Assembly (NCBI RefSeq): GCF_900240945.1
Contig: NZ_OESG01000014.1
Location: 1,470,015-1,534,014 of the forward strand
From: Mycobacterium sp. 3519A
Lineage (GTDB): Bacteria; Actinomycetota; Actinomycetes; Mycobacteriales; Mycobacteriaceae
DNA: 64,000 nt
Direction of reading: 5' to 3'
A model generated the notes under the pieces. It saw only the letters and a program-made list of their open reading frames with translations. It ran no database searches and was not told the DNA's origin. Shown here in pieces: positions 1 through 64,000 of the stretch (position 1 is its first letter; every line of letters begins with the position of its first letter). A program made the position numbers and the translations under genes.

Positions 1-235
1 CGACGTGTGGGAATGGACGTCGTCACCGCTGCGGCCATGGCCGGGTTTCACCCCGATGCTCTACGAGCAGTATTCGCAACCGTTCTTCGAAGGCTCCGGG
101 GCCGGCGACTACAAGGTGTTGCGCGGGGGATCGTGGGCCGTCGCGCCCGGCATCATGCGGCCGAGCTTCCGCAACTGGGATCACCCGTTCCGGCGGCAGA
201 TCTTCTCGGGCGTGCGGCTGGCCTGGGACGCTTGA
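1..235 (+). CDS. egtB: EgtB, hercynine sulfoxide synthase, C-terminal end (partial)
   Basis: The 5' part lies outside the window. The 77 or so visible codons carry the C-terminal end of a formylglycine-generating-enzyme (sulfatase-modifying) fold, with the typical VWEWTSSP start, the RGGSW motif and an [16 protein letters not shown] tail. EgtB is the non-haem iron enzyme that joins gamma-glutamylcysteine to hercynine with oxygen in ergothioneine synthesis. Identity rests on this tail plus the egtC-egtD-egtE genes that follow directly. The TGA stop overlaps the egtC ATG (TGATG), so the genes are translationally coupled. The catalytic iron-binding DinB-like domain is not visible. Confidence 0.93.
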
Positions 236-939
236 TGTGCCGTCATCTGGGCTGGCTCGGTGAACCGCGATCCATCGCGTCGCTGGTGCTCGAACCGCCG
301 TCGGGGCTGCTGGTTCAGTCGTACGCGCCGCGGCGGCAGAAGCACGGCCTGATGAACGCCGACGGGTGGGGCGTCGGCTTCTTCTCGCCTAGTGTGCCTA
401 CCGGCACGCCCTGCCGGTGGCGCAGTGCCGCACCGCTGTGGGGTGATGCCTCGTTCGCATCCGTCGCGCCCGCGTTGGTCAGCGAATGCGTTGTGGCCGC
501 GGTACGTTCGGCCAGCATCGGCATGCCGATCGAACCGTCGGCGGCGGCGCCGTTCAGCGACGGCCAGTGGCTGCTGTCGCACAACGGGCTGGTGGACCGC
601 GGCGTGCTGCCGTTGTCCCGGCAGGCGGAGTCCACCGTCGACAGCGCCCTGCTGGCCGCGCTGATCTTCGACCGCGGCCTCGATGCGCTCGGTGACACCA
701 TCGTCGAGGTGGCAGCCGCCGACCCCAACGCCCGACTGAACATCTTGGCCGCCAACGGATCTCAACTTCGGGCCACCACGTGGGGCGACACCCTGTCGGT
801 GTTGCGCCAAGCCGACGGTGTGGTGCTGGCCAGCGAACCGTACGACGACAACCCCGACTGGCAGGAGATTCCAGACCGCCACCTCGTGGTGGTCGACGGC
901 ACTGCAGTCGACCTGATCCCGCTGAAAGGATCCCCATGA
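235..939 (+). CDS. egtC: EgtC, gamma-glutamyl-hercynylcysteine sulfoxide amidohydrolase
   Basis: This 234-residue class II glutamine-amidotransferase-fold protein removes the gamma-glutamyl group from the ergothioneine intermediate. The ATG at 235 was chosen because it puts Cys2 (MCRHLGWLG) at the N-terminus, the nucleophile of Ntn hydrolases; an upstream in-frame ATG would bury it. The conserved [10 protein letters not shown] stretch (about residues 40-49) and the LSHNGLVD motif (about 117-124) line the glutamine site in this family. It overlaps egtB by one base and egtD by four, consistent with one egt operon. Confidence 0.95.
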
Positions 940-1901
940 CCATCTCGCTGTCCAACTACCTGGCCGCAGACTCCGCAGCGCGGGCGCTGCGGCAAGACGT
1001 CCGCGACGGGTTGACGAAGACGCCGAAATCGTTGCCGCCCAAATGGTTCTACGATTCCGTCGGCAGCGACTTGTTCGACCTGATCACCCGGCTACCCGAG
1101 TACTACCCGACGCGCGCGGAGGCGCAGATCCTGCGAACCGCATCGACCGAGATCGCCGACGCATCGGGCGCCGACACCCTGGTCGAACTGGGCAGCGGCA
1201 CATCGGAGAAAACCAGGCTGCTGCTGAACGCGTTGCACGAGCGCGGATCCCTGCGCAGATTCATCCCTTTCGACGTCGACGCGGGAGTCCTCACCGCGGC
1301 GGGTTCCGCGATCCAACGCGAGTATCCCGGCGTCGAAATCGAGGCCGTATGCGGCGATTTCGAAGAACATCTCGGCAAGATCCCGCGCGTCGGCCGCCGG
1401 TTGGTGGTGTTCCTCGGTTCGACCATCGGCAACCTGACGCGCGGCCCGCGATCCCAGTTCCTGTCCACGCTGTCGGAGACATTGCAGCCGGGTGACAGCC
1501 TGCTGCTGGGCACCGACCTCGTAAAGGACGTCGACAGGCTGGTCCGCGCGTACGACGACAGCGCCGGGGTCACCGCGAAGTTCAACCGCAATGTGCTGGC
1601 CGTCGTCAACCGGGAACTGCACGCCGACTTCGACCTTGACGCGTTCGAGCACGTGGCCAAGTGGAACGCCGAGGAAGAGCGCATCGAAATGTGGCTGCGC
1701 GCCGCCACCGCGCAGCGAGTGCGCATCGCGGACCTGGACCTGACCGTGGACTTCGCCGCGCGGGAGGAGATGCTCACCGAGGTGTCGTGCAAGTTCCGAC
1801 CCGAGGGTGTCGAATCCGAACTGGCCGCCGCGGGCCTGCGCAGAACCCACTGGTGGACCGATCCGGCGGGCGACTTCGGGCTGTCGCTGTCGACCAGATG
1901 A
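936..1901 (+). CDS. egtD: EgtD, histidine N-alpha-methyltransferase
   Basis: EgtD trimethylates L-histidine to hercynine using S-adenosylmethionine, the first committed step of ergothioneine synthesis. The product is 321 residues, the usual length. The SAM-binding [10 protein letters not shown] motif is at about residues 84-93. The histidine-site residues expected in the family are present: Tyr56 in YYPTRAE and Asn166 in FLGSTIGNL. The start is the ATG at 936, which overlaps the egtC stop as ATGA and gives the family N-terminus MTISLSNYL. No intact or broken second copy is seen. Confidence 0.96.
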
Positions 1902-3022
1902 CCCTCGCCGATCAGTGGCGGACGGCCAGGCCGAAGGTCGCCGGACTGCACCTCGACAGCGGCGCGTGCTCCCGGCAGAGTCTCGCGGTGATCGATGCGG
2001 CCACACAGCACGCCAGACATGAAGCGGAGGTGGGCGGGTACGTCGCCGCCGAGGCAGCGGCGCCGGTGCTCGACGCGGGCCGCGCGGCCATCGGCGCACT
2101 GACCGCTATGCGCGCCGCCGACGTGGTGTTCACCAGCGGTGCCAACAGTGCGTTGGATCTGCTGCTCAGCAGTTGGCCGGGCGAGCGCACGCTGGCCTGC
2201 CTGCCCGGCGAGTACGGCCCGAACCTTGCCGTGATGGCCGCCAACGGGTTTGACGTCACCGCGCTGCCCGCCGACGAACTCGGCAGGCTCGCCGTCGACG
2301 ACGCCGCCCGGCAGTTGGCGGACAACCCGCCTGCGTTGGTGCATCTGACACCGCTGGCCAGCCACCGCGGCCTGGCTCAACCGCTGGCGCGGATGGCCGA
2401 CGTGTGCCGCGACCTGGGTGTGCCGCTGGTCGTCGACGCCGCGCAGGCGTTCGGGCATCTCGACTGTGCGGTGGGCGCAACGGCTGTCTACAGCTCATCG
2501 CGCAAGTGGATCGCAGGCCCGCGCGGCGTCGGAATGCTTGCCGTCGCACCGGAACTGGCTCAGCGGCTGCGGCCGCGGCTGCCACCGCCGGAGTGGAACC
2601 TGCCGATACCGGTGCTGCAGCGCCTCGACCACGCTGAGACGAATGTCGCTGCGCGCATTGGCTATTCGGTGGCGCTGGGTGAACACCTTGCCATCGGGCC
2701 ACAGCGCATCCGCGATGAGTTGGCGCGCGTCGGCCGGATGACGCGCACCGTGCTGGCCGACGTCAAAGGCTGGCGGGTGGTCGAGCCGGTCGACGAGCCC
2801 ACCGCGATCACCACGTTGGCGCCCTGCGACGGCGCCGATCCGCAGCGGGTGCGGTCGTGGCTGATCGCAGAGCGGGCGATCGTCACCACCAACGCGGAAG
2901 TGCAGCGCGCGCCGTTCGAGATGACGGCACCGGTGCTGCGGGTGTCCCCGCACGTCGACGCCACCGCCGAGGATCTCGAGCAATTCGCCGAGGCGCTGGC
3001 CGCGGCCACCGCGCAGGTGTGA
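1898..3022 (+). CDS. egtE: EgtE, PLP-dependent C-S lyase
   Basis: EgtE is a fold-type I aminotransferase-like enzyme that cleaves hercynylcysteine sulfoxide to give ergothioneine. The 374-residue product has the class V aminotransferase layout. Lys203 in [12 protein letters not shown] is the likely pyridoxal phosphate lysine and Asp180 in [10 protein letters not shown] the cofactor-ring aspartate. The ATG at 1898 overlaps the egtD stop by four bases. It ends the egt operon; the convergent methyltransferase gene starts its 3' end at the next base, so no intergenic terminator is visible. Confidence 0.93.
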
Positions 3023-3703
3023 CTAATCGCCCTTGTGGGCGGTCAACAAGAACGCGGGGAACTTGATCCGGCCCTTGTCGTCGGTCGGGTGGACCGGCAT
3101 CTCGAAAGGCGCGTCGGGCACCTCGATCGCATTGGCGTGAATGGCGGCCCGCCGGATGTCGTCGATCTGCCAGTATTGCGAAACCGCCTCGCGCAGTTCG
3201 TCTTCGTCGACCTCGTGCGGCTTCGGTTCCATCTCGGTGGGGAACGCGCCCTTGGCGAACACCAGGATGAAGAAGGAGGCGCCGGGGGCGGCGGCCTTGT
3301 GCACCGAACGCAGGTAACCTTCGCGGCCCTCGACCGGCAGTGAGTGGAACAGCGTGCTGTCGATGACCGTGTTGAAGCGGCCGTCGAATCCGGTGAAATC
3401 GGTGATATCGGCCTGCACGAACGTCGCACTGATCAGCCCCCGCTCCTGCGCGGCGGCGGTGGCGGCGGCGATCGCGGTCGGGCTGAGGTCGACGCCCACC
3501 ACCGTGTAACCGTCGGCGGCCAAGGCCAGTGACAACTCCGCGTGCCCACAGCCGGCGTCGAGCACATCGCTGCGGAACTTGCCCTCGCGGTGCAGCGCGG
3601 CCAATTCGGGCTGTGGCTCACCGATGTTCCACGGCGGCGGCCCCGTGAACGCTCCCTCCTGCCGATACACGCCGTCCCAATCCATCACGTCGTCAGAAGT
3701 CAT
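3023..3703 (-). CDS. Class I SAM-dependent methyltransferase (Rv3699-like)
   Basis: This 226-residue protein has a Rossmann-fold methyltransferase core: VLDAGCGHAELS (motif I, about residues 47-58), VVGVDLSPTA (motif II) and the TFVQADITDF acidic stretch. The substrate is unknown. The opening WDGVYRQ with PPPWNIGEPQPE resembles small-molecule or thiopurine-type methyltransferases of actinobacteria. The ATG at 3703 gives MTSDDVMDWD; an upstream ATG would add eight residues. It abuts egtE tail to tail and lies just after the glutamate-cysteine-ligase-like gene on the same strand, the arrangement remembered for the H37Rv egt locus. A role in thiol metabolism is only suggested by position. Confidence 0.82.
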   Translation of the reverse strand: MTSDDVMDWDGVYRQEGAFTGPPPWNIGEPQPELAALHREGKFRSDVLDAGCGHAELSLALAADGYTVVGVDLSPTAIAAATAAAQERGLISATFVQADITDFTGFDGRFNTVIDSTLFHSLPVEGREGYLRSVHKAAAPGASFFILVFAKGAFPTEMEPKPHEVDEDELREAVSQYWQIDDIRRAAIHANAIEVPDAPFEMPVHPTDDKGRIKFPAFLLTAHKGD

Positions 3704-3713
3704 GGCGACCAAT

Positions 3714-5192
3714 CTAGTCGGGGCCATCCCAGGTGTGGACCGGCTCGTTGCTGTGCATCCGCTCGCAGTACAGCCGCAGCATCTCGGCCAGCGCCTTGGG
3801 GCGCGTCATCCCCCGTTCCTGCAACGCGTGCACGGTGGACACCTGCCAGACCGCGCCGTTGCGACCGGTTTTGGCGCGGCCCTCGATGACCCCGAGATAG
3901 CGATCGCGCACATCGCCGGACACCTCCCAGCGTCGCAGGCCCTCATCTGCCATCGGTAAGAGTTTGCGCAACACCAACTCGTCGGGCGTGACCTCACCCA
4001 AGCCGGGCCAATACAGCCTGGCCTCCATGCCGTGCTGTGCGGCGGCGACGAAATTATGGTGTGCCGCAGCGAAACTCATCTTCGTCCACAGCGGCCGGTC
4101 TTCTTCGGACAGCGTCCGCAGCATGCCGTAGTAGAACGCCGCGCTCGCCATCATGTCCACCACGGTCGGCCCTGCGGGCAGCACGCGATTCTCCACCCGC
4201 AGATGCGGCTTGCCGTCCACCACGTCGTACACCGGCCGGTTCCACCGCCAGACCGTGCCGTTGTGCAACCTCAGCTCGGCCAGTTGCGGTGTGCGGCCCT
4301 CGGCGAGCACGGCGACCGGATCCTCGTCCGACAGTTCGGGAAGCAGCGACGGGAAGTACCGGACGTTCTCCTCGAACAGGTCGAAGATCGACGTGATCCA
4401 CCGCTCGCCGAACCAGACCCGCGGGCGCACGCCCTGTGACTTCAGTTCGTCCGGCCGGGTGTCGGTGGCCTGCGTGAACAGCTCGATTCGGGTTTCCGGC
4501 CACAGTTGGTGACCAAAGAAGTACGGCGAGTTGGCGCCGAGCGCCAGTTGCGGGCCCGCCAGCACCTGAGCCGCGTTCCAGTTGTCGGCGAAATCGGCGG
4601 GGGAGACCTGCAGATGCAGTTGCATGCTGGTGCACGCCGATTCGGGGGCGATCGACGCCAGTTGCAGGCTCAGCCGCTCCGGGCCCTCGATGTCGATCAG
4701 AATGTCCTCGCCGCGGGCGGTGAAGATGGAGTTCTCCAGCGCCTGATAACGGGTCGACTCGCTCATCCAGCCGCCCGCCAGATGTTCGGGCATCAGCGTG
4801 GGCAGGATCCCGATCATCACGATGTGCGCGCCGTTGGAGTTCGCCTTCGCCTCGGCGGCGTTCAGGCTGGCCCGCACATCGGATTCCAATTCGAGCGCGG
4901 CGCGACCGGGCAGTCGTCGCGGCGGCACGTTGAATTCGATGTTGTAGGCGCCCAATTCGGTCTGATAGGCCGGGTCGGCGATCGACGCGAGTACCTCCTG
5001 ATTGCTCATCGCCGGCTGGTACTCGGCGTCGACGAGGTTGCACTCGATCTCCATACCGGTCAGCGGCCGGTCGAATTCGAAGCTGGACTGGGCCAGCATC
5101 GTCTCGAACACGTCGAGGCACAGCTGCACCTTGCGCCGGTACTCCCGCCGCTGTGCGCGAGAAAAGTCGGTCTGCTTCACCTCTTCGCCCAC
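3714..5192 (-). CDS. Glutamate-cysteine-ligase-like protein (Rv3698-like)
   Basis: The 492-residue product resembles the GCS2/YbdK type of carboxylate-amine ligases. It has an N-terminal TGMEIECNLVD motif, which in this family supplies metal and ATP ligands, an EFNVPPR segment, and the AACTSMQLHLQ-like region. It starts at GTG 5192. It lies beside the ergothioneine genes, whose first enzyme, EgtA, is also a glutamate-cysteine ligase, but this protein is much longer than EgtA and its substrate is not established. It ends ten bases before the methyltransferase start, so the two probably form one transcript. Confidence 0.8.
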   Translation of the reverse strand: MGEEVKQTDFSRAQRREYRRKVQLCLDVFETMLAQSSFEFDRPLTGMEIECNLVDAEYQPAMSNQEVLASIADPAYQTELGAYNIEFNVPPRRLPGRAALELESDVRASLNAAEAKANSNGAHIVMIGILPTLMPEHLAGGWMSESTRYQALENSIFTARGEDILIDIEGPERLSLQLASIAPESACTSMQLHLQVSPADFADNWNAAQVLAGPQLALGANSPYFFGHQLWPETRIELFTQATDTRPDELKSQGVRPRVWFGERWITSIFDLFEENVRYFPSLLPELSDEDPVAVLAEGRTPQLAELRLHNGTVWRWNRPVYDVVDGKPHLRVENRVLPAGPTVVDMMASAAFYYGMLRTLSEEDRPLWTKMSFAAAHHNFVAAAQHGMEARLYWPGLGEVTPDELVLRKLLPMADEGLRRWEVSGDVRDRYLGVIEGRAKTGRNGAVWQVSTVHALQERGMTRPKALAEMLRLYCERMHSNEPVHTWDGPD

Positions 5193-5272
5193 AACGCCGA
5201 TGGTTCAGCGTTGGTGACGACCGCGCAAGCAAATCGCCGCATAAACCCGCAACTGCCGGGTAGTCCGTCGCG

Positions 5273-6073
5273 ATGGACATCACGGTGACCTTCATCGGCA
5301 ACGCCACCACGCTCATCTCGGTCCCCGGCATCAACCTGCTGACCGACCCGAACTTCCTGCACCGGGGCCAGCACGCTTACCTGGGTTACGGGTTGGTCTC
5401 CAAGCGGCGCCACGGACCGGCCATGGACATCGGTGACCTGCCCGTGCTGGACGGGGTTGTGCTCTCACACATGCACGGCGACCATTGGGACCGGGTGTCG
5501 CAGCGTCGCCTGGACCACGCGCTGCCCATCTTGACGACTCCGCACGCGGCCAAGCGGCTGGCACGCCGCGGCTTCGGCCGCCCGCTCGGGTTGGCCACGT
5601 GGCAGAGCCACGAGATCGTGAAGGGCAGAACCAGCGTCACCGTCACGGCGCTGCCGGGCAGACACGCGCCGACCCCGGTGGACAGGCTGCTGCCGCCAGT
5701 GATGGGCAGCATGCTGGAATTCGCCGACGGTTCGGCGCGACGGCGCATCTACGTCTCCGGCGACACCCTGTTGGTCGACGAATTACGGGAAATCCCAGTG
5801 CGTTTCGAATCGATAGACGTTGGTGTACTGCACCTCGGTGGCACCCGGCTGCCGTTCGGGAAACATCTGCCGTTCGGTCTCACGGTCACCATGGACGGTC
5901 GACAGGGAGCGGACCTGGTCGAACTGCTCGCCGTGCCGAGGATGATCCCGGTGCACTTCGACGACTACGGCGTCTTCGCATCGCCGCTGTCGGACTTCAC
6001 CGACGAGATGAAGCGACGCGGGTTGGCCGACCGCGTCATCGAACTCGAGCGCGGATCTTCGGTCACGATCTAG
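5273..6073 (+). CDS. Metallo-beta-lactamase-fold hydrolase (UlaG/NAPE-PLD type)
   Basis: A 266-residue hydrolase with the metal-binding HMHGDHWD motif (about residues 64-71), a later YVSGDTLL aspartate motif and IPVHFDDYG near the C-terminus. The opening ITVTFIGNATTLI with LLTDPNF is typical of the UlaG/RomA-like branch, which acts on lactones, lipids or phosphodiesters. The true substrate cannot be read from sequence. It is divergent from the glutamate-cysteine-ligase-like gene, with about 80 bases between starts, and its 3' end overlaps the convergent methyltransferase gene by 11 bases. Confidence 0.85.
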   Translation: MDITVTFIGNATTLISVPGINLLTDPNFLHRGQHAYLGYGLVSKRRHGPAMDIGDLPVLDGVVLSHMHGDHWDRVSQRRLDHALPILTTPHAAKRLARRGFGRPLGLATWQSHEIVKGRTSVTVTALPGRHAPTPVDRLLPPVMGSMLEFADGSARRRIYVSGDTLLVDELREIPVRFESIDVGVLHLGGTRLPFGKHLPFGLTVTMDGRQGADLVELLAVPRMIPVHFDDYGVFASPLSDFTDEMKRRGLADRVIELERGSSVTI

Positions 6074-6833
6074 TGGCCACCGCGACCTGCGGGCTCATCA
6101 GGCCGCCGCGCAGTTGCACCTCGATGGCCGGGTCGGCGTGTGCGGCCAATGCGCGCAGCGCAGACGGGCTGTAGCAGCGCAGCGAGCTGATGACGCCGTC
6201 GTGCAAAAACGGCACCAGCGGCGCCAGCGGAAGCATGGTCGCCAACCGGATCAGGTGCAGCGGCGCCGGCGGCCGCGGCAGGTCGATGATCACCAGTTTG
6301 TCGGCCACCCGCGTGCCTTCGGCGAACACCCGCGAGGCCGCCGCGGGCGCCAGATGATGGAACGAGAACGCGAACACCGCCAGGTCGAACTGCCGGTCTG
6401 CGGCATCGATGGCGGTCGCGTCCATCTCCCGCACGACAGCCCTGGGATGATCGCCGAGGTCGCCAGCCTCGATCGCCGCGACCGACTGCTTCTCCACATC
6501 GGTGACGGTCAGCTGCGCCGTCGGGTGCCAGTCGAGCAGTTTGCGGGACAGTCCACCGTGGCCGGAGCCCAGCTCCAGGATCTTCGGGTCGGGCACGTCG
6601 GCCACCTCGTCGAGCACGATCTTCGCGAACCTGTCGGTGTTGCCGAAGAATTCGCCCGTCCACTCCAGCGCGCGGATCACACTGCGCTTACGTGCGGCGT
6701 CCGCAGGGAGATCGGAGTCGCGGTCGAGATATTCTCCGACGTTCGTCTGCAGCAGCCGGTCGAGGCAGGAGGCGTCCGGGCCGCCCCTGGGCATGCGGTC
6801 AATGTCCAATGTCTGCGAAGCCACGTAGACCAT
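6063..6833 (-). CDS. Class I SAM-dependent methyltransferase
   Basis: The 256-residue product has a clear SAM-binding core, ILELGSGHGGLSRKLL (motif I), LTVTDVEKQSV (motif II) and FDLAVFAFSFHHL (motif IV). The C-terminal third is hydrophobic (LIRLATMLPLAPLVPFL), suggesting a lipophilic substrate or membrane contact. The start is uncertain: ATG 6833 is preferred because the longer reading from 6869 would begin three bases from the glpK start on the other strand; ATG 6794 is also possible. No Shine-Dalgarno site decides this. Function unknown. Confidence 0.75.
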   Translation of the reverse strand: MVYVASQTLDIDRMPRGGPDASCLDRLLQTNVGEYLDRDSDLPADAARKRSVIRALEWTGEFFGNTDRFAKIVLDEVADVPDPKILELGSGHGGLSRKLLDWHPTAQLTVTDVEKQSVAAIEAGDLGDHPRAVVREMDATAIDAADRQFDLAVFAFSFHHLAPAAASRVFAEGTRVADKLVIIDLPRPPAPLHLIRLATMLPLAPLVPFLHDGVISSLRCYSPSALRALAAHADPAIEVQLRGGLMSPQVAVATRS

Positions 6834-6871
6834 GATGGTCGATTGGAGCAGCCGGAGAAGGGAGCGCATGG

Positions 6872-8389
6872 GTGGCGGAGTTCGTAGCGGCCATTGACCA
6901 GGGCACGACCAGCACGCGGTGCATGATCTTCGACCACGACGGCGCCGAGGTCGGCCGCCATCAACTCGAACACGAGCAGATTCTGCCCAAGGCCGGCTGG
7001 GTCGAGCACAACCCGGTGGAGATCTGGGAGCGGACCGCGTCGGTGATCCAGTCGGCGCTGAACAAGACGAAGCTGTCGACGACCGATCTGGCCGCCCTCG
7101 GCATCACCAACCAGCGGGAGACCGCGCTGGTGTGGAATCGGCGCACCGGGCGCCCGTACTACAACGCGATCGTCTGGCAGGACACCCGCACCGATCGCAT
7201 CGCCTCCGCACTGGACCGCGACGGCCGCGGCGACGTCATCCGACGTAAGGCGGGCCTGCCCCCCGCCACATACTTCTCGGCGGGCAAAGTGCAGTGGATC
7301 CTGGAGAACGTCGACGGTGTGCGTGCCGACGCGGAAAAAGGCGACGCGCTGTTCGGCACGCCCGACAGCTGGGTGCTGTGGAACCTCACCGGAGGGCCTC
7401 GCGGCGGCGTGCATGTCACCGACGTGACGAACGCCAGCCGGACCATGCTGATGAATCTGGAGACCCTCGACTGGGACGACGAACTGTTGTCGTTCTTCGG
7501 GATTCCGCGTCAGATGCTGCCGGAGATCAAGGCGTCGTCGTTCCCCGAGTCGTACGGGATCACCCGCGATGACGGGGCGGTGTCGGGGCAGGTGCCGATC
7601 ACCGGAATCCTCGGCGACCAGCAGGCCGCGATGGTCGGCCAAGTATGCCTGGACGCCGGTGAAGCCAAGAACACTTACGGCACAGGCAATTTCCTGTTGC
7701 TCAACACCGGCGAGAAGATGGTGCGGTCCGAGAACGGTCTGCTGACCACGGTCTGCTACCAGTTCGCTGACGCCAAACCCGTTTACGCTCTGGAGGGTTC
7801 GATCGCGGTCACGGGTTCGGCGGTGCAGTGGCTGCGCGACCAGTTGGGCATCATCAGCGGTGCTGCGCAGAGTGAGGCGCTGGCCCGTCAGGTCGAGGAC
7901 AACGGCGGGGTGTACTTCGTGCCCGCGTTCTCCGGACTGTTCGCACCGTATTGGCGGTCGGATGCCCGCGGCGCGATCGTCGGGCTGTCGCGTTTCAACA
8001 CGAACGCCCACCTGGCACGAGCGACACTGGAGGCTATTTGCTACCAGAGCCGCGACGTCGTCGATGCAATGGAAGCGGATTCCGGTGTGCACCTTGAGGT
8101 TTTGAAGGTGGACGGCGGAATCACCGCCAACGATCTGTGCATGCAGATCCAGGCCGACGTGCTCGGGGTCGACGTGGTCAAACCTGTCGTCGCCGAGACG
8201 ACTGCGCTTGGCGCAGCCTATGCCGCGGGCCTCGCCGTCGGATTCTGGGAGAACACAGAGGATCTGCGGGCCAACTGGCAACAAGACAAGCGCTGGTCAC
8301 CCGCGTGGAGCGAGGACCAGCGCTCGACCGGTTACGCCGGTTGGCAGAAGGCCGTCCAGCGCACACTGGACTGGGTGGACGTGGACTGA
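6872..8389 (+). CDS. glpK: Glycerol kinase
   Basis: The 505-residue product matches the FGGY kinase family at full length. It phosphorylates glycerol to glycerol-3-phosphate with ATP. The phosphate-binding DQGTTSTR motif is at residues 9-16; [10 protein letters not shown] and the C-terminal [16 protein letters not shown] segment contribute to nucleotide and substrate sites. Translation starts at GTG 6872, with an AGAAGGGA ribosome-binding site about 11 bases upstream. No other glp genes adjoin it. The divergent methyltransferase leaves almost no space for a separate promoter, so glpK transcription may begin inside that gene. Confidence 0.96.
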
Positions 8390-8393
8390 ATCG

Positions 8394-8645
8394 CTAGATG
8401 CAGGCGCCGAAAACGCAGACGCCGCCCCACGGTTCCCAACCGCCGTTCCAGCCGCCAGGTACCGGATCGCCGCGCCAACCGCGGTCGTCCCAGCCGTGTC
8501 CCCAACCATGGCCGCCATGCCACCCGTGTCCGTTGCCGTACCACGGTCCCGGGTCGGCGCTCGCGACGCCTGCGCCGAGGCCGAGTGCGCCTGCGGCGAG
8601 GCCTCCGGCGATTGCCATTGTTGCGAAAAACTTTGCGGGTTTCAT
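8394..8645 (-). CDS. Small secreted Gly/Trp-rich protein
   Basis: The 83-residue product begins with a classical signal peptide (MKPAKFFATM, an Ala/Gly/Leu core, then GVASADP with cleavage likely after ASA). The mature part is about 54 residues, rich in Gly, Trp and His with repeated GHGW units, and ends in VCVFGACI, two cysteines that could pair. An AAGGAG-type ribosome-binding site precedes the ATG. No known domain is recognised; similar tiny Gly/Trp-rich exported proteins are common in mycobacteria. It converges with glpK, four bases apart. Confidence 0.75.
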   Translation of the reverse strand: MKPAKFFATMAIAGGLAAGALGLGAGVASADPGPWYGNGHGWHGGHGWGHGWDDRGWRGDPVPGGWNGGWEPWGGVCVFGACI

Positions 8646-8697
8646 TGTTGAGCAACTCCTTCCGCGGTCTCTATCGCTAGATTAGTTAGCTAGCTTA

Positions 8698-8726
8698 AAT
8701 ATACCTTGTTGCCCATTGTCAGACAA
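8698..8726 (-). promoter_or_regulatory. Probable sigma-A promoter of the small secreted protein gene
   Basis: Read on the minus strand, TTGTCT (8726-8721) is separated by 17 bases from TATATT (8703-8698), a good housekeeping-type promoter about 50 bases before the start codon at 8645. The leader that follows is unusually AT-rich for this genome and contains two CTAG tetranucleotides (8677-8680 and 8690-8693), possibly part of an operator. Confidence 0.5.
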
Positions 8727-8770
8727 AGGGATTCAGCGTCGCGCAGTGGTTGGGTATTCCCTCGGGTGAG

Positions 8771-9643
8771 CTACGCCGCATCGTCGAGTTGGGTCCTGGT
8801 GTCGTCATCCAATTCGATTTCGGCGACCGCCGTGTTCTCTTCGAGATGCCCCACCGACGACGTGCCGGGGATCAGCAACACATTGGGCGCCACCGAAAGA
8901 GTCCATGCCAGCGCGATCTGGGCAGGGGTGCGGCCCAGCTTGGCCGCCTCACTCTGAACGGCGGGATGACCCAGCACCGGATTGTCGGCAGCAAAGGCGG
9001 ACCCGAGCGGGAAGAACGGCACGAAGGCGATGCCGCGTTCCAGGCACGCGTCGAGGACAGACTGTGACGTCCGGTCGATCAGGTTGTAGGCGTTCTGAAC
9101 GCAGACGATCTCGGTGCGTTCCAGCGCAATCTGCAAGTGCTCGAGGCTGACACTGCTCAACCCGATTCCATCGATCAGCCCGTCGTCGCGGGCCTGGATC
9201 ATCGCGGTCAACTGGGCGTCGAACAGCTCGCGGTCGACCGGGCCGATCGAGCCGGCATCGCCGGCGTGGATGCGCAGATTCACCGCGGCGAGGCGGTCGG
9301 CACCCAGGGTGCGCAGATTCTGCTCGATGTCTGCGCGCAACTCGTCGGGCTGCTGCGCGGGCAGCCACGCGCCGGTATCGTCTCGGCGCGCACCGACTTT
9401 GCTGACCAGTGCGAGATCGGCGGGGTAGGGGTGCAGCGCCTCGCGAATCAGTTGGTTGGCCACATCGGGACCGTAGAACTGCGCGGTGTCGATGTGGTTG
9501 ATACCCAACTCGATTGCCCTTCGCAGTACGGCCAGCGCCTGGTCGTGGTCGCGCGGCGGTCCGAACACACCGGGACCGGGTAGCTGCATGGCGCCGAAGC
9601 CGACGCGGCCAACTGTGTACGAGCCAATCGAGTAGGTGTCCAT
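8771..9643 (-). CDS. Aldo/keto reductase
   Basis: This 290-residue NADPH-dependent oxidoreductase has the aldo/keto reductase barrel signature. The catalytic tetrad is visible: Asp52 and Tyr58 in HIDTAQFYGP, Lys82 in LVSKVG and His126 in LRIHAG. The cofactor-binding IPGTSSVGHLEEN motif sits near the C-terminus. It most resembles the plant-pyridoxal-reductase or YajO-like actinobacterial group; the physiological carbonyl substrate is unknown. The ATG at 9643 lies just downstream of the padR gene on the same strand, separated by a strong hairpin, so it is probably transcribed on its own. Confidence 0.85.
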   Translation of the reverse strand: MDTYSIGSYTVGRVGFGAMQLPGPGVFGPPRDHDQALAVLRRAIELGINHIDTAQFYGPDVANQLIREALHPYPADLALVSKVGARRDDTGAWLPAQQPDELRADIEQNLRTLGADRLAAVNLRIHAGDAGSIGPVDRELFDAQLTAMIQARDDGLIDGIGLSSVSLEHLQIALERTEIVCVQNAYNLIDRTSQSVLDACLERGIAFVPFFPLGSAFAADNPVLGHPAVQSEAAKLGRTPAQIALAWTLSVAPNVLLIPGTSSVGHLEENTAVAEIELDDDTRTQLDDAA

Positions 9644-9647
9644 ATGT

Positions 9648-9700
9648 GAATTGTGTGCGTCGAGGAGCGCTCACCGCTCCCCGACGCGCGCAAACCGCTA
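9648..9700 (-). repeat. Hairpin repeat element, copy 1 (padR 3' end)
   Basis: This imperfect palindrome of about 53 bases starts on the minus strand with the TAG stop codon of the padR gene. It contains an inner GGAGCG/CGCTCC stem around GTGAG, flanked by CGTCG-type arms. A second element with the same plan and the same core (GAGCGCTCACCGCTC on the plus strand) ends crp at 46477-46529. It probably acts as the padR transcription terminator. Confidence 0.6.
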
Positions 9701-10429
9701 ATCCTCGCCGAGGATGCCGTAGATCTCGCGGCGGGCGTTGTTGAGGATGTCGACGATCCGCTGTTGCTGCTCGTCGGTCGCGGTGTGCGCCGCCTGCGCG
9801 GCGGCACCCATCAGCTGACCGATGGCGGCGCGAAGGTTGAGATGGCCGGGTGCTTCGTCCTTCCAGCCCTCGGTGATCTCGTCCCACGGTGCCGTCTCGA
9901 TCTTCTCGACCGCGCTGCGCCCGTCGTCGGTGAGCTCGAAAAGCTTTTTGCTGCCTTCGGTTTCGGTGCCGACGATCAGGCCCTCGTCGACCAGTAGCTG
10001 CAGCGTCGGATAGACCGAACCGGGGCTGGGCCGCCACAGGTTCTGGCTACGCTCGGCGATCTCCTGGATCATCTCGTAGCCGTGCATCGGCCGTTCGGCG
10101 AGCAGCTTCAGGATCGCGGAGCGCACATCGCCGCGCTTCCCGCGACCGCGGCCGCCGCGGCCACGTCCACGCGGACCGCCGGGGCCACCGAAGCCGAAGC
10201 CGAAGCCACCGCGGGGGTCGAAGCCAAACTCGAAGCCGCGGCCAGGGCCGAAGCCGGGGCTGAAGCCGGGTCCGCCGTCGTGTTCACGGAGATGGTCGCG
10301 CAGGTTCTCGCGGAGATGGTCGCGGAGTTCGCGACGGGCCTGCCGCCGCTGTTGATGGAAGGCGCGCCGATCGTCGGGGCCGAAGCCGAACCCGAAGGGG
10401 CTGGGCGGCGGGGTGAAGGGGTTGGTCAT
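9698..10429 (-). CDS. PadR-family repressor with Gly/Phe/Arg-rich N-terminal extension
   Basis: The 243-residue product has a PadR winged-helix domain from about residue 101 (RSAILKLLAERPMHGYEMIQ, then PSPGSVYPTLQLLVDEGLI) followed by a helical dimerisation tail. Before it is a low-complexity region: FGFGFG at 12-17, a basic helical stretch with RELRDHLRENLRDHLREH (33-50), and Gly/Phe repeats ending in an RGRGRGGRGRGKRG block. The ATG at 10429 has a GAGGAA ribosome-binding site. A perfect 8-base inverted repeat 43 bases upstream is a likely autoregulatory operator. The regulated target and inducer are unknown. Confidence 0.85.
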   Translation of the reverse strand: MTNPFTPPPSPFGFGFGPDDRRAFHQQRRQARRELRDHLRENLRDHLREHDGGPGFSPGFGPGRGFEFGFDPRGGFGFGFGGPGGPRGRGRGGRGRGKRGDVRSAILKLLAERPMHGYEMIQEIAERSQNLWRPSPGSVYPTLQLLVDEGLIVGTETEGSKKLFELTDDGRSAVEKIETAPWDEITEGWKDEAPGHLNLRAAIGQLMGAAAQAAHTATDEQQQRIVDILNNARREIYGILGED

Positions 10430-10471
10430 GGATTGGTTCCTCACGTTCGGGGAAGGAAGCGCCGGATGCGC

Positions 10472-10498
10472 TTCCGATACGTTGACGATATATCGGAA
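10472..10498. promoter_or_regulatory. Likely PadR operator (perfect inverted repeat)
   Basis: TTCCGATA (10472-10479) and TATCGGAA (10491-10498) form perfect 8-base arms around an 11-base spacer that itself includes a CGATATATCG palindrome (10486-10495). The site lies upstream of the padR start and would overlap its promoter. PadR regulators often repress their own genes through sites of this size; binding here is inferred. Confidence 0.6.
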
Positions 10499-10568
10499 CC
10501 TATCGCGATGCAACGACAAAAGGGCGCGGTGGTCATGACCTGTGCCACGACCACCGCGCCCGGGAGGG

Positions 10569-10943
10569 TCAGTACACGGGGTTGAAGAAGTCGACGCCGC
10601 CGATCGGGCATTCGACCTTCGCCTTCCAGGTGGTCCCGGTCTGGACGCCCGGAAACCACAGGTTGTAGGACTGGTTGGCCTGCAGATAGAACGGCACCTT
10701 GTAGACCGGCAACGGCTTCACGGTGTCCCATCCGAACCACGGTTCGGCGCTGTAGAAGCACAGGCCTTGGCTTCCGGTCGAGTTGACCCTGACCGTGACG
10801 CCCAGCGCGTCACTGGCCGTGTCCAGCGTGGACGCCGCCTGCGCGGTGCCCGCTCCGAATGCCAGCGCCGGCGCCGCGACAGCGGCTGCGACCGCGCCGA
10901 CCGCGGCGATGACCGACTTCTTGCGATTGATCTTCTTCGTCAT
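10569..10943 (-). CDS. Small secreted protein of unknown function
   Basis: The 124-residue product has a basic start (MTKKINRKKS), a long Ala/Val-rich hydrophobic core and an AQAA cleavage site, so the mature form is about 90 residues. It contains two cysteines (in GLCFYS and VECPIGG) that could form a disulfide, and many Trp and Tyr residues, like a small beta-sandwich. The ATG at 10943 was chosen for its AAAGGAG ribosome-binding site seven bases upstream; an earlier ATG would put charged residues before the signal peptide. No family is recognised. Confidence 0.75.
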   Translation of the reverse strand: MTKKINRKKSVIAAVGAVAAAVAAPALAFGAGTAQAASTLDTASDALGVTVRVNSTGSQGLCFYSAEPWFGWDTVKPLPVYKVPFYLQANQSYNLWFPGVQTGTTWKAKVECPIGGVDFFNPVY

Positions 10944-11038
10944 GTCCTGCTCCTTTTCACGTGGTCGCGACTCCAGTTGAGCCGCTCTCATCGGTTAGGA
11001 GCACCGAGCGTTGTGTGCTCTGACACTTTTCGGGAGAA

Positions 11039-11569
11039 CTATTTCTCTGCGTCCTCGTCGATGGCCTTGGCCAGCCAATTCGCCCACTCCGCAGCCATCG
11101 CGTTCTTGCGCAGACCCCACTCCAGCGCGGCCCGGCCGTAGAACGACCCGGCGTCGGCGGTCCAGTCGATCGAGTCGCGCAGTGCCTCGAGGCGTTTCAC
11201 TTCGGACTCGGCATGCTCTGCCATCGCGACCACATGCTTGCGGGCCTGTTCGCGGGGCACTTCCCCCAGCAGGAAGACCCGCAACAGGCCGGCGTCGCGA
11301 AACGGCGGGTCGTCCTGCGCGTCGGCCACCCAGCGCCGCAGTTCGGCGCGGCCGGCATCGGTGATGCGGTACTCCTTGCGGCCGCGCGGGCCGATGTTGG
11401 AAACCTCGATCAGCCCGGCGTCGGCGAGTTTGTTCAGCTCGCCGTACAACTGGCTCTGGGTGGCAGGCCACACGTTGGCCATCGATTTCTCGAAGTGCTT
11501 GAGCAGGTCGTAGCCGCTGGCGGGCGCCTGAGCCAGCAGGCCCAACGCTGCGATACGCAAACTCACCAA
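11039..11569 (-). CDS. PadR-family transcriptional regulator
   Basis: The 176-residue product has the compact PadR architecture: winged helix in residues 1-80 (LGLLAQAPASGYDLLKHFEKS, SQLYGELNKLADAGLIE) and the C-terminal Vir-type helical domain. It starts at TTG 11569 (GGAGG nine bases upstream) or at GTG 11566 just inside. It is divergent from the carotenoid oxygenase gene with a 53-base gap that contains a near-perfect palindromic operator, so it most likely represses both itself and the oxygenase. The ligand is unknown; an apocarotenoid or retinoid is a guess. Confidence 0.85.
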   Translation of the reverse strand: MVSLRIAALGLLAQAPASGYDLLKHFEKSMANVWPATQSQLYGELNKLADAGLIEVSNIGPRGRKEYRITDAGRAELRRWVADAQDDPPFRDAGLLRVFLLGEVPREQARKHVVAMAEHAESEVKRLEALRDSIDWTADAGSFYGRAALEWGLRKNAMAAEWANWLAKAIDEDAEK

Positions 11570-11588
11570 CAGATCGTACCTCCACTAT

Positions 11589-11612
11589 TGACATGTCACT
11601 ACAGACATGTCA
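11589..11612. promoter_or_regulatory. Likely PadR operator between padR and the carotenoid oxygenase
   Basis: TGACATGTC (11589-11597), a six-base spacer and GACATGTCA (11604-11612) form perfect 9-base inverted arms; each arm contains its own GACATGTC palindrome. The site ends 10 bases before the oxygenase ATG and 20 bases from the PadR start, so an occupied site would block both. Confidence 0.65.
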
Positions 11613-11622
11613 GATTTGACCT

Positions 11623-12954
11623 ATGACGGACACCTCTTCGACCCTGTTCGGCACAGGTGAGTTCTTTCAGCGCGACAACTACGCACCGGTCACCGATGAA
11701 CTAACCGAATCCGATCTGCCTGTCGAGGGCGCCATCCCCGCCGAACTCGACGGCTGGTATCTGCGCAACGGGCCCAACCCGCGGCAGGCGACGGCGCACT
11801 GGTTCACCGGCGACGGCATGATCCACGGCGTGCGCATCGAGGGCGGGCGCGCGGCCTGGTACCGCAACCGCTGGGTGCGCACCGACAGCTTCGTCGAGGA
11901 CTTCCCGCTCTACAACGCCGACGGCACTCGCAACCTGCGGGCCAGCGTCGCCAACACCCACGTCGTCAACCACGCGGGTAAAACGCTCGCGCTGGTCGAA
12001 TCGTCGCTGCCGTACCAGATCTCCAACGACCTGGAGACGTTGGGCGCCTACGACTTTGGCGGCAAACTGGTCGATTCGATGACCGCGCATCCGAAGATCT
12101 GCCCGACCACCGGCGAGCTGCACTTCTTCGGATACGGCAACATCTTCGCGCCGCACGTCACCTACCATCGGGCGGACGCCAACGGCGAGTTGACGATCAA
12201 CCGGCCGCTGGACGTGCCCGCGCTGACGATGATGCACGACTTCGCGCTGACCGCCGAGCATGTCGTCTTCATGGACCTGCCGGTGGTGTTCAACCTCGAT
12301 ATCGCGCTCAAGGGCGAAGGCGACATGCCGTACCGGTGGAACGACGACTACGGCGCCCGACTCGGAGTGCTGCGGCGCGACGACCCGTTCGGCGAGGTGC
12401 GCTGGTTCGCGATCGACCCGTGCTACGTCTTCCATGTGGCCAACGCCTACGATGACGGCAATTCCGTTGTGCTGCAGGCAGTTCGATACCCCGAACTGTG
12501 GCGCGACAACGGTGGGTTCGACGCCGACGGGGTGCTGTGGAGTTGGACGATCGACCTGAGCAGCGGCGCGGTGTCCGAACGCCAACTCGACGACCGCGCG
12601 GTCGAATTCCCCCGCGTCGACGACAGGCTGGCCACGCTGCCCGCCCGCTACGCGGTGTCCGTCGGTGACGGCCGCCTGATCCGCTACGACCTGACGTCCG
12701 GTGACGCCGTCGAGCACGCGTTCGGCACCGAGCAGTCGCCGGGTGGGCCGGGGGAGGCGGTGTTCGTGCCGTCGACGTCAGGACCCGCGGATGAGAGCAG
12801 CGGCTGGTACCTGGGCTACGTCTACGACCCGGCCCGCGACGGCAGCGACCTGGTGATCATCGACGCGTCGGACTTCGCAGGCCCGCCCGTTGCCAGAATC
12901 AAACTGCCCCAGCGAGTTCCATACGGCTTCCACGGAAATTGGATAGCAGACTGA
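11623..12954 (+). CDS. Carotenoid oxygenase (RPE65/CCD family)
   Basis: The 443-residue product is a full-length carotenoid cleavage dioxygenase-type seven-bladed propeller enzyme. The four iron-binding histidines are visible at His156 (MTAHPK), His205 (MMHDFA), His271 (FHVANA) and His437 (YGFHGNW). These enzymes use Fe(II) and oxygen to cleave carotenoid, stilbene or related double bonds; the substrate is not evident here, and no carotenoid synthesis genes are nearby. It is divergent from a PadR regulator with a shared palindromic operator. Confidence 0.93.
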   Translation: MTDTSSTLFGTGEFFQRDNYAPVTDELTESDLPVEGAIPAELDGWYLRNGPNPRQATAHWFTGDGMIHGVRIEGGRAAWYRNRWVRTDSFVEDFPLYNADGTRNLRASVANTHVVNHAGKTLALVESSLPYQISNDLETLGAYDFGGKLVDSMTAHPKICPTTGELHFFGYGNIFAPHVTYHRADANGELTINRPLDVPALTMMHDFALTAEHVVFMDLPVVFNLDIALKGEGDMPYRWNDDYGARLGVLRRDDPFGEVRWFAIDPCYVFHVANAYDDGNSVVLQAVRYPELWRDNGGFDADGVLWSWTIDLSSGAVSERQLDDRAVEFPRVDDRLATLPARYAVSVGDGRLIRYDLTSGDAVEHAFGTEQSPGGPGEAVFVPSTSGPADESSGWYLGYVYDPARDGSDLVIIDASDFAGPPVARIKLPQRVPYGFHGNWIAD

Positions 12955-12969
12955 GTAACGTGTGCGGCC

Positions 12970-13020
12970 ATGGCCGTGAAGAACACCGATATCCCTTGCT
13001 GTTTGGCGTCGTGGCAGTAG
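12970..13020 (+). CDS. Possible 16-codon leader peptide before the antiporter
   Basis: An ATG at 12970 opens a 16-residue frame (MAVKNTDIPCCLASWQ) whose TAG stop directly abuts the antiporter ATG and is in the same frame. The peptide holds a Cys-Cys pair. Cysteine-rich leader peptides that control downstream genes are known in mycobacteria, so an attenuator role is possible. No clear ribosome-binding site precedes it. It could equally be chance sequence in the 66-base gap. Confidence 0.25.
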   Translation: MAVKNTDIPCCLASWQ

Positions 13021-14199
13021 ATGTCCGCGTTCGGGTTCCAGACGCTGACGCTGATCGCGGTCGTCGGCATGACAGGCCCACTGCTGGCCTCGCTGCGGCG
13101 GTTCGGCATCCCGGTGATCATCGGCGAACTGGTCGCCGGTCTGGTCGTCGGCCGAACCGGCTTCGGGCTCGTCGATCACGCCGATGCGACGTTCACCCTG
13201 CTCGCCAACATCGGCTTCGCGCTGGTGATGTTCGTCGTCGGCACCCATGTCCCGGCGCGCGACGAGACACTGCGGTCCCAGATTCCCCGGGCGCTGCTTC
13301 GAGCGGTGGCTGTCGGCGCGGTGGCCGCCCTCCTCGGTGTGGTGTTGGCGCGGGTATTCGGCACCGGCCACGCGGCGGTTTATGCGGTGCTGATGGCGTC
13401 CTCGTCGGCGGCGCTGGCGCTACCGGTGATCGACTCGCTACGGCTAACTGGCCCGCCGGTGCTGTCGGTGACCACACAGATCGCGATCGCCGATGCGGCG
13501 TCAATTGTATTGCTGCCCTTGGTGATCAATCCCGCACAAACAGCGCGGGCCGCGCTCGGTGCGCTCGCGATCGCCTGCTGCGCCGCGGTGCTGTTCGTCG
13601 TGTTACGGATGGCCAACCGCCGTGGCTGGCGCAGACAGCTACATCACTGGTCGCATAAGCGCAGGCTGGCGCTGGAGCTTCGGCTCAGCCTGATCCTGCT
13701 GTTCGGTCTCTGCGCACTGGCGATGACGTCTCGGGTGTCGATCATGCTGGCGGGTTTCGCACTGGGGCTGGTGGTCTCGGCGGTCGGCACACCACGTCGG
13801 CTCGCACGCCAACTGTTCGGCATCACCGAAGGATTCTTCAGTCCGCTGTTCTTCGTCTGGCTCGGCGCCTCGCTGCAGGTGCGTGAACTCGGTGAGCACC
13901 CTTGGCTGATCCTGCTCGGCCTGAGCCTCGGTGCCGGTGCGCTGATCGCCCACGCAGTGGGCGTGCTCTTCGGTCAGCCGGTGACGCTCGCCGTGTTGTC
14001 GGCCGCCCAACTGGGGGTACCGGTTGCCGCTGCGACGCTTGGCACCGAACAGCATCTGCTGGGACCCGGTGAGCCGTCGGCGCTGATGCTCGGCGCGCTT
14101 GTCACCGTGGCGGCCACGTCACTGGCGGGCGCAGTGGCCGCACACCGTCAACACGCCGACGAGTCGAAGGCAGCACCTCAGCTGGAGAGGCCCGAGTAG
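13021..14199 (+). CDS. Cation:proton antiporter (CPA2/KefB-NapA type)
   Basis: The 392-residue product has 11-13 predicted membrane helices and the Na+/H+ exchanger fold: an N-terminal GIPVIIGELVAGLVVG helix, the SSSAALALPVI segment, the IADAASIVLLP segment with an Asp in the transport region, and a C-terminal AQLGVPVAAATLG segment. No C-terminal RCK/TrkA-N regulatory domain is present. An in-frame TAG right before the ATG fixes the start at or after 13021. The transported cation is unknown. It lies downstream of the carotenoid oxygenase on the same strand and may be co-transcribed. Confidence 0.85.
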   Translation: MSAFGFQTLTLIAVVGMTGPLLASLRRFGIPVIIGELVAGLVVGRTGFGLVDHADATFTLLANIGFALVMFVVGTHVPARDETLRSQIPRALLRAVAVGAVAALLGVVLARVFGTGHAAVYAVLMASSSAALALPVIDSLRLTGPPVLSVTTQIAIADAASIVLLPLVINPAQTARAALGALAIACCAAVLFVVLRMANRRGWRRQLHHWSHKRRLALELRLSLILLFGLCALAMTSRVSIMLAGFALGLVVSAVGTPRRLARQLFGITEGFFSPLFFVWLGASLQVRELGEHPWLILLGLSLGAGALIAHAVGVLFGQPVTLAVLSAAQLGVPVAAATLGTEQHLLGPGEPSALMLGALVTVAATSLAGAVAAHRQHADESKAAPQLERPE

Positions 14200-14264
14200 C
14201 CCGCGTGGTCGGTACTTGAGCTGTTACCTGAAAAACGAAAAGAGCACCGTAAAACGAAAACAAG

Positions 14265-14444
14265 GTGTTTACTGAATGTCGCGTCGCCCTGGTCCTGGAC
14301 TACTACCAAGTCCTCCCTTGCACCGGCGCTGTGGCGGCCTATCGGAGGCACCTTATGGGGGTTCAGTTGCAGCGGGTTCCGGATTCAGGGCGCGCCCGAC
14401 CTCGGGCTCAGAGCGCCGATGAGCCCAATGCCTCGCCCGGATAA
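14265..14444 (+). CDS. Possible small gene or gene remnant
   Basis: A GTG at 14265 opens a 59-residue frame that begins VFTECRVALVLDYYQVLPC and ends inside the 3' part of the antisense AraC gene (37 bases overlap). The first 30 codons mostly end in G or C and read like real protein, but no family is recognised and the ribosome-binding site (AAGG) is too close. An internal ATG at 14355 has a good GGAGG six bases upstream. It could be a tiny gene, the 3' stub of a lost gene, or chance. Confidence 0.25.
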   Translation: MFTECRVALVLDYYQVLPCTGAVAAYRRHLMGVQLQRVPDSGRARPRAQSADEPNASPG

Positions 14445-15367
14445 TCCGCACGGTAGGTGTTCGGGCTGACAGCGTAGGCCCGCTTGAAGGCGCTGCTCAG
14501 CGCGAACGGCGTGCTGTAGCCGACCCGCTTGGCGACCGCCGCAATGGTGAGTTCACTGGACCGCAGCAGGTCAGCAGCCAGCGCCAACCGCCAGTTGGTC
14601 AGAAAAGCGATCGGTGGTTCGCCGACCTGCTCGGTGAACCTGCCGGCGAAGGCCGCACGCGAGCTGCCAACGGCCGCAGCAAGATTCGCCACGGTCCACG
14701 GATGAGCCGGATTGTTGTAGATCAGCTTCAACGCAGGCCCGACAACCGGGTCGTATTCGGCGTACCACCACGGTGGCGCGTTGTCGTCGCGGTCGAACCA
14801 TGTGCGGACCACCCCGATCAACAACAGATCCAGCAAGCGATCGAGATACGCCTCCTGCCCTGGACCTTCGCCGGTCGCTTCGGCGGCGAGCAGTTCCACC
14901 AACGGCGTTTTCCATTCGTCGGCGCGCAGCACCAGCACGGGGGGAAGCGCGTCGAGCAGGCGGGCGCTCACCTCGCTGCGGCCCTCATACGCGCCGATTA
15001 CCGAGCGCGTCGCGCCCGATGCGCTGTTGCCCCAGGTGCGAAGGCCAAGCGACATCTCGAATCTCAGATCCTCACCCGAGCGTGTGGTGCAGCGCTGGCC
15101 CGGGTGGATGACGACCAGCGGCGCCGTCGTCGGATGATCGGCGAACACATATCGTTCGGTGCCTCGGGTCAGCGCGACGTCACCGGGGCCCAGCCAGGCT
15201 GTCCCGCTGGCCTCGCCGACGAGCGCCGCGCGGCCGTGGGTCTGGCAGATGACAGTCAGCGGCGCTTCATCTTCGATGCTCATCGACCATGGCGGATCCA
15301 TCATCATCCGCAGGACGAATGCGCCCCGCGCCCGCACCCCGTCGAGCAGGCCGACCACGGCGTCCAC
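14408..15367 (-). CDS. AraC-family regulator with cupin sensor domain
   Basis: The 319-residue product has an AraC_binding_2/cupin-6-like N-terminal half (residues 1-200, with GPGDVALTRG and VVIHPGQ segments) and a C-terminal pair of helix-turn-helix motifs (WTVANLAAAVGSSRAAFAGR and LTIAAVAKRVGYSTPFALSS, ending in SPNTYR). This is the CFA/I-independent cupin group common in actinobacteria, often next to genes for oxidoreductases or efflux. It begins at GTG 15367 and lies immediately downstream of the tetR gene (nine bases), so the two are probably one transcript. Confidence 0.85.
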   Translation of the reverse strand: MDAVVGLLDGVRARGAFVLRMMMDPPWSMSIEDEAPLTVICQTHGRAALVGEASGTAWLGPGDVALTRGTERYVFADHPTTAPLVVIHPGQRCTTRSGEDLRFEMSLGLRTWGNSASGATRSVIGAYEGRSEVSARLLDALPPVLVLRADEWKTPLVELLAAEATGEGPGQEAYLDRLLDLLLIGVVRTWFDRDDNAPPWWYAEYDPVVGPALKLIYNNPAHPWTVANLAAAVGSSRAAFAGRFTEQVGEPPIAFLTNWRLALAADLLRSSELTIAAVAKRVGYSTPFALSSAFKRAYAVSPNTYRADYPGEALGSSAL

Positions 15368-15376
15368 GCCGGGAGC

Positions 15377-16009
15377 CTAACGTTCCTCGGGCCGGTACGC
15401 GGCGAGAAAGACCTGCACCGCCCTGCGGACGTGGCTGTCGACGTCGACGGAAGCCAGCACCTGCGGTCCGCCGCAGAACAGCGCCTGATCGATACACCGG
15501 CCGACCACCAGGAACGCGAAATGCTCTGCCGCGCAGTCGGGTTCAACAACGCGCAGCAACCCGCGCCGGTGCAGGGCGGCGAAGCAGTCGGCGAATGCGG
15601 CCAGCGCTCTGGCCGGCGCCTGGTCGTAGTACAGCCGGGCCAGGTCGGGAACCCGATTGGCCTCTCCGACAACCAGTCGGCGCAACTGGACCACCGGCTC
15701 CTGCAGCACTGCACGCAGATAATCTGCCGCCAGCGCGGTCATATCGGCCTCGAGGTCGGTGGTGTCGCCGAGTCCTCGGATTCTTTCCAGGACCGGCGTG
15801 ACCGTGCTCTGCAGCGCGCCGTCCACGATGGCCAGTAGCAGTTCGTGCTTGTCGCCGAAATGCTTGTACACGGTCTGCTTGGACACCTCGGCCCCCGCCG
15901 CGATCTGGTCGACGCTGGTGCCCTGATAACCGTTGCTCAGAAACAAGTCCCGGCCCGCCGAGAGGATGGTCTGGCGCTTCTGCGCCGAGCGTCCTAGCGG
16001 CTGCACCAT
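15377..16009 (-). CDS. TetR-family repressor
   Basis: The 210-residue product has a TetR_N helix-turn-helix at residues 10-56 (ILSAGRDLFLSNGYQGTSV, then AGAEVSKQTVYKHFGDKHEL) and a C-terminal ligand domain like that of AcrR/TetR_C_7 regulators. The ATG at 16009 has a GGGAG site. Two 18-base direct repeats just upstream (16026-16075) look like its operator and also precede the divergent DUF998 gene, so it likely controls itself, araC and the DUF998/DUF1772 pair. Ligand unknown. Confidence 0.88.
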   Translation of the reverse strand: MVQPLGRSAQKRQTILSAGRDLFLSNGYQGTSVDQIAAGAEVSKQTVYKHFGDKHELLLAIVDGALQSTVTPVLERIRGLGDTTDLEADMTALAADYLRAVLQEPVVQLRRLVVGEANRVPDLARLYYDQAPARALAAFADCFAALHRRGLLRVVEPDCAAEHFAFLVVGRCIDQALFCGGPQVLASVDVDSHVRRAVQVFLAAYRPEER

Positions 16010-16025
16010 GTCGGCTCCCTGATCA

Positions 16026-16075
16026 GTACTGGACAGTCTAGTTCCGAAGGTCGTAGGGTACTGGACAGTCTAGTT
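16026..16075. promoter_or_regulatory. Duplicated TetR operator (two 18-base direct repeats)
   Basis: GTACTGGACAGTCTAGTT occurs at 16026-16043 and again, identically, at 16058-16075, 32 bases apart (three helical turns). Each copy is itself a near-palindrome (ACTnGAC-n-GTCnAGT). The pair fills the 89-base gap between the tetR and DUF998 start codons and is most simply two TetR dimer sites. Confidence 0.65.
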
Positions 16076-16098
16076 TGATTTGGCTCGGAAGGTGCGAC

Positions 16099-16764
16099 AT
16101 GACGACGACTGACTGCCCGCCGCTGCCGATTCGGGTGACGAAGTCGCTGCTCGGCTACGGGGTGATCGCGGGGCCGATCTACGTAACAGCGGTGGCATTC
16201 CAGATGGTCCTTCGCGACGGGTTCGACCCGACCCGGCATGCTGCCAGCCAACTCGCCAACGGTGATCTGGGCTGGATCCAGATCGCCACCTTCCTGCTGA
16301 CCGGTGCGATGACGGTCGCTGCGGCCATCGGCGTGCGACGGGCGCTCGGGCCCGGTCGGCTCTCCGGATGGGCGTCGGGGCTGCTCGGTGCCTACGGTGT
16401 GGCCTTGATCGCCGCCGGCATCTTCCGGGCCGATCCGTCCGACGGCTTCCCGCCGGGCACACCCGCGGGCATGGGTGAGGTCAGCTGGCACGGGTTGACG
16501 CATTTCGCGGTGGCGAGTGTCGGGTTCCTCTGCCTGGTGGCGGCGTGCTTTGTGCTGGCGGCGTGGTTTGTGCGCACCGGTCAGGCGTCGTGGGCGTGGT
16601 TCTCCCGGATCACCGGCGTGGTCTTCGCAGCCAGCTTCTTGGCGTTGGCGTCCGGAAGGGGCGCGGCGGCAACCATTTTGGTGTTCACGGCGGCTGTCGT
16701 ACTGGCATGGGGGTGGCTGGCCGCGGTATCGGCCAAGTTGTACAGCGGTGTCGCGGCCACGTAG
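16099..16764 (+). CDS. DUF998-family membrane protein
   Basis: The 221-residue product has about six membrane helices and matches the DUF998 pattern: the N-terminal GYGVIAGPIYV helix, DPTRHAASQLANGD between helices 1 and 2, and SWHGLTHFAVAS before helix 4. No enzymatic motif is known for this family. The ATG at 16099 has a GGAAGG site seven bases before it. It is divergent from tetR across the duplicated operator and is followed 67 bases on by the DUF1772 gene. Confidence 0.8.
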   Translation: MTTTDCPPLPIRVTKSLLGYGVIAGPIYVTAVAFQMVLRDGFDPTRHAASQLANGDLGWIQIATFLLTGAMTVAAAIGVRRALGPGRLSGWASGLLGAYGVALIAAGIFRADPSDGFPPGTPAGMGEVSWHGLTHFAVASVGFLCLVAACFVLAAWFVRTGQASWAWFSRITGVVFAASFLALASGRGAAATILVFTAAVVLAWGWLAAVSAKLYSGVAAT

Positions 16765-16831
16765 ACGCCCGCGTATGTAGTCGGGACGCTGAGCGATGGC
16801 ACCCGGCGCGCGGGATCGGTTGACTTCTCGC

Positions 16832-17326
16832 ATGAACACCAGTCCCGTCGTCGTCCTGACCTCGCTGGCAGCACTCGCGAGCGCCGCCGCAGGCGGGATG
16901 ATGTACGCGTTCTCGACGTTCGTGATGCGCGGCCTCGATCGCACCGGACCCGCCGATGCCATCACCGCGATGCGAGGTATCAACGCCGAGGCCAACGGGA
17001 ATCCCGTGTTCCTGCTCGGATACTTCGGCGCGACGGTCCTGGCCGTCGCGGTCGGAGTCGCCGCGCTGACCCGCCTGAATCAGCCGGGCAGTTGGTGGCT
17101 GCTCATCGGTGCGGTGCTCGGCATCCTCGGAGCGGTCGTCACGATCGCCTTCAACGTGCCGCTCAACAATCACCTCGACGCTGTGAACCCCGATGGCCTA
17201 TCGCTGACCGACGCCGCGGGCGAGTGGCGAGCGTACTTCTCGGTGTGGACGGCGTGGAACCACGTACGCACCGCCACCAGCTTGATCGGTGCCGCGGTGA
17301 TGCTTTTCGGGTTGCGTTACCGCTGA
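16832..17326 (+). CDS. DUF1772 (anthrone-oxygenase-like) membrane protein
   Basis: The 164-residue product has four membrane helices and the DUF1772 pattern: an N-terminal GGMMYAFSTFVMRGLD helix, NVPLNNHL in the middle and WNHVRTATSLIGA before the last helix. Some fungal and actinobacterial relatives oxidise anthrones or act as noncanonical monooxygenases; most bacterial members have no assigned function. The ATG at 16832 is preferred to one at 16796 because it starts next to the first helix. It likely shares transcription with the DUF998 gene. Confidence 0.78.
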   Translation: MNTSPVVVLTSLAALASAAAGGMMYAFSTFVMRGLDRTGPADAITAMRGINAEANGNPVFLLGYFGATVLAVAVGVAALTRLNQPGSWWLLIGAVLGILGAVVTIAFNVPLNNHLDAVNPDGLSLTDAAGEWRAYFSVWTAWNHVRTATSLIGAAVMLFGLRYR

Positions 17327-17333
17327 GGCGATC

Positions 17334-18182
17334 TCAACTCGGCGGGGTGAAGCCGCCGGGATCGGGCGGTGCCGCTGGCTGCGGCCGATAGGTGGGCTGG
17401 ACCGGTGGCGGAGCAGCGTTCTGGGCTGTGCGCGCCTGCAAGCGCGCCAACTCACGGCGGTGGCGCTCGGCCAGCACGGCGGCCAGCACCAACTGCGGCG
17501 GCACGCCGGGTGGAGGTGGCGGTGAGATCTGAGCGGCCACCTCGGCGGCGATCCGGTATGCGATCTGGTCACGGATAGCGGGATCCAGTTGTGCTGCGCG
17601 CGAAAGGAATTGGCGGGCACGCTCGGCCTGTCCTGGACCGAGTCCGGACAACTGCAACGAAGACGCCCACCATGCGAGCTGCGGCGGCATCGGCGGCGGT
17701 GGGCTCAGCTTCGGGGCGCGTTCGCTGATCACCACGGTGCCGGCGAAGATATCGCCGATGCGCTTTCCCTTCGGCGACAGCATGCTGCAGATCACCGCAG
17801 GGCCGCCGACCAGAGTCCAGATCTCGATCACACCCGCCAGCGCGCGAAACAGCGCCTGGCGGAAGCGTTCTGGACCGCCGTCCTCTGAAACCACCCGCAG
17901 CCCCAACGCCATTTTTCCCAGTGACCGACCCCTGGTCGCTGTCTCGAACACGAGTGGGTAACCGACCAGTGCCAGCACGGTGAAGATAATCAACACCGCG
18001 GCCGACAATGCATCGTCGAATTGGGACAGCATGGTCGCCCACAACATCACGCCGATCACGTAGATTACGAACACCACCGTCAGGTCGATCAACGCCGACA
18101 ACGCGCGCACCGGGAGTTGAGCGATCTGAACATCCAGGACTACGGCATCGCCGGTCACCACTGGTTCTTGCTGGCCGACCAT
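17334..18182 (-). CDS. RDD-family membrane protein (Rv3695-like)
   Basis: The 282-residue product has an RDD domain (PVRALSALIDLTVVF, with the Arg and Asp in the first helix, and GRSLGKMALGLRVV before the next) in the first 170 residues and a cytoplasmic, Pro-rich and Ala/Arg-rich tail with a coiled-coil-like stretch. The family's function is unclear; some members affect transport or salt tolerance. The ATG at 18182 was chosen because it starts just before conserved sequence. It is divergent from the SpoIIM-like gene by 28 bases and begins a conserved block also seen in H37Rv order. Confidence 0.82.
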   Translation of the reverse strand: MVGQQEPVVTGDAVVLDVQIAQLPVRALSALIDLTVVFVIYVIGVMLWATMLSQFDDALSAAVLIIFTVLALVGYPLVFETATRGRSLGKMALGLRVVSEDGGPERFRQALFRALAGVIEIWTLVGGPAVICSMLSPKGKRIGDIFAGTVVISERAPKLSPPPPMPPQLAWWASSLQLSGLGPGQAERARQFLSRAAQLDPAIRDQIAYRIAAEVAAQISPPPPPGVPPQLVLAAVLAERHRRELARLQARTAQNAAPPPVQPTYRPQPAAPPDPGGFTPPS

Positions 18183-18210
18183 ACTGCGCCAGGCTACTAG
18201 GATTTGCCAC

Positions 18211-19203
18211 GTGGATGTCGATGCGTTCGTGCTGGCGCACCGCCCGACGTGGAACCGACTCGAGGTGCTGGTCAAGAAGCGCCGCCGGCTGACCGGCGCG
18301 GAGGTCGACGAACTGGTCGACCTCTACCAGCGGGTGTCCACCCACCTCTCGATGGTGCGCAGTGTGTCCACCGACGGAATTCTCATCGGTCGGTTGTCGG
18401 GCCTGGTGGCGCAGGCGCGTTCGGTGGTGACCGGCGCGCACGCGCCGCTGTGGCGTGAGTTCGTCCGGTTCTGGACGGTGTCGTTCCCCGTCGTTGCGTA
18501 CCGGTCATGGCGGTGGTGGCTCGGCACTGCCATCGCGTTCTTCCTCGTCGTGGTGCTGATCGCGTTGTGGTTGTCCGGGAACCACGAAGCGCAGGCAGCT
18601 CTGAAAACCCCGAGCGAGATCGAGGAACTGGTCAACCACGACTTCGCGTCCTACTACAGCGAGCATCCGGCTGGATCGTTTGCGCTGCAGGTGTGGATCA
18701 ACAACTCATGGGTGACCGCGCAGTGCATCGGGTTTGCAATCCTGCTCGGTATCCCGATCCCGTACATCCTGTTCCAGAACGCGGCGAACCTCGGTGTCAT
18801 CGGGGCGTTCATGTTCGACGCGGGCAAGGGGGACGTGTTCCTCGGTCTTCTGGCCCCGCACGGGTTGCTCGAACTGACCGCGGTGTTCTTGGCAGGCGCG
18901 GTCGGCATGCGACTCGGCTGGTCGGTGGTCTCGCCGGGAAACCGGCCGCGCGGTCAGGTTCTGGCCGAACAGGGCCGAGCCGTGGTGGCCGTTGCTGTCG
19001 GACTGGTTGTCGTGCTGCTGGTTTCAGGGCTCATCGAGGCGTTGGTGACGCCGTCGCCGCTACCAACGGCGGTCCGCATAGGTATCGGTGTCGCAGCCGA
19101 AATAGCTTTTCTCGGTTACGTTTTCCACTTCGGGCGCAAAGCGGTGAGGGCGGGCGAGAGCGGCGACGTCGAGGATGCGCCTGACCTGGTCCCTACGACT
19201 TAG
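18211..19203 (+). CDS. SpoIIM/DUF95-like membrane protein (Rv3694c-like)
   Basis: The 330-residue product starts at GTG 18211 and has a cytoplasmic N-terminal helical region (VKKRRRLTGAEVDELVDLY) and five or six membrane helices with the stage-II-sporulation-M signature (LFQNAANLGVIGAFMF, LLAPHGLLELTAVFLAGA). Mycobacteria do not make classical endospores; in this block the protein sits with MoxR/DUF58 genes, which suggests a role in assembly of a membrane complex. Its 3' end overlaps the convergent DUF58 gene by four bases. Confidence 0.82.
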   Translation: MDVDAFVLAHRPTWNRLEVLVKKRRRLTGAEVDELVDLYQRVSTHLSMVRSVSTDGILIGRLSGLVAQARSVVTGAHAPLWREFVRFWTVSFPVVAYRSWRWWLGTAIAFFLVVVLIALWLSGNHEAQAALKTPSEIEELVNHDFASYYSEHPAGSFALQVWINNSWVTAQCIGFAILLGIPIPYILFQNAANLGVIGAFMFDAGKGDVFLGLLAPHGLLELTAVFLAGAVGMRLGWSVVSPGNRPRGQVLAEQGRAVVAVAVGLVVVLLVSGLIEALVTPSPLPTAVRIGIGVAAEIAFLGYVFHFGRKAVRAGESGDVEDAPDLVPTT

Positions 19204-20522
19204 AGCTTGCCGCTTGCCTTCATGGCCAGATAGTGGTCGGCGAGTTCAGGCGCCAACTGGTCGGGAGGCGCGTCCACCACGTCGACTCCTGACCGCCGCA
19301 ACCGCGATGCGATCGCCCGCCGGTCGTTGCGGGCGCGTTCGGCCGCGGCCGCGTCGTAGACCTGAGCTGCGTCGGCGCGCCCGGCGGCCAGCTGGTCGAC
19401 CCGCGGATCCGCCACGGCGGCGATCAGCAGTTGATGTTTGGCGGACAGCTGCGGCAGCACCGCCATCAAACCCTCGTCGAGTGCCGACGCGTTCAGGTCC
19501 GTCAACAGCACCACGAGCGCGCGGCGTCGGATCCGCCGGTGCACGGTGGCCGACATCGCCCGCGCGTCGGACTCCACCAGGGCGGGTTCCAGCGGCGCCA
19601 TCGAGTCGACCAATTGTGAGAGGAGTTCGGTGCGCGACGCGTTGAACACGCCTGCGCGGGTCACCCGGTCGTGGGCGATGAAGTCGACGTGGTCGCCTGC
19701 GCGGGCCGCCAGCGCCGCCAACAGCAGCGCGGCGTCCATCGACCAGTCCAGCCGGGGCCAGCCGCCAGGATCGGCAAGGGTCGGATCGACTCCGACCCGG
19801 CCCGCCGACGTGCGCCCGGTGTCCAGCACGATGACTACCCGGCGGTCCCGCTCCGGCCGCCATGTCCGCACCACCACATCCCCGCGTCGCGCGGTGGCGC
19901 GCCAGTCGATGGAGCGAACGTCGTCGCCGATGACGTACTCGCGTAGCGAGTCGAATTCGGTGCCCTGACCCCGGATCAGCACGGGCGTCATGCCTTCGAG
20001 CTCACGCAGTTTCGCCAGCCGCGACGGCAGATGCTTTCGCGACAGGAACGGAGGCAGAATGCGGATCTGCCACGGTACCCGGTGAGAGCCTTGGCGGCCC
20101 GCCAGGCCCAGCGGCCCGATCGAGCGTGCGGTGACCAGCGCGCTGTGCTGATCGCCGCGCCGGACAGGACTCAGCCGGGTGACAAGCCGAACATGTTGAC
20201 CCGCAGGAATGTTGACGGCGTGCGTGCGGGGTTCGGCGCGGGTGCTCGGCGCCCAGGCGTCGCGGATCTGGCCGCGGAACCGCCTGCGGTTGGAGTTCCC
20301 GACCACCAGAACGGCGTCGACCGGCTGACCGAGCCGGGCCACGGTATCGCCCAGCCGGCTGCAGTTGAGCCGACGCGGGCTGGCGGCGAGCGCGATGTCG
20401 GCCGCGACGACCGCGACCAACGCTGCCAACAGCACGACGAACGCGAGCGCGGGCGACGGCGCCAACGCGATCGGCAACACGCAGATCAACGCGACGAGGC
20501 CGACGCGGCCGGTCAGCACCAC
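19200..20522 (-). CDS. DUF58 protein with von Willebrand-like domain (Rv3693-like)
   Basis: The 440-residue product has two N-terminal membrane helices (residues 5-50), a beta-rich segment, and the DUF58 core LREYVIGDDVRSIDWRATAR followed by a von Willebrand A-like domain (VVIVLDTGRTS, with a partial metal-site DxGxT instead of DxSxS). DUF58 proteins are encoded with MoxR AAA+ ATPases, which probably remodel them. Start at GTG 20522, overlapping the moxR stop by one base, so they are translationally coupled. Confidence 0.87.
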   Translation of the reverse strand: MVLTGRVGLVALICVLPIALAPSPALAFVVLLAALVAVVAADIALAASPRRLNCSRLGDTVARLGQPVDAVLVVGNSNRRRFRGQIRDAWAPSTRAEPRTHAVNIPAGQHVRLVTRLSPVRRGDQHSALVTARSIGPLGLAGRQGSHRVPWQIRILPPFLSRKHLPSRLAKLRELEGMTPVLIRGQGTEFDSLREYVIGDDVRSIDWRATARRGDVVVRTWRPERDRRVVIVLDTGRTSAGRVGVDPTLADPGGWPRLDWSMDAALLLAALAARAGDHVDFIAHDRVTRAGVFNASRTELLSQLVDSMAPLEPALVESDARAMSATVHRRIRRRALVVLLTDLNASALDEGLMAVLPQLSAKHQLLIAAVADPRVDQLAAGRADAAQVYDAAAAERARNDRRAIASRLRRSGVDVVDAPPDQLAPELADHYLAMKASGKL

Positions 20523-21589
20523 TAGCGCGGCACCGGTACGGCCGAAAGTATGCCGTCGAGCACGCCGTCCGGATTGGCGCCTTCCAACTCGGCCTCCGGC
20601 CGCAACGACACTCGGTGCCGCAGCGTCGGTTTGGCCATCGCTTTGACGTCATCGGGCGTGACGTAGTTTCGGCCGGACAACCACGCCCACGACCGCGCGG
20701 TGGCCAGCAATGCAGTCGCGCCGCGTGGCGACACCCCAAGCTGCAGCGACGGGGAGCGCCGCGTCGCGCCGGCGATGTCGACGATGTAGCCCAACACCTC
20801 GTCGGCCACCAGGACCGTGCGCACAGCCGCCCGTCCTGCCGCCAGATCCGCCGCGCCTGCAACGGGTTTCACCGCCGACAGCTCACGCGGGTCGAAGCCG
20901 CGTGCGTGTCGGTCGAGGATCGCGATCTCCTGATCGCGCGGCGGCAGCGGCACATTGAGTTTGAGCAGGAACCGGTCCAGTTGCGCCTCGGGCAGTTGGT
21001 ATGTGCCCTCGTACTCGATCGGATTCTGGGTCGCGGCGACGATGAACGGGTCCGGCAGCGGCCGCGGTTCCCCCTCGACACTGACCTGGCGCTCCTCCAT
21101 GGCCTCCAGCAGCGCCGCCTGTGTTTTGGGCGGGGTCCGGTTGATTTCGTCGGCCAGCAACAGGTTGGTGAACACCGGGCCGGAATGGAATTCGAATTCC
21201 GCTGTGCGGGCGTCATATACGAGCGATCCGGTGACGTCGCCCGGCATGAGGTCTGGAGTGAACTGCACTCGTTTGAAGTCGAGTTGCAACGCGGCGGCCA
21301 GCGTGCGCACCAACAGGGTTTTGGCCACCCCCGGCACGCCTTCGAGCAGGACGTGGCCGCGGCACAGCAGCGCGATGACCAGACCACTGACCACGGCGTC
21401 CTGACCGACCACGGCCTTCGCGATCTCACCGCGCAGCGCCAGCAGGGCATTTCGCGCTGTCTCCGATGTCGCCGCCGCCGCGGCTCCGGTCTCCGATGTC
21501 GCCGCCGCCGCGGCTCCGGTCTCCGATGTCGCCGCCGCCGCGGCTCCGGTCTCCGATGTCGCCGTGCTGTCTGCTGTTGGCTGCGTCAC
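20522..21589 (-). CDS. moxR2: MoxR-family AAA+ ATPase (Rv3692-like)
   Basis: The 355-residue product is a MoxR AAA_3 ATPase with Walker A GVPGVAKT at residues 84-91, Walker B LLLADEINRTPPKTQ and a sensor-1 VAATQNPIEYEGTYQLPEAQLDRF segment. MoxR proteins act as chaperones that assemble or metallate partner complexes, here probably through the neighbouring DUF58 protein. The first 45 residues are a low-complexity tail of three perfect ten-residue units (TSETGAAAAA) plus a partial one, from a 30-base DNA repeat. The gene begins at GTG 21589 and overlaps the DUF4350 stop. Confidence 0.9.
   Translation of the reverse strand: MTQPTADSTATSETGAAAAATSETGAAAAATSETGAAAAATSETARNALLALRGEIAKAVVGQDAVVSGLVIALLCRGHVLLEGVPGVAKTLLVRTLAAALQLDFKRVQFTPDLMPGDVTGSLVYDARTAEFEFHSGPVFTNLLLADEINRTPPKTQAALLEAMEERQVSVEGEPRPLPDPFIVAATQNPIEYEGTYQLPEAQLDRFLLKLNVPLPPRDQEIAILDRHARGFDPRELSAVKPVAGAADLAAGRAAVRTVLVADEVLGYIVDIAGATRRSPSLQLGVSPRGATALLATARSWAWLSGRNYVTPDDVKAMAKPTLRHRVSLRPEAELEGANPDGVLDGILSAVPVPR
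21461..21564 (-). repeat. 30-base in-frame tandem repeat in moxR
   Basis: Three identical 30-base units (21461-21490, 21491-21520, 21521-21550) and a 14-base partial copy encode TSETGAAAAA repeats at the MoxR N-terminus. Because the unit is a multiple of three, copy number can change without a frameshift. Confidence 0.9.
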
Positions 21590-22737
21590 GATTGAGCGAC
21601 CTGCCTTTCGATGTTGTCGAGTTCGTTCGCGAGGTTCACCAGATCAGGGTCGCTGGCGGGCGCGGGGCCGAACAGTATGTGCGCCACCGCGTGCCCGGGC
21701 AATCCGCATCGCTCCGATATGGCGGCCACGACATCGGGCGGTTGAGCGTCGGATCCGAGGCCGACGCGTGGTGCCATCCGTTGCAGTGCCGCAGTGCGGA
21801 GCGCCTCGGCCGCACGGTCCCGGGCCCGGCGCGAGCGGTACAGCCGACCGCGGCCCTCGACCGTCTCCGAAGCGCGTACCACCACGGGCAGTTGCTCTGC
21901 CACCAGCGGGCCGATTCGTCGGCCCTTCCACAGGGCCAGTGAAGCGACGACGAGGCACAGTTGGAGGACGATCCATTGCACTTGTGAAGGCATCAAATCG
22001 GTCAGCCTTGCGGCACCTGGAGATTCAGCGCCCGCTTCGCTGTGCTGCGGCGCGTACCAGATCAGTCGTGGATGAGAGCCCGCGAGGTTCATCGCCAGCG
22101 CGGCATTGCCCGCATCGAGCAGACCGCCGTTGGTCATGAATCGGCCGGAGCTCACGACTGTGATCTGACGTCCGTTGTGGCTGTAGCGGATCAGTGCGCC
22201 GCCGTAGCACCGCGTCACGGGTACGTCGCCTGCCGCCTCGTAGCCGTCGGCGAGACCGAGTTGTACCTCGCCCGCACGCTGCGCCTCGCGAAGGTCGCAG
22301 CCGGGTTTCGAATCACCGAAGGTGGTTTCGTCGCCGGGCCGGATTTCCGGAGCCAGCTTCTCGCGCGTCCGGGATATCGGTTCCACCAGCAGTCGATCAC
22401 CGGGCAGGGCAGCCAACCGACGCAGCAGATCATCGTCGAACAGATAAAAGGTCTGCGCGATCAGGATCATCGTGTCAGGGCGGGCGGCGCGCTCCACGGC
22501 GGCGATGTCGTCGGCCACGACGACGTCCGCGCCATGCTCGCGCAGAATGGTGACGAGGGCTCCAGCGCCGTCGGGTGACGTCGACCTCGGATCCATCGGT
22601 CCGCCTGGCCGCGGTGTGGTCAGATATGCGCTGAGCAGTGCCACGCCGACGATCACCGCCAACGCCAACAAGCCCCAGCGAACGCTGCGCCACCGCTGCC
22701 CGAGCGTGGGCCCGACGGCCGTGCGGGAGAACGTCAT
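21586..22737 (-). CDS. DUF4350 membrane protein (Rv3691-like)
   Basis: The 383-residue product has an N-terminal membrane helix (residues 20-40), a DUF4350 domain (PDGAGALVTILREHGADVVVADD, flavodoxin-like) exposed outside, a second membrane helix around residue 255-275 (VLQLCLVVASLALW) and a basic cytoplasmic tail. The function is unknown; the domain is always found near MoxR/DUF58 genes. It overlaps the DUF4129 gene upstream by ATGA and the moxR gene downstream, so four genes form one coupled operon. Confidence 0.83.
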   Translation of the reverse strand: MTFSRTAVGPTLGQRWRSVRWGLLALAVIVGVALLSAYLTTPRPGGPMDPRSTSPDGAGALVTILREHGADVVVADDIAAVERAARPDTMILIAQTFYLFDDDLLRRLAALPGDRLLVEPISRTREKLAPEIRPGDETTFGDSKPGCDLREAQRAGEVQLGLADGYEAAGDVPVTRCYGGALIRYSHNGRQITVVSSGRFMTNGGLLDAGNAALAMNLAGSHPRLIWYAPQHSEAGAESPGAARLTDLMPSQVQWIVLQLCLVVASLALWKGRRIGPLVAEQLPVVVRASETVEGRGRLYRSRRARDRAAEALRTAALQRMAPRVGLGSDAQPPDVVAAISERCGLPGHAVAHILFGPAPASDPDLVNLANELDNIERQVAQS

Positions 22738-23387
22738 CGCACGTCCGCCCAGCCGCCGGAGGCGGTAGGTGCCGACCCGCTGACGTCGACGGCAGGTATG
22801 CGTGACCGCAGGTGGTCATCGAGTTCGGCGACCATTTGGTACGAGCTTTCAGTGCCGGGTCGCTCGCCGTACGTGACGTCGTTGAAAGCCTCAGCGGCCC
22901 TGCGCAACTCGTTGCCAAGCGGTGGTATGGCACGGCCGGCGTCTCTGGCCAATTCGGTCGCCGTGCGACCGGGCACGCGTTCGAGGACTGAACTCTCCTC
23001 TAGCTGCCGCGCAACGGCTCTGAGCCGATGACGAATCGCGGCCGACCAGTTGTCCACGGCGGCAAACTGTTCCGCGGTCGCGCGATGCTCAGCTGCGCTG
23101 AGTTCATGCTCGCCGAACAAGGCTGACTCGCCGCCGCGGTTGGTGCGCATGGTCCGGCGCGCGACCCGGATCGCTACCACGATCGCGACGATCAGCAGCA
23201 TCGCCAGCACAGTGATCGTCAACCATCCACCGGGCAGGGAGGCGCTTGCGTCCGCGAGTTTGTAAAGCACTTCTTCGAGCCAATGGAGGAGGCGTTCGGT
23301 CAGCGACGGCTTGGGGTAGATCGGCTTCGAAAGTTCATGCTGTGCCGCCTCGTGCGCAGCATCGCGATCGATGTCTATCGTCGGCAC
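22734..23387 (-). CDS. DUF4129 membrane protein (Rv3690-like)
   Basis: The 217-residue product starts at GTG 23387, has one membrane helix at about residues 53-75 and a C-terminal DUF4129 domain with AIRHRLRAVARQLEES, VPGRTATELARDA and the conserved FNDVTYGERP ending. DUF4129 resembles transglutaminase-associated regions and occurs with MoxR clusters. The stop of the upstream Pro/Gly/Tyr-rich gene lies two bases before this start, so both are in one operon. Confidence 0.83.
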   Translation of the reverse strand: MPTIDIDRDAAHEAAQHELSKPIYPKPSLTERLLHWLEEVLYKLADASASLPGGWLTITVLAMLLIVAIVVAIRVARRTMRTNRGGESALFGEHELSAAEHRATAEQFAAVDNWSAAIRHRLRAVARQLEESSVLERVPGRTATELARDAGRAIPPLGNELRRAAEAFNDVTYGERPGTESSYQMVAELDDHLRSRIPAVDVSGSAPTASGGWADVR

Positions 23388-23388
23388 G

Positions 23389-24591
23389 TCAAACTTGGGG
23401 GGTCAGCCAGAGGTGGTCAGTCGAATCGGACGGAGCGCCTGGCCCGAACGTCGCACCGGCCTGCAGCACCAGGTCGAACGCCTCGGCACGGATCCGGCGA
23501 TCCGCGTAAAGCAGCACCACGACACCGGCCGAGAAAGGCGCGGTGATGATCTGGCTGATGGCGCTGCCGACGGACAGCAGTGTCAGCGCAACAATCAAAC
23601 CCAACGTGGAAAACGCTGAAGCGAGCACAAGCTGACCGCCCAAGCTGAACGGGATGGAAACCGCGCCGGAGATGAAAACGGCCACGATGCCTGCGAGCAG
23701 CCAGATGCCGAACACTCGCCAGAAGTCCCTGCGAATCAACTTGAACGAGCGCGCCATCGCGGGGACGATCGGCAGCCGCTCCAGCACGATGAGTGCAGGC
23801 GTGAAGTTGAGTATCGTCGCCAAATAGATCAGCCCGACGATCAGGGCCAACCCCAACGGCACACCGACCACGACGGCCGCGACGCCGCCGACAGCCATCG
23901 CGACACCGGTGATGATCAGGACGACAACCCCGATCAGCATCGCGGCGCCGACTATCTCGAGCAGGGTGAAACTGATCAGCGCCCACAGCCGGGGCTTCAG
24001 CCGTCGCCACGCCTCGCCGATGGTGATGGGCGCCCCGAACACCGCGCGACCGATGACCACGGTCAGCATGCCGGTCAGCAGAATCGACGAGAGCCAGGTG
24101 GCCGCCGCCCCGGCAATACTCGACAGCGACGAACCGAGCAGCACACCCGTCTGCACCGGCTCGCCGCCGAGGGTGGGCGTCAGCTGCCCGGCGATTGCAA
24201 GCGGGCCCACCGACAATACGAGCCCAAGAAGGTGAGCGGCCACCACCACGACGGTCGTCAAACCCAGCGTCGCTTTGGGATTGGCGCGGATGTAGGCCAC
24301 CGCGCCGTTGAAGATGTCCGACATTGTCAAGGGGCGGAGGGGAATGACACCCGGCTTGAGAGCCAGCGGTGCGCCGTACCCTGGATAGCCCGGGGGCGGA
24401 TAACCACCTGGAGCGCCGTAGCCCGGGGGCGGATAACCACCTGGAGCGCCGTAGCCCGGGGGCGGATAACCACCTGGAGCGCCGTAGCCCGGCGTCGGAT
24501 GACCCTGATAACCCGGTGGTGGGTAGCCGGGAGGCGGATAGCCCGGCGGCGGCGGACCTGCAGGGGGAAACCCGCCGGCGTCGTTGCTCAT
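23389..24591 (-). CDS. Pro/Gly/Tyr-rich membrane protein (Rv3689-like)
   Basis: The 400-residue product has a cytoplasmic N-terminal tail of about 75 residues made of PPPGY and GAPGG units, then six membrane helices resembling the membrane domain of glycerophosphodiester phosphodiesterases (DUF7847/GPDPase_memb). No catalytic phosphodiesterase part is present. The ATG at 24591 has AGGAT upstream; the frame stays open far upstream, but that stretch overlaps the real SIMPL and YqeY genes on the other strand and is rejected. It is the first gene of the minus-strand MoxR operon. Confidence 0.82.
   Translation of the reverse strand: MSNDAGGFPPAGPPPPGYPPPGYPPPGYQGHPTPGYGAPGGYPPPGYGAPGGYPPPGYGAPGGYPPPGYPGYGAPLALKPGVIPLRPLTMSDIFNGAVAYIRANPKATLGLTTVVVVAAHLLGLVLSVGPLAIAGQLTPTLGGEPVQTGVLLGSSLSSIAGAAATWLSSILLTGMLTVVIGRAVFGAPITIGEAWRRLKPRLWALISFTLLEIVGAAMLIGVVVLIITGVAMAVGGVAAVVVGVPLGLALIVGLIYLATILNFTPALIVLERLPIVPAMARSFKLIRRDFWRVFGIWLLAGIVAVFISGAVSIPFSLGGQLVLASAFSTLGLIVALTLLSVGSAISQIITAPFSAGVVVLLYADRRIRAEAFDLVLQAGATFGPGAPSDSTDHLWLTPQV
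24388..24486 (-). repeat. 33-base in-frame tandem repeat in the Pro/Gly/Tyr-rich tail
   Basis: Three perfect 33-base units (24388-24420, 24421-24453, 24454-24486) encode GYGAPGGYPPP repeats. Degenerate PPPGY units flank them. Copy number could vary in frame between strains. Confidence 0.9.
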
Positions 24592-24666
24592 GATCACCAT
24601 CCTGTCGATGACTCCGCAAATTGACAACGTGGTCGGGCCGCCCGCGCCAGCCGCTACCGTGACGAC

Positions 24667-25341
24667 ATGTCGACTGAGATCACCGTGCGCGGTTCCTTCT
24701 CCGCCTTCGAGCGGCCCGAACGCGCCACCGTGCACGCCATGATCGGTTACGAGGGCGCTGCGATGGAGCCGGTCTACAGCCGCGTCGCGCGTGACTTGGA
24801 TGCCGTCAAGGCTTCCCTGGCAGCGCTGGAGGACGACGGTTCGGTGACGTGGTGGTCGGCAGATCAACTGCGCACCTGGTCGCAGCGGCCGTGGAACAAG
24901 GACGGTAAACAGCTGCCGCTGGTGCACCACGCCAGCGTCGACGTGGAGGTGAAGTTCCGCGACTTCGGCGCGCTGTCCCGTTGGGTGAGCAGGCAGATAG
25001 CGGATATCGAAGGATTCCGCGTCGCGCGGGTCGAGTGGGCGCTGACCGAGAAACGTCGCGAAGCACTGGCCAAGGAAGTACGCACCCGCGCGGTGCGGGA
25101 CGCGGTCACCCGTGCGCAGGCGTACGCCGACGCGCTGGGTCTGGGCGCGATCAGGCCCGTGGCCGTCGCCGACGCCGGGATGCTCGGTGCGCGACCCGAA
25201 ACCGGTCCCGCTGCCGCGTACATGCGTGCAGCGGCCGTCGGCGGTACCTCCGATGTCGAGCTGGTGCCGGAGCACATCGAAGTGTCGGCGGAGGTCGACG
25301 CGCGGTTCCTTGCCGGCGCCGAGTCGGCGCCCCCGGCGTAG
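24667..25341 (+). CDS. SIMPL-domain (DUF541) protein
   Basis: The 224-residue product carries one SIMPL/DUF541 domain: a TVRGSFSAFERPERATVH start, a central NKDGKQLPLVHHASVDVEVKF-like strand pair and a C-terminal ALTEKRREALAKEVRTRAVRDA helix with ALGLGAIRPVAVADAGM. No signal peptide is visible, unlike many members, so it is probably cytoplasmic. The family has no agreed biochemical role. It is divergent from the MoxR operon and 10 bases upstream of the yqeY gene, and both probably share a transcript. Confidence 0.83.
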   Translation: MSTEITVRGSFSAFERPERATVHAMIGYEGAAMEPVYSRVARDLDAVKASLAALEDDGSVTWWSADQLRTWSQRPWNKDGKQLPLVHHASVDVEVKFRDFGALSRWVSRQIADIEGFRVARVEWALTEKRREALAKEVRTRAVRDAVTRAQAYADALGLGAIRPVAVADAGMLGARPETGPAAAYMRAAAVGGTSDVELVPEHIEVSAEVDARFLAGAESAPPA

Positions 25342-25351
25342 CGTTTGCGCC

Positions 25352-25816
25352 ATGGCGGAACTCAAAGATCGGCTGCGCGCCGACCTGACCAGCGCGATGA
25401 AGTCGCAGGACAAGCTGCGGACCGCGACGTTGCGGATGCTGCTGGCGGCGATCCAGAAGGAAGAGGTGGCCGGTGACGCGCCGCGCGAACTGTCCGACGC
25501 CGACCTGATCAAAGTCCTGCAGCGCGAAGCGAAGAAGCGCAGCGAGGCGGCCGAGATCTACACGCAGAACGGTCGCGGTGAGCTCGCCGCGAACGAGCAT
25601 GCGGAGGCGCGCGTCATAGACGACTATCTGCCCACCCAGCTCACCGAAGCCGAACTGGCCGATGTAGCCGACACCGCGATCGCCCAAGTCGCCGAGGAGA
25701 TCGGTGAGCGGCCGGGCATGCGGCAGATGGGTCAGGTGATGAAGGCCGCGACCGCCATCGCCGCAGGAAAAGCCGACGGTGCCAGGCTGTCGGCGGCCGT
25801 CAAGGACAGGCTGTAG
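25352..25816 (+). CDS. GatB/YqeY-domain protein (Rv3688c-like)
   Basis: The 154-residue product matches the stand-alone YqeY family: LKDRLRADLTSAMKSQDK, LRMLLAAIQKEEV, the EARVIDDYLPTQLTEAEL segment and a C-terminal GQVMKAA helix. The domain resembles the tail of the GatB amidotransferase subunit and is thought to bind tRNA; its role alone is not settled. The ATG at 25352 lies ten bases after the SIMPL stop. Confidence 0.88.
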   Translation: MAELKDRLRADLTSAMKSQDKLRTATLRMLLAAIQKEEVAGDAPRELSDADLIKVLQREAKKRSEAAEIYTQNGRGELAANEHAEARVIDDYLPTQLTEAELADVADTAIAQVAEEIGERPGMRQMGQVMKAATAIAAGKADGARLSAAVKDRL

Positions 25817-25818
25817 TC

Positions 25819-25843
25819 GTTTCGTGATCAGGGGCTCGGGTAT
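25819..25843 (+). promoter_or_regulatory. SigF-type promoter of the F420 oxidoreductase gene
   Basis: GTTT (25819-25822), 15 bases, GGGTAT (25838-25843) is a perfect match to the mycobacterial SigF promoter form. The expected start of transcription, about seven bases on, lies only a few bases before the ATG at 25853, so the message may be nearly leaderless. Two more exact matches occur within 2.7 kb. Confidence 0.7.
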
Positions 25844-25852
25844 CCGAGTGCC

Positions 25853-26839
25853 ATGACGCGGTTTGGCTACACCCTGATGACAGAACAGAGCGGACCTAAA
25901 GAGCTTGTCCGGTATGCCGTTTCGGCGGAACGCGCGGGCTTCGACTTCGAGGTGTCCAGCGATCACTACTTCCCGTGGCTGGCGTCGCAGGGGCATGCGC
26001 CGTATGCCTGGTCGGTGCTGGGCGCCGTCGCCCAGGTCACCGAACGGGTGGAGCTGTTCACCTACGTGACGTGCCCGACGATGCGTTACCACCCGGCCGT
26101 GGTCGCGCAGAAGGCCGCCACGTTGCAGATCCTTGCCGACGGCCGCTTCACGCTCGGCCTCGGCAGCGGCGAGAACCTCAACGAACATGTCGTCGGCGGG
26201 CGATGGCCGACGGTGTCGCGTCGTCAGCTGATGCTCAAAGAGGCCATCCAGATCATCCGTGAGTTGTTCACGGGCGAGCTGGTCGACTGGAAAGGCGAGT
26301 ATTTCGAGGTGGATTCGGCGCGGATCTGGGATCTCCCTGACATTCCCGTCGCGATCGCCACGGCGGTGTCGGGTGAACGTTCGGTGGAGATGTTCGCGCC
26401 GTTGTCCGACCATTTGATCGCTGTGGAGCCGAAGAAGGCTCTCGTCGACGAATGGCATGATGCGCGCCGCGCGACCGGGCTGCCGGGCGACGTCAGGGTG
26501 ATCGGGCAGATACCGATCTGTTGGGACCCCGACCGCGACCGCGCGGTGCAGCGCGCGCACGATCAGTTCCGCTGGTTCGGCGGCGGGTGGGCCGTGAACG
26601 CCGATCTGCCGACCACGGCGGGTTTCGAGGGGGCCACTCAGTTCGTGAAACCGGAGGATGTCGCGGAATCCATTCCGTGCGGGCCGGATCTGGACGCCAT
26701 CGTGGACGCGGTGCGCAAGTACTGGGAGGCCGGTTTCACCGACATCGCACTCGTGCAGATCGGCGACGACGGCCAAGAGTTGTTTTTGAAGGAGGCGGCG
26801 GGCGCGCTGCTCGAGAAACTCCGGACGGCGGCGGGCTGA
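25853..26839 (+). CDS. F420-dependent LLM-class oxidoreductase
   Basis: The 328-residue product has the luciferase-like barrel fold with FGYTLMTEQSGPKELVRYA at the start, SSDHYFPWLASQGHAPYAW, RYHPAVVAQKAATLQILADGR and GSGENLNEHVVG, the pattern of the TIGR03557/F420-dependent glucose-6-phosphate-dehydrogenase-like branch. It should transfer hydride to or from coenzyme F420; the substrate is unknown. No ribosome-binding site is seen, in line with a near-leaderless message from the SigF-type promoter just upstream. Confidence 0.87.
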   Translation: MTRFGYTLMTEQSGPKELVRYAVSAERAGFDFEVSSDHYFPWLASQGHAPYAWSVLGAVAQVTERVELFTYVTCPTMRYHPAVVAQKAATLQILADGRFTLGLGSGENLNEHVVGGRWPTVSRRQLMLKEAIQIIRELFTGELVDWKGEYFEVDSARIWDLPDIPVAIATAVSGERSVEMFAPLSDHLIAVEPKKALVDEWHDARRATGLPGDVRVIGQIPICWDPDRDRAVQRAHDQFRWFGGGWAVNADLPTTAGFEGATQFVKPEDVAESIPCGPDLDAIVDAVRKYWEAGFTDIALVQIGDDGQELFLKEAAGALLEKLRTAAG

Positions 26840-26844
26840 TTGCC

Positions 26845-26869
26845 GTTTGGTGCACCTGATCCCGGGTAT
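26845..26869 (+). promoter_or_regulatory. SigF-type promoter of the manganese catalase gene
   Basis: GTTT (26845-26848), 15 bases, GGGTAT (26864-26869) matches the SigF consensus exactly and lies 44 bases before the catalase ATG. Confidence 0.72.
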
Positions 26870-26913
26870 TCGCCGGCGACCTGCCCACATCGTCGACAGC
26901 CCGGGAGGCGCCC

Positions 26914-27807
26914 ATGTTCATCCACAACAAAGACCTTCAATTCGAGGTGCGGGTCAGCGAACCCGACCCGCGTTTCGCCACACTGCTGCAGGAACAGTTC
27001 GGCGGCGCCAACGGTGAACTGAAGGCAGCGATGCAGTACTTCACGCAGGCGTTCGTGCTGCGGCAGAAGAACCCGAAGATGTACGACCTGTTCATGGACA
27101 TCGCCACCGAGGAGTTCAGCCATCTGGAGATGGTCGGGTCGATCATCACCATGCTGCTCGACGGCCTCAACGACGACCTCAAGATGGCCAACGAGCGGTG
27201 CGATTGGATGCCCGCCGTCGCCAGCCGTGACGGCCGCGACGCCATCATCCACAGCGTCGCAGTGAATCCCCTGTACTTTGCGCTGAGCGGCGGCGGCCCC
27301 GACGTCAAGGACTCCGCGGGCGTGCCGTGGCAAGGCACGTTCGTCAACGCGAACGGCGATCCGACGGTGGACCTGCGCAGCAATCTCGCGGCCGAGTCGC
27401 GCGCGAAGATCGTGTACGAGTACCTGAAGCAGTTCACCGATGATCCGGGCGTGCAGGACACCCTGACGTTCCTGATGACGCGGGAAGTCGCGCATTACCA
27501 ACAGTTCACGGCGGCGTTGAACGAATTGCCGGTGAACTTCCCGCCCGGTCAACTCGCCGGGGACGATCGGTTCCAGAATGTCGCGTTCAACATGTCCAAT
27601 GGCGACGGGTCGGTGCGCGGGCCGTGGAACGAGGGTCAGGGACCGTGGCCCGAAGGCATGGAGTGGGAGTACGTCGAGAAGCCCGAGCAGCAGTGGCTCG
27701 GCGGCACCAAACGGCAGAACAAGGGTGCTGAGCGCAGCCCGGAGGGACAGCCTGCGGTGCAGAGCGAAAAGCCGTTCACTCACGAACAGCGCACGCCCAC
27801 AGATTGA
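26914..27807 (+). CDS. Manganese catalase
   Basis: The 297-residue product is a dimanganese catalase that breaks down hydrogen peroxide without haem. The metal ligands expected from the family are visible: Glu35 in GANGELKAAMQY, Glu67 and His70 in TEEFSHLEM, Glu161 in LAAESRAK and His194 in REVAHYQQF. The ATG has a GGGAGG site seven bases upstream. The C-terminal 60 residues are polar and low in complexity. An upstream SigF-type promoter suggests expression in stationary phase or stress. Confidence 0.93.
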   Translation: MFIHNKDLQFEVRVSEPDPRFATLLQEQFGGANGELKAAMQYFTQAFVLRQKNPKMYDLFMDIATEEFSHLEMVGSIITMLLDGLNDDLKMANERCDWMPAVASRDGRDAIIHSVAVNPLYFALSGGGPDVKDSAGVPWQGTFVNANGDPTVDLRSNLAAESRAKIVYEYLKQFTDDPGVQDTLTFLMTREVAHYQQFTAALNELPVNFPPGQLAGDDRFQNVAFNMSNGDGSVRGPWNEGQGPWPEGMEWEYVEKPEQQWLGGTKRQNKGAERSPEGQPAVQSEKPFTHEQRTPTD

Positions 27808-27815
27808 TTCGCGCG

Positions 27816-28436
27816 TCAGCGAGGGCCGGCCAGGTGCCGGCCCTCGTCGCGTTCAGTGCTGTTGCGGGTCGGGTGGGTTCTTGTCGGCGCGGCCGCTGGC
27901 GGCGTCGCGCAGATGGTCTGCCATCGCGGCGACGGTTCCCATGGTCTTCTGCACGGTTGCGTTGGGCGGTGTGTCGGGATGCGGCCGGGTGGGGCGATCT
28001 TCTTGGCCGCCTCGAGCTTTTCACCTAGCTTCTCGCGGTGTTCGCGGCTGACCGCTGCCTCGAACGCAGGCCACACGACATCTTGCTCGTATTTGATGTG
28101 CTCGCGACCCGCCTTGACGAAGTCTTGAAGTGCCTGTTGGTATTCCGGGTCACCGGGTTTGCCGTCTTCGAGTGCCTGGAGCAGTTTCTTGCCCTCCTGC
28201 TCCTGGGTCAACGCGACGTCGGCGAGTTCGTCACCGCCCTCGACGGCGTCACGGACCGCCGGCCAGAAGAACTGCTCCTCGACGGCCTCGTGCTGGGATT
28301 CCGCGATGATCAGATTGGTCACCATCGTGGCCAGTCCGCTGGCGTCGGCACCGGAACCGGATGGCGCGCCGTCGAGCACCTCCAACATGCCGAGCACGCT
28401 TTTGTGGTCCCCACGAAGGAACGCCAGGGCATCCAT
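27816..28436 (-). CDS. Hemerythrin-domain protein, 3' end frameshifted
   Basis: The first 150 residues form a hemerythrin/HHE four-helix domain with the iron-ligand pattern RGDHKSV, ESQHEAVEEQFFWP and REHIKYEQDVVWP. Such proteins bind a di-iron centre and oxygen or NO. After about KKIAPP (near 27990) the tail turns into improbable Pro/Arg/Thr-rich sequence and runs through a terminator hairpin. The next frame instead reads TRPHPDTPPNATVQKTMGTV and ends in DKNPPDPQQH at 27853, typical of the family. One missing base near 27987-27995 therefore explains the tail. The ATG at 28436 begins MDALAFLRGD. Confidence 0.85.
   Translation of the reverse strand: MDALAFLRGDHKSVLGMLEVLDGAPSGSGADASGLATMVTNLIIAESQHEAVEEQFFWPAVRDAVEGGDELADVALTQEQEGKKLLQALEDGKPGDPEYQQALQDFVKAGREHIKYEQDVVWPAFEAAVSREHREKLGEKLEAAKKIAPPGRIPTHRPTQPCRRPWEPSPRWQTICATPPAAAPTRTHPTRNSTERDEGRHLAGPR
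27820..27846. terminator. Bidirectional terminator between catalase and hemerythrin genes
   Basis: CGAGGGCCGGC (27820-27830), a CAGGT loop and GCCGGCCCTCG (27836-27846) form a perfect 11-base stem with no U-tract, the usual mycobacterial type. It lies between the stop of the catalase and the inferred original stop of the hemerythrin gene (27853). Confidence 0.7.
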
Positions 28437-28473
28437 AGTGTCCGCCTTTCGCCGATGTGACAGTTCGCAGCGC

Positions 28474-28498
28474 ATACCCGGGGCGGACAGGTTGAAAC
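28474..28498 (-). promoter_or_regulatory. SigF-type promoter of the hemerythrin gene
   Basis: On the minus strand GTTT (28498-28495), 15 bases, GGGTAT (28479-28474) is another exact SigF-type match, 38 bases before the hemerythrin ATG. Confidence 0.7.
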
Positions 28499-28515
28499 GA
28501 AACGTCAACGGGTAG
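28490..28515 (+). promoter_or_regulatory. Weaker SigF-like promoter of the small acidic gene
   Basis: GGTTG (28490-28494), 15 bases and GGGTAG (28510-28515) resemble a SigF promoter with one change in each box. It overlaps the hemerythrin promoter on the other strand, and lies 25 bases before the ATG at 28540. Confidence 0.45.
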
Positions 28516-28539
28516 TTCAGCGTGGACGAAAGGATTGTG

Positions 28540-28677
28540 ATGCCACGCGGCAAAGGGATTTACGACGAGGAGAAGACCGTCGAGGAGACCGGCACGACCA
28601 GCGATACGGGCGATGCCGACACCACCGACGAGAACACGCCTGACGTCGCAGACACCGATCAGGAACCGACGGGTTAA
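28540..28677 (+). CDS. Very small acidic protein
   Basis: An ATG at 28540 with an AAAGGA ribosome-binding site opens a 45-codon frame: MPRGKGIYDEEKTVEETG followed by Asp/Thr/Glu-rich sequence ending in DQEPTG. The basic MPRGKGIYD start then strongly acidic tail looks like small stress proteins found across mycobacteria, but no function is known to me. It sits among SigF-type promoters next to catalase and hemerythrin genes. Its stop overlaps the stop of the convergent gene by three bases. Confidence 0.6.
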   Translation: MPRGKGIYDEEKTVEETGTTSDTGDADTTDENTPDVADTDQEPTG

Positions 28678-29348
28678 TCGGCGTCTCGGCCTTCCCGGCT
28701 ACGCCGATACGCCGCGCGCCGAATGTCGGCGAGCCAACTCGGGGCCAACTGCACGTCTTCGTCGCTGTGCAGGACCGGGTCGAACGCGATGTCGTCGGTG
28801 CTCGGATCGAGGTGCCGCAACGTCAGCCGGGCCAACGGTGAGAACCCGCTGAGCCCGCGGGCCTGCTCGACGTCGAATTCGAGTATGCCGGAGTCAATTT
28901 GGTTCCTGATGGTGTCCAGCGACAACCCCGGCTCATCGATCTGAGTGGACAGCCGGGCGCGAATCCACCACAGGCCGCCGTCGAAGCGAAGCGGCATCAG
29001 GCTGGAGAACGTCGTGCTCGTCCAGGACCGGGTGGGTGCCAAAACGACGCGGCTATTGGCGATCGTGGAGGCCAACAGCACATCCCACGGCATGCACGAC
29101 CGCAGATCCTGCGGTGGCGGGACACGCCATGCCAGGCCTGCGACGTCGGCCATGGCGCCGGGTAGTCCGATGCCCTTCGAGACGCGGGCGATCACGTCAC
29201 ACGACTGCATCGGCAGCCCACCGTCCGGTGGTGCCAGCCGTTCCAGGTAGCCCTCGGCGAGCACGCCGTCCGGGTGAAACAGGCGGCGGTGGTGGCGGGC
29301 GGCCGCACCGATCCGGATCGGCAACGCGGCGATATCTGAAGCATGCAC
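28674..29348 (-). CDS. Conserved actinobacterial protein of unknown function
   Basis: The 224-residue product contains HPDGVLAEGYLERL, a VIARVSKGIGLPGAMADVAGLAWR stretch and WDVLLASTIANSRVVLAP. This pattern is shared by a family in actinobacteria that is sometimes loosely called phosphodiesterase and has a weak catalase-like flavour in the first half; I see no haem or metal site that proves either. It is soluble, without signal peptide. It is convergent with the small acidic gene and divergent from the methyltransferase gene. Confidence 0.6.
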   Translation of the reverse strand: MHASDIAALPIRIGAAARHHRRLFHPDGVLAEGYLERLAPPDGGLPMQSCDVIARVSKGIGLPGAMADVAGLAWRVPPPQDLRSCMPWDVLLASTIANSRVVLAPTRSWTSTTFSSLMPLRFDGGLWWIRARLSTQIDEPGLSLDTIRNQIDSGILEFDVEQARGLSGFSPLARLTLRHLDPSTDDIAFDPVLHSDEDVQLAPSWLADIRRAAYRRSREGRDAD

Positions 29349-29394
29349 GGCCTAGGGGTGCCCGAAACGCCTGCGCGCAAAACTCCGACCACGG

Positions 29395-29419
29395 GTTTAA
29401 CCGTGGCGATACCGGGCAT
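29395..29419 (+). promoter_or_regulatory. Possible SigF-like promoter of the methyltransferase-CDGSH pair
   Basis: GTTT (29395-29398), 15 bases and GGGCAT (29414-29419) differ from the SigF form at one base of the -10 box. It lies 47 bases before the ATG at 29466. Confidence 0.35.
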
Positions 29420-29465
29420 TAATCAAGCAGCGCACGTCGCGCAAGCTAACCCTGTCGAAAGGCCG

Positions 29466-30161
29466 ATGTTGACCACCGCATACACCGACCTGGATCAGCC
29501 AGCCGTCATCGAGGGCGTGTATACGCCGCAAGAAGACTCGCAGCTGCTCATCGATGTCATGGAGAAGACCGGGTTGGCGCGCGGTCACCGCGTCGCCGAC
29601 CTCTGCACCGGCAGCGGGGTGGCGGCGATCGCCGCATACGAGCAGGGCGCGACCGAAGTCAGCGCATTCGACATCTGCCCCCGAGCCGTCCACTGCGCGA
29701 GGACCAACGCCGCAACTGCAGGCGTCGACGTCGCGGTGCACCTCGGGTCATGGGCGCGCGCAGTCGAATTCGGCCCCTACGACCTTGTGGTGTGCAACCC
29801 GCCCTACGTGCCGCACGATCCCGGCGCCGACGGCATGCGCTTGCCTGCGCATGTGGGGCCGTCCCGGGCGTGGGACGCCGGGTACAACGGACGCATGGTG
29901 CTCGATCCGTTGTGCACCACGGCGACACAGCTACTCGCGCACGGTGGCACCATGCTGGTGGTGCAATCCGAGTTCGCAGGCCCGCGGGAAACGTTGGCGC
30001 AGCTGGCAGGCGCCGGTCTCGACGCTGAAATCATCGCCTGGCAATGGATTCCGTTTGGGCCGGTGCTGAATGCGCGGGCCGAGTGGCTCGAGGAGACGGG
30101 CAGGCTCCAACCGGGCCGCCGAGAGGAAGAGTTGCTGGTGATCAGGGCGGACAAGCCATGA
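29466..30161 (+). CDS. HemK2/PrmC-like N5-type methyltransferase
   Basis: The 231-residue product has the methyltransferase core VADLCTGSGVAAIAA (motif I) and the VVCNPPYVPH motif that marks N-methylation of glutamine or other amide/amine nitrogens. The opening VYTPQEDSQLLIDVM matches the HemK2/MTQ2 family, which in archaea and eukaryotes methylates a release factor; the bacterial substrates are open. The N-terminal PrmC helical domain is missing. The ATG at 29466 fits the family start. Its stop overlaps the CDGSH start by ATGA. Confidence 0.85.
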   Translation: MLTTAYTDLDQPAVIEGVYTPQEDSQLLIDVMEKTGLARGHRVADLCTGSGVAAIAAYEQGATEVSAFDICPRAVHCARTNAATAGVDVAVHLGSWARAVEFGPYDLVVCNPPYVPHDPGADGMRLPAHVGPSRAWDAGYNGRMVLDPLCTTATQLLAHGGTMLVVQSEFAGPRETLAQLAGAGLDAEIIAWQWIPFGPVLNARAEWLEETGRLQPGRREEELLVIRADKP

Positions 30162-30376
30162 GCGACGAGGAAGCCCGGGTCGTCCGGGTGGTGCCGTCCG
30201 GGCCGGTGATGGTGCAGGGTCCGGTACGAATCGAAATGGCCGACGGCAGTGTGGTGGAATCCGACCGGTTCATGGTCGCGATCTGCACCTGCCGCCGCAG
30301 TAAGGACTACCCGTTGTGCGACACCAGCCATCGCTGCCGGGTACGGCCGAAGCGGTCAGCCCAGCGGCCGGCGTAG
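30158..30376 (+). CDS. CDGSH iron-sulfur domain protein
   Basis: The 72-residue product has one CDGSH [2Fe-2S] site with the Cys-X-Cys-X8-Cys-X3-His ligand set Cys43, Cys45, Cys54 and His58 (ICTCRRSKDYPLCDTSH). It should be a small redox or Fe-S transfer protein. It is translationally coupled to the methyltransferase and its 3' end overlaps the convergent diiron-type gene by 21 bases. Confidence 0.9.
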   Translation: MSDEEARVVRVVPSGPVMVQGPVRIEMADGSVVESDRFMVAICTCRRSKDYPLCDTSHRCRVRPKRSAQRPA

Positions 30377-31372
30377 CGATGACCGGCCTGCTTGCCAGCA
30401 CCGCATCACGTGGTCGGCGAGTCGGTCCTCCACCACGTCGCGGGCCTTGATCCCGAACACCACGTCGCGCTCCAGATGTGGTTCGCGCGCAATGAGATCC
30501 CCGACGACGTCCGTCCGCACCACCTGTTCGTGGACCGCATCGGCGACCACGTGCTCGCGGTAGAACCGGATGCACGGTTCGGGTGCGCCCATCCGCTCCA
30601 GCGCCTCGACCAGTCGGCGCGAACCCGGCGATGAGGTGATCTCCGTCGACGCGAAATGCCCGATGGCTGCGCCGCGGAACTCGCGGTGCAAACCGAACAA
30701 CGACATCAGGTTGACCGATGCCAACGCGTCGGCGGGCACGTCGTTGAAGTACGCCAGATAGGTGGAGTCGAGGTCGGCGGCCTCCATCAGATCGCCGTAC
30801 AGCTGCTGGTGCACCAAATGCCCTCTGCCGCCGCCGTATTCGTCGAACTCGACGGCGACGAACGAGGCCTTGGCCTGGCCGATCAGCCGCGGGATCGCGA
30901 AGGCGTGTGGGTCGGCCTCCTTGAGGTGGTACAGCGAGCGGTGCACGAAGTACTCACGCATCTGATTCCAGGTGCCGGTATCACGCAGGTAGTACGAGGG
31001 CCCGGTGCCGTCGACGGGCTCGACCGAAAGGGCATCCATCGCATCGGCCGCGGTCTCGTCGCGCGTGATCTCGCCGACATCCTGACGGACCGCGTCCAGG
31101 AAGGCGTCCTCGAGTCGGCCGCGGGCACGCAGCAGCGACGGATTCCATTCCCAGCGCGGATTGACGTTGTCGAATCCGCGGTAGTGCAGCTCGTAGCAGA
31201 TGTACAGCGCCACCTGCAGGTCGAGGCCGTACGGGTCCGCCTCGTAGAGGGGGACGTCGATGTGGCTGTCATTGAGGGCTGGGCGGCCACGCAGCGCCTC
31301 GATGATGGCAGAGGACAGCGGTCCGACCGCGTGGGGCAGTTTGGGTTCGACAGAAGTAGACGGCAAAGTCAC
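30356..31372 (-). CDS. Haem-oxygenase-like diiron (HDO) family protein
   Basis: The 338-residue product matches the group annotated as iron-containing redox enzymes. Candidate di-iron ligands lie in helices with VEFDEYGGGR (Glu175, Glu178), GHLVHQQLY (His185, His188) and FYREHVVADAVHEQV (Glu273, His274, His281). HDO enzymes use a transient di-iron centre and oxygen for N-oxidation, C-C cleavage or desaturation of amino or fatty acids. The substrate here is unknown. Adjacent genes for a CDGSH electron carrier and a methyltransferase suggest a shared oxidative pathway. Confidence 0.78.
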   Translation of the reverse strand: MTLPSTSVEPKLPHAVGPLSSAIIEALRGRPALNDSHIDVPLYEADPYGLDLQVALYICYELHYRGFDNVNPRWEWNPSLLRARGRLEDAFLDAVRQDVGEITRDETAADAMDALSVEPVDGTGPSYYLRDTGTWNQMREYFVHRSLYHLKEADPHAFAIPRLIGQAKASFVAVEFDEYGGGRGHLVHQQLYGDLMEAADLDSTYLAYFNDVPADALASVNLMSLFGLHREFRGAAIGHFASTEITSSPGSRRLVEALERMGAPEPCIRFYREHVVADAVHEQVVRTDVVGDLIAREPHLERDVVFGIKARDVVEDRLADHVMRCWQAGRSSLRRPLG

Positions 31373-31520
31373 GCCCGATGTAATTCCCCATGGCCGGGGT
31401 AGCCAAACTAAGGAGATAGCCTGCTACGGGCTCGCGCGCCTCATGTCGTGCGGGTCTGTTTAGTTCTACTGTTGGCGGGGAAGTCGACTCCCAGAGTTGT
31501 CGAGTCGCAGGGGGGACGTC

Positions 31521-31760
31521 GTGGTCGGCACCATGATCGCCATTTACTTCGCTGGCTGGATTGTCACGGGTTTCGCCGCGTATGCGGCAGGCAAGCGTCT
31601 TTCACACCGGCAGTCGCCTGCCGTGCACCCGTTGTTGGTCAGTGTCGCCGCAGGCGCGGTCTGGCCGCTGCTGTTGATCGGGTTGGTTGAGTTGAGTTCG
31701 GTGATCGTGCTGACGAAGGTGCCGTCGAAGCCGCGGCCGAGCCTCGGGATCTACGCGTAG
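31521..31760 (+). CDS. Small two-helix membrane protein
   Basis: GTG 31521 follows a strong GGGGGG-type ribosome-binding site and gives a 79-residue protein with two membrane helices (MIAIYFAGWIVTGFAAYAAG and LLVSVAAGAVWPLLLIGLVE), joined by a short basic loop, and a basic tail. An ATG at 31533 is an alternative start. No family is recognised. It ends eight bases from the convergent histidine kinase gene. Confidence 0.6.
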   Translation: MVGTMIAIYFAGWIVTGFAAYAAGKRLSHRQSPAVHPLLVSVAAGAVWPLLLIGLVELSSVIVLTKVPSKPRPSLGIYA

Positions 31761-31767
31761 CAACCCG

Positions 31768-33018
31768 TCATTCGTTCTCCATGACGGGGAGCCGGAGGGT
31801 GAAGGTCGCCCCCTGGCCAGGGGCGGAAGTGACCGTGATGTCGCCGCCGTGGGCTTGGGCGATCTCGCGCACCAGCGTCAACCCGATACCGTACGGTGCC
31901 CGCCGGGCGAGCCCCGTGTGACCCTCGCCGTGTGCGAACCGCGTAAACAGGATGGACATCGTTTCCGGATCGATGCCGATTCCATCGTCGGCGACAGTGA
32001 TGGTGGCCCGTCGGCCTTGACGTCCCACCCGCACGTCGACCCGCCCCCCGGCGTGCCCGTGGGCAAGCGCGTTGTCGATCAGTGACGTCAATGCGCGCCG
32101 GAGCGCGGCCCCTGATCCGACCACACGCAGCGTCGAGCCGCCGGACGTCGTGCATTCGTAGCCAATCGTGACGTCGAGAGATGTGGCGTAAGGCCTCATG
32201 CTGTCGCAGACGTCTGCCGCAAGAGTCGACAGGTCTACGACATCAGACGGTGCCGCGCCGGCCGTCATCGTCGCCGATGCGAGCAGATCGTCGACGATGT
32301 CCGCCAGCACCCTGGTGTCGGCCACCAAGGCATCGGCGTCCCCCTGCAACGCTTCGACATCACCCTCGTGGGCGTGTCGCGCCAGTAACTGCGCGCGGGT
32401 ATGCAGCACTGTCAGCGGTGCCCGCAATTCGTGAGACGCGTCCGCGACGAAACGGCGTTGCAGTGCGAGCGCCGTGGCGAGCGGCCGCACCGATCGCCGC
32501 GTGAAAAGTACGACAACGGCGATCGACGCCAAAATGCCTGCCAATTCCGCGAATCCGAGGGAGAGCAGAAGGCGCTTACGGCTGGCGTGGTACGGCGCCA
32601 TATCGAGAAGTGCCACCACTCTGCCTTGTGCGCGATCGATGACAAGCGCACGCAGCTCGGTACCGTGCGCGTCGACGTCCGTGAAACCCGTTGGGCCGCT
32701 GAGCAATGGAATTCCTGGCTGGCCACCGTCGCTGGTCGATACAGTGCCGCCGTTGTCTCGCAGGACCAACTCCATACCCGGGGGTGGGTCGTTGACGTCA
32801 TCGGCAGTCGATGCCACAGCCTGCAATTGGCTGGCGATCTGCCTGTTCTGCACGCGAACATCAACAACAAAAACCACCGCACCGACCACGACCAGCACCG
32901 CCGCCAACGCCAACGAGGCTTGGACGCCGGCAATCCGTCCTGCGCGGCGCACGACGGTCAAATCGCTTGCCGGCAGCGGCCGCTCAGCGGAATTGCGAGT
33001 GCCCCCGAAGAGGTTCAT
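31768..33018 (-). CDS. Sensor histidine kinase (end of redox operon)
   Basis: The 416-residue product has membrane helices at about 31-53 and 151-172 enclosing an extracytoplasmic sensor of about 95 residues, then HisKA with the phosphorylated His196 (ASHELRAPLTVLH) and an HATPase domain with N box LIDNALAHGH, G1 DDGIGID, and G2 YGIGLTLVREI. The sensor has no recognised fold. Its start overlaps the response regulator stop by ATGA. It is the last gene of the seven-gene operon, so it most likely reports on the same extracytoplasmic redox process. Confidence 0.9.
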   Translation of the reverse strand: MNLFGGTRNSAERPLPASDLTVVRRAGRIAGVQASLALAAVLVVVGAVVFVVDVRVQNRQIASQLQAVASTADDVNDPPPGMELVLRDNGGTVSTSDGGQPGIPLLSGPTGFTDVDAHGTELRALVIDRAQGRVVALLDMAPYHASRKRLLLSLGFAELAGILASIAVVVLFTRRSVRPLATALALQRRFVADASHELRAPLTVLHTRAQLLARHAHEGDVEALQGDADALVADTRVLADIVDDLLASATMTAGAAPSDVVDLSTLAADVCDSMRPYATSLDVTIGYECTTSGGSTLRVVGSGAALRRALTSLIDNALAHGHAGGRVDVRVGRQGRRATITVADDGIGIDPETMSILFTRFAHGEGHTGLARRAPYGIGLTLVREIAQAHGGDITVTSAPGQGATFTLRLPVMENE

Positions 33019-33695
33019 TCCAGACCGAATCGGTAACCCGTCCGATGGACGGTGCGGACGACCTGCTTGCCCAGCTTTCGCCGCAGATAATGCACGTACG
33101 AGTCGACGGCGCCTGGCGTTTCGGCATCATCGAAGACTGAATCGAGCAATTGCGCACGGCTGAACACCCGCTTGGGCGCCGTCATGAACATCGCCAGCAG
33201 CGACGCCTCGCGCGCGGACAACTCCACCTCCGAGCCCGTTGGGGTCGAACCTGTTACCCGCCGAGTGACCCGGTCCAACCGCAGGCCGCCGGCGCACACG
33301 GTGCTCGCCGCGTTGTCGGTGCGCCGCAGCAACGCCCGCACCCGGGCCTGCAATTCTTCGATTTCGAATGGCTTGACCACATAGTCCTGCGCCCCGGCGT
33401 CGAGGCCGTCGACCCGATCGGTCACCGAACCGCGGGCGGTCAGGATCAGCGCCGGTGTTGTCACCCCGCGGGCTCGCAGCAGCGATATCAGTTCGGAGCC
33501 GTCCATCACCGGCAGACCACGATCGACGATCAATGCGTCATACGTGCCCGTAAGGGCGCGGTGCAGCGCCTGCTGGCCGTCGAAGGCAGTATCGACCCGG
33601 TAATCCTGCTTTTCGAAGAGTTCGACGAGCATCGCGCTCAGTGCGCGGTCGTCCTCCACCAGCAGCAACGCGGGAGGAGACTGCGGTGTGGACAC
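33015..33695 (-). CDS. OmpR/PhoB-family response regulator
   Basis: From GTG 33695 the product has 226 residues: a receiver domain (LLLVEDDRALS; phospho-acceptor Asp58 in LIVDRGLPVMDG; Lys in DYVVKPFEIEEL) and a C-terminal winged helix (VELSAREASLLAMFM, then GAVDSYVHYLRRKL, VHRTGYRFGLE). A longer reading from 33764 adds 23 poorly conserved residues and would overlap the ferredoxin gene. It should control transcription in answer to the adjacent kinase, perhaps the operon itself. Confidence 0.9.
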   Translation of the reverse strand: MSTPQSPPALLLVEDDRALSAMLVELFEKQDYRVDTAFDGQQALHRALTGTYDALIVDRGLPVMDGSELISLLRARGVTTPALILTARGSVTDRVDGLDAGAQDYVVKPFEIEELQARVRALLRRTDNAASTVCAGGLRLDRVTRRVTGSTPTGSEVELSAREASLLAMFMTAPKRVFSRAQLLDSVFDDAETPGAVDSYVHYLRRKLGKQVVRTVHRTGYRFGLE

Positions 33696-33738
33696 GTTGC
33701 GAGGGTGCCACGCCAACCTGCCCACGACATGATATTTG

Positions 33739-34005
33739 TTATCGTCGCCGGGATTGCTGCTCATGGGTTTTCGGTGTGGATTTGATCAGCGACAATGCCA
33801 GCCGCGGGCACCGGCTCACAGCAGCACGCGCATCGCCCACCGCCGTTGCCGGTATGGCCGGCTCGCGAGTCCCGTCGCGGACGAGCGGGTAGCCCCACGG
33901 GTCGCGGCGCAGCACCTGCGGGAGCAGCTCCGCGCACAGCCCGCGCCCGTCGCAGCGCGTCCAGTCGATGTGCAGTCGCGAAGGTGTTCTGCTGGCCGCC
34001 TTCAT
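33739..34005 (-). CDS. Single-cluster ferredoxin
   Basis: The 88-residue product begins with a typical small-ferredoxin segment, LHIDWTRCDGRGLCAELLP, and a later SRCPRLAL. Only three cysteines are present (Cys18, Cys24, Cys66): the usual second cysteine of the Cys-X2-Cys-X2-Cys pattern is replaced by Gly21-type sequence, as in ferredoxins with a 3Fe-4S or variant 4Fe-4S cluster. It overlaps the NuoF-like gene by four bases and should carry electrons between that flavoprotein and the membrane protein. Confidence 0.85.
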   Translation of the reverse strand: MKAASRTPSRLHIDWTRCDGRGLCAELLPQVLRRDPWGYPLVRDGTREPAIPATAVGDARAAVSRCPRLALSLIKSTPKTHEQQSRRR

Positions 34006-35192
34006 CTCCTCGTTGCCTCCACTCCTACCTCGCAGCGCCGATGACGGTGATGGTCGATGTCATCGGCGAAAGTCGTCAGCGCGCTGCGGATCAGGCGCGC
34101 GGTTCCGTCGGGGTGTCGACACGACCCGCGGCCGTCGACCAGGTCGACCAATCGGCGGATCTCCCTGATGTGAGTGTTCTGGGCCCGATCGGATGCGAGC
34201 TCGTTGAGCAGATATGCCAGCCTTGGGAGTCCGTTGAGGCACGGCCCGCATTGCCGAGCGCTCTGGCCGGCGAGATATTCGGCGATCATCGCCGTGCGGT
34301 CGAGACCGCACTCGCGCCCGCCGAGCGCGTGGACGATGCCGGTACCCGACACCGGGGTGTTCCCGAGTGCATGCCCAGTAACCCATGTGCCGTGGTAGCC
34401 GCCGACCAGAACGGCGCGCACTGTCGTCGGGTCAGTGGCGCCGTGTTGCTCGATGACATCCGCCAGCACGGCACCCGTCGGCACCTCGAAGACGCCCGGG
34501 TTCGCGATGGCCCCGGACAACGTGACCAACATGCTGCCCGGATTGTCCGCGGCGCCCACTGAGCGAAACCAGTCCGGTCCGAAGCGTGAGATCAGGGCCA
34601 TCTGTGCCAACGTCTCGACGTTGTTGACCAGAGTCGGCTTGCGCCGCACGCCGGATACGGCGGTAACCACCTTGCGGTCGCGCGGTAATGCCGGACCTCC
34701 TTCGATACGCCTGACGAGCGCTGATTCCTCTCCCGCGACAAACGTGTTGGGCGCCTCGACCACAGTTACGTTGTGCCGGTTGATCTTCGCTGCGCGCCGT
34801 TCCGAGAGCGCACGCTCCGCGGTGGCCACGACGTGGGTGGGCACGTACAGGTAGACCTTCGTGGCGCCGACCGCCCCGGCCGCGAGTTCGAGCCCGTCGA
34901 GCATCAGGTGTGGTGCACGGGTCAAAACGACCGCATCTTTGCGGCTCAGTGGTTCGCCCTCGGCGCCGTTCGCCACCACGACGGACTTGTTGCCGTTCAC
35001 GGAGGCGATCTTGCGACCCGCGGAAAAGCCCGCGCCGCCACGCCCGCGCAGTCCCGCCGCATCAACCGCCGAAATCAATTCGGCGCCAGTCATTTCGGGC
35101 AATGCACCGAACCGGCTACGGTGTGTGGCCAAGCTGGGTCCGTCAGCGGCCAACAGCCGCGGCATCGGGGGTGGTGTGGGAGAAACGATCAT
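34002..35192 (-). CDS. NuoF-like NADH-binding flavoprotein
   Basis: The 396-residue product resembles the NADH-dehydrogenase 51-kDa subunit. It has the FMN/NADH motifs GLRGRGGAGFSAGRK (residues 48-61) and ANGAEGEPLSRKD (74-86), a SLBB-like part around PTGAVLADVIEQHG, and a C-terminal Fe-S region. Cysteines at 295, 315, 318 and 358 (QCGPC and GSCRHPDG) are the likely 4Fe-4S ligands; this differs from the Cys-X2-Cys-X2-Cys form of true NuoF. It probably takes electrons from NAD(P)H and passes them to the co-encoded ferredoxin. It overlaps both neighbours by ATGA. Confidence 0.87.
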   Translation of the reverse strand: MIVSPTPPPMPRLLAADGPSLATHRSRFGALPEMTGAELISAVDAAGLRGRGGAGFSAGRKIASVNGNKSVVVANGAEGEPLSRKDAVVLTRAPHLMLDGLELAAGAVGATKVYLYVPTHVVATAERALSERRAAKINRHNVTVVEAPNTFVAGEESALVRRIEGGPALPRDRKVVTAVSGVRRKPTLVNNVETLAQMALISRFGPDWFRSVGAADNPGSMLVTLSGAIANPGVFEVPTGAVLADVIEQHGATDPTTVRAVLVGGYHGTWVTGHALGNTPVSGTGIVHALGGRECGLDRTAMIAEYLAGQSARQCGPCLNGLPRLAYLLNELASDRAQNTHIREIRRLVDLVDGRGSCRHPDGTARLIRSALTTFADDIDHHRHRRCEVGVEATRR

Positions 35193-35752
35193 CTTGCCCG
35201 CTCAGACACTCGCGCGTCGGCGTACTCGGCGAAGCCGGACCGCACCCGCCACAGCAGCGCAGCGCCGACAATCGCGGCACAGCCGCCGGCGAATGCGACG
35301 AACCACACGCGGTACGCATCGGTTCCGTTGCCGAGGGCGTGCGTGAAAGCGATCGGCCACAACGCGTAGGTCGCCCAGTGGATCGCGCGGAACCCACGCA
35401 CTCCGATACGTTGGCGCAGCAGGCTGGTGACGACGATGACCAGCATCAGATCGAAACCTAGTGTTCCGATCCCTTGCCAGAGAGGGCGATACTCTCCGAG
35501 GAACGGCACGACGAAGTCGACCAACCTCAGTTGTGCGTAGGGATCAAGGAACAACAGCGTCACGTGCAGTACCACGAGGAGCGTTCCCGCAAGTGCGGTG
35601 AAACGGTGTACATCTGAGACGGCGAACCGAGGCAAGGCCAACAGCGGTCGTCCCGATCGCGTTGCGATGCCGAGACCCACTGAAATCGTCAGGAAGGCAA
35701 GGGCGGTGATCCCGCAACCGCGGCCGACGGCCCAGAGCGCTTCGTCGGTCAT
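35189..35752 (-). CDS. Ferric-reductase-like bis-haem membrane protein
   Basis: The 187-residue product has five or six membrane helices and the ferric-reductase/MsrQ layout: paired histidines in one helix (His49 in DVHRFTA and His63 in VLHVTLL) and in another (His125 in IHWATYA and His138 in FTHALG), 13-14 residues apart, enough for two b-haems across the membrane. No FAD/NAD domain is attached, so electrons must come from separate proteins, here the NuoF-like flavoprotein and ferredoxin. It is coupled to apbE by ATGA. Confidence 0.86.
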   Translation of the reverse strand: MTDEALWAVGRGCGITALAFLTISVGLGIATRSGRPLLALPRFAVSDVHRFTALAGTLLVVLHVTLLFLDPYAQLRLVDFVVPFLGEYRPLWQGIGTLGFDLMLVIVVTSLLRQRIGVRGFRAIHWATYALWPIAFTHALGNGTDAYRVWFVAFAGGCAAIVGAALLWRVRSGFAEYADARVSERAR

Positions 35753-36675
35753 GAGCGGGCCGCCGGTCCTTCGTCTGGCCAACCGCCCATCGTGCGCACC
35801 AACATGTCGCTGTCCACTAATCGCGCCGGCATGCCAAGGGCGGCAATCCATTCCGGCGCCCGTAGCCCGCGAACGACCGCCGCTGTGCTGACGGTGTTGG
35901 CGGCGAAACAGGATTGTGCTGCGACGCTCACCGTGCGCCACACCGGTGTTGACGACCGGCCGGTCCGTGGGTCGAGGATGTGATGAACGGGTTTGCCGCC
36001 ATGGCGCCATCGACGATGCAGCGTGCTCGACGTCGCCACCGCGGCGCCCGCAGGCAGTGCTATCGCGCTCGCCGGCTCGCCGTCGCCGTCCTCAACCAGG
36101 ATCTGCCAACCGTCCTCGGGTGCTGTGCCCGCCGTTGCGATGTCACCGCCGAGGTTGATCAAAACTCCGCAGCCTGTTGCGGATAGCACGCGCCGAGCGC
36201 ATCGGTCAGCGGCAACCGCCTTCGCTGTCGCGCCGAGGTCGAGCACAACGCCTGGCGGTACGGTCACCATGCGGTCATGCAAAGCGACCATCGACCACGT
36301 CGGCGCGGTCGTCATCGGGTCTGCGAGCGGACGGTTGTCGGCGAGTGCGTCGAAGTCGCGGTCGTATCCGAGCTCGATCAAAGCCGCACCGACGGTCGGA
36401 TCGACATCACCATCGGTCAACCGGGCTGCAGACAACGACGCGTCGAGCAGGTCCGCAAGGAGCTCAGATATTTCGGTCGGTTTCCCGGCAGTGGTTGCCA
36501 GCGTATTGATTTCGGAGTCGGGCCGAAACCGCGACGCGGCGGCTTCGATGGCGTCGAGTTCGGCATCGACTTCGCGACGCGCGGCAAGCAGGCTAGGAGA
36601 ATCGGTGACGACGACCTGCATGTCGGTGCTCCACCGTTGCCACTCGGCGGTCGCGAGTCCTTCCGCGACGGTCAT
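35749..36675 (-). CDS. apbE: FAD:protein FMN transferase (ApbE family)
   Basis: ApbE attaches FMN from FAD to a Thr or Ser of a target protein. The 308-residue product has the family motifs RFRPDSEINTL (50-59), LDLGATAKAVAADR (145-158), NLGGDIATAG (174-183) and HHILDPRTG (231-239). The C-terminal metal-site motif, usually Asp-X3-Thr, reads Asn260-X3-Thr264 (FAANTVSTA), so one Mg ligand is changed. No lipobox or signal peptide is seen from ATG 36675. It overlaps the genes on both sides. No target with an FMN-binding domain is recognised in the window. Confidence 0.88.
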   Translation of the reverse strand: MTVAEGLATAEWQRWSTDMQVVVTDSPSLLAARREVDAELDAIEAAASRFRPDSEINTLATTAGKPTEISELLADLLDASLSAARLTDGDVDPTVGAALIELGYDRDFDALADNRPLADPMTTAPTWSMVALHDRMVTVPPGVVLDLGATAKAVAADRCARRVLSATGCGVLINLGGDIATAGTAPEDGWQILVEDGDGEPASAIALPAGAAVATSSTLHRRWRHGGKPVHHILDPRTGRSSTPVWRTVSVAAQSCFAANTVSTAAVVRGLRAPEWIAALGMPARLVDSDMLVRTMGGWPDEGPAARS

Positions 36676-37142
36676 GATCCGCGCGACCGTGAGATCCGGG
36701 GCGAGAAGTTCGGAGCCATCACGGTTGTGGGGGTCAGTGCGCGCCGCTGCGTCGTCCGCGGCGCCGTCGCCTTGGGCGCCTGGCTCGAATGCGTGGCGGG
36801 GGCTTGTATGGCGGTCGTCTCGGGGACGTACGTCTGCGCGGGTGTATAGGTGCTGACCGGTGCCTGCTCGACCGTGGTCTCCGGCTGTGGTGGCGGCGGC
36901 GGAGCGGGCGGCGGCGTTGTGTTTGTGGCCGTCAGAATCGGCGCGAGGGGAGGTGGGGGCGTGGTGACGGGTTGTTGACTCGGTGCCGCCTGCTCCACCA
37001 CGGTTGGCGGTTCGGCGGGCGGTGGCTGCACTGTGTCCGCGTAGGCCAGTGCCGAAGCGCCTGCGACGCCTGCGATGCCGAGGCCGGCCAACGCCCACGA
37101 CGCAGCCGTGGCCCTGCGGAATCCCGATCGCGGTGAGTTCAT
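36672..37142 (-). CDS. Membrane-anchored Pro/Thr-rich protein (first gene of redox operon)
   Basis: The 156-residue product has a basic start (MNSPRSGFRRAT), one membrane helix at about 14-36 (ending ALAYADT, perhaps cleaved) and an extracytoplasmic tail rich in Pro, Thr, Gln and Val, with PPPPP runs and repeated VEQAP/TYTPAQ-like units. No flavinylation motif (Asp-X2-Ser/Thr-Gly-Ala-Ser/Thr) is visible. It overlaps apbE by ATGA. It may be a periplasmic scaffold or an atypical electron acceptor; no family assignment is possible. Confidence 0.7.
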   Translation of the reverse strand: MNSPRSGFRRATAASWALAGLGIAGVAGASALAYADTVQPPPAEPPTVVEQAAPSQQPVTTPPPPLAPILTATNTTPPPAPPPPPQPETTVEQAPVSTYTPAQTYVPETTAIQAPATHSSQAPKATAPRTTQRRALTPTTVMAPNFSPRISRSRGS

Positions 37143-37247
37143 ACCTGCCGATGCTGGCAAGCGCTTCTTCGAGCCTTCCAAGAACTGGCGGGCTGGCGAC
37201 AGCAACAAGGCCCGGACCGTGTCGATCGGTCAGGGCCCTGTACAGCT

Positions 37248-37365
37248 TCGGATGAACGAGCAAGCTCGCTCATCTCTCGGCTCAGTCGGGGTCTTGACAC
37301 TTCGTGTCTTCGACCCCCTCCATCGCCTCGGATGAACGAGCAAGCTCGCTCATCTCTCGGCTCAG

Positions 37366-37372
<7 letters not shown>
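37248..37372. repeat. 45-base direct repeat including the tRNA-Pro 3' end
   Basis: The same 45 bases occur at 37248-37292 and 37328-37372, separated by 35 bases. The second copy supplies the last six bases of the tRNA-Pro gene; the first is a duplicate outside it. Each contains a hairpin (GATGAACGAG, CAAG, CTCGCTCATC; nine of ten pairs) that probably ends tRNA transcription on the minus strand. The 35-base spacer has its own GACAC-TTC-GTGTC hairpin. Confidence 0.75.
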
Positions 37373-37439
<67 letters not shown>

Positions 37440-37600
37440 CGTGAAGCCACGACAGCGTATCGCACCGACCGGCGGTGAAGCCAAACGGCTTTTCATGCCG
37501 TCTGCCAGCAGAGGCGTAGATCACGACACGCCTCGGGATGGATGTGAGTTGTCGGTGACGTTATGCACACTGACAGCAGTAACTACGAATCGAGGCAGAA

Positions 37601-37798
37601 ATGACTGGGCTGGGAGCTTCGATCTACCTGGGATTCTTCGCCTTGGCCGCGTTGTGGCTGTTTCTGACCTCCGATGGCCCGCTCACCGGGGGTTCCGACG
37701 ATCAGGGCCAGCGGCCCGACCGCTCGAATTCCACCAGCACCTCGGCCGACGGCGACGGGTCCATGCCCTGGCTGTTCAGCCACTCGTCGCAGAAGTAG
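37601..37798 (+). CDS. Possible small membrane protein
   Basis: An ATG with GAGG ten bases upstream opens a 65-residue frame with one N-terminal membrane helix ([15 protein letters not shown]), followed by a polar tail. The first 33 codons look coding, but the last 97 bases overlap the 3' end of the cysteine-synthase-like gene on the other strand, which casts doubt on the tail. Single-helix proteins of this size are often missed. No homologue is recognised. Confidence 0.4.
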
Positions 37799-38808
37799 GT
37801 GTCCGCGTAGCGGTCCCCGCTGTCGGCCAGCAGGGTCACCACCGAACCGCTGCGCCCGTCGGCGATCATCTCGGCCAACAGCCCGAACGCCCCCCACAAA
37901 TTCGTTCCTGTCGACGGTCCCACTCGTCGCCCCAGCACCTTGCTGACATGGTGTGCCGCCGCGATCGACGCCGCGTCGGGCACCGCGACCATGCGGTCGA
38001 CCACGCTGGGCAGGAACGACGGTTCGACACGCGGACGTCCGATGCCTTCAATGCGCGACGACTTGCCGGTCACGACGTCGCGACTGCCCTGCGCGTACGA
38101 CGGAAAAAATGCCGAGTTCTCCGGGTCCACCACGCATAACTTTGTCGCGTACCGCCGATACCGGATGTAGCGGCCGATGGTCGCGCAGGTACCGCCGGTG
38201 CCCGCGCCCACCACGATCCACTCCGGGATCGGATGAGACTCCTGGCGCATCTGCTCGAAGATCGACTCGGCGATGTTGTTGTTGCCGCGCCAGTCGGTCG
38301 CGCGCTCGGCGTTGGTGAACTGATCGAGGTAATGGCCGCCGGTCTCCTCGGCCAGTCGCTCCGCCTCCGCGTACACCTGCGACGCCTCGGCGACGAAATG
38401 GCAACGGCCGCCTTGTGATTCGATCAAGGCGATCTTTGTGGCACTGGTCGATGACGTCATCACCGCGATGAACGGCAGACCGAGCAGCGCGGCGAAGTAC
38501 GCCTCCGACACCGCCGTCGACCCCGACGACGCCTCGATGACCGTGGTGCCCTCACCGATCCATCCGTTGCACAGCGCGTAGAGGAACAACGACCGCGCCA
38601 ACCGATGCTTGAGGCTGCCGGTGATGTGCGTCGTCTCGTCTTTGAGATACAGCTGAACGTCGCACCCGTCGCACCACGCCGCGGGCAGCGGATAACGCAG
38701 CAGATGGGTGTCGGCGCTACGACGAGCGTCGGCCTCGATCAGTCGGACCGCGTTGTCCACCCACGCGCGTGGCTGGCTGCGTGCAGCTGTCTCGGCCTTC
38801 TCGGTCAC
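37702..38808 (-). CDS. Cysteine-synthase-like PLP enzyme (Rv3684-like)
   Basis: The 368-residue product is a fold-type II PLP enzyme. The Schiff-base lysine lies in [12 protein letters not shown] and the phosphate-binding glycine loop in [30 protein letters not shown] is the substrate loop. It resembles cysteine synthase/cystathionine beta-synthase but has an N-terminal extension and a C-terminal tail, so the true amino acid substrate is uncertain. It starts at GTG 38808 and overlaps the metallophosphoesterase stop by four bases. Confidence 0.88.
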
Positions 38809-39761
38809 CGAACCGAGACGCTGGGGTGTGACTCCACGTGCGTCCCGGCGTCACGCCCGCCGATCGGGGCGGCCACCAGCGTCAGCAGCGTGGCCTCCGG
38901 CCGACAGCAGAACCGGGCGGGGAAGTACGGCGACGTGCCGAGACCCGCCGAGACGTGCAGCTGGGTGTGCGCGCCCCAGCGCGACGCCCCCTTGGCGCGG
39001 GACCGGTCGAGGTCGCAGTTGGTGACGATCGCGCCGTAGAACGGCAGGCAGAGCTGGCCGCCGTGGGTGTGGCCGGCCATCACCAGCTGGTAGCCGTCGG
39101 CGGCGAAGCGGTCCAGCACCCGCGGCTCCGGCGAATGCGCCAGTCCCAGCGTCAGGTTGGCCGCGGGGCTGGCGGGTCCGGCGATGGTGTCGTAGCGGTC
39201 GCGGGACAGGTGCGGATCGTCGACGCCGGCCACCGCGATCCGCAGGCCGGCCACCTCGAGTTCGCGCTTGGTGTGCGTCATGTCCAGCCAGCCGCGCTCG
39301 GTGAACGCCGCCCGCAGGTCCTGCCACGGCAACGGCTCGCCGTGCACGCGGTGGCCACGGTTGGTCAGGTAGTTGGCCGGATTCTTCGGCCGCGGCCCGA
39401 AGTAGTCGTTGCTGCCGAACACGAACACGCCTGGCGCGGCCAGCAGTTCGCTCAGCGCCTGCACCACGGCGGGCACCGCCTTGGGGTGGGCCAGGTTGTC
39501 GCCGGTGTTGACCACCAGGTCGGGCTCCCAGCGGGCCAGGTCACGCAGCCAGGCCTGTTTGCGCCGCTGCCGGGGCAGCATGTGGATATCGCTGATGTGC
39601 AGTACCTTCAGCGGCGAGGACCCCGGCGACAACACCGGCATGGTCACTTCACGCATCACGAACGCGTTCCGCTCGATCAGCGACGCGTAACCGATCCCGG
39701 CCAGGACCGAGCCAGCGGTCACGGCGGCGGTGTTCTTGAATACCGTCGAAGGGGCGGGCAT
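38805..39761 (-). CDS. Calcineurin-like metallophosphoesterase (Rv3683-like)
   Basis: The 318-residue product has an N-terminal hydrophobic segment ([18 protein letters not shown]) and the five phosphoesterase motifs: [32 protein letters not shown] and MAGHTHGGQ. Members similar to YkuE hydrolyse phosphodiesters such as those of lipids at the membrane face. The substrate is unknown. It lies between ponA2 and the cysteine-synthase-like gene on the same strand, about 70 bases after ponA2. Confidence 0.9.
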
Positions 39762-39831
39762 GCAGAGAGCCTACTGCCAGTTGCTGGCAGGCACCGACTT
39801 CCACCGCCGCAGCGTGGTCAACTGCACAGCG

Positions 39832-42174
39832 TTATCCCGGCGGCGGTGGCGGCGGCGCAGGCGGGATGCCGTTGGAGATCTGGATCGTGATGATCGAACC
39901 CGGCACCGTCTGCCCGGCCGGAGAGGTCCCGACCACCGCACCGTACGGCGCGGTGCTGTTGACCGGCGTGGCCTGGTCGGCGACCTGGAAACCGGCCTCC
40001 TTCAGGCGCATCCGCGCGGTGTCCTGCGTCATGCCCGAGACGCTCGGCACGCGGGATCCCGGCGCCCCGTCGACGTAGCGCGGATCCGTCGGCGGCAGCG
40101 CGACCGGGCCGAAGTTGTTCTCGATCGGCTTCATCGCGGTGAACCAGGTGCGGGCCGGTTCGTTGCCGCCGAACAGGTTTCCCGAACTGCACTGCCGCAG
40201 CGGGAACGAGCACAGGTCACCGGGCGTCGTGGAGTCGTCGTAGATGTAGTTGGCCGCGGCGTAGTGGTTGGTGAACCCGAGGAAGGCCGACGAGCGGTGC
40301 GCCTCGGTCGTTCCCGTCTTGCCCGACATGGGCAGGTCCCAGCCCACTGAACTGGCCGACCCCGCGGCCGTGCCGTTGGTGTCGTCCTTGCTCATCGCGT
40401 TGGCCAGCGTGTTGGCCAGCCCCTCGGGCACCACCTGCTCGCAGGTTTCGGTGGTGACGGCGATGTCCTTGCCGTTGCGGTCGGTGACCTTGTCGATCGG
40501 ATTGGGGGGACACCAGGTGCCGCCCGACGCCAAAGTCGCCGCGACGTTCGACAATTCGAGCGCATTGACCTCGATCGGGCCCAGCGTGAATGAGCCGAGG
40601 TTCTGCCGCTTGACGAAGTCGGCCAGGCTTTCGTTGCTCTGCGGGTCGTAGTCGCGGGCGGTGCCGGGCAGCGCGTAGGACCGCATGCCCAGCTTGACCG
40701 CCATGTCGACGGTCCGTTGCACGCCCACCTGAGAGATCAGCTTGGCGAACGCGGTGTTCGGCGAGGTGGCCAACGCGTCGGTGACGCTCATCTGGCCGCG
40801 GTAGTTACCCGCGTTCTGCACGCACCAGGTGGCGGGCGGACAACCCTTGGCGCCACCGCTGCCCAGGCCCTTGGCCTCGAAGCGGGCCGGCGCATCCAAC
40901 TGGGCGTTGATGCCCATGCCCATGTCCAGTGCGGCGGCCGTGGTGAAGATCTTGAACACCGATCCGGCGCCGTCACCCACCAGCGAGAAGGGTTGCGGCT
41001 GCATGGTTTCCCCGGCATCGGTGTTCAGCCCGTAGGTGCGGTTGCTGGCCATTGCCAGCACCTGATGCGAGTCTTTGCCGGGCTTGACGACGCTCATCAC
41101 GCTGGCCACGCCCTGGAGGTCCGGTGCCGCGATGCTGTCGATCGCCGACTTCACCGGTATCTGCACGTCGGGATCCAGCGTCGTCTTGATCATGTAGCCG
41201 CCCTTGGCGACCTGCTCCTTGCTGATGCCCGCGCGGGCCAGGTAGTCCAGCGCGTAGTCGCAGAAGAACGCGCGATCACCCGCGGCGATGCAACCGCGGG
41301 GCAACTCGTTGGGCTGCGGCAGGATGCCGAGCGGCTGCTGCTTGGCGGCGCGCAGTTCGTCGGCGTGCTCGGGCAGATTCTGGATCATGGTGTCCAGCAC
41401 CAGGTTTCGACGTGCCAGCGCGCCGTCGGGGTTGGTGTACGGGTTGAGCGTGCTGGTCGACTGCACCATGCCGGCCAGCAGCGCCGCCTGCTGCCAGTTC
41501 AACTCGGAGGCGTTGATCCCGAAGTACGTCTGCGCGGCGTCCTGGATGCCGAACGACCCGTTGCCGAACGACACCAGATTCAGGTAGCGCGTCAGGATCT
41601 CCGGTTTGGTGAACGTCTTGTCCAGGGTCAGCGCCATGCGGATCTCGCGCAGCTTGCGCGCGGGGGTGGTCTCGATGGCGGCCCGCTTCTCGGCGTCGGT
41701 CTGGGCGACCACCAGCAGTTGATAGTTCTTCACATACTGCTGTTCCAGCGTCGAGCCACCGCGGGTGTCCAAATTTCCGGTCAGATAGCCCGACAGACCC
41801 GTCAGGGTGCCTTGCCAGTCCACGCCGTTGTGCTCGGCGAACCGCTTGTCCTCGATCGAGACGATGGCCAGCTTCATGGTGTTGGCGATCTGATCGCTGG
41901 GCACCTCGAACCGGCGCTGCGAATACAGCCACGCGATCACGTTGCCCTTGGCGTCGACCATCGTCGACACCTGCGGCACCTCACCCTCGACGAGCTGCGC
42001 CGACCCGTTGGCCACCACATCGGACGCTCGGTTCGACAACAAACCGATGCCCCCGACGACAGGAAACAGCAGTCCCGCGACGACCACGCTGGCAAGAAGG
42101 CAGCACCAGGCGAGCTTGATGACCGTAACCGTGGGGGGCACGGCAGCTGGTCTGGTCGGGCGCTGCTCCGGCAT
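39832..42174 (-). CDS. ponA2: PonA2, bifunctional class A penicillin-binding protein
   Basis: The 780-residue product has a cytoplasmic tail, one membrane helix (about 21-45), a GT51 glycosyltransferase domain (SIEDKRFAEHNGVDWQG, GGSTLEQQYVKN) and a transpeptidase domain with the SXXK motif GSVFKIFT and the KTGT motif GKTGTTEAH, then a C-terminal PASTA domain (VPSVSGMTQDTARMRLKEAG) and a Pro-rich end. It polymerises and cross-links peptidoglycan. The PASTA domain may bind muropeptides. It is divergent from whiB4. Confidence 0.95.
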   Translation of the reverse strand: MPEQRPTRPAAVPPTVTVIKLAWCCLLASVVVAGLLFPVVGGIGLLSNRASDVVANGSAQLVEGEVPQVSTMVDAKGNVIAWLYSQRRFEVPSDQIANTMKLAIVSIEDKRFAEHNGVDWQGTLTGLSGYLTGNLDTRGGSTLEQQYVKNYQLLVVAQTDAEKRAAIETTPARKLREIRMALTLDKTFTKPEILTRYLNLVSFGNGSFGIQDAAQTYFGINASELNWQQAALLAGMVQSTSTLNPYTNPDGALARRNLVLDTMIQNLPEHADELRAAKQQPLGILPQPNELPRGCIAAGDRAFFCDYALDYLARAGISKEQVAKGGYMIKTTLDPDVQIPVKSAIDSIAAPDLQGVASVMSVVKPGKDSHQVLAMASNRTYGLNTDAGETMQPQPFSLVGDGAGSVFKIFTTAAALDMGMGINAQLDAPARFEAKGLGSGGAKGCPPATWCVQNAGNYRGQMSVTDALATSPNTAFAKLISQVGVQRTVDMAVKLGMRSYALPGTARDYDPQSNESLADFVKRQNLGSFTLGPIEVNALELSNVAATLASGGTWCPPNPIDKVTDRNGKDIAVTTETCEQVVPEGLANTLANAMSKDDTNGTAAGSASSVGWDLPMSGKTGTTEAHRSSAFLGFTNHYAAANYIYDDSTTPGDLCSFPLRQCSSGNLFGGNEPARTWFTAMKPIENNFGPVALPPTDPRYVDGAPGSRVPSVSGMTQDTARMRLKEAGFQVADQATPVNSTAPYGAVVGTSPAGQTVPGSIITIQISNGIPPAPPPPPPG

Positions 42175-42476
42175 GACGTACAGACTAACTACGCCGCTCG
42201 AGCGACAAAATGGCAGTTCATGCCGGTCGATTGCCGGGTTCGCTGTCCGCGCCGACCTGCGGTTGCGTCAATTTTGCGGTCTGACGGCACGGTCGTCCCA
42301 AAAAAGTGCCTCCCAGACTGTTGCCAAGAAGCGCCCTGACCACCTAAGTTGAGCTAACAGTGCGATGCAGGTCACACCCGACCCTCGCAATGTGGCGTAG
42401 ATCGCATCAGCGTTCTACTCCGGAGGATCACGCCGTCGCTGTGCTAGCTCGACGGCTTGGAACGAAGGGATCGCTG
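42175..42476. other. Intergenic region between ponA2 and whiB4
   Basis: These 302 bases must hold divergent promoters for ponA2 and whiB4, but I cannot place either with confidence. A GAAGGGA ribosome-binding site for whiB4 is at 42463-42469. One small plus-strand frame, ATG 42220 to TGA 42339 (39 residues, five cysteines, beginning MPVDCRVRCP), is a speculative leader peptide. No repeat or structured RNA is evident. Confidence 0.4.
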
Positions 42477-42833
42477 GTGTCAGGTACGAGGCCCGCGGCG
42501 CGGAGGACAACCCCGAACATGTCAGCACACAGCATCGTCCACGGCGCGGAGGCCGAGGCCAGGATCGCCTGGGTGTCCCAGGCGCGTTGCCGTCAAGCTG
42601 ATCCCGACGAGCTGTTCGTACGAGGCGCGGCCCAGCGCAAGGCCGCGGTCATCTGCCGGCACTGCCCGGTGATTCTGGAATGCGGTGCCGACGCGCTGGA
42701 CAACCGCGTCGAATTCGGCGTCTGGGGCGGCATGACCGAACGCCAGCGCCGCGCACTGCTCAAGCAGCACCCCGAGGTGGTTTCCTGGGCTGAGTTCTTT
42801 GCCGCCCAGCGCAAGCACCGCAGCGCGGTTTAG
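42477..42833 (+). CDS. whiB4: WhiB4, iron-sulfur redox regulator
   Basis: From GTG 42477 the product has 118 residues, the WhiB4 length, with the expected [11 protein letters not shown] start. The [4Fe-4S] ligands are Cys38, Cys60, Cys63 and Cys69 (C-X21-C-X2-C-X5-C) and the GVWGG turn is at 81-85, followed by a basic DNA-binding tail. WhiB4 senses oxidation and affects antioxidant gene expression and DNA compaction. It converges with bagB, with a four-base overlap of stops. Confidence 0.94.
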
Positions 42834-43975
42834 GCCGTCTCAGTAGCTGCGGTGGTTTCGCCGGTGATCTGATCGGCGATGGCGCGCAGCGCCTCGAGAT
42901 CCGACACGTCGAACGGCAGCGACGGCACCCCCACGATCGCGACGTGCGGATTGGCGCCGGTGAATCGCGACAGCAGCCTGATCTCGCGCTTGGACGTCAT
43001 CGCCCGGTCGGCATGGATCCGCAGCACCGCGACCGCCACCGCGTTGGGATCCTTCTTCTCCAGGTCCTCGGCGGCTTCCTCGGCTTTCTCGGCGTGCAGA
43101 TCGCACAGCATCGGGTGCGTGCGGTTGAGGATCAAGCCGGCCAGCGGCATGTGCTCCTGTGACAATCGGTCGACGAAGAACGACGCCTCCCGCAACGCGT
43201 CGGGTTCGGCGGCCGATACCACCACGAACTGCGTGCCGCGCCGCTTGAGGAGTTCGTAGGTGCGGTCGGCCTTCTCCCGGAATCCGCCGAACGTCGCGTC
43301 CAGCGACTGCACGAACGCCGCCGCGTCCGAGAGCATCTGCGAGCCGAGCACGGTCGACAGCGCCTTCATCGCCAGTCCCATGGCGCCGGTCACCAGCCTG
43401 CCGATGCCGCGGCCGGGGCCGAGAAGCAGCTTCCACAGCCGGCTGTCCATGAAGCCGCCCAACCGCTTTGGGGCGTCCAGGAAGTCCAGCGCGTTGCGCG
43501 ACGGTGGGGTGTCGACGACCACCAGGTCCCAGCGATCCTGGGCGAGCAGTTGGCCGAGCTTCTCCATCGCCATGTATTCCTGCGTGCCCGCCAGCGACGT
43601 GGCCACCGTCTGATAGAACTGGTTGTCCAGAATCTCTTGTGCGCGTTCGGGTCCCGAGTACTGCATCACCATCTCGTCGAACGTGCGACGCATGTCCAGC
43701 ATCATGGCGTGCAACTCGCCGGGCACCTCCGGCGCGAGCGGCACCCGCTGCGGGGTGTTGCCGAGATCCTTGATGCCGAGCGCCTGGGCCAGTCGTCGGG
43801 CCGGGTCGATGGTCAGCACGACGACGGTGCGGCCGTATTCGGCCGCCCGCAACGCCATTGCCGCCGCGGTGGTGGTCTTGCCGACACCGCCCGCGCCGCA
43901 GCACACCACGACGCGGTTGGAGGTGTCCCGCAGGATCGAGCCCATGTCGAGGGCGGGTGGTGTGGTGCTCATCAT
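42830..43975 (-). CDS. bagB: BagB-type ArsA/Get3-like ATPase (Rv3680-like)
   Basis: The 381-residue product is a SIMIBI-class ATPase with the deviant Walker [17 protein letters not shown] (residues 28-43), switch I region [13 protein letters not shown], and a [16 protein letters not shown]alker B. It pairs with the co-encoded Rv3679-like protein; the pair resembles the Get3/ArsA machinery for tail-anchored proteins or anions, and in M. tuberculosis it has been linked to glycerol and nitric-oxide stress. There are two start ATGs in a row (43975 and 43972). Confidence 0.9.
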
Positions 43976-44991
43976 CGGACCCCTTGGTGGGCAAGTGCAT
44001 CGGCGAGTTCGTAGAGGCTGCCGAGGTCGACGCCGTCGGCTATCTGCGGCAGCTCCAGCCGTGCCACGTCGAGCGCGTCGAGTTGTTCCGCGCTTTCGGC
44101 GCGCGCGGTGATCCTGGTCGCGTGCTGGATGGTCTCTGTCAACAAACCGGCAAAGTCGGTGTCGGACAAGGTGATTCCGACGCTTTCCAACCCGCTGCGG
44201 ACGGCGTCGGCGTCGATGTCGCCCTCGGCGGCCTTGGCCAGGTCGTCGGCGTTCAGATAGGCCGGGATGTTGCGGTTGACGATCACGCTGCCGATCGGCA
44301 GGTCGAGTTCGCGGAGTTCCTCGATGGCTTCGACCGTCTCCTGGATGGGCAGCGCCTCGAGCAGTGTGACGAGGTGGATGGTGGTCAGGTCGGAATGCAA
44401 CACCTTGACCACGCTTTCGGCCTGCGAATGCACCGGACCGCCCTTCGCGAGGTCTGACACCGCCTTGGTGACGTCGAGGAACCGGGCGATGCGGCCCGTC
44501 GGCGGCGAGTCCACCACGATGGCGTCGTAGACGGGTTGCTTGCCCTTCTCGGCGCGGGTGACGATCTCCCGGATCTTTCCGGTGAGCAGCACGTCACGCA
44601 GGCCGGGAGCGATCGTCGTCGCGAACTCGACGGCGCCGATCCTGCGCATGGCGCGGCCCGCCAACCCCAGGTTGTAGAACATGTCGAGGTACTCGAGGAA
44701 CGCGGCTTCGGTGTCGATGGCCAACGCGTTCACGGTGCCGCCGCCGTCGGCGGTCGCGATCTTGACCTCGGCGTAGGGCAACGGCGGAACGTCGAACAGC
44801 TGCGCAATGCCTTGGCGCCCTTCGACTTCCACCAACAGCACCTTGCGTCCGCCGGACGCCAGGGCCAGCGCCAGAGACGCCGCGATCGTCGACTTACCGG
44901 TACCGCCCTTGCCGGTGACGAAATGCAGACGCGCCTTGGTCAGGCGAGACGGCCAGCCGACCGGTCTACCGCTATTCGCTGAGGTAGCCAC
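43972..44991 (-). CDS. bagA: BagA-type ArsA/Get3-like ATPase (Rv3679-like)
   Basis: The 339-residue product has the deviant Walker [17 protein letters not shown] (residues 27-42), [13 protein letters not shown] and [16 protein letters not shown]. It starts at GTG 44991 and its TGA overlaps the bagB ATG, so the two subunits are made together. The two Walker A forms (KGGTGKS here and AGGVGKT in BagB) show they are paralogous, not duplicates. Confidence 0.9.
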
Positions 44992-45039
44992 CCCTGCATG
45001 CTAGCTGGGAGCAATTCGGTGCCCGATAAGCTCAGCGTC

Positions 45040-45201
45040 ATGAGCGAACCGACCCGTTGGGAATACGCCACCGTCCCGCTGTTGACGCACGCGACGAAGC
45101 AGATCCTCGATCAGTGGGGCGAGGACGGCTGGGAACTGGTGTCGGTACTGCCGGGGCCGACCGGTGAGCAGCACGTCGCATATCTGAAGCGCGCGAAATG
45201 A
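45040..45201 (+). CDS. Small DUF4177-type protein (Rv3678A-like)
   Basis: The 53-residue product (MSEPTRWEYATVPLL, then DQWGEDGWELVSVLPGP) matches the DUF4177 pattern, Trp-Glu-Tyr near the start and GWELV in the middle. No function is assigned. The stop overlaps the ridA start by ATGA, so they are coupled. It is divergent from bagA by 48 bases. Confidence 0.85.
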   Translation: MSEPTRWEYATVPLLTHATKQILDQWGEDGWELVSVLPGPTGEQHVAYLKRAK

Positions 45202-45653
45202 GTGCCTCGCAGCGGCTTGCCGAATTGGGCATCGAGCTGCCGACTGTGGTCCCCCCTGCCGGTGCCTACGTGCCGGCGGTCCGCACCGGCAACCTGGTCT
45301 ACACGGCAGGTCAGCTGCCGATGCAGGCGGGCAAGCTGCCGCAGACCGGCAAGGTGGGCGGCGAGGTCAGCCCCGAGGACGCCAAGGCGCTGGCCCGGAT
45401 ATGTGCGCTGAACGCCTTGGCGGCGGTGCACTCGCTGGTCGGCATCGACAGCGTCACCCGGGTGGTCAAGGTGGTCGGGTTCGTCGCGTCCGCGCCGGGG
45501 TTCAACGGTCAGCCGGGCGTCGTCAACGGGGCCTCGGAACTGCTCGGTGAGGTGTTCGGCGAGGCGGGTAAGCATGCCCGCTCCGCGGTCGGGGTGTCCG
45601 AGTTGCCGCTGGACACGCCGGTTGAGGTCGAGATCATCGTCGAGGTCGCGTGA
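45198..45653 (+). CDS. RidA-family protein (Rv3678c-like)
   Basis: The 151-residue product has the YjgF/YER057c/UK114 fold with VYTAGQLPMQAG at about residues 34-45 and ALAAVHSLVG later. True RidA enzymes deaminate reactive enamine or imine intermediates using a conserved arginine; here the usual catalytic Arg in the C-terminal segment is not evident (HARSAVGVSELPLDTPVEVE has one Arg nearby), so activity is uncertain. A 26-base tandem duplication covers its stop codon. Confidence 0.85.
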   Translation: MSASQRLAELGIELPTVVPPAGAYVPAVRTGNLVYTAGQLPMQAGKLPQTGKVGGEVSPEDAKALARICALNALAAVHSLVGIDSVTRVVKVVGFVASAPGFNGQPGVVNGASELLGEVFGEAGKHARSAVGVSELPLDTPVEVEIIVEVA

Positions 45654-45693
45654 GCGACGATCAGGCAGAGGTCGCGTGAGCGACGATCAGGCA
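45642..45693 (+). repeat. 26-base tandem duplication across the ridA stop codon
   Basis: The 26 bases at 45642-45667, which include the last codons and TGA stop of ridA, are repeated exactly at 45668-45693. The second copy lies in the gap before the metallo-beta-lactamase-fold gene and duplicates the Val-Ala-stop coding end. Confidence 0.9.
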
Positions 45694-45701
45694 GAGGTTG
45701 A

Positions 45702-46478
45702 GTGACGCTCGAGCATCCTGCGTACGGGCTGCTGCGGCCAGTCACCGAGACCGCGTCGGTGCTGCTGTGCAACAACCCCGGCCTGATGACGCTGGACGGC
45801 ACGAACACGTGGGTGCTGCGCGGCCGCGGTAGCGACGAGATGGTGATCGTCGATCCGGGGCCGGACGACGACGAGCACATCGGGCGGATCGCCGAACTCG
45901 GCAAGATTCCGCTGGTGCTGATCAGCCACAAACACGACGACCACACCGGCGGCATCGACAAGATCGTCGACCGCACCGGCGCGGTGGTCCGCTCGGTGGG
46001 CAGCGGGTTCCTGCGCGGCCTCGGCGGGCCCTTCGTCGACGGTGAGGTGATCGACGCGGCGGGGCTGCGCATCACGGTGATGGCCACCCCGGGCCATACC
46101 GCCGACTCGGTGTCGTTTCTGCTCGACGATGCGGTGCTGACTGCCGACACCGTGCTGGGTCGCGGCACCACCGTGATCGACAACGAAGACGGCAGCCTCG
46201 GTGCGTACCTGGAGTCGCTGCGCCGGCTGCACGGTCTTGGGCAGCGCACGGTGCTGCCCGGCCACGGTCCGGACCTCGACGACCTGGCGGCCGTCAGCGC
46301 GATGTATCTGGCCCACCGCGAGGAGCGGTTGGAGCAGGTGCGCGACGCGTTGCGTGCGCTGGGCGACGACGCCACCGCGCGGCAGATCGTCGAGCACGTC
46401 TACACCGACGTCGACGAAAAGCTATGGGACGCAGCCGAATGGAGCGTCCAAGCGCAGCTGGACTACCTACGCGGATGA
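45702..46478 (+). CDS. Metallo-beta-lactamase-fold hydrolase (Rv3677c-like)
   Basis: The 258-residue product starts at GTG 45702 and has the metal motif ISHKHDDHTGG (about residues 71-81), TPGHTADSVSF and LPGHGPDLDDL, then a C-terminal winged-helix-like tail of the LACTB2/glyoxalase-II-like group. Eukaryotic LACTB2 relatives act as endoribonucleases; the bacterial role is unclear. It converges with crp, separated by a strong hairpin that ends crp. Confidence 0.87.
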   Translation: MTLEHPAYGLLRPVTETASVLLCNNPGLMTLDGTNTWVLRGRGSDEMVIVDPGPDDDEHIGRIAELGKIPLVLISHKHDDHTGGIDKIVDRTGAVVRSVGSGFLRGLGGPFVDGEVIDAAGLRITVMATPGHTADSVSFLLDDAVLTADTVLGRGTTVIDNEDGSLGAYLESLRRLHGLGQRTVLPGHGPDLDDLAAVSAMYLAHREERLEQVRDALRALGDDATARQIVEHVYTDVDEKLWDAAEWSVQAQLDYLRG

Positions 46479-46529
46479 TTTGTGTGCGTTAACGAGCGCT
46501 CACCGCTCGTAAGTGCACACAAATCGCTA
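46477..46529 (-). repeat. Hairpin repeat element, copy 2 (crp 3' end, bidirectional terminator)
   Basis: GATTTGTGTGC (46477-46487) pairs perfectly with GCACACAAATC (46515-46525); inside, ACGAGCG (46492-46498) pairs with CGCTCGT (46504-46510) around CTCAC. On the minus strand the element begins with the TAG stop of crp followed by CG, exactly as copy 1 begins with the padR stop. Its left edge covers the last two bases of the convergent gene, so it can terminate both. Confidence 0.7.
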
Positions 46530-47201
46530 GCGCGCTCGGCGGGCCAGACGCTCGCTGTCCGAGATCAGCACGCTCTTGCCCTCCAGGCGAATCCAGCCGC
46601 GGTGGGCGAAATCGGCCAGCGCCTTGTTGACCGTCTCGCGTGACGCGCCGACCAACTGGGCGATCTCTTCCTGCGTCAGGTCGTGGGTGACGCGCAGCGC
46701 GCCGCCCTCCTGGGTGCCGAACCGCTGAGCCAGCTGCAGCAGCTGCTTGGCCACCCGGCCCGGCACGTCGGTGAAGATCAGGTCGGCCAGGTTGTTGTTG
46801 GTGCGACGGAGTCGGCGGGCCAACACCCGCAGCAGCTGCTCGGCGATTTCAGGCCGGTCGGCGATCCACGCGCGCAGCGCGTCGCGGTCCATGGACACCG
46901 CGCGCACCTCGGTGATGGTGGTGGCGCTCGATGTCCGGGGGCCCGGGTCGAAGATCGACAACTCGCCGAACATGTCCGACGGGCCCATGATGGTGAGCAG
47001 ATTCTCGCGACCGTCAGGCGAGCGGCGGCCGATCTTGACTTTGCCCGAAATGATGATGAACAACCGATCGCCGGGCTCACCCTCTGCGAACACGGTGTGT
47101 CCGCGGGGGAAATCGACCGGCTGCAGTTGCTTGGTCAGCGCGGAAACGGCGCTGGGTTCGACCCCTTGGAAGATTCCGGCCCTCGCCAGGATCTCGTCCA
47201 C
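46527..47201 (-). CDS. crp: Crp, cAMP receptor protein
   Basis: From GTG 47201 (AAGAGGGG upstream) the product is 224 residues, the length of M. tuberculosis Rv3676 and nearly identical along its whole run as I recall it. It has the cyclic-nucleotide roll with [17 protein letters not shown] (the phosphate-binding cassette) and a C-terminal helix-turn-helix [21 protein letters not shown]. It regulates many genes through TGTGA-N6-TCACA sites. Two such sites are in this window, at acs and at the Ms1 RNA promoter. Confidence 0.96.
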
Positions 47202-47330
47202 GTTGGCCCCTCTTAAGCTGTTCGGTGACATGACATGCGCCAGCCGCCCTCTTACTGGTTAGCGTGATCAGTCTAGAGGTAGGCCACGCCGACGTTGTCG
47301 GCATTGAGCCTCCAGCGCGACTAGCCCACG

Positions 47331-47663
47331 CTACACACGATTGGCATGTCGGGTCGGCTGAAATTCAGGATTGGCCCGATGATGCATCACCAGTCGATTT
47401 GGCAAACTTGACAACTCACGGTCTCGCACCGGCGCAGGCGGTGTCCAGTCGTTTTCGCCCAGTCGCTGGTGCATCCCGTTGAGCGCCCGGCTCATGCCTT
47501 CTCGTGCCAGCGTGTCGACGTCACGCGGCTCGGCCTGATGAAGAAACTCGGCGACGTCCGCGGCCGAGACGGTGTCGGTGTCGAGGCTCGATTCCAGCCG
47601 CTGCAGCCCGAATGTCGCCAGCATCAGCAACGCTGGGATGAACGCTGCGAGCAACCAAGACAC
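47331..47663 (-). CDS. Small membrane protein (Rv3675-like)
   Basis: The 110-residue product has one N-terminal membrane helix ([17 protein letters not shown]) and a soluble tail with [43 protein letters not shown]. It is conserved in position between crp and nth in mycobacteria. No function is known. It is divergent from nth, whose start is 105 bases away. Confidence 0.72.
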
Positions 47664-47768
47664 AAGGGTGAAGTAAACACGGCCAAGGTCTCAGCGGGAT
47701 TACGAATTGTCACCGGTCCGCACGCGTCCGCGCCGAACCAGTCGTACCCCCTGCGTACGCTGGCATCC

Positions 47769-48545
47769 GTGACGGTGGGTGAGACTTCCAAGCCGACTAA
47801 GCAGGCCTCTTCGCGGAAGTGGGACAACGAAACCCGCGTCGGCCTGGTCCGTCGCGCGCGTCGGATGAATCGCACGCTCGCGCAAGCATTTCCGCATGTT
47901 TACTGTGAACTCGACTTCACCAATCCGCTGGAGCTGACGGTGGCGACCATCCTGTCGGCGCAGAGCACCGACAAGCGGGTCAACCTGACCACTCCGGCGT
48001 TGTTCAAGCGATACCGCACGGCCCTCGACTATGCGCAGGCCGACCGCGCCGAACTCGAAGAGCTCATCCGGCCCACCGGCTTCTATCGCAACAAGGCCAA
48101 CTCGCTGATCCGGCTGGGCCAGGAACTGGTCGAGCGGTTCGACGGCAACGTGCCGAACACCATGGACGAACTCGTGACGCTGCCGGGCGTCGGCCGCAAA
48201 ACCGCCAACGTCATCCTCGGCAACGCCTTCGACATCCCCGGCATCACGGTCGACACCCACTTCGGCCGGCTGGTGCGGCGCTGGCGCTGGACCGCCGAAG
48301 AGGACCCGGTCAAGGTCGAACACGCCGTCGGCGAGCTGATCGAGCGGCGCGAGTGGACCCTGCTCAGCCACCGGGTGATCTTCCACGGCCGCCGGGTGTG
48401 CCACGCCCGCAAGCCCGCCTGCGGGGTATGCGTGCTGGCCAAGGACTGCCCGTCGTTCGGCATCGGGCCGACCGATCCGCTGATCGCCGCCCCGCTGGTC
48501 AAGGGCCCCGAGACCGAACACCTGCTGGCGCTGGCCGGCCTCTAA
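47769..48545 (+). CDS. nth: Endonuclease III
   Basis: The 258-residue product is a helix-hairpin-helix DNA glycosylase/AP lyase that removes oxidised pyrimidines. The catalytic Lys is in [14 protein letters not shown] and the catalytic Asp in [11 protein letters not shown]. The C-terminal [4Fe-4S] loop has Cys-X6-Cys-X2-Cys-X5-Cys ([17 protein letters not shown]). The start is GTG 47769 or, six bases on, GTG 47775; an upstream extension is rejected because it lies opposite the Rv3675-like gene. Confidence 0.94.
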
Positions 48546-48555
48546 TGTGCTCGGA

Positions 48556-49200
48556 ATGAGCACGTCGACCCGGTGGACCGTCGCCGTGCTGGTCGTCGTG
48601 GTCGCGTTGGGGGTGGCGCTGTGGACCCAGCTCGGCGACCAGCCCGGTCCCACGTCGCCTGCCGGGCAGTTCCAGGCACGTGAGCATCGCGATGCCGACA
48701 CGCCGGAAGCGCTCGCGGGCCCGCGGGCGCGCGCCGACCTGCCGCCATGTCCGGTCGGCACCGGGCCAGGACCCGCGCCTCTGCGCGACATCACCCTCGA
48801 ATGCGCAGGCGATGGCGAGCGCGTCGACGTGGCCACCGCCGTCGCCGGTCGCCCGACAGTGCTCAACCTGTGGGCCTACTGGTGCGGGCCGTGCGCCCAG
48901 GAACTGCCCGCGATGGCCGAGTATCAGCGCCGCGCCGGATCCGCGGTCACCGTGCTGACCGTGCATCAGGACGAGAACGAGGAAGCGGCGTTGCTGCGGC
49001 TGGCCGAACTCGGCGTCCGGCTGCCCACCCTGCAGGACGGGCGCAGGCTGATCGCCGCGGCCCTGCGGGTACCGAACGTGATGCCCGCCACCGTGGTGTT
49101 GCGCGCGGACGGTAGCGTTGCCGAAGTTCTGCCGAGGTCGTTCGCGAACGCCGACGAGATCGCCGCGGCGGTGGACCCCCAGATAGGAGTACCGGCGTGA
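48556..49200 (+). CDS. Membrane-anchored thioredoxin-like (TlpA) protein (Rv3673c-like)
   Basis: The 214-residue product has an N-terminal membrane anchor (about 8-26), a spacer, and a thioredoxin fold with the redox motif WAYWCGPCAQELP (Trp-Cys-Gly-Pro-Cys) and a cis-Pro region near NVMPATVV. An extra cysteine pair (PPCPVG, LECAGD) could form a structural disulfide. It should reduce or form disulfides outside the membrane. Its TGA overlaps the Nudix GTG (GTGA). Confidence 0.88.
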   Translation: MSTSTRWTVAVLVVVVALGVALWTQLGDQPGPTSPAGQFQAREHRDADTPEALAGPRARADLPPCPVGTGPGPAPLRDITLECAGDGERVDVATAVAGRPTVLNLWAYWCGPCAQELPAMAEYQRRAGSAVTVLTVHQDENEEAALLRLAELGVRLPTLQDGRRLIAAALRVPNVMPATVVLRADGSVAEVLPRSFANADEIAAAVDPQIGVPA

Positions 49201-49979
49201 GTTGGGGTGCGGCTGCGGGGGATCTGGACCCCGGCTCGGCCCCGTCCTGGCTCAAACCGCTGACCGACAACTGCAGGGACGTCAAACGCGCCTACCGCAG
49301 GCGGGTGCCGCCGGAGGTGCTGGCCCTGGTCACCGCCGCCAACACCAAGGCCGCGATCACCGGGGAGAAGCGCGACGCCGCGGTGCTGGTGCTGTTCTCC
49401 GGCCCGGCCGAATCGGCGTCCGGCGGCTTGCCTGATGACGCCGACCTGCTGGTCACCGTGCGCGCCTCGACGTTGCGCCACCACGCCGGTCAAGCGGCGT
49501 TTCCCGGCGGGGCCGCCGATCCCGGCGACGCCGGCCCGGTGCACACCGCGCTGCGCGAGGCCAACGAGGAAACCGGCATCGACACCGGCAGGCTGCAGCC
49601 ACTGTGCACGCTGGAGCGGATGTACATCCCGCCGTCGGGTTTTCACGTCGTCCCGGTTTTGGCGTATTCACAGGATCCTGGGCCGGTGGCCGTCGTCGAC
49701 GAACACGAGACCGCGATCGTTGCCAGGGTGCCGGTGCGCGCGTTCATCAACCCCGAGAACCGAATCATGGTGTACCGCAAGGAAAACACCCGCCGCTTCG
49801 CGGGCCCGGCATTCCTGCTCAACGAGATGCTGGTGTGGGGATTCACCGGTCAGGTGATCTCGGCGATGCTCGATGTCGCCGGGTGGGCCAAGCCGTGGAA
49901 CACCGACGACGTTCGAGAACTCGAGGAGGCAATGGCGCTCGTCGGGCGCGAGGACAGCTACGGTGAAGCTCAACAATGA
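49197..49979 (+). CDS. CoA-type Nudix hydrolase (Rv3672c-like)
   Basis: The 260-residue product has the Nudix box with REANEETGID and, just before it, LRHHAGQAAFPGG, the signature of the NudL/CoA pyrophosphatase subgroup. It probably splits coenzyme A or its thioesters into 3',5'-ADP and phosphopantetheine. The N-terminal 60 residues are longer than usual. It overlaps the genes on both sides by four bases, so nth, tlpA, nudix and marP probably form one operon. Confidence 0.88.
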   Translation: MSWGAAAGDLDPGSAPSWLKPLTDNCRDVKRAYRRRVPPEVLALVTAANTKAAITGEKRDAAVLVLFSGPAESASGGLPDDADLLVTVRASTLRHHAGQAAFPGGAADPGDAGPVHTALREANEETGIDTGRLQPLCTLERMYIPPSGFHVVPVLAYSQDPGPVAVVDEHETAIVARVPVRAFINPENRIMVYRKENTRRFAGPAFLLNEMLVWGFTGQVISAMLDVAGWAKPWNTDDVRELEEAMALVGREDSYGEAQQ

Positions 49980-51169
49980 CATCGTCACAGTGGCTTGACC
50001 TCGCCGTCCTCGCGATCGCGTTCGTGGCCGCCATCTCCGGGTGGCGCTCGGGCGCGCTCGGCTCGCTGCTGTCCTTCGTCGGTGTGGTGCTGGGCGCGGT
50101 CGCCGGGGTGCTGCTTGCCCCGCACATCGTCTCCCACATCAGCGGGCCGCGCACCAAGCTGTTCGTGACGTTGTTCTTGATCCTCGCGCTGGTGGTGATC
50201 GGTGAGATCGCCGGGGTGGTGCTCGGTCGCGCGGTCCGCGGTGCGCTGCGCAACCGCGCGCTGCGCACCTTCGACTCGATCATCGGTGTCGGCCTGCAAC
50301 TGGTCGCCGTGCTGGTGGCCGCGTGGATGCTGGCCACCCCGCTGACGTCCTCGGATCAGCCGAACCTGGCCGCCGCGGTGCGCGGCTCGAAGGTGCTCGC
50401 CCAGGTGGATGAGGTGGCGCCCAGTTGGCTGAAGTCCGTGCCGACGCGGCTGTCGGCCCTGCTCGACACATCCGGGCTGCCCGACGTGCTCTCGGAGTAC
50501 GGCCGCACCCCGATCATCGCGGTCGACGCGCCGGACGCCGCGCTGGCCAACGACGCCGTGGTCGCCGCCAGTAGGCCCAGCGTCGTCAAGATCCGCGGAG
50601 TCGCACCCAGCTGCCAAAAGGTGTTGGAAGGCACCGGTTTCGTGGTCGGACCCAATCGGGTGATGTCCAACGCGCACGTGGTGGCGGGCTCCGACAGCGT
50701 CACGGTCGAGGTCGACGGCCAGACGTACGACGCGAGCGTGGTGTCCTACGATCCCGAAGCCGACATCTCGATCCTCGACGTGCCGAATCTGCCGTCGCAG
50801 CCGCTGCAGTTCGCCGAGGGTGCCGCGCCGACGGGCACCGACGCGATCGTGATGGGGTATCCGGGCGGCGGCGACTTCGTCGCCACCCCGGCCCGCGTTC
50901 GCGAGATCATCGAACTCAACGGCCCCGACATCTACCGCTCCGCGACCGTGACCCGCGAGGTGTATACGATCAGAGGGACTGTGCGGCAAGGGAATTCGGG
51001 CGGTCCGATGATCAACCGGTCGGGCCAGGTGCTCGGCGTGGTGTTCGGTGCCGCCGTCGACGACGCCGACACCGGCTTCGTGCTGACCGCCAAGGAAGTC
51101 TCCAGGCAGATGGCGAAGATCGGCAACACCGAACGCGTCCCGACGGGCACCTGCGTCGGCGGCGCTTAG
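49976..51169 (+). CDS. marP: MarP, membrane-anchored acid-resistance serine protease
   Basis: The 397-residue product has four N-terminal membrane helices (CvpA/colicin-V-like, residues 8-125) and a periplasmic chymotrypsin-like protease. The triad is visible as His234 (SNAHVVAG), Asp263 (EADISIL) and Ser341 (RQGNSGGPM). Cys213 and Cys393 match the disulfide pair known in M. tuberculosis MarP. It is needed there for acid resistance and cleaves a peptidoglycan hydrolase. Length and layout fit exactly. Confidence 0.95.
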   Translation: MTSSQWLDLAVLAIAFVAAISGWRSGALGSLLSFVGVVLGAVAGVLLAPHIVSHISGPRTKLFVTLFLILALVVIGEIAGVVLGRAVRGALRNRALRTFDSIIGVGLQLVAVLVAAWMLATPLTSSDQPNLAAAVRGSKVLAQVDEVAPSWLKSVPTRLSALLDTSGLPDVLSEYGRTPIIAVDAPDAALANDAVVAASRPSVVKIRGVAPSCQKVLEGTGFVVGPNRVMSNAHVVAGSDSVTVEVDGQTYDASVVSYDPEADISILDVPNLPSQPLQFAEGAAPTGTDAIVMGYPGGGDFVATPARVREIIELNGPDIYRSATVTREVYTIRGTVRQGNSGGPMINRSGQVLGVVFGAAVDDADTGFVLTAKEVSRQMAKIGNTERVPTGTCVGGA

Positions 51170-52116
51170 CCGTACACCTGCTTCAGGAACCTCGACAGCT
51201 GCTCGTTGACCGGCTCAGGCGCTTCCTCGTGGCCGAAATGTCCTGCGCCGCCGATGGATACGTAACGTCCGTGCGGCGCATAGTGCTGGGTTCGGTACAC
51301 CGGGTCGGCCAGCACGTACGGATCGGCGTCGCCACGCATGTGCAGCACAGGTACGGCCAGCGGTCGCTTCATCGAACGCATGAACCGCCGTCCCTCACCG
51401 CGCAGTTGGCTGCGTACCGCCCAGCGTTGATATTCCAGCGCCGAGTGTGCGGCCGACGGAATCTGGATGGCCCGCCGCATATGCCCGATCGTCTCCGAAA
51501 AGTCTTCTGAGGCAAGCCATTTGTCGCTGGCCCTGCTGCGCACCAGGCGCTCCAGCTCCTCGCCGTCCTTGCGCGTCAGCGAACGTTCGGGCCACATCGG
51601 CACTTGATAGCGCAGCATCGACGGCAGCAGGGCGCCGCCCTGGTCGCGTCGGGTCAGCGTCGACGCCCGCAGCGCGACGGGATGCGGTGAGCTGACGAGG
51701 GCGATGGCCCTCACCATCCGCGGGTGCAGCACCGAGGTCGCCCAGCACACCAGCCCGCCGTCGGCATGCCCGACCAGCGTTGCCGCCTTGTGGCCCAGCG
51801 CGCGCACCAGGCCTGCGGTGTCGCCCGCCAGCGTCCAGCCGTCGTATCCGCGCGGCGGTTTGTCGCTGCCGCCGTAGCCGCGCAGGTCGACCGCGACCAC
51901 CCGGGCACCGGACAGCCCGCGTAATTGATGGCGCCAGGACCACCAGAATGATCCGAAGCCGTGCAACAGAATCACCAGCGGCCTGTCCGTGACCGGAGCC
52001 TTCGCCGCTTGAGCCGACTCCGCCTCCACGACATGGAAGCGAATCCCGTTGGCGTGCACCTCGAGATGCCGCCAGGGACCGTCGATGCGGACCACCGACG
52101 GGTCGGGCGGGGCCAT
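51166..52116 (-). CDS. ephE: Alpha/beta hydrolase, EphE-like epoxide hydrolase (Rv3670-like)
   Basis: The 316-residue product has the alpha/beta-hydrolase fold: oxyanion HGFGSFWWSW, nucleophile elbow VGHADGGLVCWA with Asp as nucleophile, as in epoxide hydrolases, and the catalytic His in GGAGHFGHEEAP. The natural epoxide is unknown. It converges with marP (four-base overlap) and its ATG overlaps the stop of the holin-like gene (TAATG). Confidence 0.87.
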   Translation of the reverse strand: MAPPDPSVVRIDGPWRHLEVHANGIRFHVVEAESAQAAKAPVTDRPLVILLHGFGSFWWSWRHQLRGLSGARVVAVDLRGYGGSDKPPRGYDGWTLAGDTAGLVRALGHKAATLVGHADGGLVCWATSVLHPRMVRAIALVSSPHPVALRASTLTRRDQGGALLPSMLRYQVPMWPERSLTRKDGEELERLVRSRASDKWLASEDFSETIGHMRRAIQIPSAAHSALEYQRWAVRSQLRGEGRRFMRSMKRPLAVPVLHMRGDADPYVLADPVYRTQHYAPHGRYVSIGGAGHFGHEEAPEPVNEQLSRFLKQVYG

Positions 52117-52631
52117 TACCAGCCTGACGGATCGGTCTGCGCGCCGGGACCTTCACCGTTGGGCGATGCCGTGATGGCCTTGTCCTTGTCGTGGCCCGGG
52201 GTGAGGGCCTCGCGGGTCTCCTTGACCGATTCGATGGTCTTCTGCGGCCCGCGGATGCGGCGCACCTTGAGGTACCCGAGCAGGGCCAGCCCGCCGGTGA
52301 CCACCAGCATCAGCGCGAACACGATCAGGAACGCCACCCATCGCCACAGCCAGGTGTCGAGCAGTTCGGCGAGGAAGAAGAAGAAAAAGAAGGTCGAGTA
52401 GAACAACACGACCAGGGCGAGGATGAAGTAGACGCTGCCGGTGAGGCCCTTTTTGACGTCGCGGGTGATCTCGGCCTTGGCCAGTTCCACCTCGGCGCGG
52501 ACCAGCGTCGACACCTGGGCCGTCGCATCCTTGACGAGGTCACCGATCGACGGGTTCTCCTTGGGCGCATGCGGGTCGACCAGCGGTATCGAGGTCACGG
52601 TCGTCGGCACGCCATCCCTGCGATCACTCAC
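52116..52631 (-). CDS. Phage-holin-family (Actino_Holin_6-type) membrane protein (Rv3669-like)
   Basis: From GTG 52631, with a GGAGGAAG site six bases upstream, the product has 171 residues. It has a conserved cytoplasmic helix (SIGDLVKDATAQVSTLVRAEVELAKAE, split here by its charged pattern), two membrane helices with a Phe-rich run (TFFFFFFLAELL), and a polar tail. The name reflects a resemblance to holins; in mycobacteria the position beside marP and ephE suggests a normal envelope role. Confidence 0.82.
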   Translation of the reverse strand: MSDRRDGVPTTVTSIPLVDPHAPKENPSIGDLVKDATAQVSTLVRAEVELAKAEITRDVKKGLTGSVYFILALVVLFYSTFFFFFFLAELLDTWLWRWVAFLIVFALMLVVTGGLALLGYLKVRRIRGPQKTIESVKETREALTPGHDKDKAITASPNGEGPGAQTDPSGW

Positions 52632-52763
52632 GGAACACTTCCTCCCCGGCATCCGGTGTCAGTCGCGTTCATGTTGCCACGTGGCGTCCACGGAAACGAT
52701 CCGGGCCGAAGTTAGACTGACGGCGTTGCATGGTCAGGCGGCACGTGGACGGGAGTTTGACAT

Positions 52764-53465
52764 TTGAGGACCAGCGTCCGCTGCCTGACGGTGTCCGCGG
52801 TGATCGCGGCGCTGTGCGCGCTCGTGGTCCCGTCCGCTCACGCCGACGGGTTGGTGCCGCTGGGCGGCGGCTCGGGCATCGTCATCGAGGGCGACACATT
52901 CTGCACGCTCACCGCGATCGGCAACGACAATCGCGGCAACCTGGTCGGCTTCACCTCCGCGCACTGCGGCGGACCAGGGGAACGGGTGTCGGCCGAAGGA
53001 CAGGATGCCGCCGGGGTGCTCGGCACCATGGTGGCAGGCAACGACGTGCTGGACTATGCGGTGATTCAGTTCGACCCGCAGAAGGTGCAGCCGGTCAACA
53101 ACGTCAACGGTTTCCAGATCGACGGCCTCGGCCCGGATCCGGTGTTCGGCGACATCGCATGCAAACTCGGCCGCACGACCGGCTATTCGTGCGGGGTGAC
53201 GTGGGGGCCGGGGGAGCAGCCCGGCACGATCGTCAACCAGGTGTGCGGCCAGCCCGGTGACTCCGGTGCGCCGGTGACCGTCAACAACCGGCTGGTCGGC
53301 ATGATCCACGGCGCCTTCAGCGAGGAATTGCCAACGTGCGTCGTGAAATACATCCCGCTGCATACGCCGGCGGTGACGATGTCGTTCAACACGCAGTTGG
53401 CCGACATCACCGCGAAGAACCGACCGGGCTCAGGCTTCGTCCCGGTCGGCGCCTCGGCTTCTTGA
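52764..53465 (+). CDS. Secreted chymotrypsin-like serine protease (Rv3668c-like)
   Basis: The 233-residue product starts at TTG 52764 with GGGAG eight bases upstream. It has a signal peptide cleaved after SAHA, then a trypsin-like fold with His67 (TSAHCGG), Asp97 (VLDYAVI) and Ser167 (GDSGAPV). Cysteine pairs Cys47/Cys68 and Cys133/Cys143 fit disulfides as in streptogrisin-type enzymes. No propeptide or membrane anchor is seen. It is divergent from the holin-like gene. Confidence 0.88.
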   Translation: MRTSVRCLTVSAVIAALCALVVPSAHADGLVPLGGGSGIVIEGDTFCTLTAIGNDNRGNLVGFTSAHCGGPGERVSAEGQDAAGVLGTMVAGNDVLDYAVIQFDPQKVQPVNNVNGFQIDGLGPDPVFGDIACKLGRTTGYSCGVTWGPGEQPGTIVNQVCGQPGDSGAPVTVNNRLVGMIHGAFSEELPTCVVKYIPLHTPAVTMSFNTQLADITAKNRPGSGFVPVGASAS

Positions 53466-55412
<1,947 letters not shown>

Positions 55413-55415
55413 ATC

Positions 55416-55431
55416 TGTGAGCCTAGTCACC
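55416..55431. promoter_or_regulatory. Crp-binding site at acs
   Basis: TGTGA-GCCTAG-TCACC matches the mycobacterial Crp site TGTGA-N6-TCACA in nine of ten positions. It ends four bases before the acs start codon (minus strand) and 75 bases before the divergent GTG at 55505. This close to acs it might block ribosome or polymerase passage, or act on the plus-strand gene. Confidence 0.55.
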
Positions 55432-55504
55432 GGGCTGTTGCGCCGACGGTGGGTTGCGGTCGCGCTCGATGTGTGGCCGACCGTGTTCGGTAGCCTGTGC
55501 TGCC

Positions 55505-56242
55505 GTGACCGATCCGCTGGCCCCGTTGGCCGAGCTGCCCGGGGTGGCCGCCGCGGGTGACGAAGCCCGTGAGGCGCTGGGCCGCGCGCACCGCCATCGG
55601 GTCAACTTGCGTGGCTGGCCCGCGACCGCCGCGGAGGCCGCGCTGCGGGCCGCCCGCGCATCGTCGGTACTCGACGGCGGGCCACTGACACTGTCCGAAG
55701 ACGGTGCGGCCGATCCCGTGCTGGCAGGCGCGTTGCGGGTGGCGGAGGCCCTGGAGGGCGGGGAGAGCTCGTTGGTGGGCGTGTGGCAGCGGGCGCCGCT
55801 GCAGGCCATCGCGCGGCTCCACGCATTGGCGGCGGCCGACCTGGCCGACGAGGACAGGCTCGGCAGGCCGCGCGGCGACGCCGAGGTCGGTCAGCGGCTG
55901 GCGCTGTTGGCAGACATCGTCACCGGCGGAACGATGGTCCCCGCCCCGGTGTTGGCCGCGGTGGTGCACGGGGAGTTGCTGACACTGGCGCCGTTCGGCA
56001 CGGCCGACGGCGTGGTCGCGCGGGCGGTCTCACGGCTGGTGACGATCGCCAGTGGGCTCGATCCGCACGGCCTCGGGGTACCCGAGATGTATTGGATGCA
56101 GCGTTCCGGGGACTACCGGGCGGCGGCGCGAGGCTTCGCGTCGGGCACGCCGGACGGCCTGACGGCATGGCTGGTGTTGAGCGCCGAAGCGCTGCACGCC
56201 GGCGCGCGAGAAGCGTTGGCGATCGCAAAGGCTCAGGCGTGA
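55505..56242 (+). CDS. Conserved mycobacterial protein (Rv3662c-like)
   Basis: The 245-residue product starts at GTG 55505 and is almost wholly Ala/Leu/Arg-rich helix (ATAAEAALRAARASSVLDGG, LQAIARLHALAAADLADEDRLG). The pattern of helices around LHALAAAD and VPEMYWMQRSGDYR resembles the Fic/DUF4172-like oxidoreductase-annotated family, but no HPFxxGNGR Fic motif is present. Function unknown. It is divergent from acs and ends 24 bases before the Ms1 terminator hairpin. Confidence 0.75.
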   Translation: MTDPLAPLAELPGVAAAGDEAREALGRAHRHRVNLRGWPATAAEAALRAARASSVLDGGPLTLSEDGAADPVLAGALRVAEALEGGESSLVGVWQRAPLQAIARLHALAAADLADEDRLGRPRGDAEVGQRLALLADIVTGGTMVPAPVLAAVVHGELLTLAPFGTADGVVARAVSRLVTIASGLDPHGLGVPEMYWMQRSGDYRAAARGFASGTPDGLTAWLVLSAEALHAGAREALAIAKAQA

Positions 56243-56265
56243 GTCAACCGGCTCAGCAACGCGAA

Positions 56266-56559
56266 GCGGGCGACGCTCCGAACTGATTCGGCTCGCCGCC
56301 CGCTAGCACGGACTCCGGTTACCAAGCGTGCTTTGTGGGTTGCGTGGGTGGCCTCGGCGTCCGTGCGATGCGCTACGACTGCAACCCCACCCAAAGGGTC
56401 GTCGTGGCCGTCCGCTCTTCGCAATCACGCAGGCCCGCAACACTTTTACCTATTCCGCGGTATGTGCTCCGCGTGGGTGCCGGGATCCGTGCTGGGAGGC
56501 CGGGTTTGGGAGATCGAGCCTTCTCTTCCGGCTCGGTCTTGGCCGCCCCTGGCTTCCGT
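56266..56559 (-). ncRNA. ms1: Ms1/MTS2823-type small RNA
   Basis: The 428-base gap between the Rv3662c-like and Rv3661-like genes has no credible reading frame but holds a complete transcription unit on the minus strand. A promoter at 56594-56566 is followed by about 294 bases ending in a very stable hairpin (56266-56303, GCGGGCG/CGCCCGC outer stem). Position, orientation and length match the mycobacterial RNA Ms1 (MTS2823), which binds core RNA polymerase in stationary phase. Both ends are estimated; secondary structure was not computed. Confidence 0.72.
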
Positions 56560-56565
56560 GCTTCC

Positions 56566-56594
56566 TTTGTACCCCGTGACACTCGTCACATCAA
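56566..56594 (-). promoter_or_regulatory. Ms1 RNA promoter with embedded Crp-like palindrome
   Basis: On the minus strand TTGATG (56594-56589), exactly 17 bases, then TACAAA (56571-56566) form a sigma-A-type promoter. The spacer contains GTGAC-ACTC-GTCAC, and on the plus strand CGTGA-CACTCG-TCACA (56575-56590) matches the Crp site in nine of ten positions. A protein bound here would sit between the boxes and should repress. Confidence 0.6.
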
Positions 56595-56670
56595 GGCCCA
56601 ATTGCCGGTGTCTCGCGATCGTTACACCGGGCCGTCAGCTACTGACTTCGCTACTCCGAAGTCGCGTTGG

Positions 56671-57528
56671 TCAGAATGCGAAGCGACGCAGAAGCGAGTA
56701 CGTCAGCGCGCCCGCGGCGAGGGCGCTCACCCCGACCGCAGCGGTGGTTGCGACGGCGGCTCCCGACGGCGCCGGGATGCGATCGCGCAGCGACACCGGT
56801 CTGGAGAAGTTGACCACTGGCCAGTTGCGGGCCGCGGCCTCTTTGCGCAGCGCGCGGTCGGGGTTCACCACGCATGGGTGGCCGACGGTGGTGAGCATCG
56901 GCAGATCGGTGATCGAGTCGGAGTAGGCATAGCAATGCTCGAGCGCATAGCCCTCCCGGGCAGCCAGCGCCCGGATGGCTTCGACCTTGCCCTCGCCGTA
57001 GCAGTAGAACGCGATCTCCCCGGTGTAGCGGCCGTCCTCGACCACCATCCGAGTGGCCATGGCATGCGTCGCGCCCAGCGCCCGCGCGATCGGCGCGACG
57101 ATCTCCTCACCAGATGCCGAGACCACGACCACGTCGCGGCCGCACAGCTTGTGATCGGCGATCAACTCGGCGGCCTCGGCGAACACCAGCGGGTCGACGA
57201 TGTCGTGCAGCGTCTCGTTGACGATCGACTTGACCTGTTCGACATCCCAGCCGGCGCACATATTGGTGATGTACGACCGCATTCGATCCATTTGATCGTG
57301 ATCGGCGCCCGACATCAGGAATAGGAACTGCGCGTAAGTCGACTTGAGAACTGCGCGCCGATTGATTAGCCCTTGGTCGAAGAAAGGTTTGCTGAAGGCC
57401 AGGGTGCTGGATTTGGCAATGACCGTCTTGTCGAGGTCGAAGAAGGCGGCCGTCCGAATTGGTTTGCCGGGCGTCGGTGTCGTCTGCGGTGCAATCGCCC
57501 GGTCGGCCGCCTGCTCGGATGCGGTCAC
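56671..57528 (-). CDS. HAD-superfamily hydrolase, SerB-like (Rv3661-like)
   Basis: The 285-residue product has the HAD motif I AAFFDLDKTVIAKSS, motif II VVVSASGEEIVAPIA and motif III/IV YAYSDSITDLPML, the pattern of subfamily IB phosphatases (phosphoserine-phosphatase-like). The C-terminal 30 residues form a hydrophobic helix (AAVATTAAVGVSALAAGALTYSLL), probably a membrane anchor. GTG 57528 was chosen because the longer frame upstream is not protein-like and overlaps the 6C RNA. The substrate is unknown. Confidence 0.87.
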   Translation of the reverse strand: MTASEQAADRAIAPQTTPTPGKPIRTAAFFDLDKTVIAKSSTLAFSKPFFDQGLINRRAVLKSTYAQFLFLMSGADHDQMDRMRSYITNMCAGWDVEQVKSIVNETLHDIVDPLVFAEAAELIADHKLCGRDVVVVSASGEEIVAPIARALGATHAMATRMVVEDGRYTGEIAFYCYGEGKVEAIRALAAREGYALEHCYAYSDSITDLPMLTTVGHPCVVNPDRALRKEAAARNWPVVNFSRPVSLRDRIPAPSGAAVATTAAVGVSALAAGALTYSLLRRFAF

Positions 57529-57674
57529 ACCGCCAGCATAGGGGGCGGTGCGTGACAATTGGCGACAGAGTGTACAAACTGGCAGTTCACGACACGTGCC
57601 GGTAACTGCACTCTTCCTGCTGTCTTGTGCTTTCTCTGGCAAGCAGCACTTGCGCCCGCCCGCAGTGCCGTGTG

Positions 57675-57783
57675 TATAGTGAGCATTACTCGGCTTATGC
57701 CGGGTGTGCATCAGCCCGACCCCCCGGGGCTGATACACGACGACCTCCGCCTCCTCCCCCCCTGGCGGGGGTCGTCCCTTTTT
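57675..57783 (+). ncRNA. 6C small RNA (B11-type) with its promoter
   Basis: The 423-base gap 57529-57951 contains no gene but holds a typical 6C RNA. A -10 box TATAGT (57675-57680) precedes a transcript of about 97 bases (about 57687-57783). Hairpin 1 pairs ATCAGCCC with GGGCTGAT around a C-rich loop. Hairpin 2 pairs ACGACCTCCGCC with GGCGGGGGTCGT around a loop with seven Cs and is followed by a U-tract, an intrinsic terminator. C-rich loops and two stems define the actinobacterial 6C family; M. tuberculosis B11 lies at the same place. Confidence 0.8.
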
Positions 57784-57951
57784 GTGGGGTTCTTTCGCAA
57801 ATGGGACAACACCTTCGCGTTGAGTAGTTGCGGAATGCGATTTTCACCGGACATACCAATTGGTTTGTCAGGTTGTCCACAGACTCGCTTTCATCCACAG
57901 ATGCCGTCGCGCCGGTAGCGGGCTGTCGGTCACCGGCAGCAGCCTGAGGCC

Positions 57952-59022
57952 ATGACCGCAACCACCGGGGTCTTGGCGCTGGTCGCCGATCCTTCGCTAC
58001 GAGACGACGTCGACCGCGTCGCGGCCGCCGTCGGCCTGCCCGTCGTGCACGCCGCCGACCCGTCCGGACGCAACGCATGGTCGGGTGCCGGCGCGGTCGT
58101 GCTCGATGCGCCCGCCGCCCGCAGGTGCGCACAGCGTGCTCTGCCCCGGCGCGGCCGCGTGGTGCTGGTGGTCGGTGCCGACCCCCACCCGGGCGACTAT
58201 CACGCCGCGCTCGCCGTGGGCGCAGCTCAGGTCGTCACGCTGCCCGGCGGCGACGGTGAGCTGATGGCCCAACTGGCCGACGCCGCCGAAGACTGTCGAG
58301 ACGACGCCCGACGTGGCGCCATCATCGGGGTGATCGCGGGGCGTGGCGGGGCAGGCGCATCGGTGTTCTCGACCGCGTTGGCCCAGTCGGCCGGCGCCGA
58401 CTCCGATGCGCTGCTGGTCGACGCGGACCCGTGGGGCGGCGGAATCGATCTGGTGTTGGGCTGCGAACGCGAGTCGGGGCTGCGTTGGCCCGAGCTGGCG
58501 TTGCAAGGCGGCCGGCTGAACTACTCGGCGTTGCGGGATGCCTTGCCGCAACGCCACGGGGTGCGCGTGCTGTCCGGTGGACGCGCCGGGATCGATATCG
58601 ACGCCGTGCCGCTGAGCGCAGTGCTCGATGCGGGCAGTCGCGGCGGCGCGACGGTGATCTGCGACCTGCCGCGGCGGTCGACCGGTGCTGTGGAGGCGGT
58701 GCTGGACGCGGCCGATCTCGTCGTCGTGGTCACCCCGGCGGACGTGCGGTCGTGCGCTGCCGCCGCGGCGATCGGTCCATGGGTGTCGACGGCGAATCCC
58801 AACGCGGGCGTCGTCGTTCGGGGACCGTCACCGGGCGGCCTGAGACCGCGCGATGTGGCGGAGATCGTCGAGTTGCCGTTGTTGGCGACGATGCGGGCGG
58901 AACCCCGGGTGGCCGATGCGCTCGAACGCGGCGGGCTGCGCCTGCGACGACGATCGCCTCTGGCCGCGGCGGCGCGGCGGGTTCTCGCGGTGCTGCACCA
59001 GCGCAGGGTGTCGGCGGCATGA
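57952..59022 (+). CDS. ssd: Septum-site-determining-like protein Ssd (Rv3660c-like)
   Basis: The 356-residue product has a MinD/ParA-like ATPase fold with a degenerate Walker A (IAGRGGAGASVFSTALAQ; Ala-Ser in place of Lys-Thr) and LLVDADPWGGGIDLVLG. The N-terminal 120 residues look like a receiver-like domain, as in TadZ/CpaE. In M. tuberculosis Ssd affects septum placement; the position before tadA also fits a TadZ role in locating a pilus secretion system. It overlaps tadA by ATGA. Confidence 0.88.
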   Translation: MTATTGVLALVADPSLRDDVDRVAAAVGLPVVHAADPSGRNAWSGAGAVVLDAPAARRCAQRALPRRGRVVLVVGADPHPGDYHAALAVGAAQVVTLPGGDGELMAQLADAAEDCRDDARRGAIIGVIAGRGGAGASVFSTALAQSAGADSDALLVDADPWGGGIDLVLGCERESGLRWPELALQGGRLNYSALRDALPQRHGVRVLSGGRAGIDIDAVPLSAVLDAGSRGGATVICDLPRRSTGAVEAVLDAADLVVVVTPADVRSCAAAAAIGPWVSTANPNAGVVVRGPSPGGLRPRDVAEIVELPLLATMRAEPRVADALERGGLRLRRRSPLAAAARRVLAVLHQRRVSAA

Positions 59023-60185
59023 GCGCCTCGTTGGTCGACCGGGTCCGCGAGCGCCTGGCCGCGGAGTCCGGTCCGTTGCGGCCCAACGTGGTGGCCGCCG
59101 CGATCCGGGCGGAATCCGGCGGGGTGGTTGGTGACAGCGAGGTGCTGAGCAGCCTGCGCGTCCTGCAGACCGAATTGACCGGCGCAGGCATTCTGGAACC
59201 GTTGTTGCGCGCCGAGGGCACCACCGACGTGCTCGTCACCGCGCCCGACGCGGTCTGGGTCGACGACGGAAACGGATTGCGGCGCAGTTCGATTCGCTTC
59301 CCCGACGAAGCCGCTGTGCGCAGGCTGGCGCAGCGCCTCGCGCTGTCGGCGGGCAGGCGCCTCGACGAGGCGCAACCCTGGGTCGACGGCCAATTGACGG
59401 GGCTGGGCACCGGGAAGTTCAGCGTCCGACTGCATGCGGTACTGCCGCCGATCGCGGCGGGCGGAACCTGTGTGTCGCTGCGGGTGCTGCGCCCGGCCAC
59501 CCAGGATCTCGCCGCGCTGACTCGCCTCGGCGCCATCGCCACCGAGGCTCGCTCGCTGCTGGAGAACATCATCGCGGCACGGTTGGCGTTCCTGATCTCC
59601 GGCGGAACGGGTGCAGGCAAGACCACACTCCTATCGGCCGTGCTGGGCGCCGTCGCCCGCACCGAACGCATCGTCTGTGTGGAGGACGCCGCCGAACTCG
59701 CGCCCGCGCATCCGCATCTGGTCAAGCTCGTCGCGCGCGCCGCCAACGTCGAGGGCGTGGGTGAGGTGACGGTCCGGGACCTGGTCAGACAGGCGTTGCG
59801 GATGCGGCCCGACCGGATCGTCGTCGGGGAGGTGCGCGGCGCTGAGGTGGCGGACTTGCTCGCCGCGCTCAACACCGGCCACGACGGCGGCGCGGGCACA
59901 GTGCACGCCAACAGCCCGTCGGAGGTGCCTGCGCGACTCGAGGCCTTGGCCGCCCTCGGCGGTCTGGACCGTGCGGCGTTGCACAGCCAGTTGGCCGCGG
60001 CCGTGCAGGTGGTATTACACGTCAGCCGGGCTCCTGATGGGGGGCGCAAGCTGACCGAGATTTCAGTGCTGCGACGCGGCAGTGACGACCGCGTCCGCGT
60101 CGTGACGGCGTGGCACATCGACAACGGATTTGGTTGCGGCCAAGAGGCATTGGTGTCGCTGGTGCGCGAAAGGGGAGTGCTGTGA
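59019..60185 (+). CDS. tadA: TadA/CpaF-type secretion ATPase (Rv3659c-like)
   Basis: The 388-residue product is a type II/IV secretion ATPase: N-terminal TGAGILEPLLRAEGTTDVLV region, Walker A SGGTGAGKTTLLSAVLG, Asp box CVEDAAELAPAHPHLV, Walker B DRIVVGEVRGAEVADLL and the His box TGHDGGAGTVHANSP. It powers assembly of Flp-type pili. Start at ATG 59019, coupled to ssd; its stop overlaps the tadB GTG. Confidence 0.92.
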   Translation: MSASLVDRVRERLAAESGPLRPNVVAAAIRAESGGVVGDSEVLSSLRVLQTELTGAGILEPLLRAEGTTDVLVTAPDAVWVDDGNGLRRSSIRFPDEAAVRRLAQRLALSAGRRLDEAQPWVDGQLTGLGTGKFSVRLHAVLPPIAAGGTCVSLRVLRPATQDLAALTRLGAIATEARSLLENIIAARLAFLISGGTGAGKTTLLSAVLGAVARTERIVCVEDAAELAPAHPHLVKLVARAANVEGVGEVTVRDLVRQALRMRPDRIVVGEVRGAEVADLLAALNTGHDGGAGTVHANSPSEVPARLEALAALGGLDRAALHSQLAAAVQVVLHVSRAPDGGRKLTEISVLRRGSDDRVRVVTAWHIDNGFGCGQEALVSLVRERGVL

Positions 60186-60967
60186 GTGGCGCGGCGCTGG
60201 CGCTCGCGCTTGCCCTGCTTGTGGCACCGGCGGCCCCGGACGGCAGGTGCGAAGCGGTTGGCCTTCGGCAATCGCGTCGACGCCGGTCACTGGTGCTTCC
60301 CGGCGCGGTGGTGGCCGGCGTGGCGCTCGCGGTGATGTTGCCGGTCGGCGCCGTCGCGGCCTGTGCTGTCATCGGGGTGACGTTTTGGGTGCGCCGACGA
60401 CGGCGGATACGTGCGGGCCGCCGTGCCACCGAATCGCGTGCATTGCAGGGAGCGCTGGATGTTCTCGTCGCTGAACTGCGCGTCGGTGCCCACCCGGTCG
60501 CCGCGTTCGGTGTCGCGGCCACAGAGGTCGACGGCCCGGTCTCGGAGTCGCTGCGCGCGGTGGCGGCGCGCGGTCGGCTCGGCGCCGACGTCGCCGCGGG
60601 CCTCCGCGGCGTGTCCGACGGATCGTTGCTGCCTGCGCATTGGGAACGGTTGGCCGTCTGCTGGCAACTGGCGCAGGACCATGGTCTGTCCATCGCGACG
60701 CTGATGCAGACCGCCCAGCGGGACATCGTCGCGCGGGAACGATTCCTCATCGATGTCGACGCCGGAATGACAGGCGCGCGGACCACCGCCGCCGTGCTCG
60801 CCGGGCTGCCGGTGCTCGGTGTCGGACTCGGCGAGCTGATCGGCGCACAGCCGCTGGGCTTCCTGTTCTCCAGCACCGTGGGAGGCTGGTTGCTGGCCGT
60901 CGGCGTCACGCTCGCGTGCAGCGGCCTGCTGTGGTCGGATCACATCACTGCGCGGGTGTTGAGATGA
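60182..60967 (+). CDS. tadB: TadB-like inner-membrane protein (Rv3658c-like)
   Basis: The 261-residue product starts at GTG 60182 and has N-terminal membrane helices, a cytoplasmic type II secretion F-like domain (ALQGALDVLVAELRVGAHPV, WERLAVCWQLAQDHGLSIATLM) and C-terminal helices (GFLFSSTVGGWLLAVGVTLACSGLLW). It should anchor the TadA motor. It overlaps both tadA and tadC by four bases. Confidence 0.87.
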   Translation: MSGAALALALALLVAPAAPDGRCEAVGLRQSRRRRSLVLPGAVVAGVALAVMLPVGAVAACAVIGVTFWVRRRRRIRAGRRATESRALQGALDVLVAELRVGAHPVAAFGVAATEVDGPVSESLRAVAARGRLGADVAAGLRGVSDGSLLPAHWERLAVCWQLAQDHGLSIATLMQTAQRDIVARERFLIDVDAGMTGARTTAAVLAGLPVLGVGLGELIGAQPLGFLFSSTVGGWLLAVGVTLACSGLLWSDHITARVLR

Positions 60968-61527
60968 GTTGGGCTGCTCTGCTTTTGGCGGCCGCGTTGA
61001 TGTTGGGTGCCGATTCGCGGCCGCTGATGCGGGCACGGGCCGCTCCCGTCAGCCCGCGACGTCGGGCGGCGCAGATCGTCGACGATCCGTTGGCCACCGC
61101 GTCCAGTTTCGACGTGTTCGCGGCGTGCCTGCGTTCGGGGATGGCGGTGTCGACGGCGGCGTCGGCCACCGCGGCGTCGGCGCCCGCCCCGTTGGCGCGA
61201 CTGCTCAACCGTGCCGCTGATCTGTTGGCGTTGGGCGCCGAGCCGGCGGCGGCGTGGACAGGCGCCGACAGCCGTGGCGCGGACGCGCTGATGCGGTTGG
61301 CTCGGCGCTCCGCGTCGTCGGGCACCGCGCTCGCGCAGGGCGTCGCGGAGTTGGCAGACCAGTCACGCCATCAGGCTTCTGCCGCGGCGAACGCCGCCGC
61401 CGAGCGGGCCTCGGTGTTGATCGCCGGTCCGCTGGGCCTGTGCTATCTGCCCGCGTTCGTGTGTTTGGGCATCGTGCCCGTGGTCGCCGGGTTGGCCGGT
61501 GACGTGTTGCGGTCGGGGATCGTGTGA
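60964..61527 (+). CDS. tadC: TadC-like inner-membrane protein (Rv3657c-like)
   Basis: The 187-residue product has an N-terminal hydrophobic segment, an F-like domain (FDVFAACLRSGMAVSTAAS, ALMRLARRSASSGTALAQGVAELAD) and a C-terminal membrane helix (IAGPLGLCYLPAFVCLGIVPVVAGLA). It pairs with TadB as the secretion platform. It is shorter than typical TadC proteins, as is usual in mycobacteria. Confidence 0.86.
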   Translation: MSWAALLLAAALMLGADSRPLMRARAAPVSPRRRAAQIVDDPLATASSFDVFAACLRSGMAVSTAASATAASAPAPLARLLNRAADLLALGAEPAAAWTGADSRGADALMRLARRSASSGTALAQGVAELADQSRHQASAAANAAAERASVLIAGPLGLCYLPAFVCLGIVPVVAGLAGDVLRSGIV

Positions 61528-61554
61528 CCGCCGACGGAAGTGAGAGGAAACAGC

Positions 61555-61758
61555 ATGGCAGGGGACAAGATTCGCACGCTGTGGGGCCGGTTGACGCTGC
61601 TGGCAGTCGCCGACGACGGGATGTCGACGGTCGAGTACGCGATCGGGACCATCGCCGCGGCGGCGTTCGGGGCGATCCTGTACACGGTGATCACCGGCGA
61701 CTCGATTGTCAGCGCGTTGACCAACATCATCACCAGGGCGTTGAACACCAACGTCTAG
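61555..61758 (+). CDS. flp: Flp-type prepilin-like protein (DUF4244; Rv3656c-like)
   Basis: The 67-residue product has a GAGAGGA ribosome-binding site, a short basic leader (MAGDKIRTLWGRL) and the prepilin-like motif ADDGMSTVEYAIGTIAAAAFG, where cleavage after Gly and the Glu at +5 are the hallmarks of type IV pilins. A single hydrophobic helix follows. It should be the main pilin of this Tad system. Confidence 0.88.
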   Translation: MAGDKIRTLWGRLTLLAVADDGMSTVEYAIGTIAAAAFGAILYTVITGDSIVSALTNIITRALNTNV

Positions 61759-61763
61759 GCGAT

Positions 61764-62084
61764 GAGTCGGGCGGCGTCACGGTCGAAGCGGCCTTCGCTA
61801 TCGCTGCGCTGGTGGTTGTGCTGGTGTTGTGCGTCGCGGGGCTCACCGCTGTCTCGATGCAGGTGCGGTGCATCGACGCCGCGCGCGAGGCGGCCCGCCT
61901 CGCCGCGCGCGGTGATCAGTCGGCCACCGTTGCGGCGCAACGCATTGCACCGGACGGGGCGGTCGTGCGGATACGGCGCGACGGTGGGCACGTCGTCGTC
62001 ACCGTCACGGCCCGGTCGCCGATGTTGCCGGCTGTCAGCATCGCGGCGGAGGCGGTCGCCGCGGCCGAACCTGGCATGGGCTGA
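61764..62084 (+). CDS. tadE: TadE-like pseudopilin, start unresolved (Rv3655c-like)
   Basis: The frame ending at TGA 62084 reads ESGGVTVEAAFAIAALVVVL, a TadE-type signal with Glu at +5 and one membrane helix, then AAREAARLAARGDQSATVA. No ATG, GTG or TTG lies in this frame between 61580 and the signal. An ATG at 61762 would be ideal, but is one base out of frame. Either one base is missing after the ATG, or a rare start is used. The coordinates give the first credible codon. Confidence 0.7.
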   Translation, partial: ESGGVTVEAAFAIAALVVVLVLCVAGLTAVSMQVRCIDAAREAARLAARGDQSATVAAQRIAPDGAVVRIRRDGGHVVVTVTARSPMLPAVSIAAEAVAAAEPGMG

Positions 62085-62115
62085 ACGTGGATCAGCGAGC
62101 CTGATCGCGGTCGCG

Positions 62116-62421
62116 GTGATGGCAATCCTGTTGGCGCTCACCGCGGGTGGCGTCTACGTCGGCGCGGCGGTGGTCGCGCGGCACCGGGCTCAGGCGGCGG
62201 CTGACCTGGCGGCGTTGGCCGCCGCGGCGCATCTCGCGGACGGTGCGGACACGGCGTGCGCCCGCGCCGCCGCGCTCACGGACGCCATGGGCACGACCAT
62301 GACCGGATGCGTGGTCGAAGACCTCGACGTCGTCGTCACCGTCGCCGCGGCGGTGCCGTTGGGCAGGTTCGGTGTGGGCCCGGCCCGTGCCACCGCGAAA
62401 GCGGGCCCGGCCGAGGCTTAA
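62116..62421 (+). CDS. TadE-like protein of the helicase/secretion neighbourhood (Rv3654c-like)
   Basis: The frame ending at 62421 encodes ERGSASLIAVAVMAILLALT as a membrane helix, then AAVVARHRAQAAADLAALAAA and a polar tail, as in the TIGR03816-type TadE-like family found near DEAD/DEAH helicases. GTG 62116 (or ATG 62119) is the first canonical start, but it falls inside the helix and after the conserved ERGSAS, so the real start is probably upstream and non-canonical or frameshifted. A GTG at 62087 is one base out of frame. Confidence 0.68.
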   Translation: MMAILLALTAGGVYVGAAVVARHRAQAAADLAALAAAAHLADGADTACARAAALTDAMGTTMTGCVVEDLDVVVTVAAAVPLGRFGVGPARATAKAGPAEA

Positions 62422-63461
62422 CGCCTGGCGGTGTCGCCGATGTCGACCAGTTTGGCGGCGGCGATTTCCGTCTCGGTGGGGACACGCAGCGTCGCCAGGC
62501 CCGCGTAGACGTCGTTGTCGAGCTGAATCCTATTGACTGTCACGTGAACCGGTGTCCATCCGCCGCCGTTGGCCACCATCCGAAGGACACCCGACGCGGT
62601 GCCCGTTGGAACGAAATCACCTGTCATCTCCAGCATTCGGCCGCGGTCGGCCGGATGCACGGCGCGGTTGCCGGTCATGGTGGCGCGCCAGTCGAAGAAC
62701 GGCGCCGGGTCGTCCAGCCACTTCAACAGCGTCCAATTCTGCAGATCGACCAGGCACCGGTGCACGCCGGGTTGCGCCAGACCGTCGAGGATGCGCTGCG
62801 CCAGCTGGTCGCGTGGCGCATCAGAATCCTCGGGAATGCTGCGCCAATTCATCGCTCGGCAGATCAGCTTCTCGGTGCCGTCATCCTGGCTTTCCTGCAC
62901 CACCCGCGACACGAATCCAATGGTGATCGGCTCACGATTGAAATCGCTGATGTCCCAGGTGCTGGCGAACGTCGTGCCGACTTCGGGCTTGATCGCCATG
63001 CACAGCACCTTCGCTTCGCTCGGATTGAGCTCACGGCGCGGCAGATCGTCGGCGAACGCCCTGCCCTGCGTCGGCGTCCGGTCGGGGTCCCATCCGCTGT
63101 TCCACAGCGACTCGCGGGTGTCGGTGGCGATGCCCGTCTCGAGGTCCCAGATCAGCGGTCCGGGTATCGGCCGTTCGGGCGGATCGAGGTCCGGCGGACC
63201 GATCCACAGGTGGACACCGTGGATCACTCCGTCGGACATCTTGATCACTTCAGTACGAATCACGCGGTCGTTCTTCGGCGTGATGCTGCTCAGCCCGAGG
63301 CCGGCGCGCACGGTTTCACCGATGGCCGACTGAACGGCCATCAGGTGGGGGTTGCGTCTCAAGAACGCGCTGATCGGGATGAGATTCTTGGTCCGAGGGC
63401 CTTCTGCCACCACGGCGGGCTCGCTGCCAAGTGTCTCCACGAGCAGCCAGTCGTGGGTCAT
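62418..63461 (-). CDS. Conserved mycobacterial protein (Rv3651-like)
   Basis: The 347-residue product begins MTHDWLLVETLGSEPAVVAEG and looks like a multi-domain sensor-type protein with PAS/GAF-like strand patterns (GVIHGVHLWIG, TFASTWDISDFNREPITIGF), but no ligand site is recognisable. It has no signal peptide or membrane helix. It is close in length to Rv3651. It converges with the TadE-like gene (four-base overlap). Function unknown. Confidence 0.78.
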   Translation of the reverse strand: MTHDWLLVETLGSEPAVVAEGPRTKNLIPISAFLRRNPHLMAVQSAIGETVRAGLGLSSITPKNDRVIRTEVIKMSDGVIHGVHLWIGPPDLDPPERPIPGPLIWDLETGIATDTRESLWNSGWDPDRTPTQGRAFADDLPRRELNPSEAKVLCMAIKPEVGTTFASTWDISDFNREPITIGFVSRVVQESQDDGTEKLICRAMNWRSIPEDSDAPRDQLAQRILDGLAQPGVHRCLVDLQNWTLLKWLDDPAPFFDWRATMTGNRAVHPADRGRMLEMTGDFVPTGTASGVLRMVANGGGWTPVHVTVNRIQLDNDVYAGLATLRVPTETEIAAAKLVDIGDTARR

Positions 63462-63663
63462 AGCGGCATTTTACCGCTGGGCCATCGGGGGCCCGGCGGG
63501 CGAGGCGGGCTACGGAATCCGCAAGGCCGTCCAGCTGAAAGGGCGTGACCGGGCGGTGGGCGCTCGTCAAAATGTTGCAGCTAGCCTCGCTCACGAGGTA
63601 GTTTGCGTCTGCGTCCTACTTCGGGGCCTGGGAACGGATCGAGTTGTCGGGCCATCGGCCCGT

Positions 63664-63694
63664 GGGGGCGACCGTCGAGGGGTGGGTCGCCCCC
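63664..63694. terminator. Terminator hairpin after the helicase gene
   Basis: GGGGGCGACC (63664-63673) and GGTCGCCCCC (63685-63694) form a perfect 10-base stem around an 11-base loop, four bases beyond the helicase stop on the minus strand. No U-tract follows, as usual in mycobacteria. Confidence 0.65.
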
Positions 63695-63698
63695 ATGC

Positions 63699-64000
63699 TC
63701 ATAGCCGGGGTCGGTGCAGTTCGTCGAGCACCAGGCGCAGGACCCGCACTGCGCCCGCCTTGTCGAGCGGGTCGTTGCCGTTGCCACACTTCGGCGACTG
63801 AACACACGATGGGCAGCCCAACGGGCATTCACATGCCTCGATTGCCGCCGCCGTCGCCGCCCACCACGTGTCGATCTTGCGGAACCCGCGGTCGGCGAAG
63901 CCCGCGCCACCCGGATAGCCGTCATAGACGAAGATCGTCGGAAGCTCTCCCACCGGACCCACCGCCGTCGACAATCCGCCGATGTCGCCGCGATCGCAGC
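63699..64000 (-). CDS. DEAD/DEAH-box helicase, C-terminal end (Rv3649-like; partial)
   Basis: The gene enters from the right edge of the window. The visible 100 residues carry the DUF1998 (MrfA/Hrq1-like) ending: IFVYDGYPGGAGFADRGF, then the zinc or Fe-S-type cysteine set CECPLGCPSCVQSPKCG followed by NGNDPLDKAGAV. This C-terminal domain typifies the helicase that neighbours tad genes in actinobacteria and acts in DNA repair in relatives. The ATPase domains are outside the window. Confidence 0.88.
   Translation of the reverse strand, partial: CDRGDIGGLSTAVGPVGELPTIFVYDGYPGGAGFADRGFRKIDTWWAATAAAIEACECPLGCPSCVQSPKCGNGNDPLDKAGAVRVLRLVLDELHRPRL

Follow-up and report, generated by a model that had tools for sequence, protein, structure and literature searches.

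Comparative analyses of the seven-gene operon on the minus strand of the window (the whole 64,000-nucleotide stretch of Mycobacterium sp. 3519A DNA analysed here) suggested a widespread group of actinobacterial ApbE substrates without a flavin domain. In these proteins, FMN would be carried by the last, or nearly last, Ser or Thr of a short, disordered, membrane-anchored tether, which would act as a covalent swinging arm for transmembrane electron transfer. Judging from sequence, we give this reading a probability of roughly 0.68. The operon itself probably encodes a regulated transmembrane conduit whose terminal carrier would be a covalent flavin, placed by ApbE on the C-terminal Ser of the tether. 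The Pro-rich tether protein, which has no recognisable flavin-binding domain, is the likely ApbE target here via its C-terminal motif. The features concerned are as follows.

36672..37142, minus strand: Pro-rich tether protein (156 aa) with an N-terminal membrane anchor, a Pro/Thr-rich low-complexity linker and a C-terminal SRGS-stop; proposed ApbE substrate
37041..37103, minus strand: hydrophobic anchor of the tether (approximately residues 14–34), with FRR directly before it
36675..36686, minus strand: S-R-G-S codons of the tether C-terminus; the proposed flavinylation site is the last Ser (codon 36675–36677)
35749..36675, minus strand: ApbE-type FAD:protein FMN transferase (308 aa; PF02424)
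35189..35752, minus strand: MsrQ-like/ferric-reductase-like membrane cytochrome (187 aa) with conserved H49, H63, H125 and H138
34002..35192, minus strand: NuoF-like flavoprotein (396 aa); in the cluster motif, A312 stands for the first Cys, and C315, C318 and C358 are kept
33739..34005, minus strand: small, probably [3Fe-4S] ferredoxin in which the three Cys C18, C24 and C66 are conserved
33015..33764 as listed, minus strand: OmpR/PhoB-type response regulator; the true start is probably downstream
31768..33018, minus strand: membrane histidine kinase (416 aa)

All seven reading frames that the preliminary description had placed at 31768–37142 were found there, and Pfam matches confirmed the families it had named for ApbE, the ferric-reductase-like protein (Ferric_reduct), the NuoF-like protein, the ferredoxin, the response regulator (Response_reg and Trans_reg_C) and the kinase (HisKA and HATPase_c). 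The Pro-rich tether matched no Pfam family at E ≤ 0.1. Most genes had been said to overlap by ATGA, and coordinates and sequence gave this 4-base overlap at five of the six junctions. The sixth, between the ferredoxin and the response regulator, is a 26-base overlap if the regulator frame is taken as listed; because the orthologue in locus L049 starts MPTP..., the true start is probably the later GTG of V24. A tRNA-Pro adjoins the operon in the window. As a general integration site it was rejected, since none was present in the loci of 20 relatives scanned (short stretches, some being the same record under two identifiers).

The tail of the tether provided the central evidence. In loci from across the Actinobacteria, the product of the gene preceding ApbE begins with a membrane anchor, continues as a low-complexity linker that varies between loci, and ends in [S/T]-x-[G/A]-[S/T]-stop, a pattern resembling the ApbE motif D-x-x-[S/T]-G-A-[S/T]. 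The tail-motif hypothesis was fixed first and then tested on 80 loci. Among the upstream ORFs picked by rule, 57 of 64 ended in [ST]x[GA][ST]-stop (the blind figure), or 56 of 63 without L065, a survey locus repeating the L030 record from the hypothesis-forming set. After row correction, the motif was found in 58 of 61 loci, the strict pattern being unmatched in three; this count leaves out L109 and L112 (no MsrQ or NuoF match in the locus) and L135 (a split mycobacterial locus), and includes L061, which was corrected from a wrong frame via a search for an SRGS end and so is not motif-blind. The control C-termini of the same loci (ApbE, MsrQ, NuoF, ferredoxin, response regulator and kinase) never carried the motif (0/344), and shuffled tails gave a mean of 2.4 and a maximum of 10 matches of 61 (2000 runs). 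Of the 80 loci, 16 had no rule candidate: a matching tail was nevertheless present within six of them (L071, L072, L081, L086, L096 and L102), two began at a contig end (L083 and L087), and the other eight, mycobacterial ApbE loci, had no tether in the stretch examined, which tells against the proposal. In all 20 carrier genomes of the genus, the tether ended in S-x-G-S, and this held for two tethers that no called downstream gene overlaps.

The window SRGS is a weak version of the motif, differing from [ST]GA[ST] at positions 2 and 3, with the less preferred Ser at position 4 and no D. Stronger versions end the tethers of L115 (SGGT) and L105 (TNGS). At position −7, where the known ApbE motif has D, 40 of 61 tethers had H or Q. 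In the available text of PMC12052999, Gly-to-Ala and Ala-to-Val changes in the motif of Klebsiella pneumoniae fumarate reductase cut flavinylation to approximately 50%, and D-to-A changes had minor effects only. The tether was also considered as a frameshifted FMN_bind protein and rejected, as its orthologues stop at the same motif and contain no domain. In locus L042, a member of the same ApbE family is accompanied by an FMN_bind protein at the operon position of the tether, with the same anchor–linker layout; the same genome holds a paralogous operon with the tail only (L043).

It is very unlikely that the Gly-Ser end merely reflects TCATGA stop/start overlaps or a low-complexity composition. 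The tether tail in the window does end in TCATGA and ApbE ends in Ser in the same way, but the motif was present whichever overlap string stood there (19 of 20 tails for ATGA, 23 of 23 for GTGA, and 16 of 18 tails lacking both), the last codons were mixed (TCG 22, TCA 20, TCC 17), Gly was encoded by all four codons, the shuffled tails rarely matched, and the unlinked tethers of G117 and G160 keep SRGS where no overlapping gene was called.

The gene set was sought in other genomes, as the preliminary description had proposed, and it recurred beyond chance in 20 of 148 sampled genomes of the genus. The MsrQ-like protein, ApbE (E < 1e-40) and the tether were present in the same 20 genomes. In six of these carriers, the genes for ApbE, the ferredoxin, the response regulator and the kinase lie at a different genome place from those for the tether, MsrQ-like and NuoF-like proteins, and in two carriers the tether stands alone; in G150, each of the two groups lies on a small contig of its own. 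The genes are thus apart in at least eight of the 20 carriers, yet the tether, ApbE and the MsrQ-like protein co-occur in all 20. An environmental carrier is Mycolicibacterium hodleri, for example. Parts of the set were also found in diverse Actinobacteria outside the genus. The survey of 80 loci and the 20 genus genomes overlap, with L059, L063 and L128 repeating genus genomes. This co-inheritance, together with the His and Cys conservation described below, supports the seven genes as one functional unit and, likewise, the earlier proposal of a transmembrane electron conduit with a two-component system.

The membrane cytochrome matched Ferric_reduct (PF01794; E = 7.5e-8, 32.9 bits against a cut-off of 28), and H49, H63, H125 and H138 were invariant in 19 of 19 sequences, in an alignment made without L047, L048 and L055, the loci most distant from the rest. 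The four His fit two haems, in agreement with the earlier bis-haem assignment. The operon shares with MsrPQ methionine sulfoxide repair a membrane haem protein from one superfamily, in which His residues are conserved; unlike in MsrPQ, no molybdoenzyme-type oxidoreductase (MsrP) is among the seven proteins, and NAD(P)H is the proposed electron source. The NuoF-like assignment held with one correction. The protein matched Complex1_51K, SLBB and NADH_4Fe-4S, including the FMN/NADH-binding region (PF01512; E = 1.4e-32), and its family profile aligned over positions 29–388 to chain 1 of Thermus 2fug, the 51-kDa subunit of complex I (E = 3.4e-72). In contrast to true NuoF, which has four cluster Cys, all 17 aligned sequences carry Ala in place of the first, and the gene lies beside that of a small ferredoxin rather than those of complex I subunits. 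This ferredoxin (Fer4_15) had been described as a one-cluster protein; its three Cys, invariant in 20 of 20 sequences, suggest a [3Fe-4S] cluster.

The operon ApbE (E = 3.1e-49, 168.3 bits against a cut-off of 25.6) is the single PF02424 match in the genome. No FMN_bind domain (PF04205) was detected in its own genome or in any of the 148 sampled genus genomes, own genome included; the search can find the domain, as 11 of 61 genomes were positive once other families of the order were included. DUF2271 was absent from the own genome and from the 20 carrier genomes. The idea that another gene of the genome encodes an overlooked substrate with FMN_bind or DUF2271 was therefore rejected (DUF3570 and Flavodoxin_4 were outside the search). 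The frames read in 14 distant loci likewise showed no FMN_bind gene separating MsrQ from NuoF, and this reading was rejected too. ApbE is thus an orphan, the genome having a single ApbE and no FMN_bind match, and this was counted as evidence for tether flavinylation. The preliminary description had correctly recorded ApbE and an anchored Pro-rich protein but overlooked both the absence of these known target domains and the role of the Pro-rich protein as a probable substrate. Of the relatives extracted for the alignments of this study, A1 took in 14 of 21 together with the window sequence, A2 16 of 20 and A4 33 of 58. The core blocks D146, G176-G177-D178 and H231-H232 were invariant in 34 aligned ApbE sequences. 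N260 was also invariant, which tells against the proposal: the three PDB alignments inspected have Asp at this position, the C-terminal Asp of the metal site and a Mg ligand.

The best-surviving alternative, which we nevertheless consider unlikely, is an unflavinylated tether whose conserved tip serves as a docking peptide assembling or anchoring the complex. Strict co-inheritance with the membrane protein would fit any partner, and the anchor end of the tether is conserved too. However, the tip matches the ApbE motif position by position, and docking would leave ApbE without any known substrate domain among those searched (FMN_bind and DUF2271) and the FMN_bind domain at the same place in L042 unexplained.

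The topology of a flavinylated tether bears on a scarcely less viable, though again unlikely, alternative, in which the C-terminus is flavinylated but the tail is cytoplasmic and swings between the NuoF-like protein, the ferredoxin and the inner haem. ApbE lacked a hydrophobic lead (signal peptide or lipobox) in all 76 loci, which fits a cytoplasmic tail, as do the NuoF-like protein and the ferredoxin, because both belong to families with a cytosolic localisation. Against it, the net charge beside the anchor was +2.8 before and −1.0 after (mean of 60 proteins, L116 left out), a balance that predicts an N-in/C-out tether with its tail outside. The domain-bearing relative in L042 also shares the anchor–linker layout, and PMC8238504, in its available text, chose the FMN_bind proteins of its survey for being extracytosolic. 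RR residues precede the anchor in 41 of 60 tethers, and a strict Tat motif was absent from all 60. With an outside tail, no strict Tat motif and an ApbE without a hydrophobic lead, flavinylation of the tail would be needed before export, a point against the proposal. Cytosolic ApbE proteins are known, as the accessible literature indicates, and one FMN_bind locus (L157) has, by our reading, the same arrangement.

Quite unlikely is another role for ApbE, namely flavinylation of the NuoF-like or another protein, or the splitting of FAD to FMN. Ftp of Treponema, an ApbE relative, hydrolyses FAD, as stated in the available text of PMC4767422, and an Asn in place of the aligned Asp might change the chemistry. 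In contrast, a motif scan of the seven proteins returned no canonical [ST]GA[ST], and the tail was the sole motif-like feature found conserved across loci, relaxed internal motifs of the other proteins being outside that scan.

For a tether flavinylated at its tip and facing outwards, the following route can be proposed. The NuoF-like protein would oxidise NAD(P)H, and electrons would pass via the small ferredoxin, enter the MsrQ-like protein with its two haems and cross the membrane. ApbE, which has no signal peptide, would attach FMN to the C-terminal Ser of the tether, and the haems would reduce this FMN. The anchor and the linker, probably disordered judging from its composition, would allow the flavin tip to swing between the haem and a putative outer acceptor. 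The response regulator/kinase pair would regulate the conduit, with the kinase perhaps sensing its signal on the outer side.

The system had been thought undescribed, which does not hold in the broad sense: PMC8238504 (2021), in its available text, already lists MsrQ-like/ApbE clusters of Actinobacteria, 31 of them with a NuoF-like PF10589 gene. These flavinylation systems share with the operon the PF01794 cytochrome, apbE and an NAD(P)H-side partner, which is a PF00175 fusion or NuoF-like there and NuoF-like here. The published clusters typically, though not by statement universally, include a gene with an FMN-binding domain, whereas the operon has the domain-less tether in that place. FMN_red substrates are similarly apbE-associated, with the site on an unstructured C-terminal extension (PMC11334425, available text); they were confirmed by co-expression and keep a folded flavin domain close to the sites, whereas the tether has no recognised domain and carries the motif in its last four residues. 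A terminal motif also suffices in the synthetic flavin-tag, which has seven residues and a D replaceable with minor effects (PMC12052999, available text); that tag is an engineered tool of which the tether would be the natural counterpart. A domain-less, tail-flavinylated tether was not described in the literature searched.

According to the available text of PMC8238504, orphan apbE genomes (4%; 670 of the filtered set, once DUF2271 and DUF3570 had been added) imply unidentified substrates. The operon ApbE, lacking a signal peptide, would fall outside that filter, though the same substrate question arises. The tail motif is a testable candidate substrate for ApbE in many Actinobacteria. If the proposal is true, it would provide a substrate for signal-peptide-less ApbE proteins outside the earlier filter and a natural minimal flavin tag. 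An electron carrier would then be possible without a flavin-binding fold, its flexibly tethered flavin resembling in principle the arms formed by lipoyl or biotin, and an NAD(P)H-to-envelope electron route would be added in non-model mycobacteria and in Nocardia, Frankia, Arthrobacter and relatives of Actinoplanes.

A conserved outer partner that could name the acceptor was also sought and rejected; the recurrent neighbours were response regulator/kinase-type proteins, and nothing was decisive. A membrane protein recurred near the set in six loci, and the single representative scanned has DUF2231.

The seven minus-strand genes that the preliminary description had placed at 31768-37142 were all present there in the 7.3 Mb source genome, and the ATGA overlaps it claimed for most junctions were found at five of the six. 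The genes, their family matches and the adjacent tRNA are as follows.

36672..37142, minus strand: tether, a Pro-rich anchored protein ending in SRGS; no Pfam family matched
Window operon, minus strand: ApbE (PF02424)
Window operon, minus strand: MsrQ-like membrane protein (Ferric_reduct, PF01794)
34002-35192, minus strand: NuoF-like protein (Complex1_51K, SLBB and NADH_4Fe-4S)
Window operon, minus strand: ferredoxin (Fer4_15)
Window operon, minus strand: response regulator (PhoB-type)
Window operon, minus strand: histidine kinase (family match)
37365-37439: tRNA-Pro, directly upstream of the operon

The identical gene order on one strand recurred in genomes G133 and G147 and at locus L057. 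A simple promoter scan, weakly informative for a mycobacterium, detected no sigma-70-type site in 31400-37500. Between tRNA-Pro and the operon lies an exact 41-base direct repeat (37248-37288 and 37328-37368, minus strand) containing an inverted repeat; zero-mismatch matches to a 21-base part of it were confined to these two sites in the genome sequence searched.

ApbE is encoded in a single copy in this genome. FMN_bind, a known ApbE substrate domain, had no match there or in any of the 148 sampled genomes of the genus, and was present in 11 of 61 genomes when the search was widened to other families of the order. A search of the 20 genus genomes carrying the system for DUF2271, also a known substrate, gave no match, and the canonical [ST]GA[ST] occurred in none of the operon's seven proteins. 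The unexpected part of the analysis is that the tether is probably a new kind of ApbE substrate. According to PMC8238504, Actinobacteria have MsrQ-like systems, typically with FMN-binding genes and in 31 cases with a NuoF-like protein; the paper takes the remaining orphan apbE genomes to imply undiscovered substrates. The operon observed in the preliminary description is confirmed; its broad interpretation is already partly known from that source. No description of a domain-less, C-terminally flavinylated tether appeared among the matches listed from open-licence, non-preprint papers in PubMed Central.

Upstream of ApbE (or MsrQ), the protein encoded at many of 21 loci combined an anchor with a low-complexity linker and ended in a sequence resembling the ApbE motif. 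The tail hypothesis was formed on these loci and then tested on 80 loci, the best 80 of at least 358 confirmed relatives obtained with an ApbE alignment from named genomes (Mycolicibacterium, Nocardia, Rhodococcus, Frankia, Actinoplanes relatives, Amycolatopsis, Arthrobacter, Cryobacterium, Streptomyces and MAGs). One locus in this set (L065) repeats an earlier record, and two MAGs labelled Acidobacteria and Bacillota may be misbinned. Upstream ORFs were chosen without regard to their C-termini, on the basis of a stop close to where ApbE begins, GC3 and a hydrophobic stretch. This rule yielded a candidate at 64 of the 80 loci, and 57 of these 64 ended in [ST]-x-[GA]-[ST]-stop. After the pick at L061 was corrected, with knowledge of the motif and hence not blindly, and L109, L112 and L135 were dropped, 58 of 61 tails matched (51 of 54 non-redundant tails); the three outside the pattern end in SGGTHS, SGGTSSG and SGSS. 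A matching tail was also present in six of the 16 loci lacking a rule-picked candidate. The pattern was absent from the control C-termini of the same loci (ApbE 0/80, MsrQ 0/67, NuoF 0/58, ferredoxin 0/69, response regulator 0/34, histidine kinase 0/36) and matched 5 of 485 other called ORFs and 108 of 2745 internal 4-mers, while 2000 shuffles of the last 50 residues of the 61 tails averaged 2.4 matches and never exceeded 10. Matches were found in every stop context (ATGA 19/20, GTGA 23/23, neither 16/18), and the last codons were TCG (22), TCA (20), TCC (17), ACG (1) and GGA (1).

PMC12052999 gives the known motif as D-x-x-[S/T]-G-A-[S/T] with FMN on the final residue, and reports that seven residues suffice for modification, that terminal tags perform best, that changing D to A has a minor effect and that Thr is favoured over Ser. 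PMC11334425 describes FMN_red substrates bearing the motif on an unstructured extension. Counting from the C-terminus, the 61 tails carried S at -1 in 59, G/A at -2 in 58, S/T at -4 in 60, G or S at -3 in 24 and 17, and H or Q at -7 in 31 and nine, respectively. The genus tethers ended in S-[RHK]-G-S in 20 of 20 genomes. Since mycobacterial tails have R, H or K at -3 and tend to place His at -8, the SRGS of the window's tether is a weak version of the motif. Some more distant MsrQ loci add two small residues after the motif (L047, TGAS-GA; L055, TGGS-GG; L048, SKAS-GG).

At locus L042 of genome G039, the tether position is occupied by an anchor, a Pro-rich linker and FMN_bind (PF04205, 31.8 bits; motif GVSGATYTS), whereas the paralogous operon L043 encodes only an anchor and linker ending in SGGS. 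The layout of L042 is shared by FMN_bind proteins at six more loci from the order (L157-L160, L162 and L163). Together, these observations suggest that the tail is a carrier pared to its flavinylation site. The two G039 operons offer a natural experimental pair. At L157, ApbE lies next to FMN_bind and, as the frame was read, begins with no signal peptide.

The MsrQ-like protein was found in 20 of the 148 genus genomes, and ApbE (E < 1e-40) in exactly the same 20; two weak, partial ApbE matches (6e-8 and 9e-5) were in genomes without the MsrQ-like protein. The tether (E < 1e-6) was likewise confined to these 20, in a search scoring 25 candidates per genome that a weak relative elsewhere could escape. 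The NuoF-like protein, ferredoxin and close response regulator occurred in the loci of all 20 carriers and the histidine kinase in 19, the exception being G150, where the contig ends and the two gene groups lie on separate small contigs. In six carriers (G004, G009, G018, G024, G077 and G122), tether-MsrQ-NuoF is distant from the regulator, kinase, ApbE and ferredoxin genes. This joint retention of unlinked parts argues that they work together, although the 20 carriers are related and not independent. In two carriers, G160 and G117, the tether gene is found by itself, apart from the rest of the set (stand-alone copies at L154, 1501-1998, and L153, 1498-1983); the G160 copy is full-length. The main operon of G160 (L147) has a shrunken tether-like remnant at ~3080-3270, between the histidine kinase and ApbE, in which one frame comprises an N-terminal portion and a terminal PRGS.

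In an alignment of 19 MsrQ-like proteins that excluded three distant loci, H49, H63, H125 and H138 were present in every sequence; three Cys were kept in 20 of 20 ferredoxins. In all 17 aligned NuoF-like proteins, Ala replaced the first Cys of SCGxCxPC; C315, C318 and C358 were invariant. Retention of C295 and C387 (each at least 90%) despite this loss makes a different fourth ligand possible. ApbE N260 aligns with Asp of three PDB sequences. On the most likely reading, electrons would pass from NAD(P)H through the NuoF-like protein to ferredoxin and then to the MsrQ-like protein, whose two putative haems would hand them to FMN carried by the tether's C-terminal Ser, with an outer acceptor as the final step. 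The mean net charge of 60 tethers was +2.8 before the anchor and -1.0 after it, which predicts that the tail lies outside. A hydrophobic lead was found in ApbE at none of 76 loci; by sequence, ApbE is cytosolic, and tail modification would precede export. No strict Tat motif was found in the tethers. A less likely alternative is that the flavinylated tail would serve as a swinging arm in the cytosol.

Several variant loci were also observed. L053 (G049) has the same ApbE family and an upstream SGGS tail, its contig stopping right after ApbE; the MsrQ-like protein had no match in the whole G049 genome. In a mycobacterium, L048 (G018:C36) represents a second system. It has its own ApbE, a longer MsrQ-like open frame (495 aa) and distant response regulator and histidine kinase relatives close by, and the anchored protein encoded upstream ends in SKASGG; no NuoF-like gene was detected there. 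By sequence reading, L049 and L052 (G004 and G024) have a gene resembling a metal-type P-ATPase adjoining the response regulator and an FkbM-like methyltransferase gene between the histidine kinase and ApbE. Six mycobacterial loci (L058, L059, L060, L061, L065 and L066) have related small membrane proteins close to the system, and the representative from L061 (6984-7460) matches DUF2231 (PF09990).
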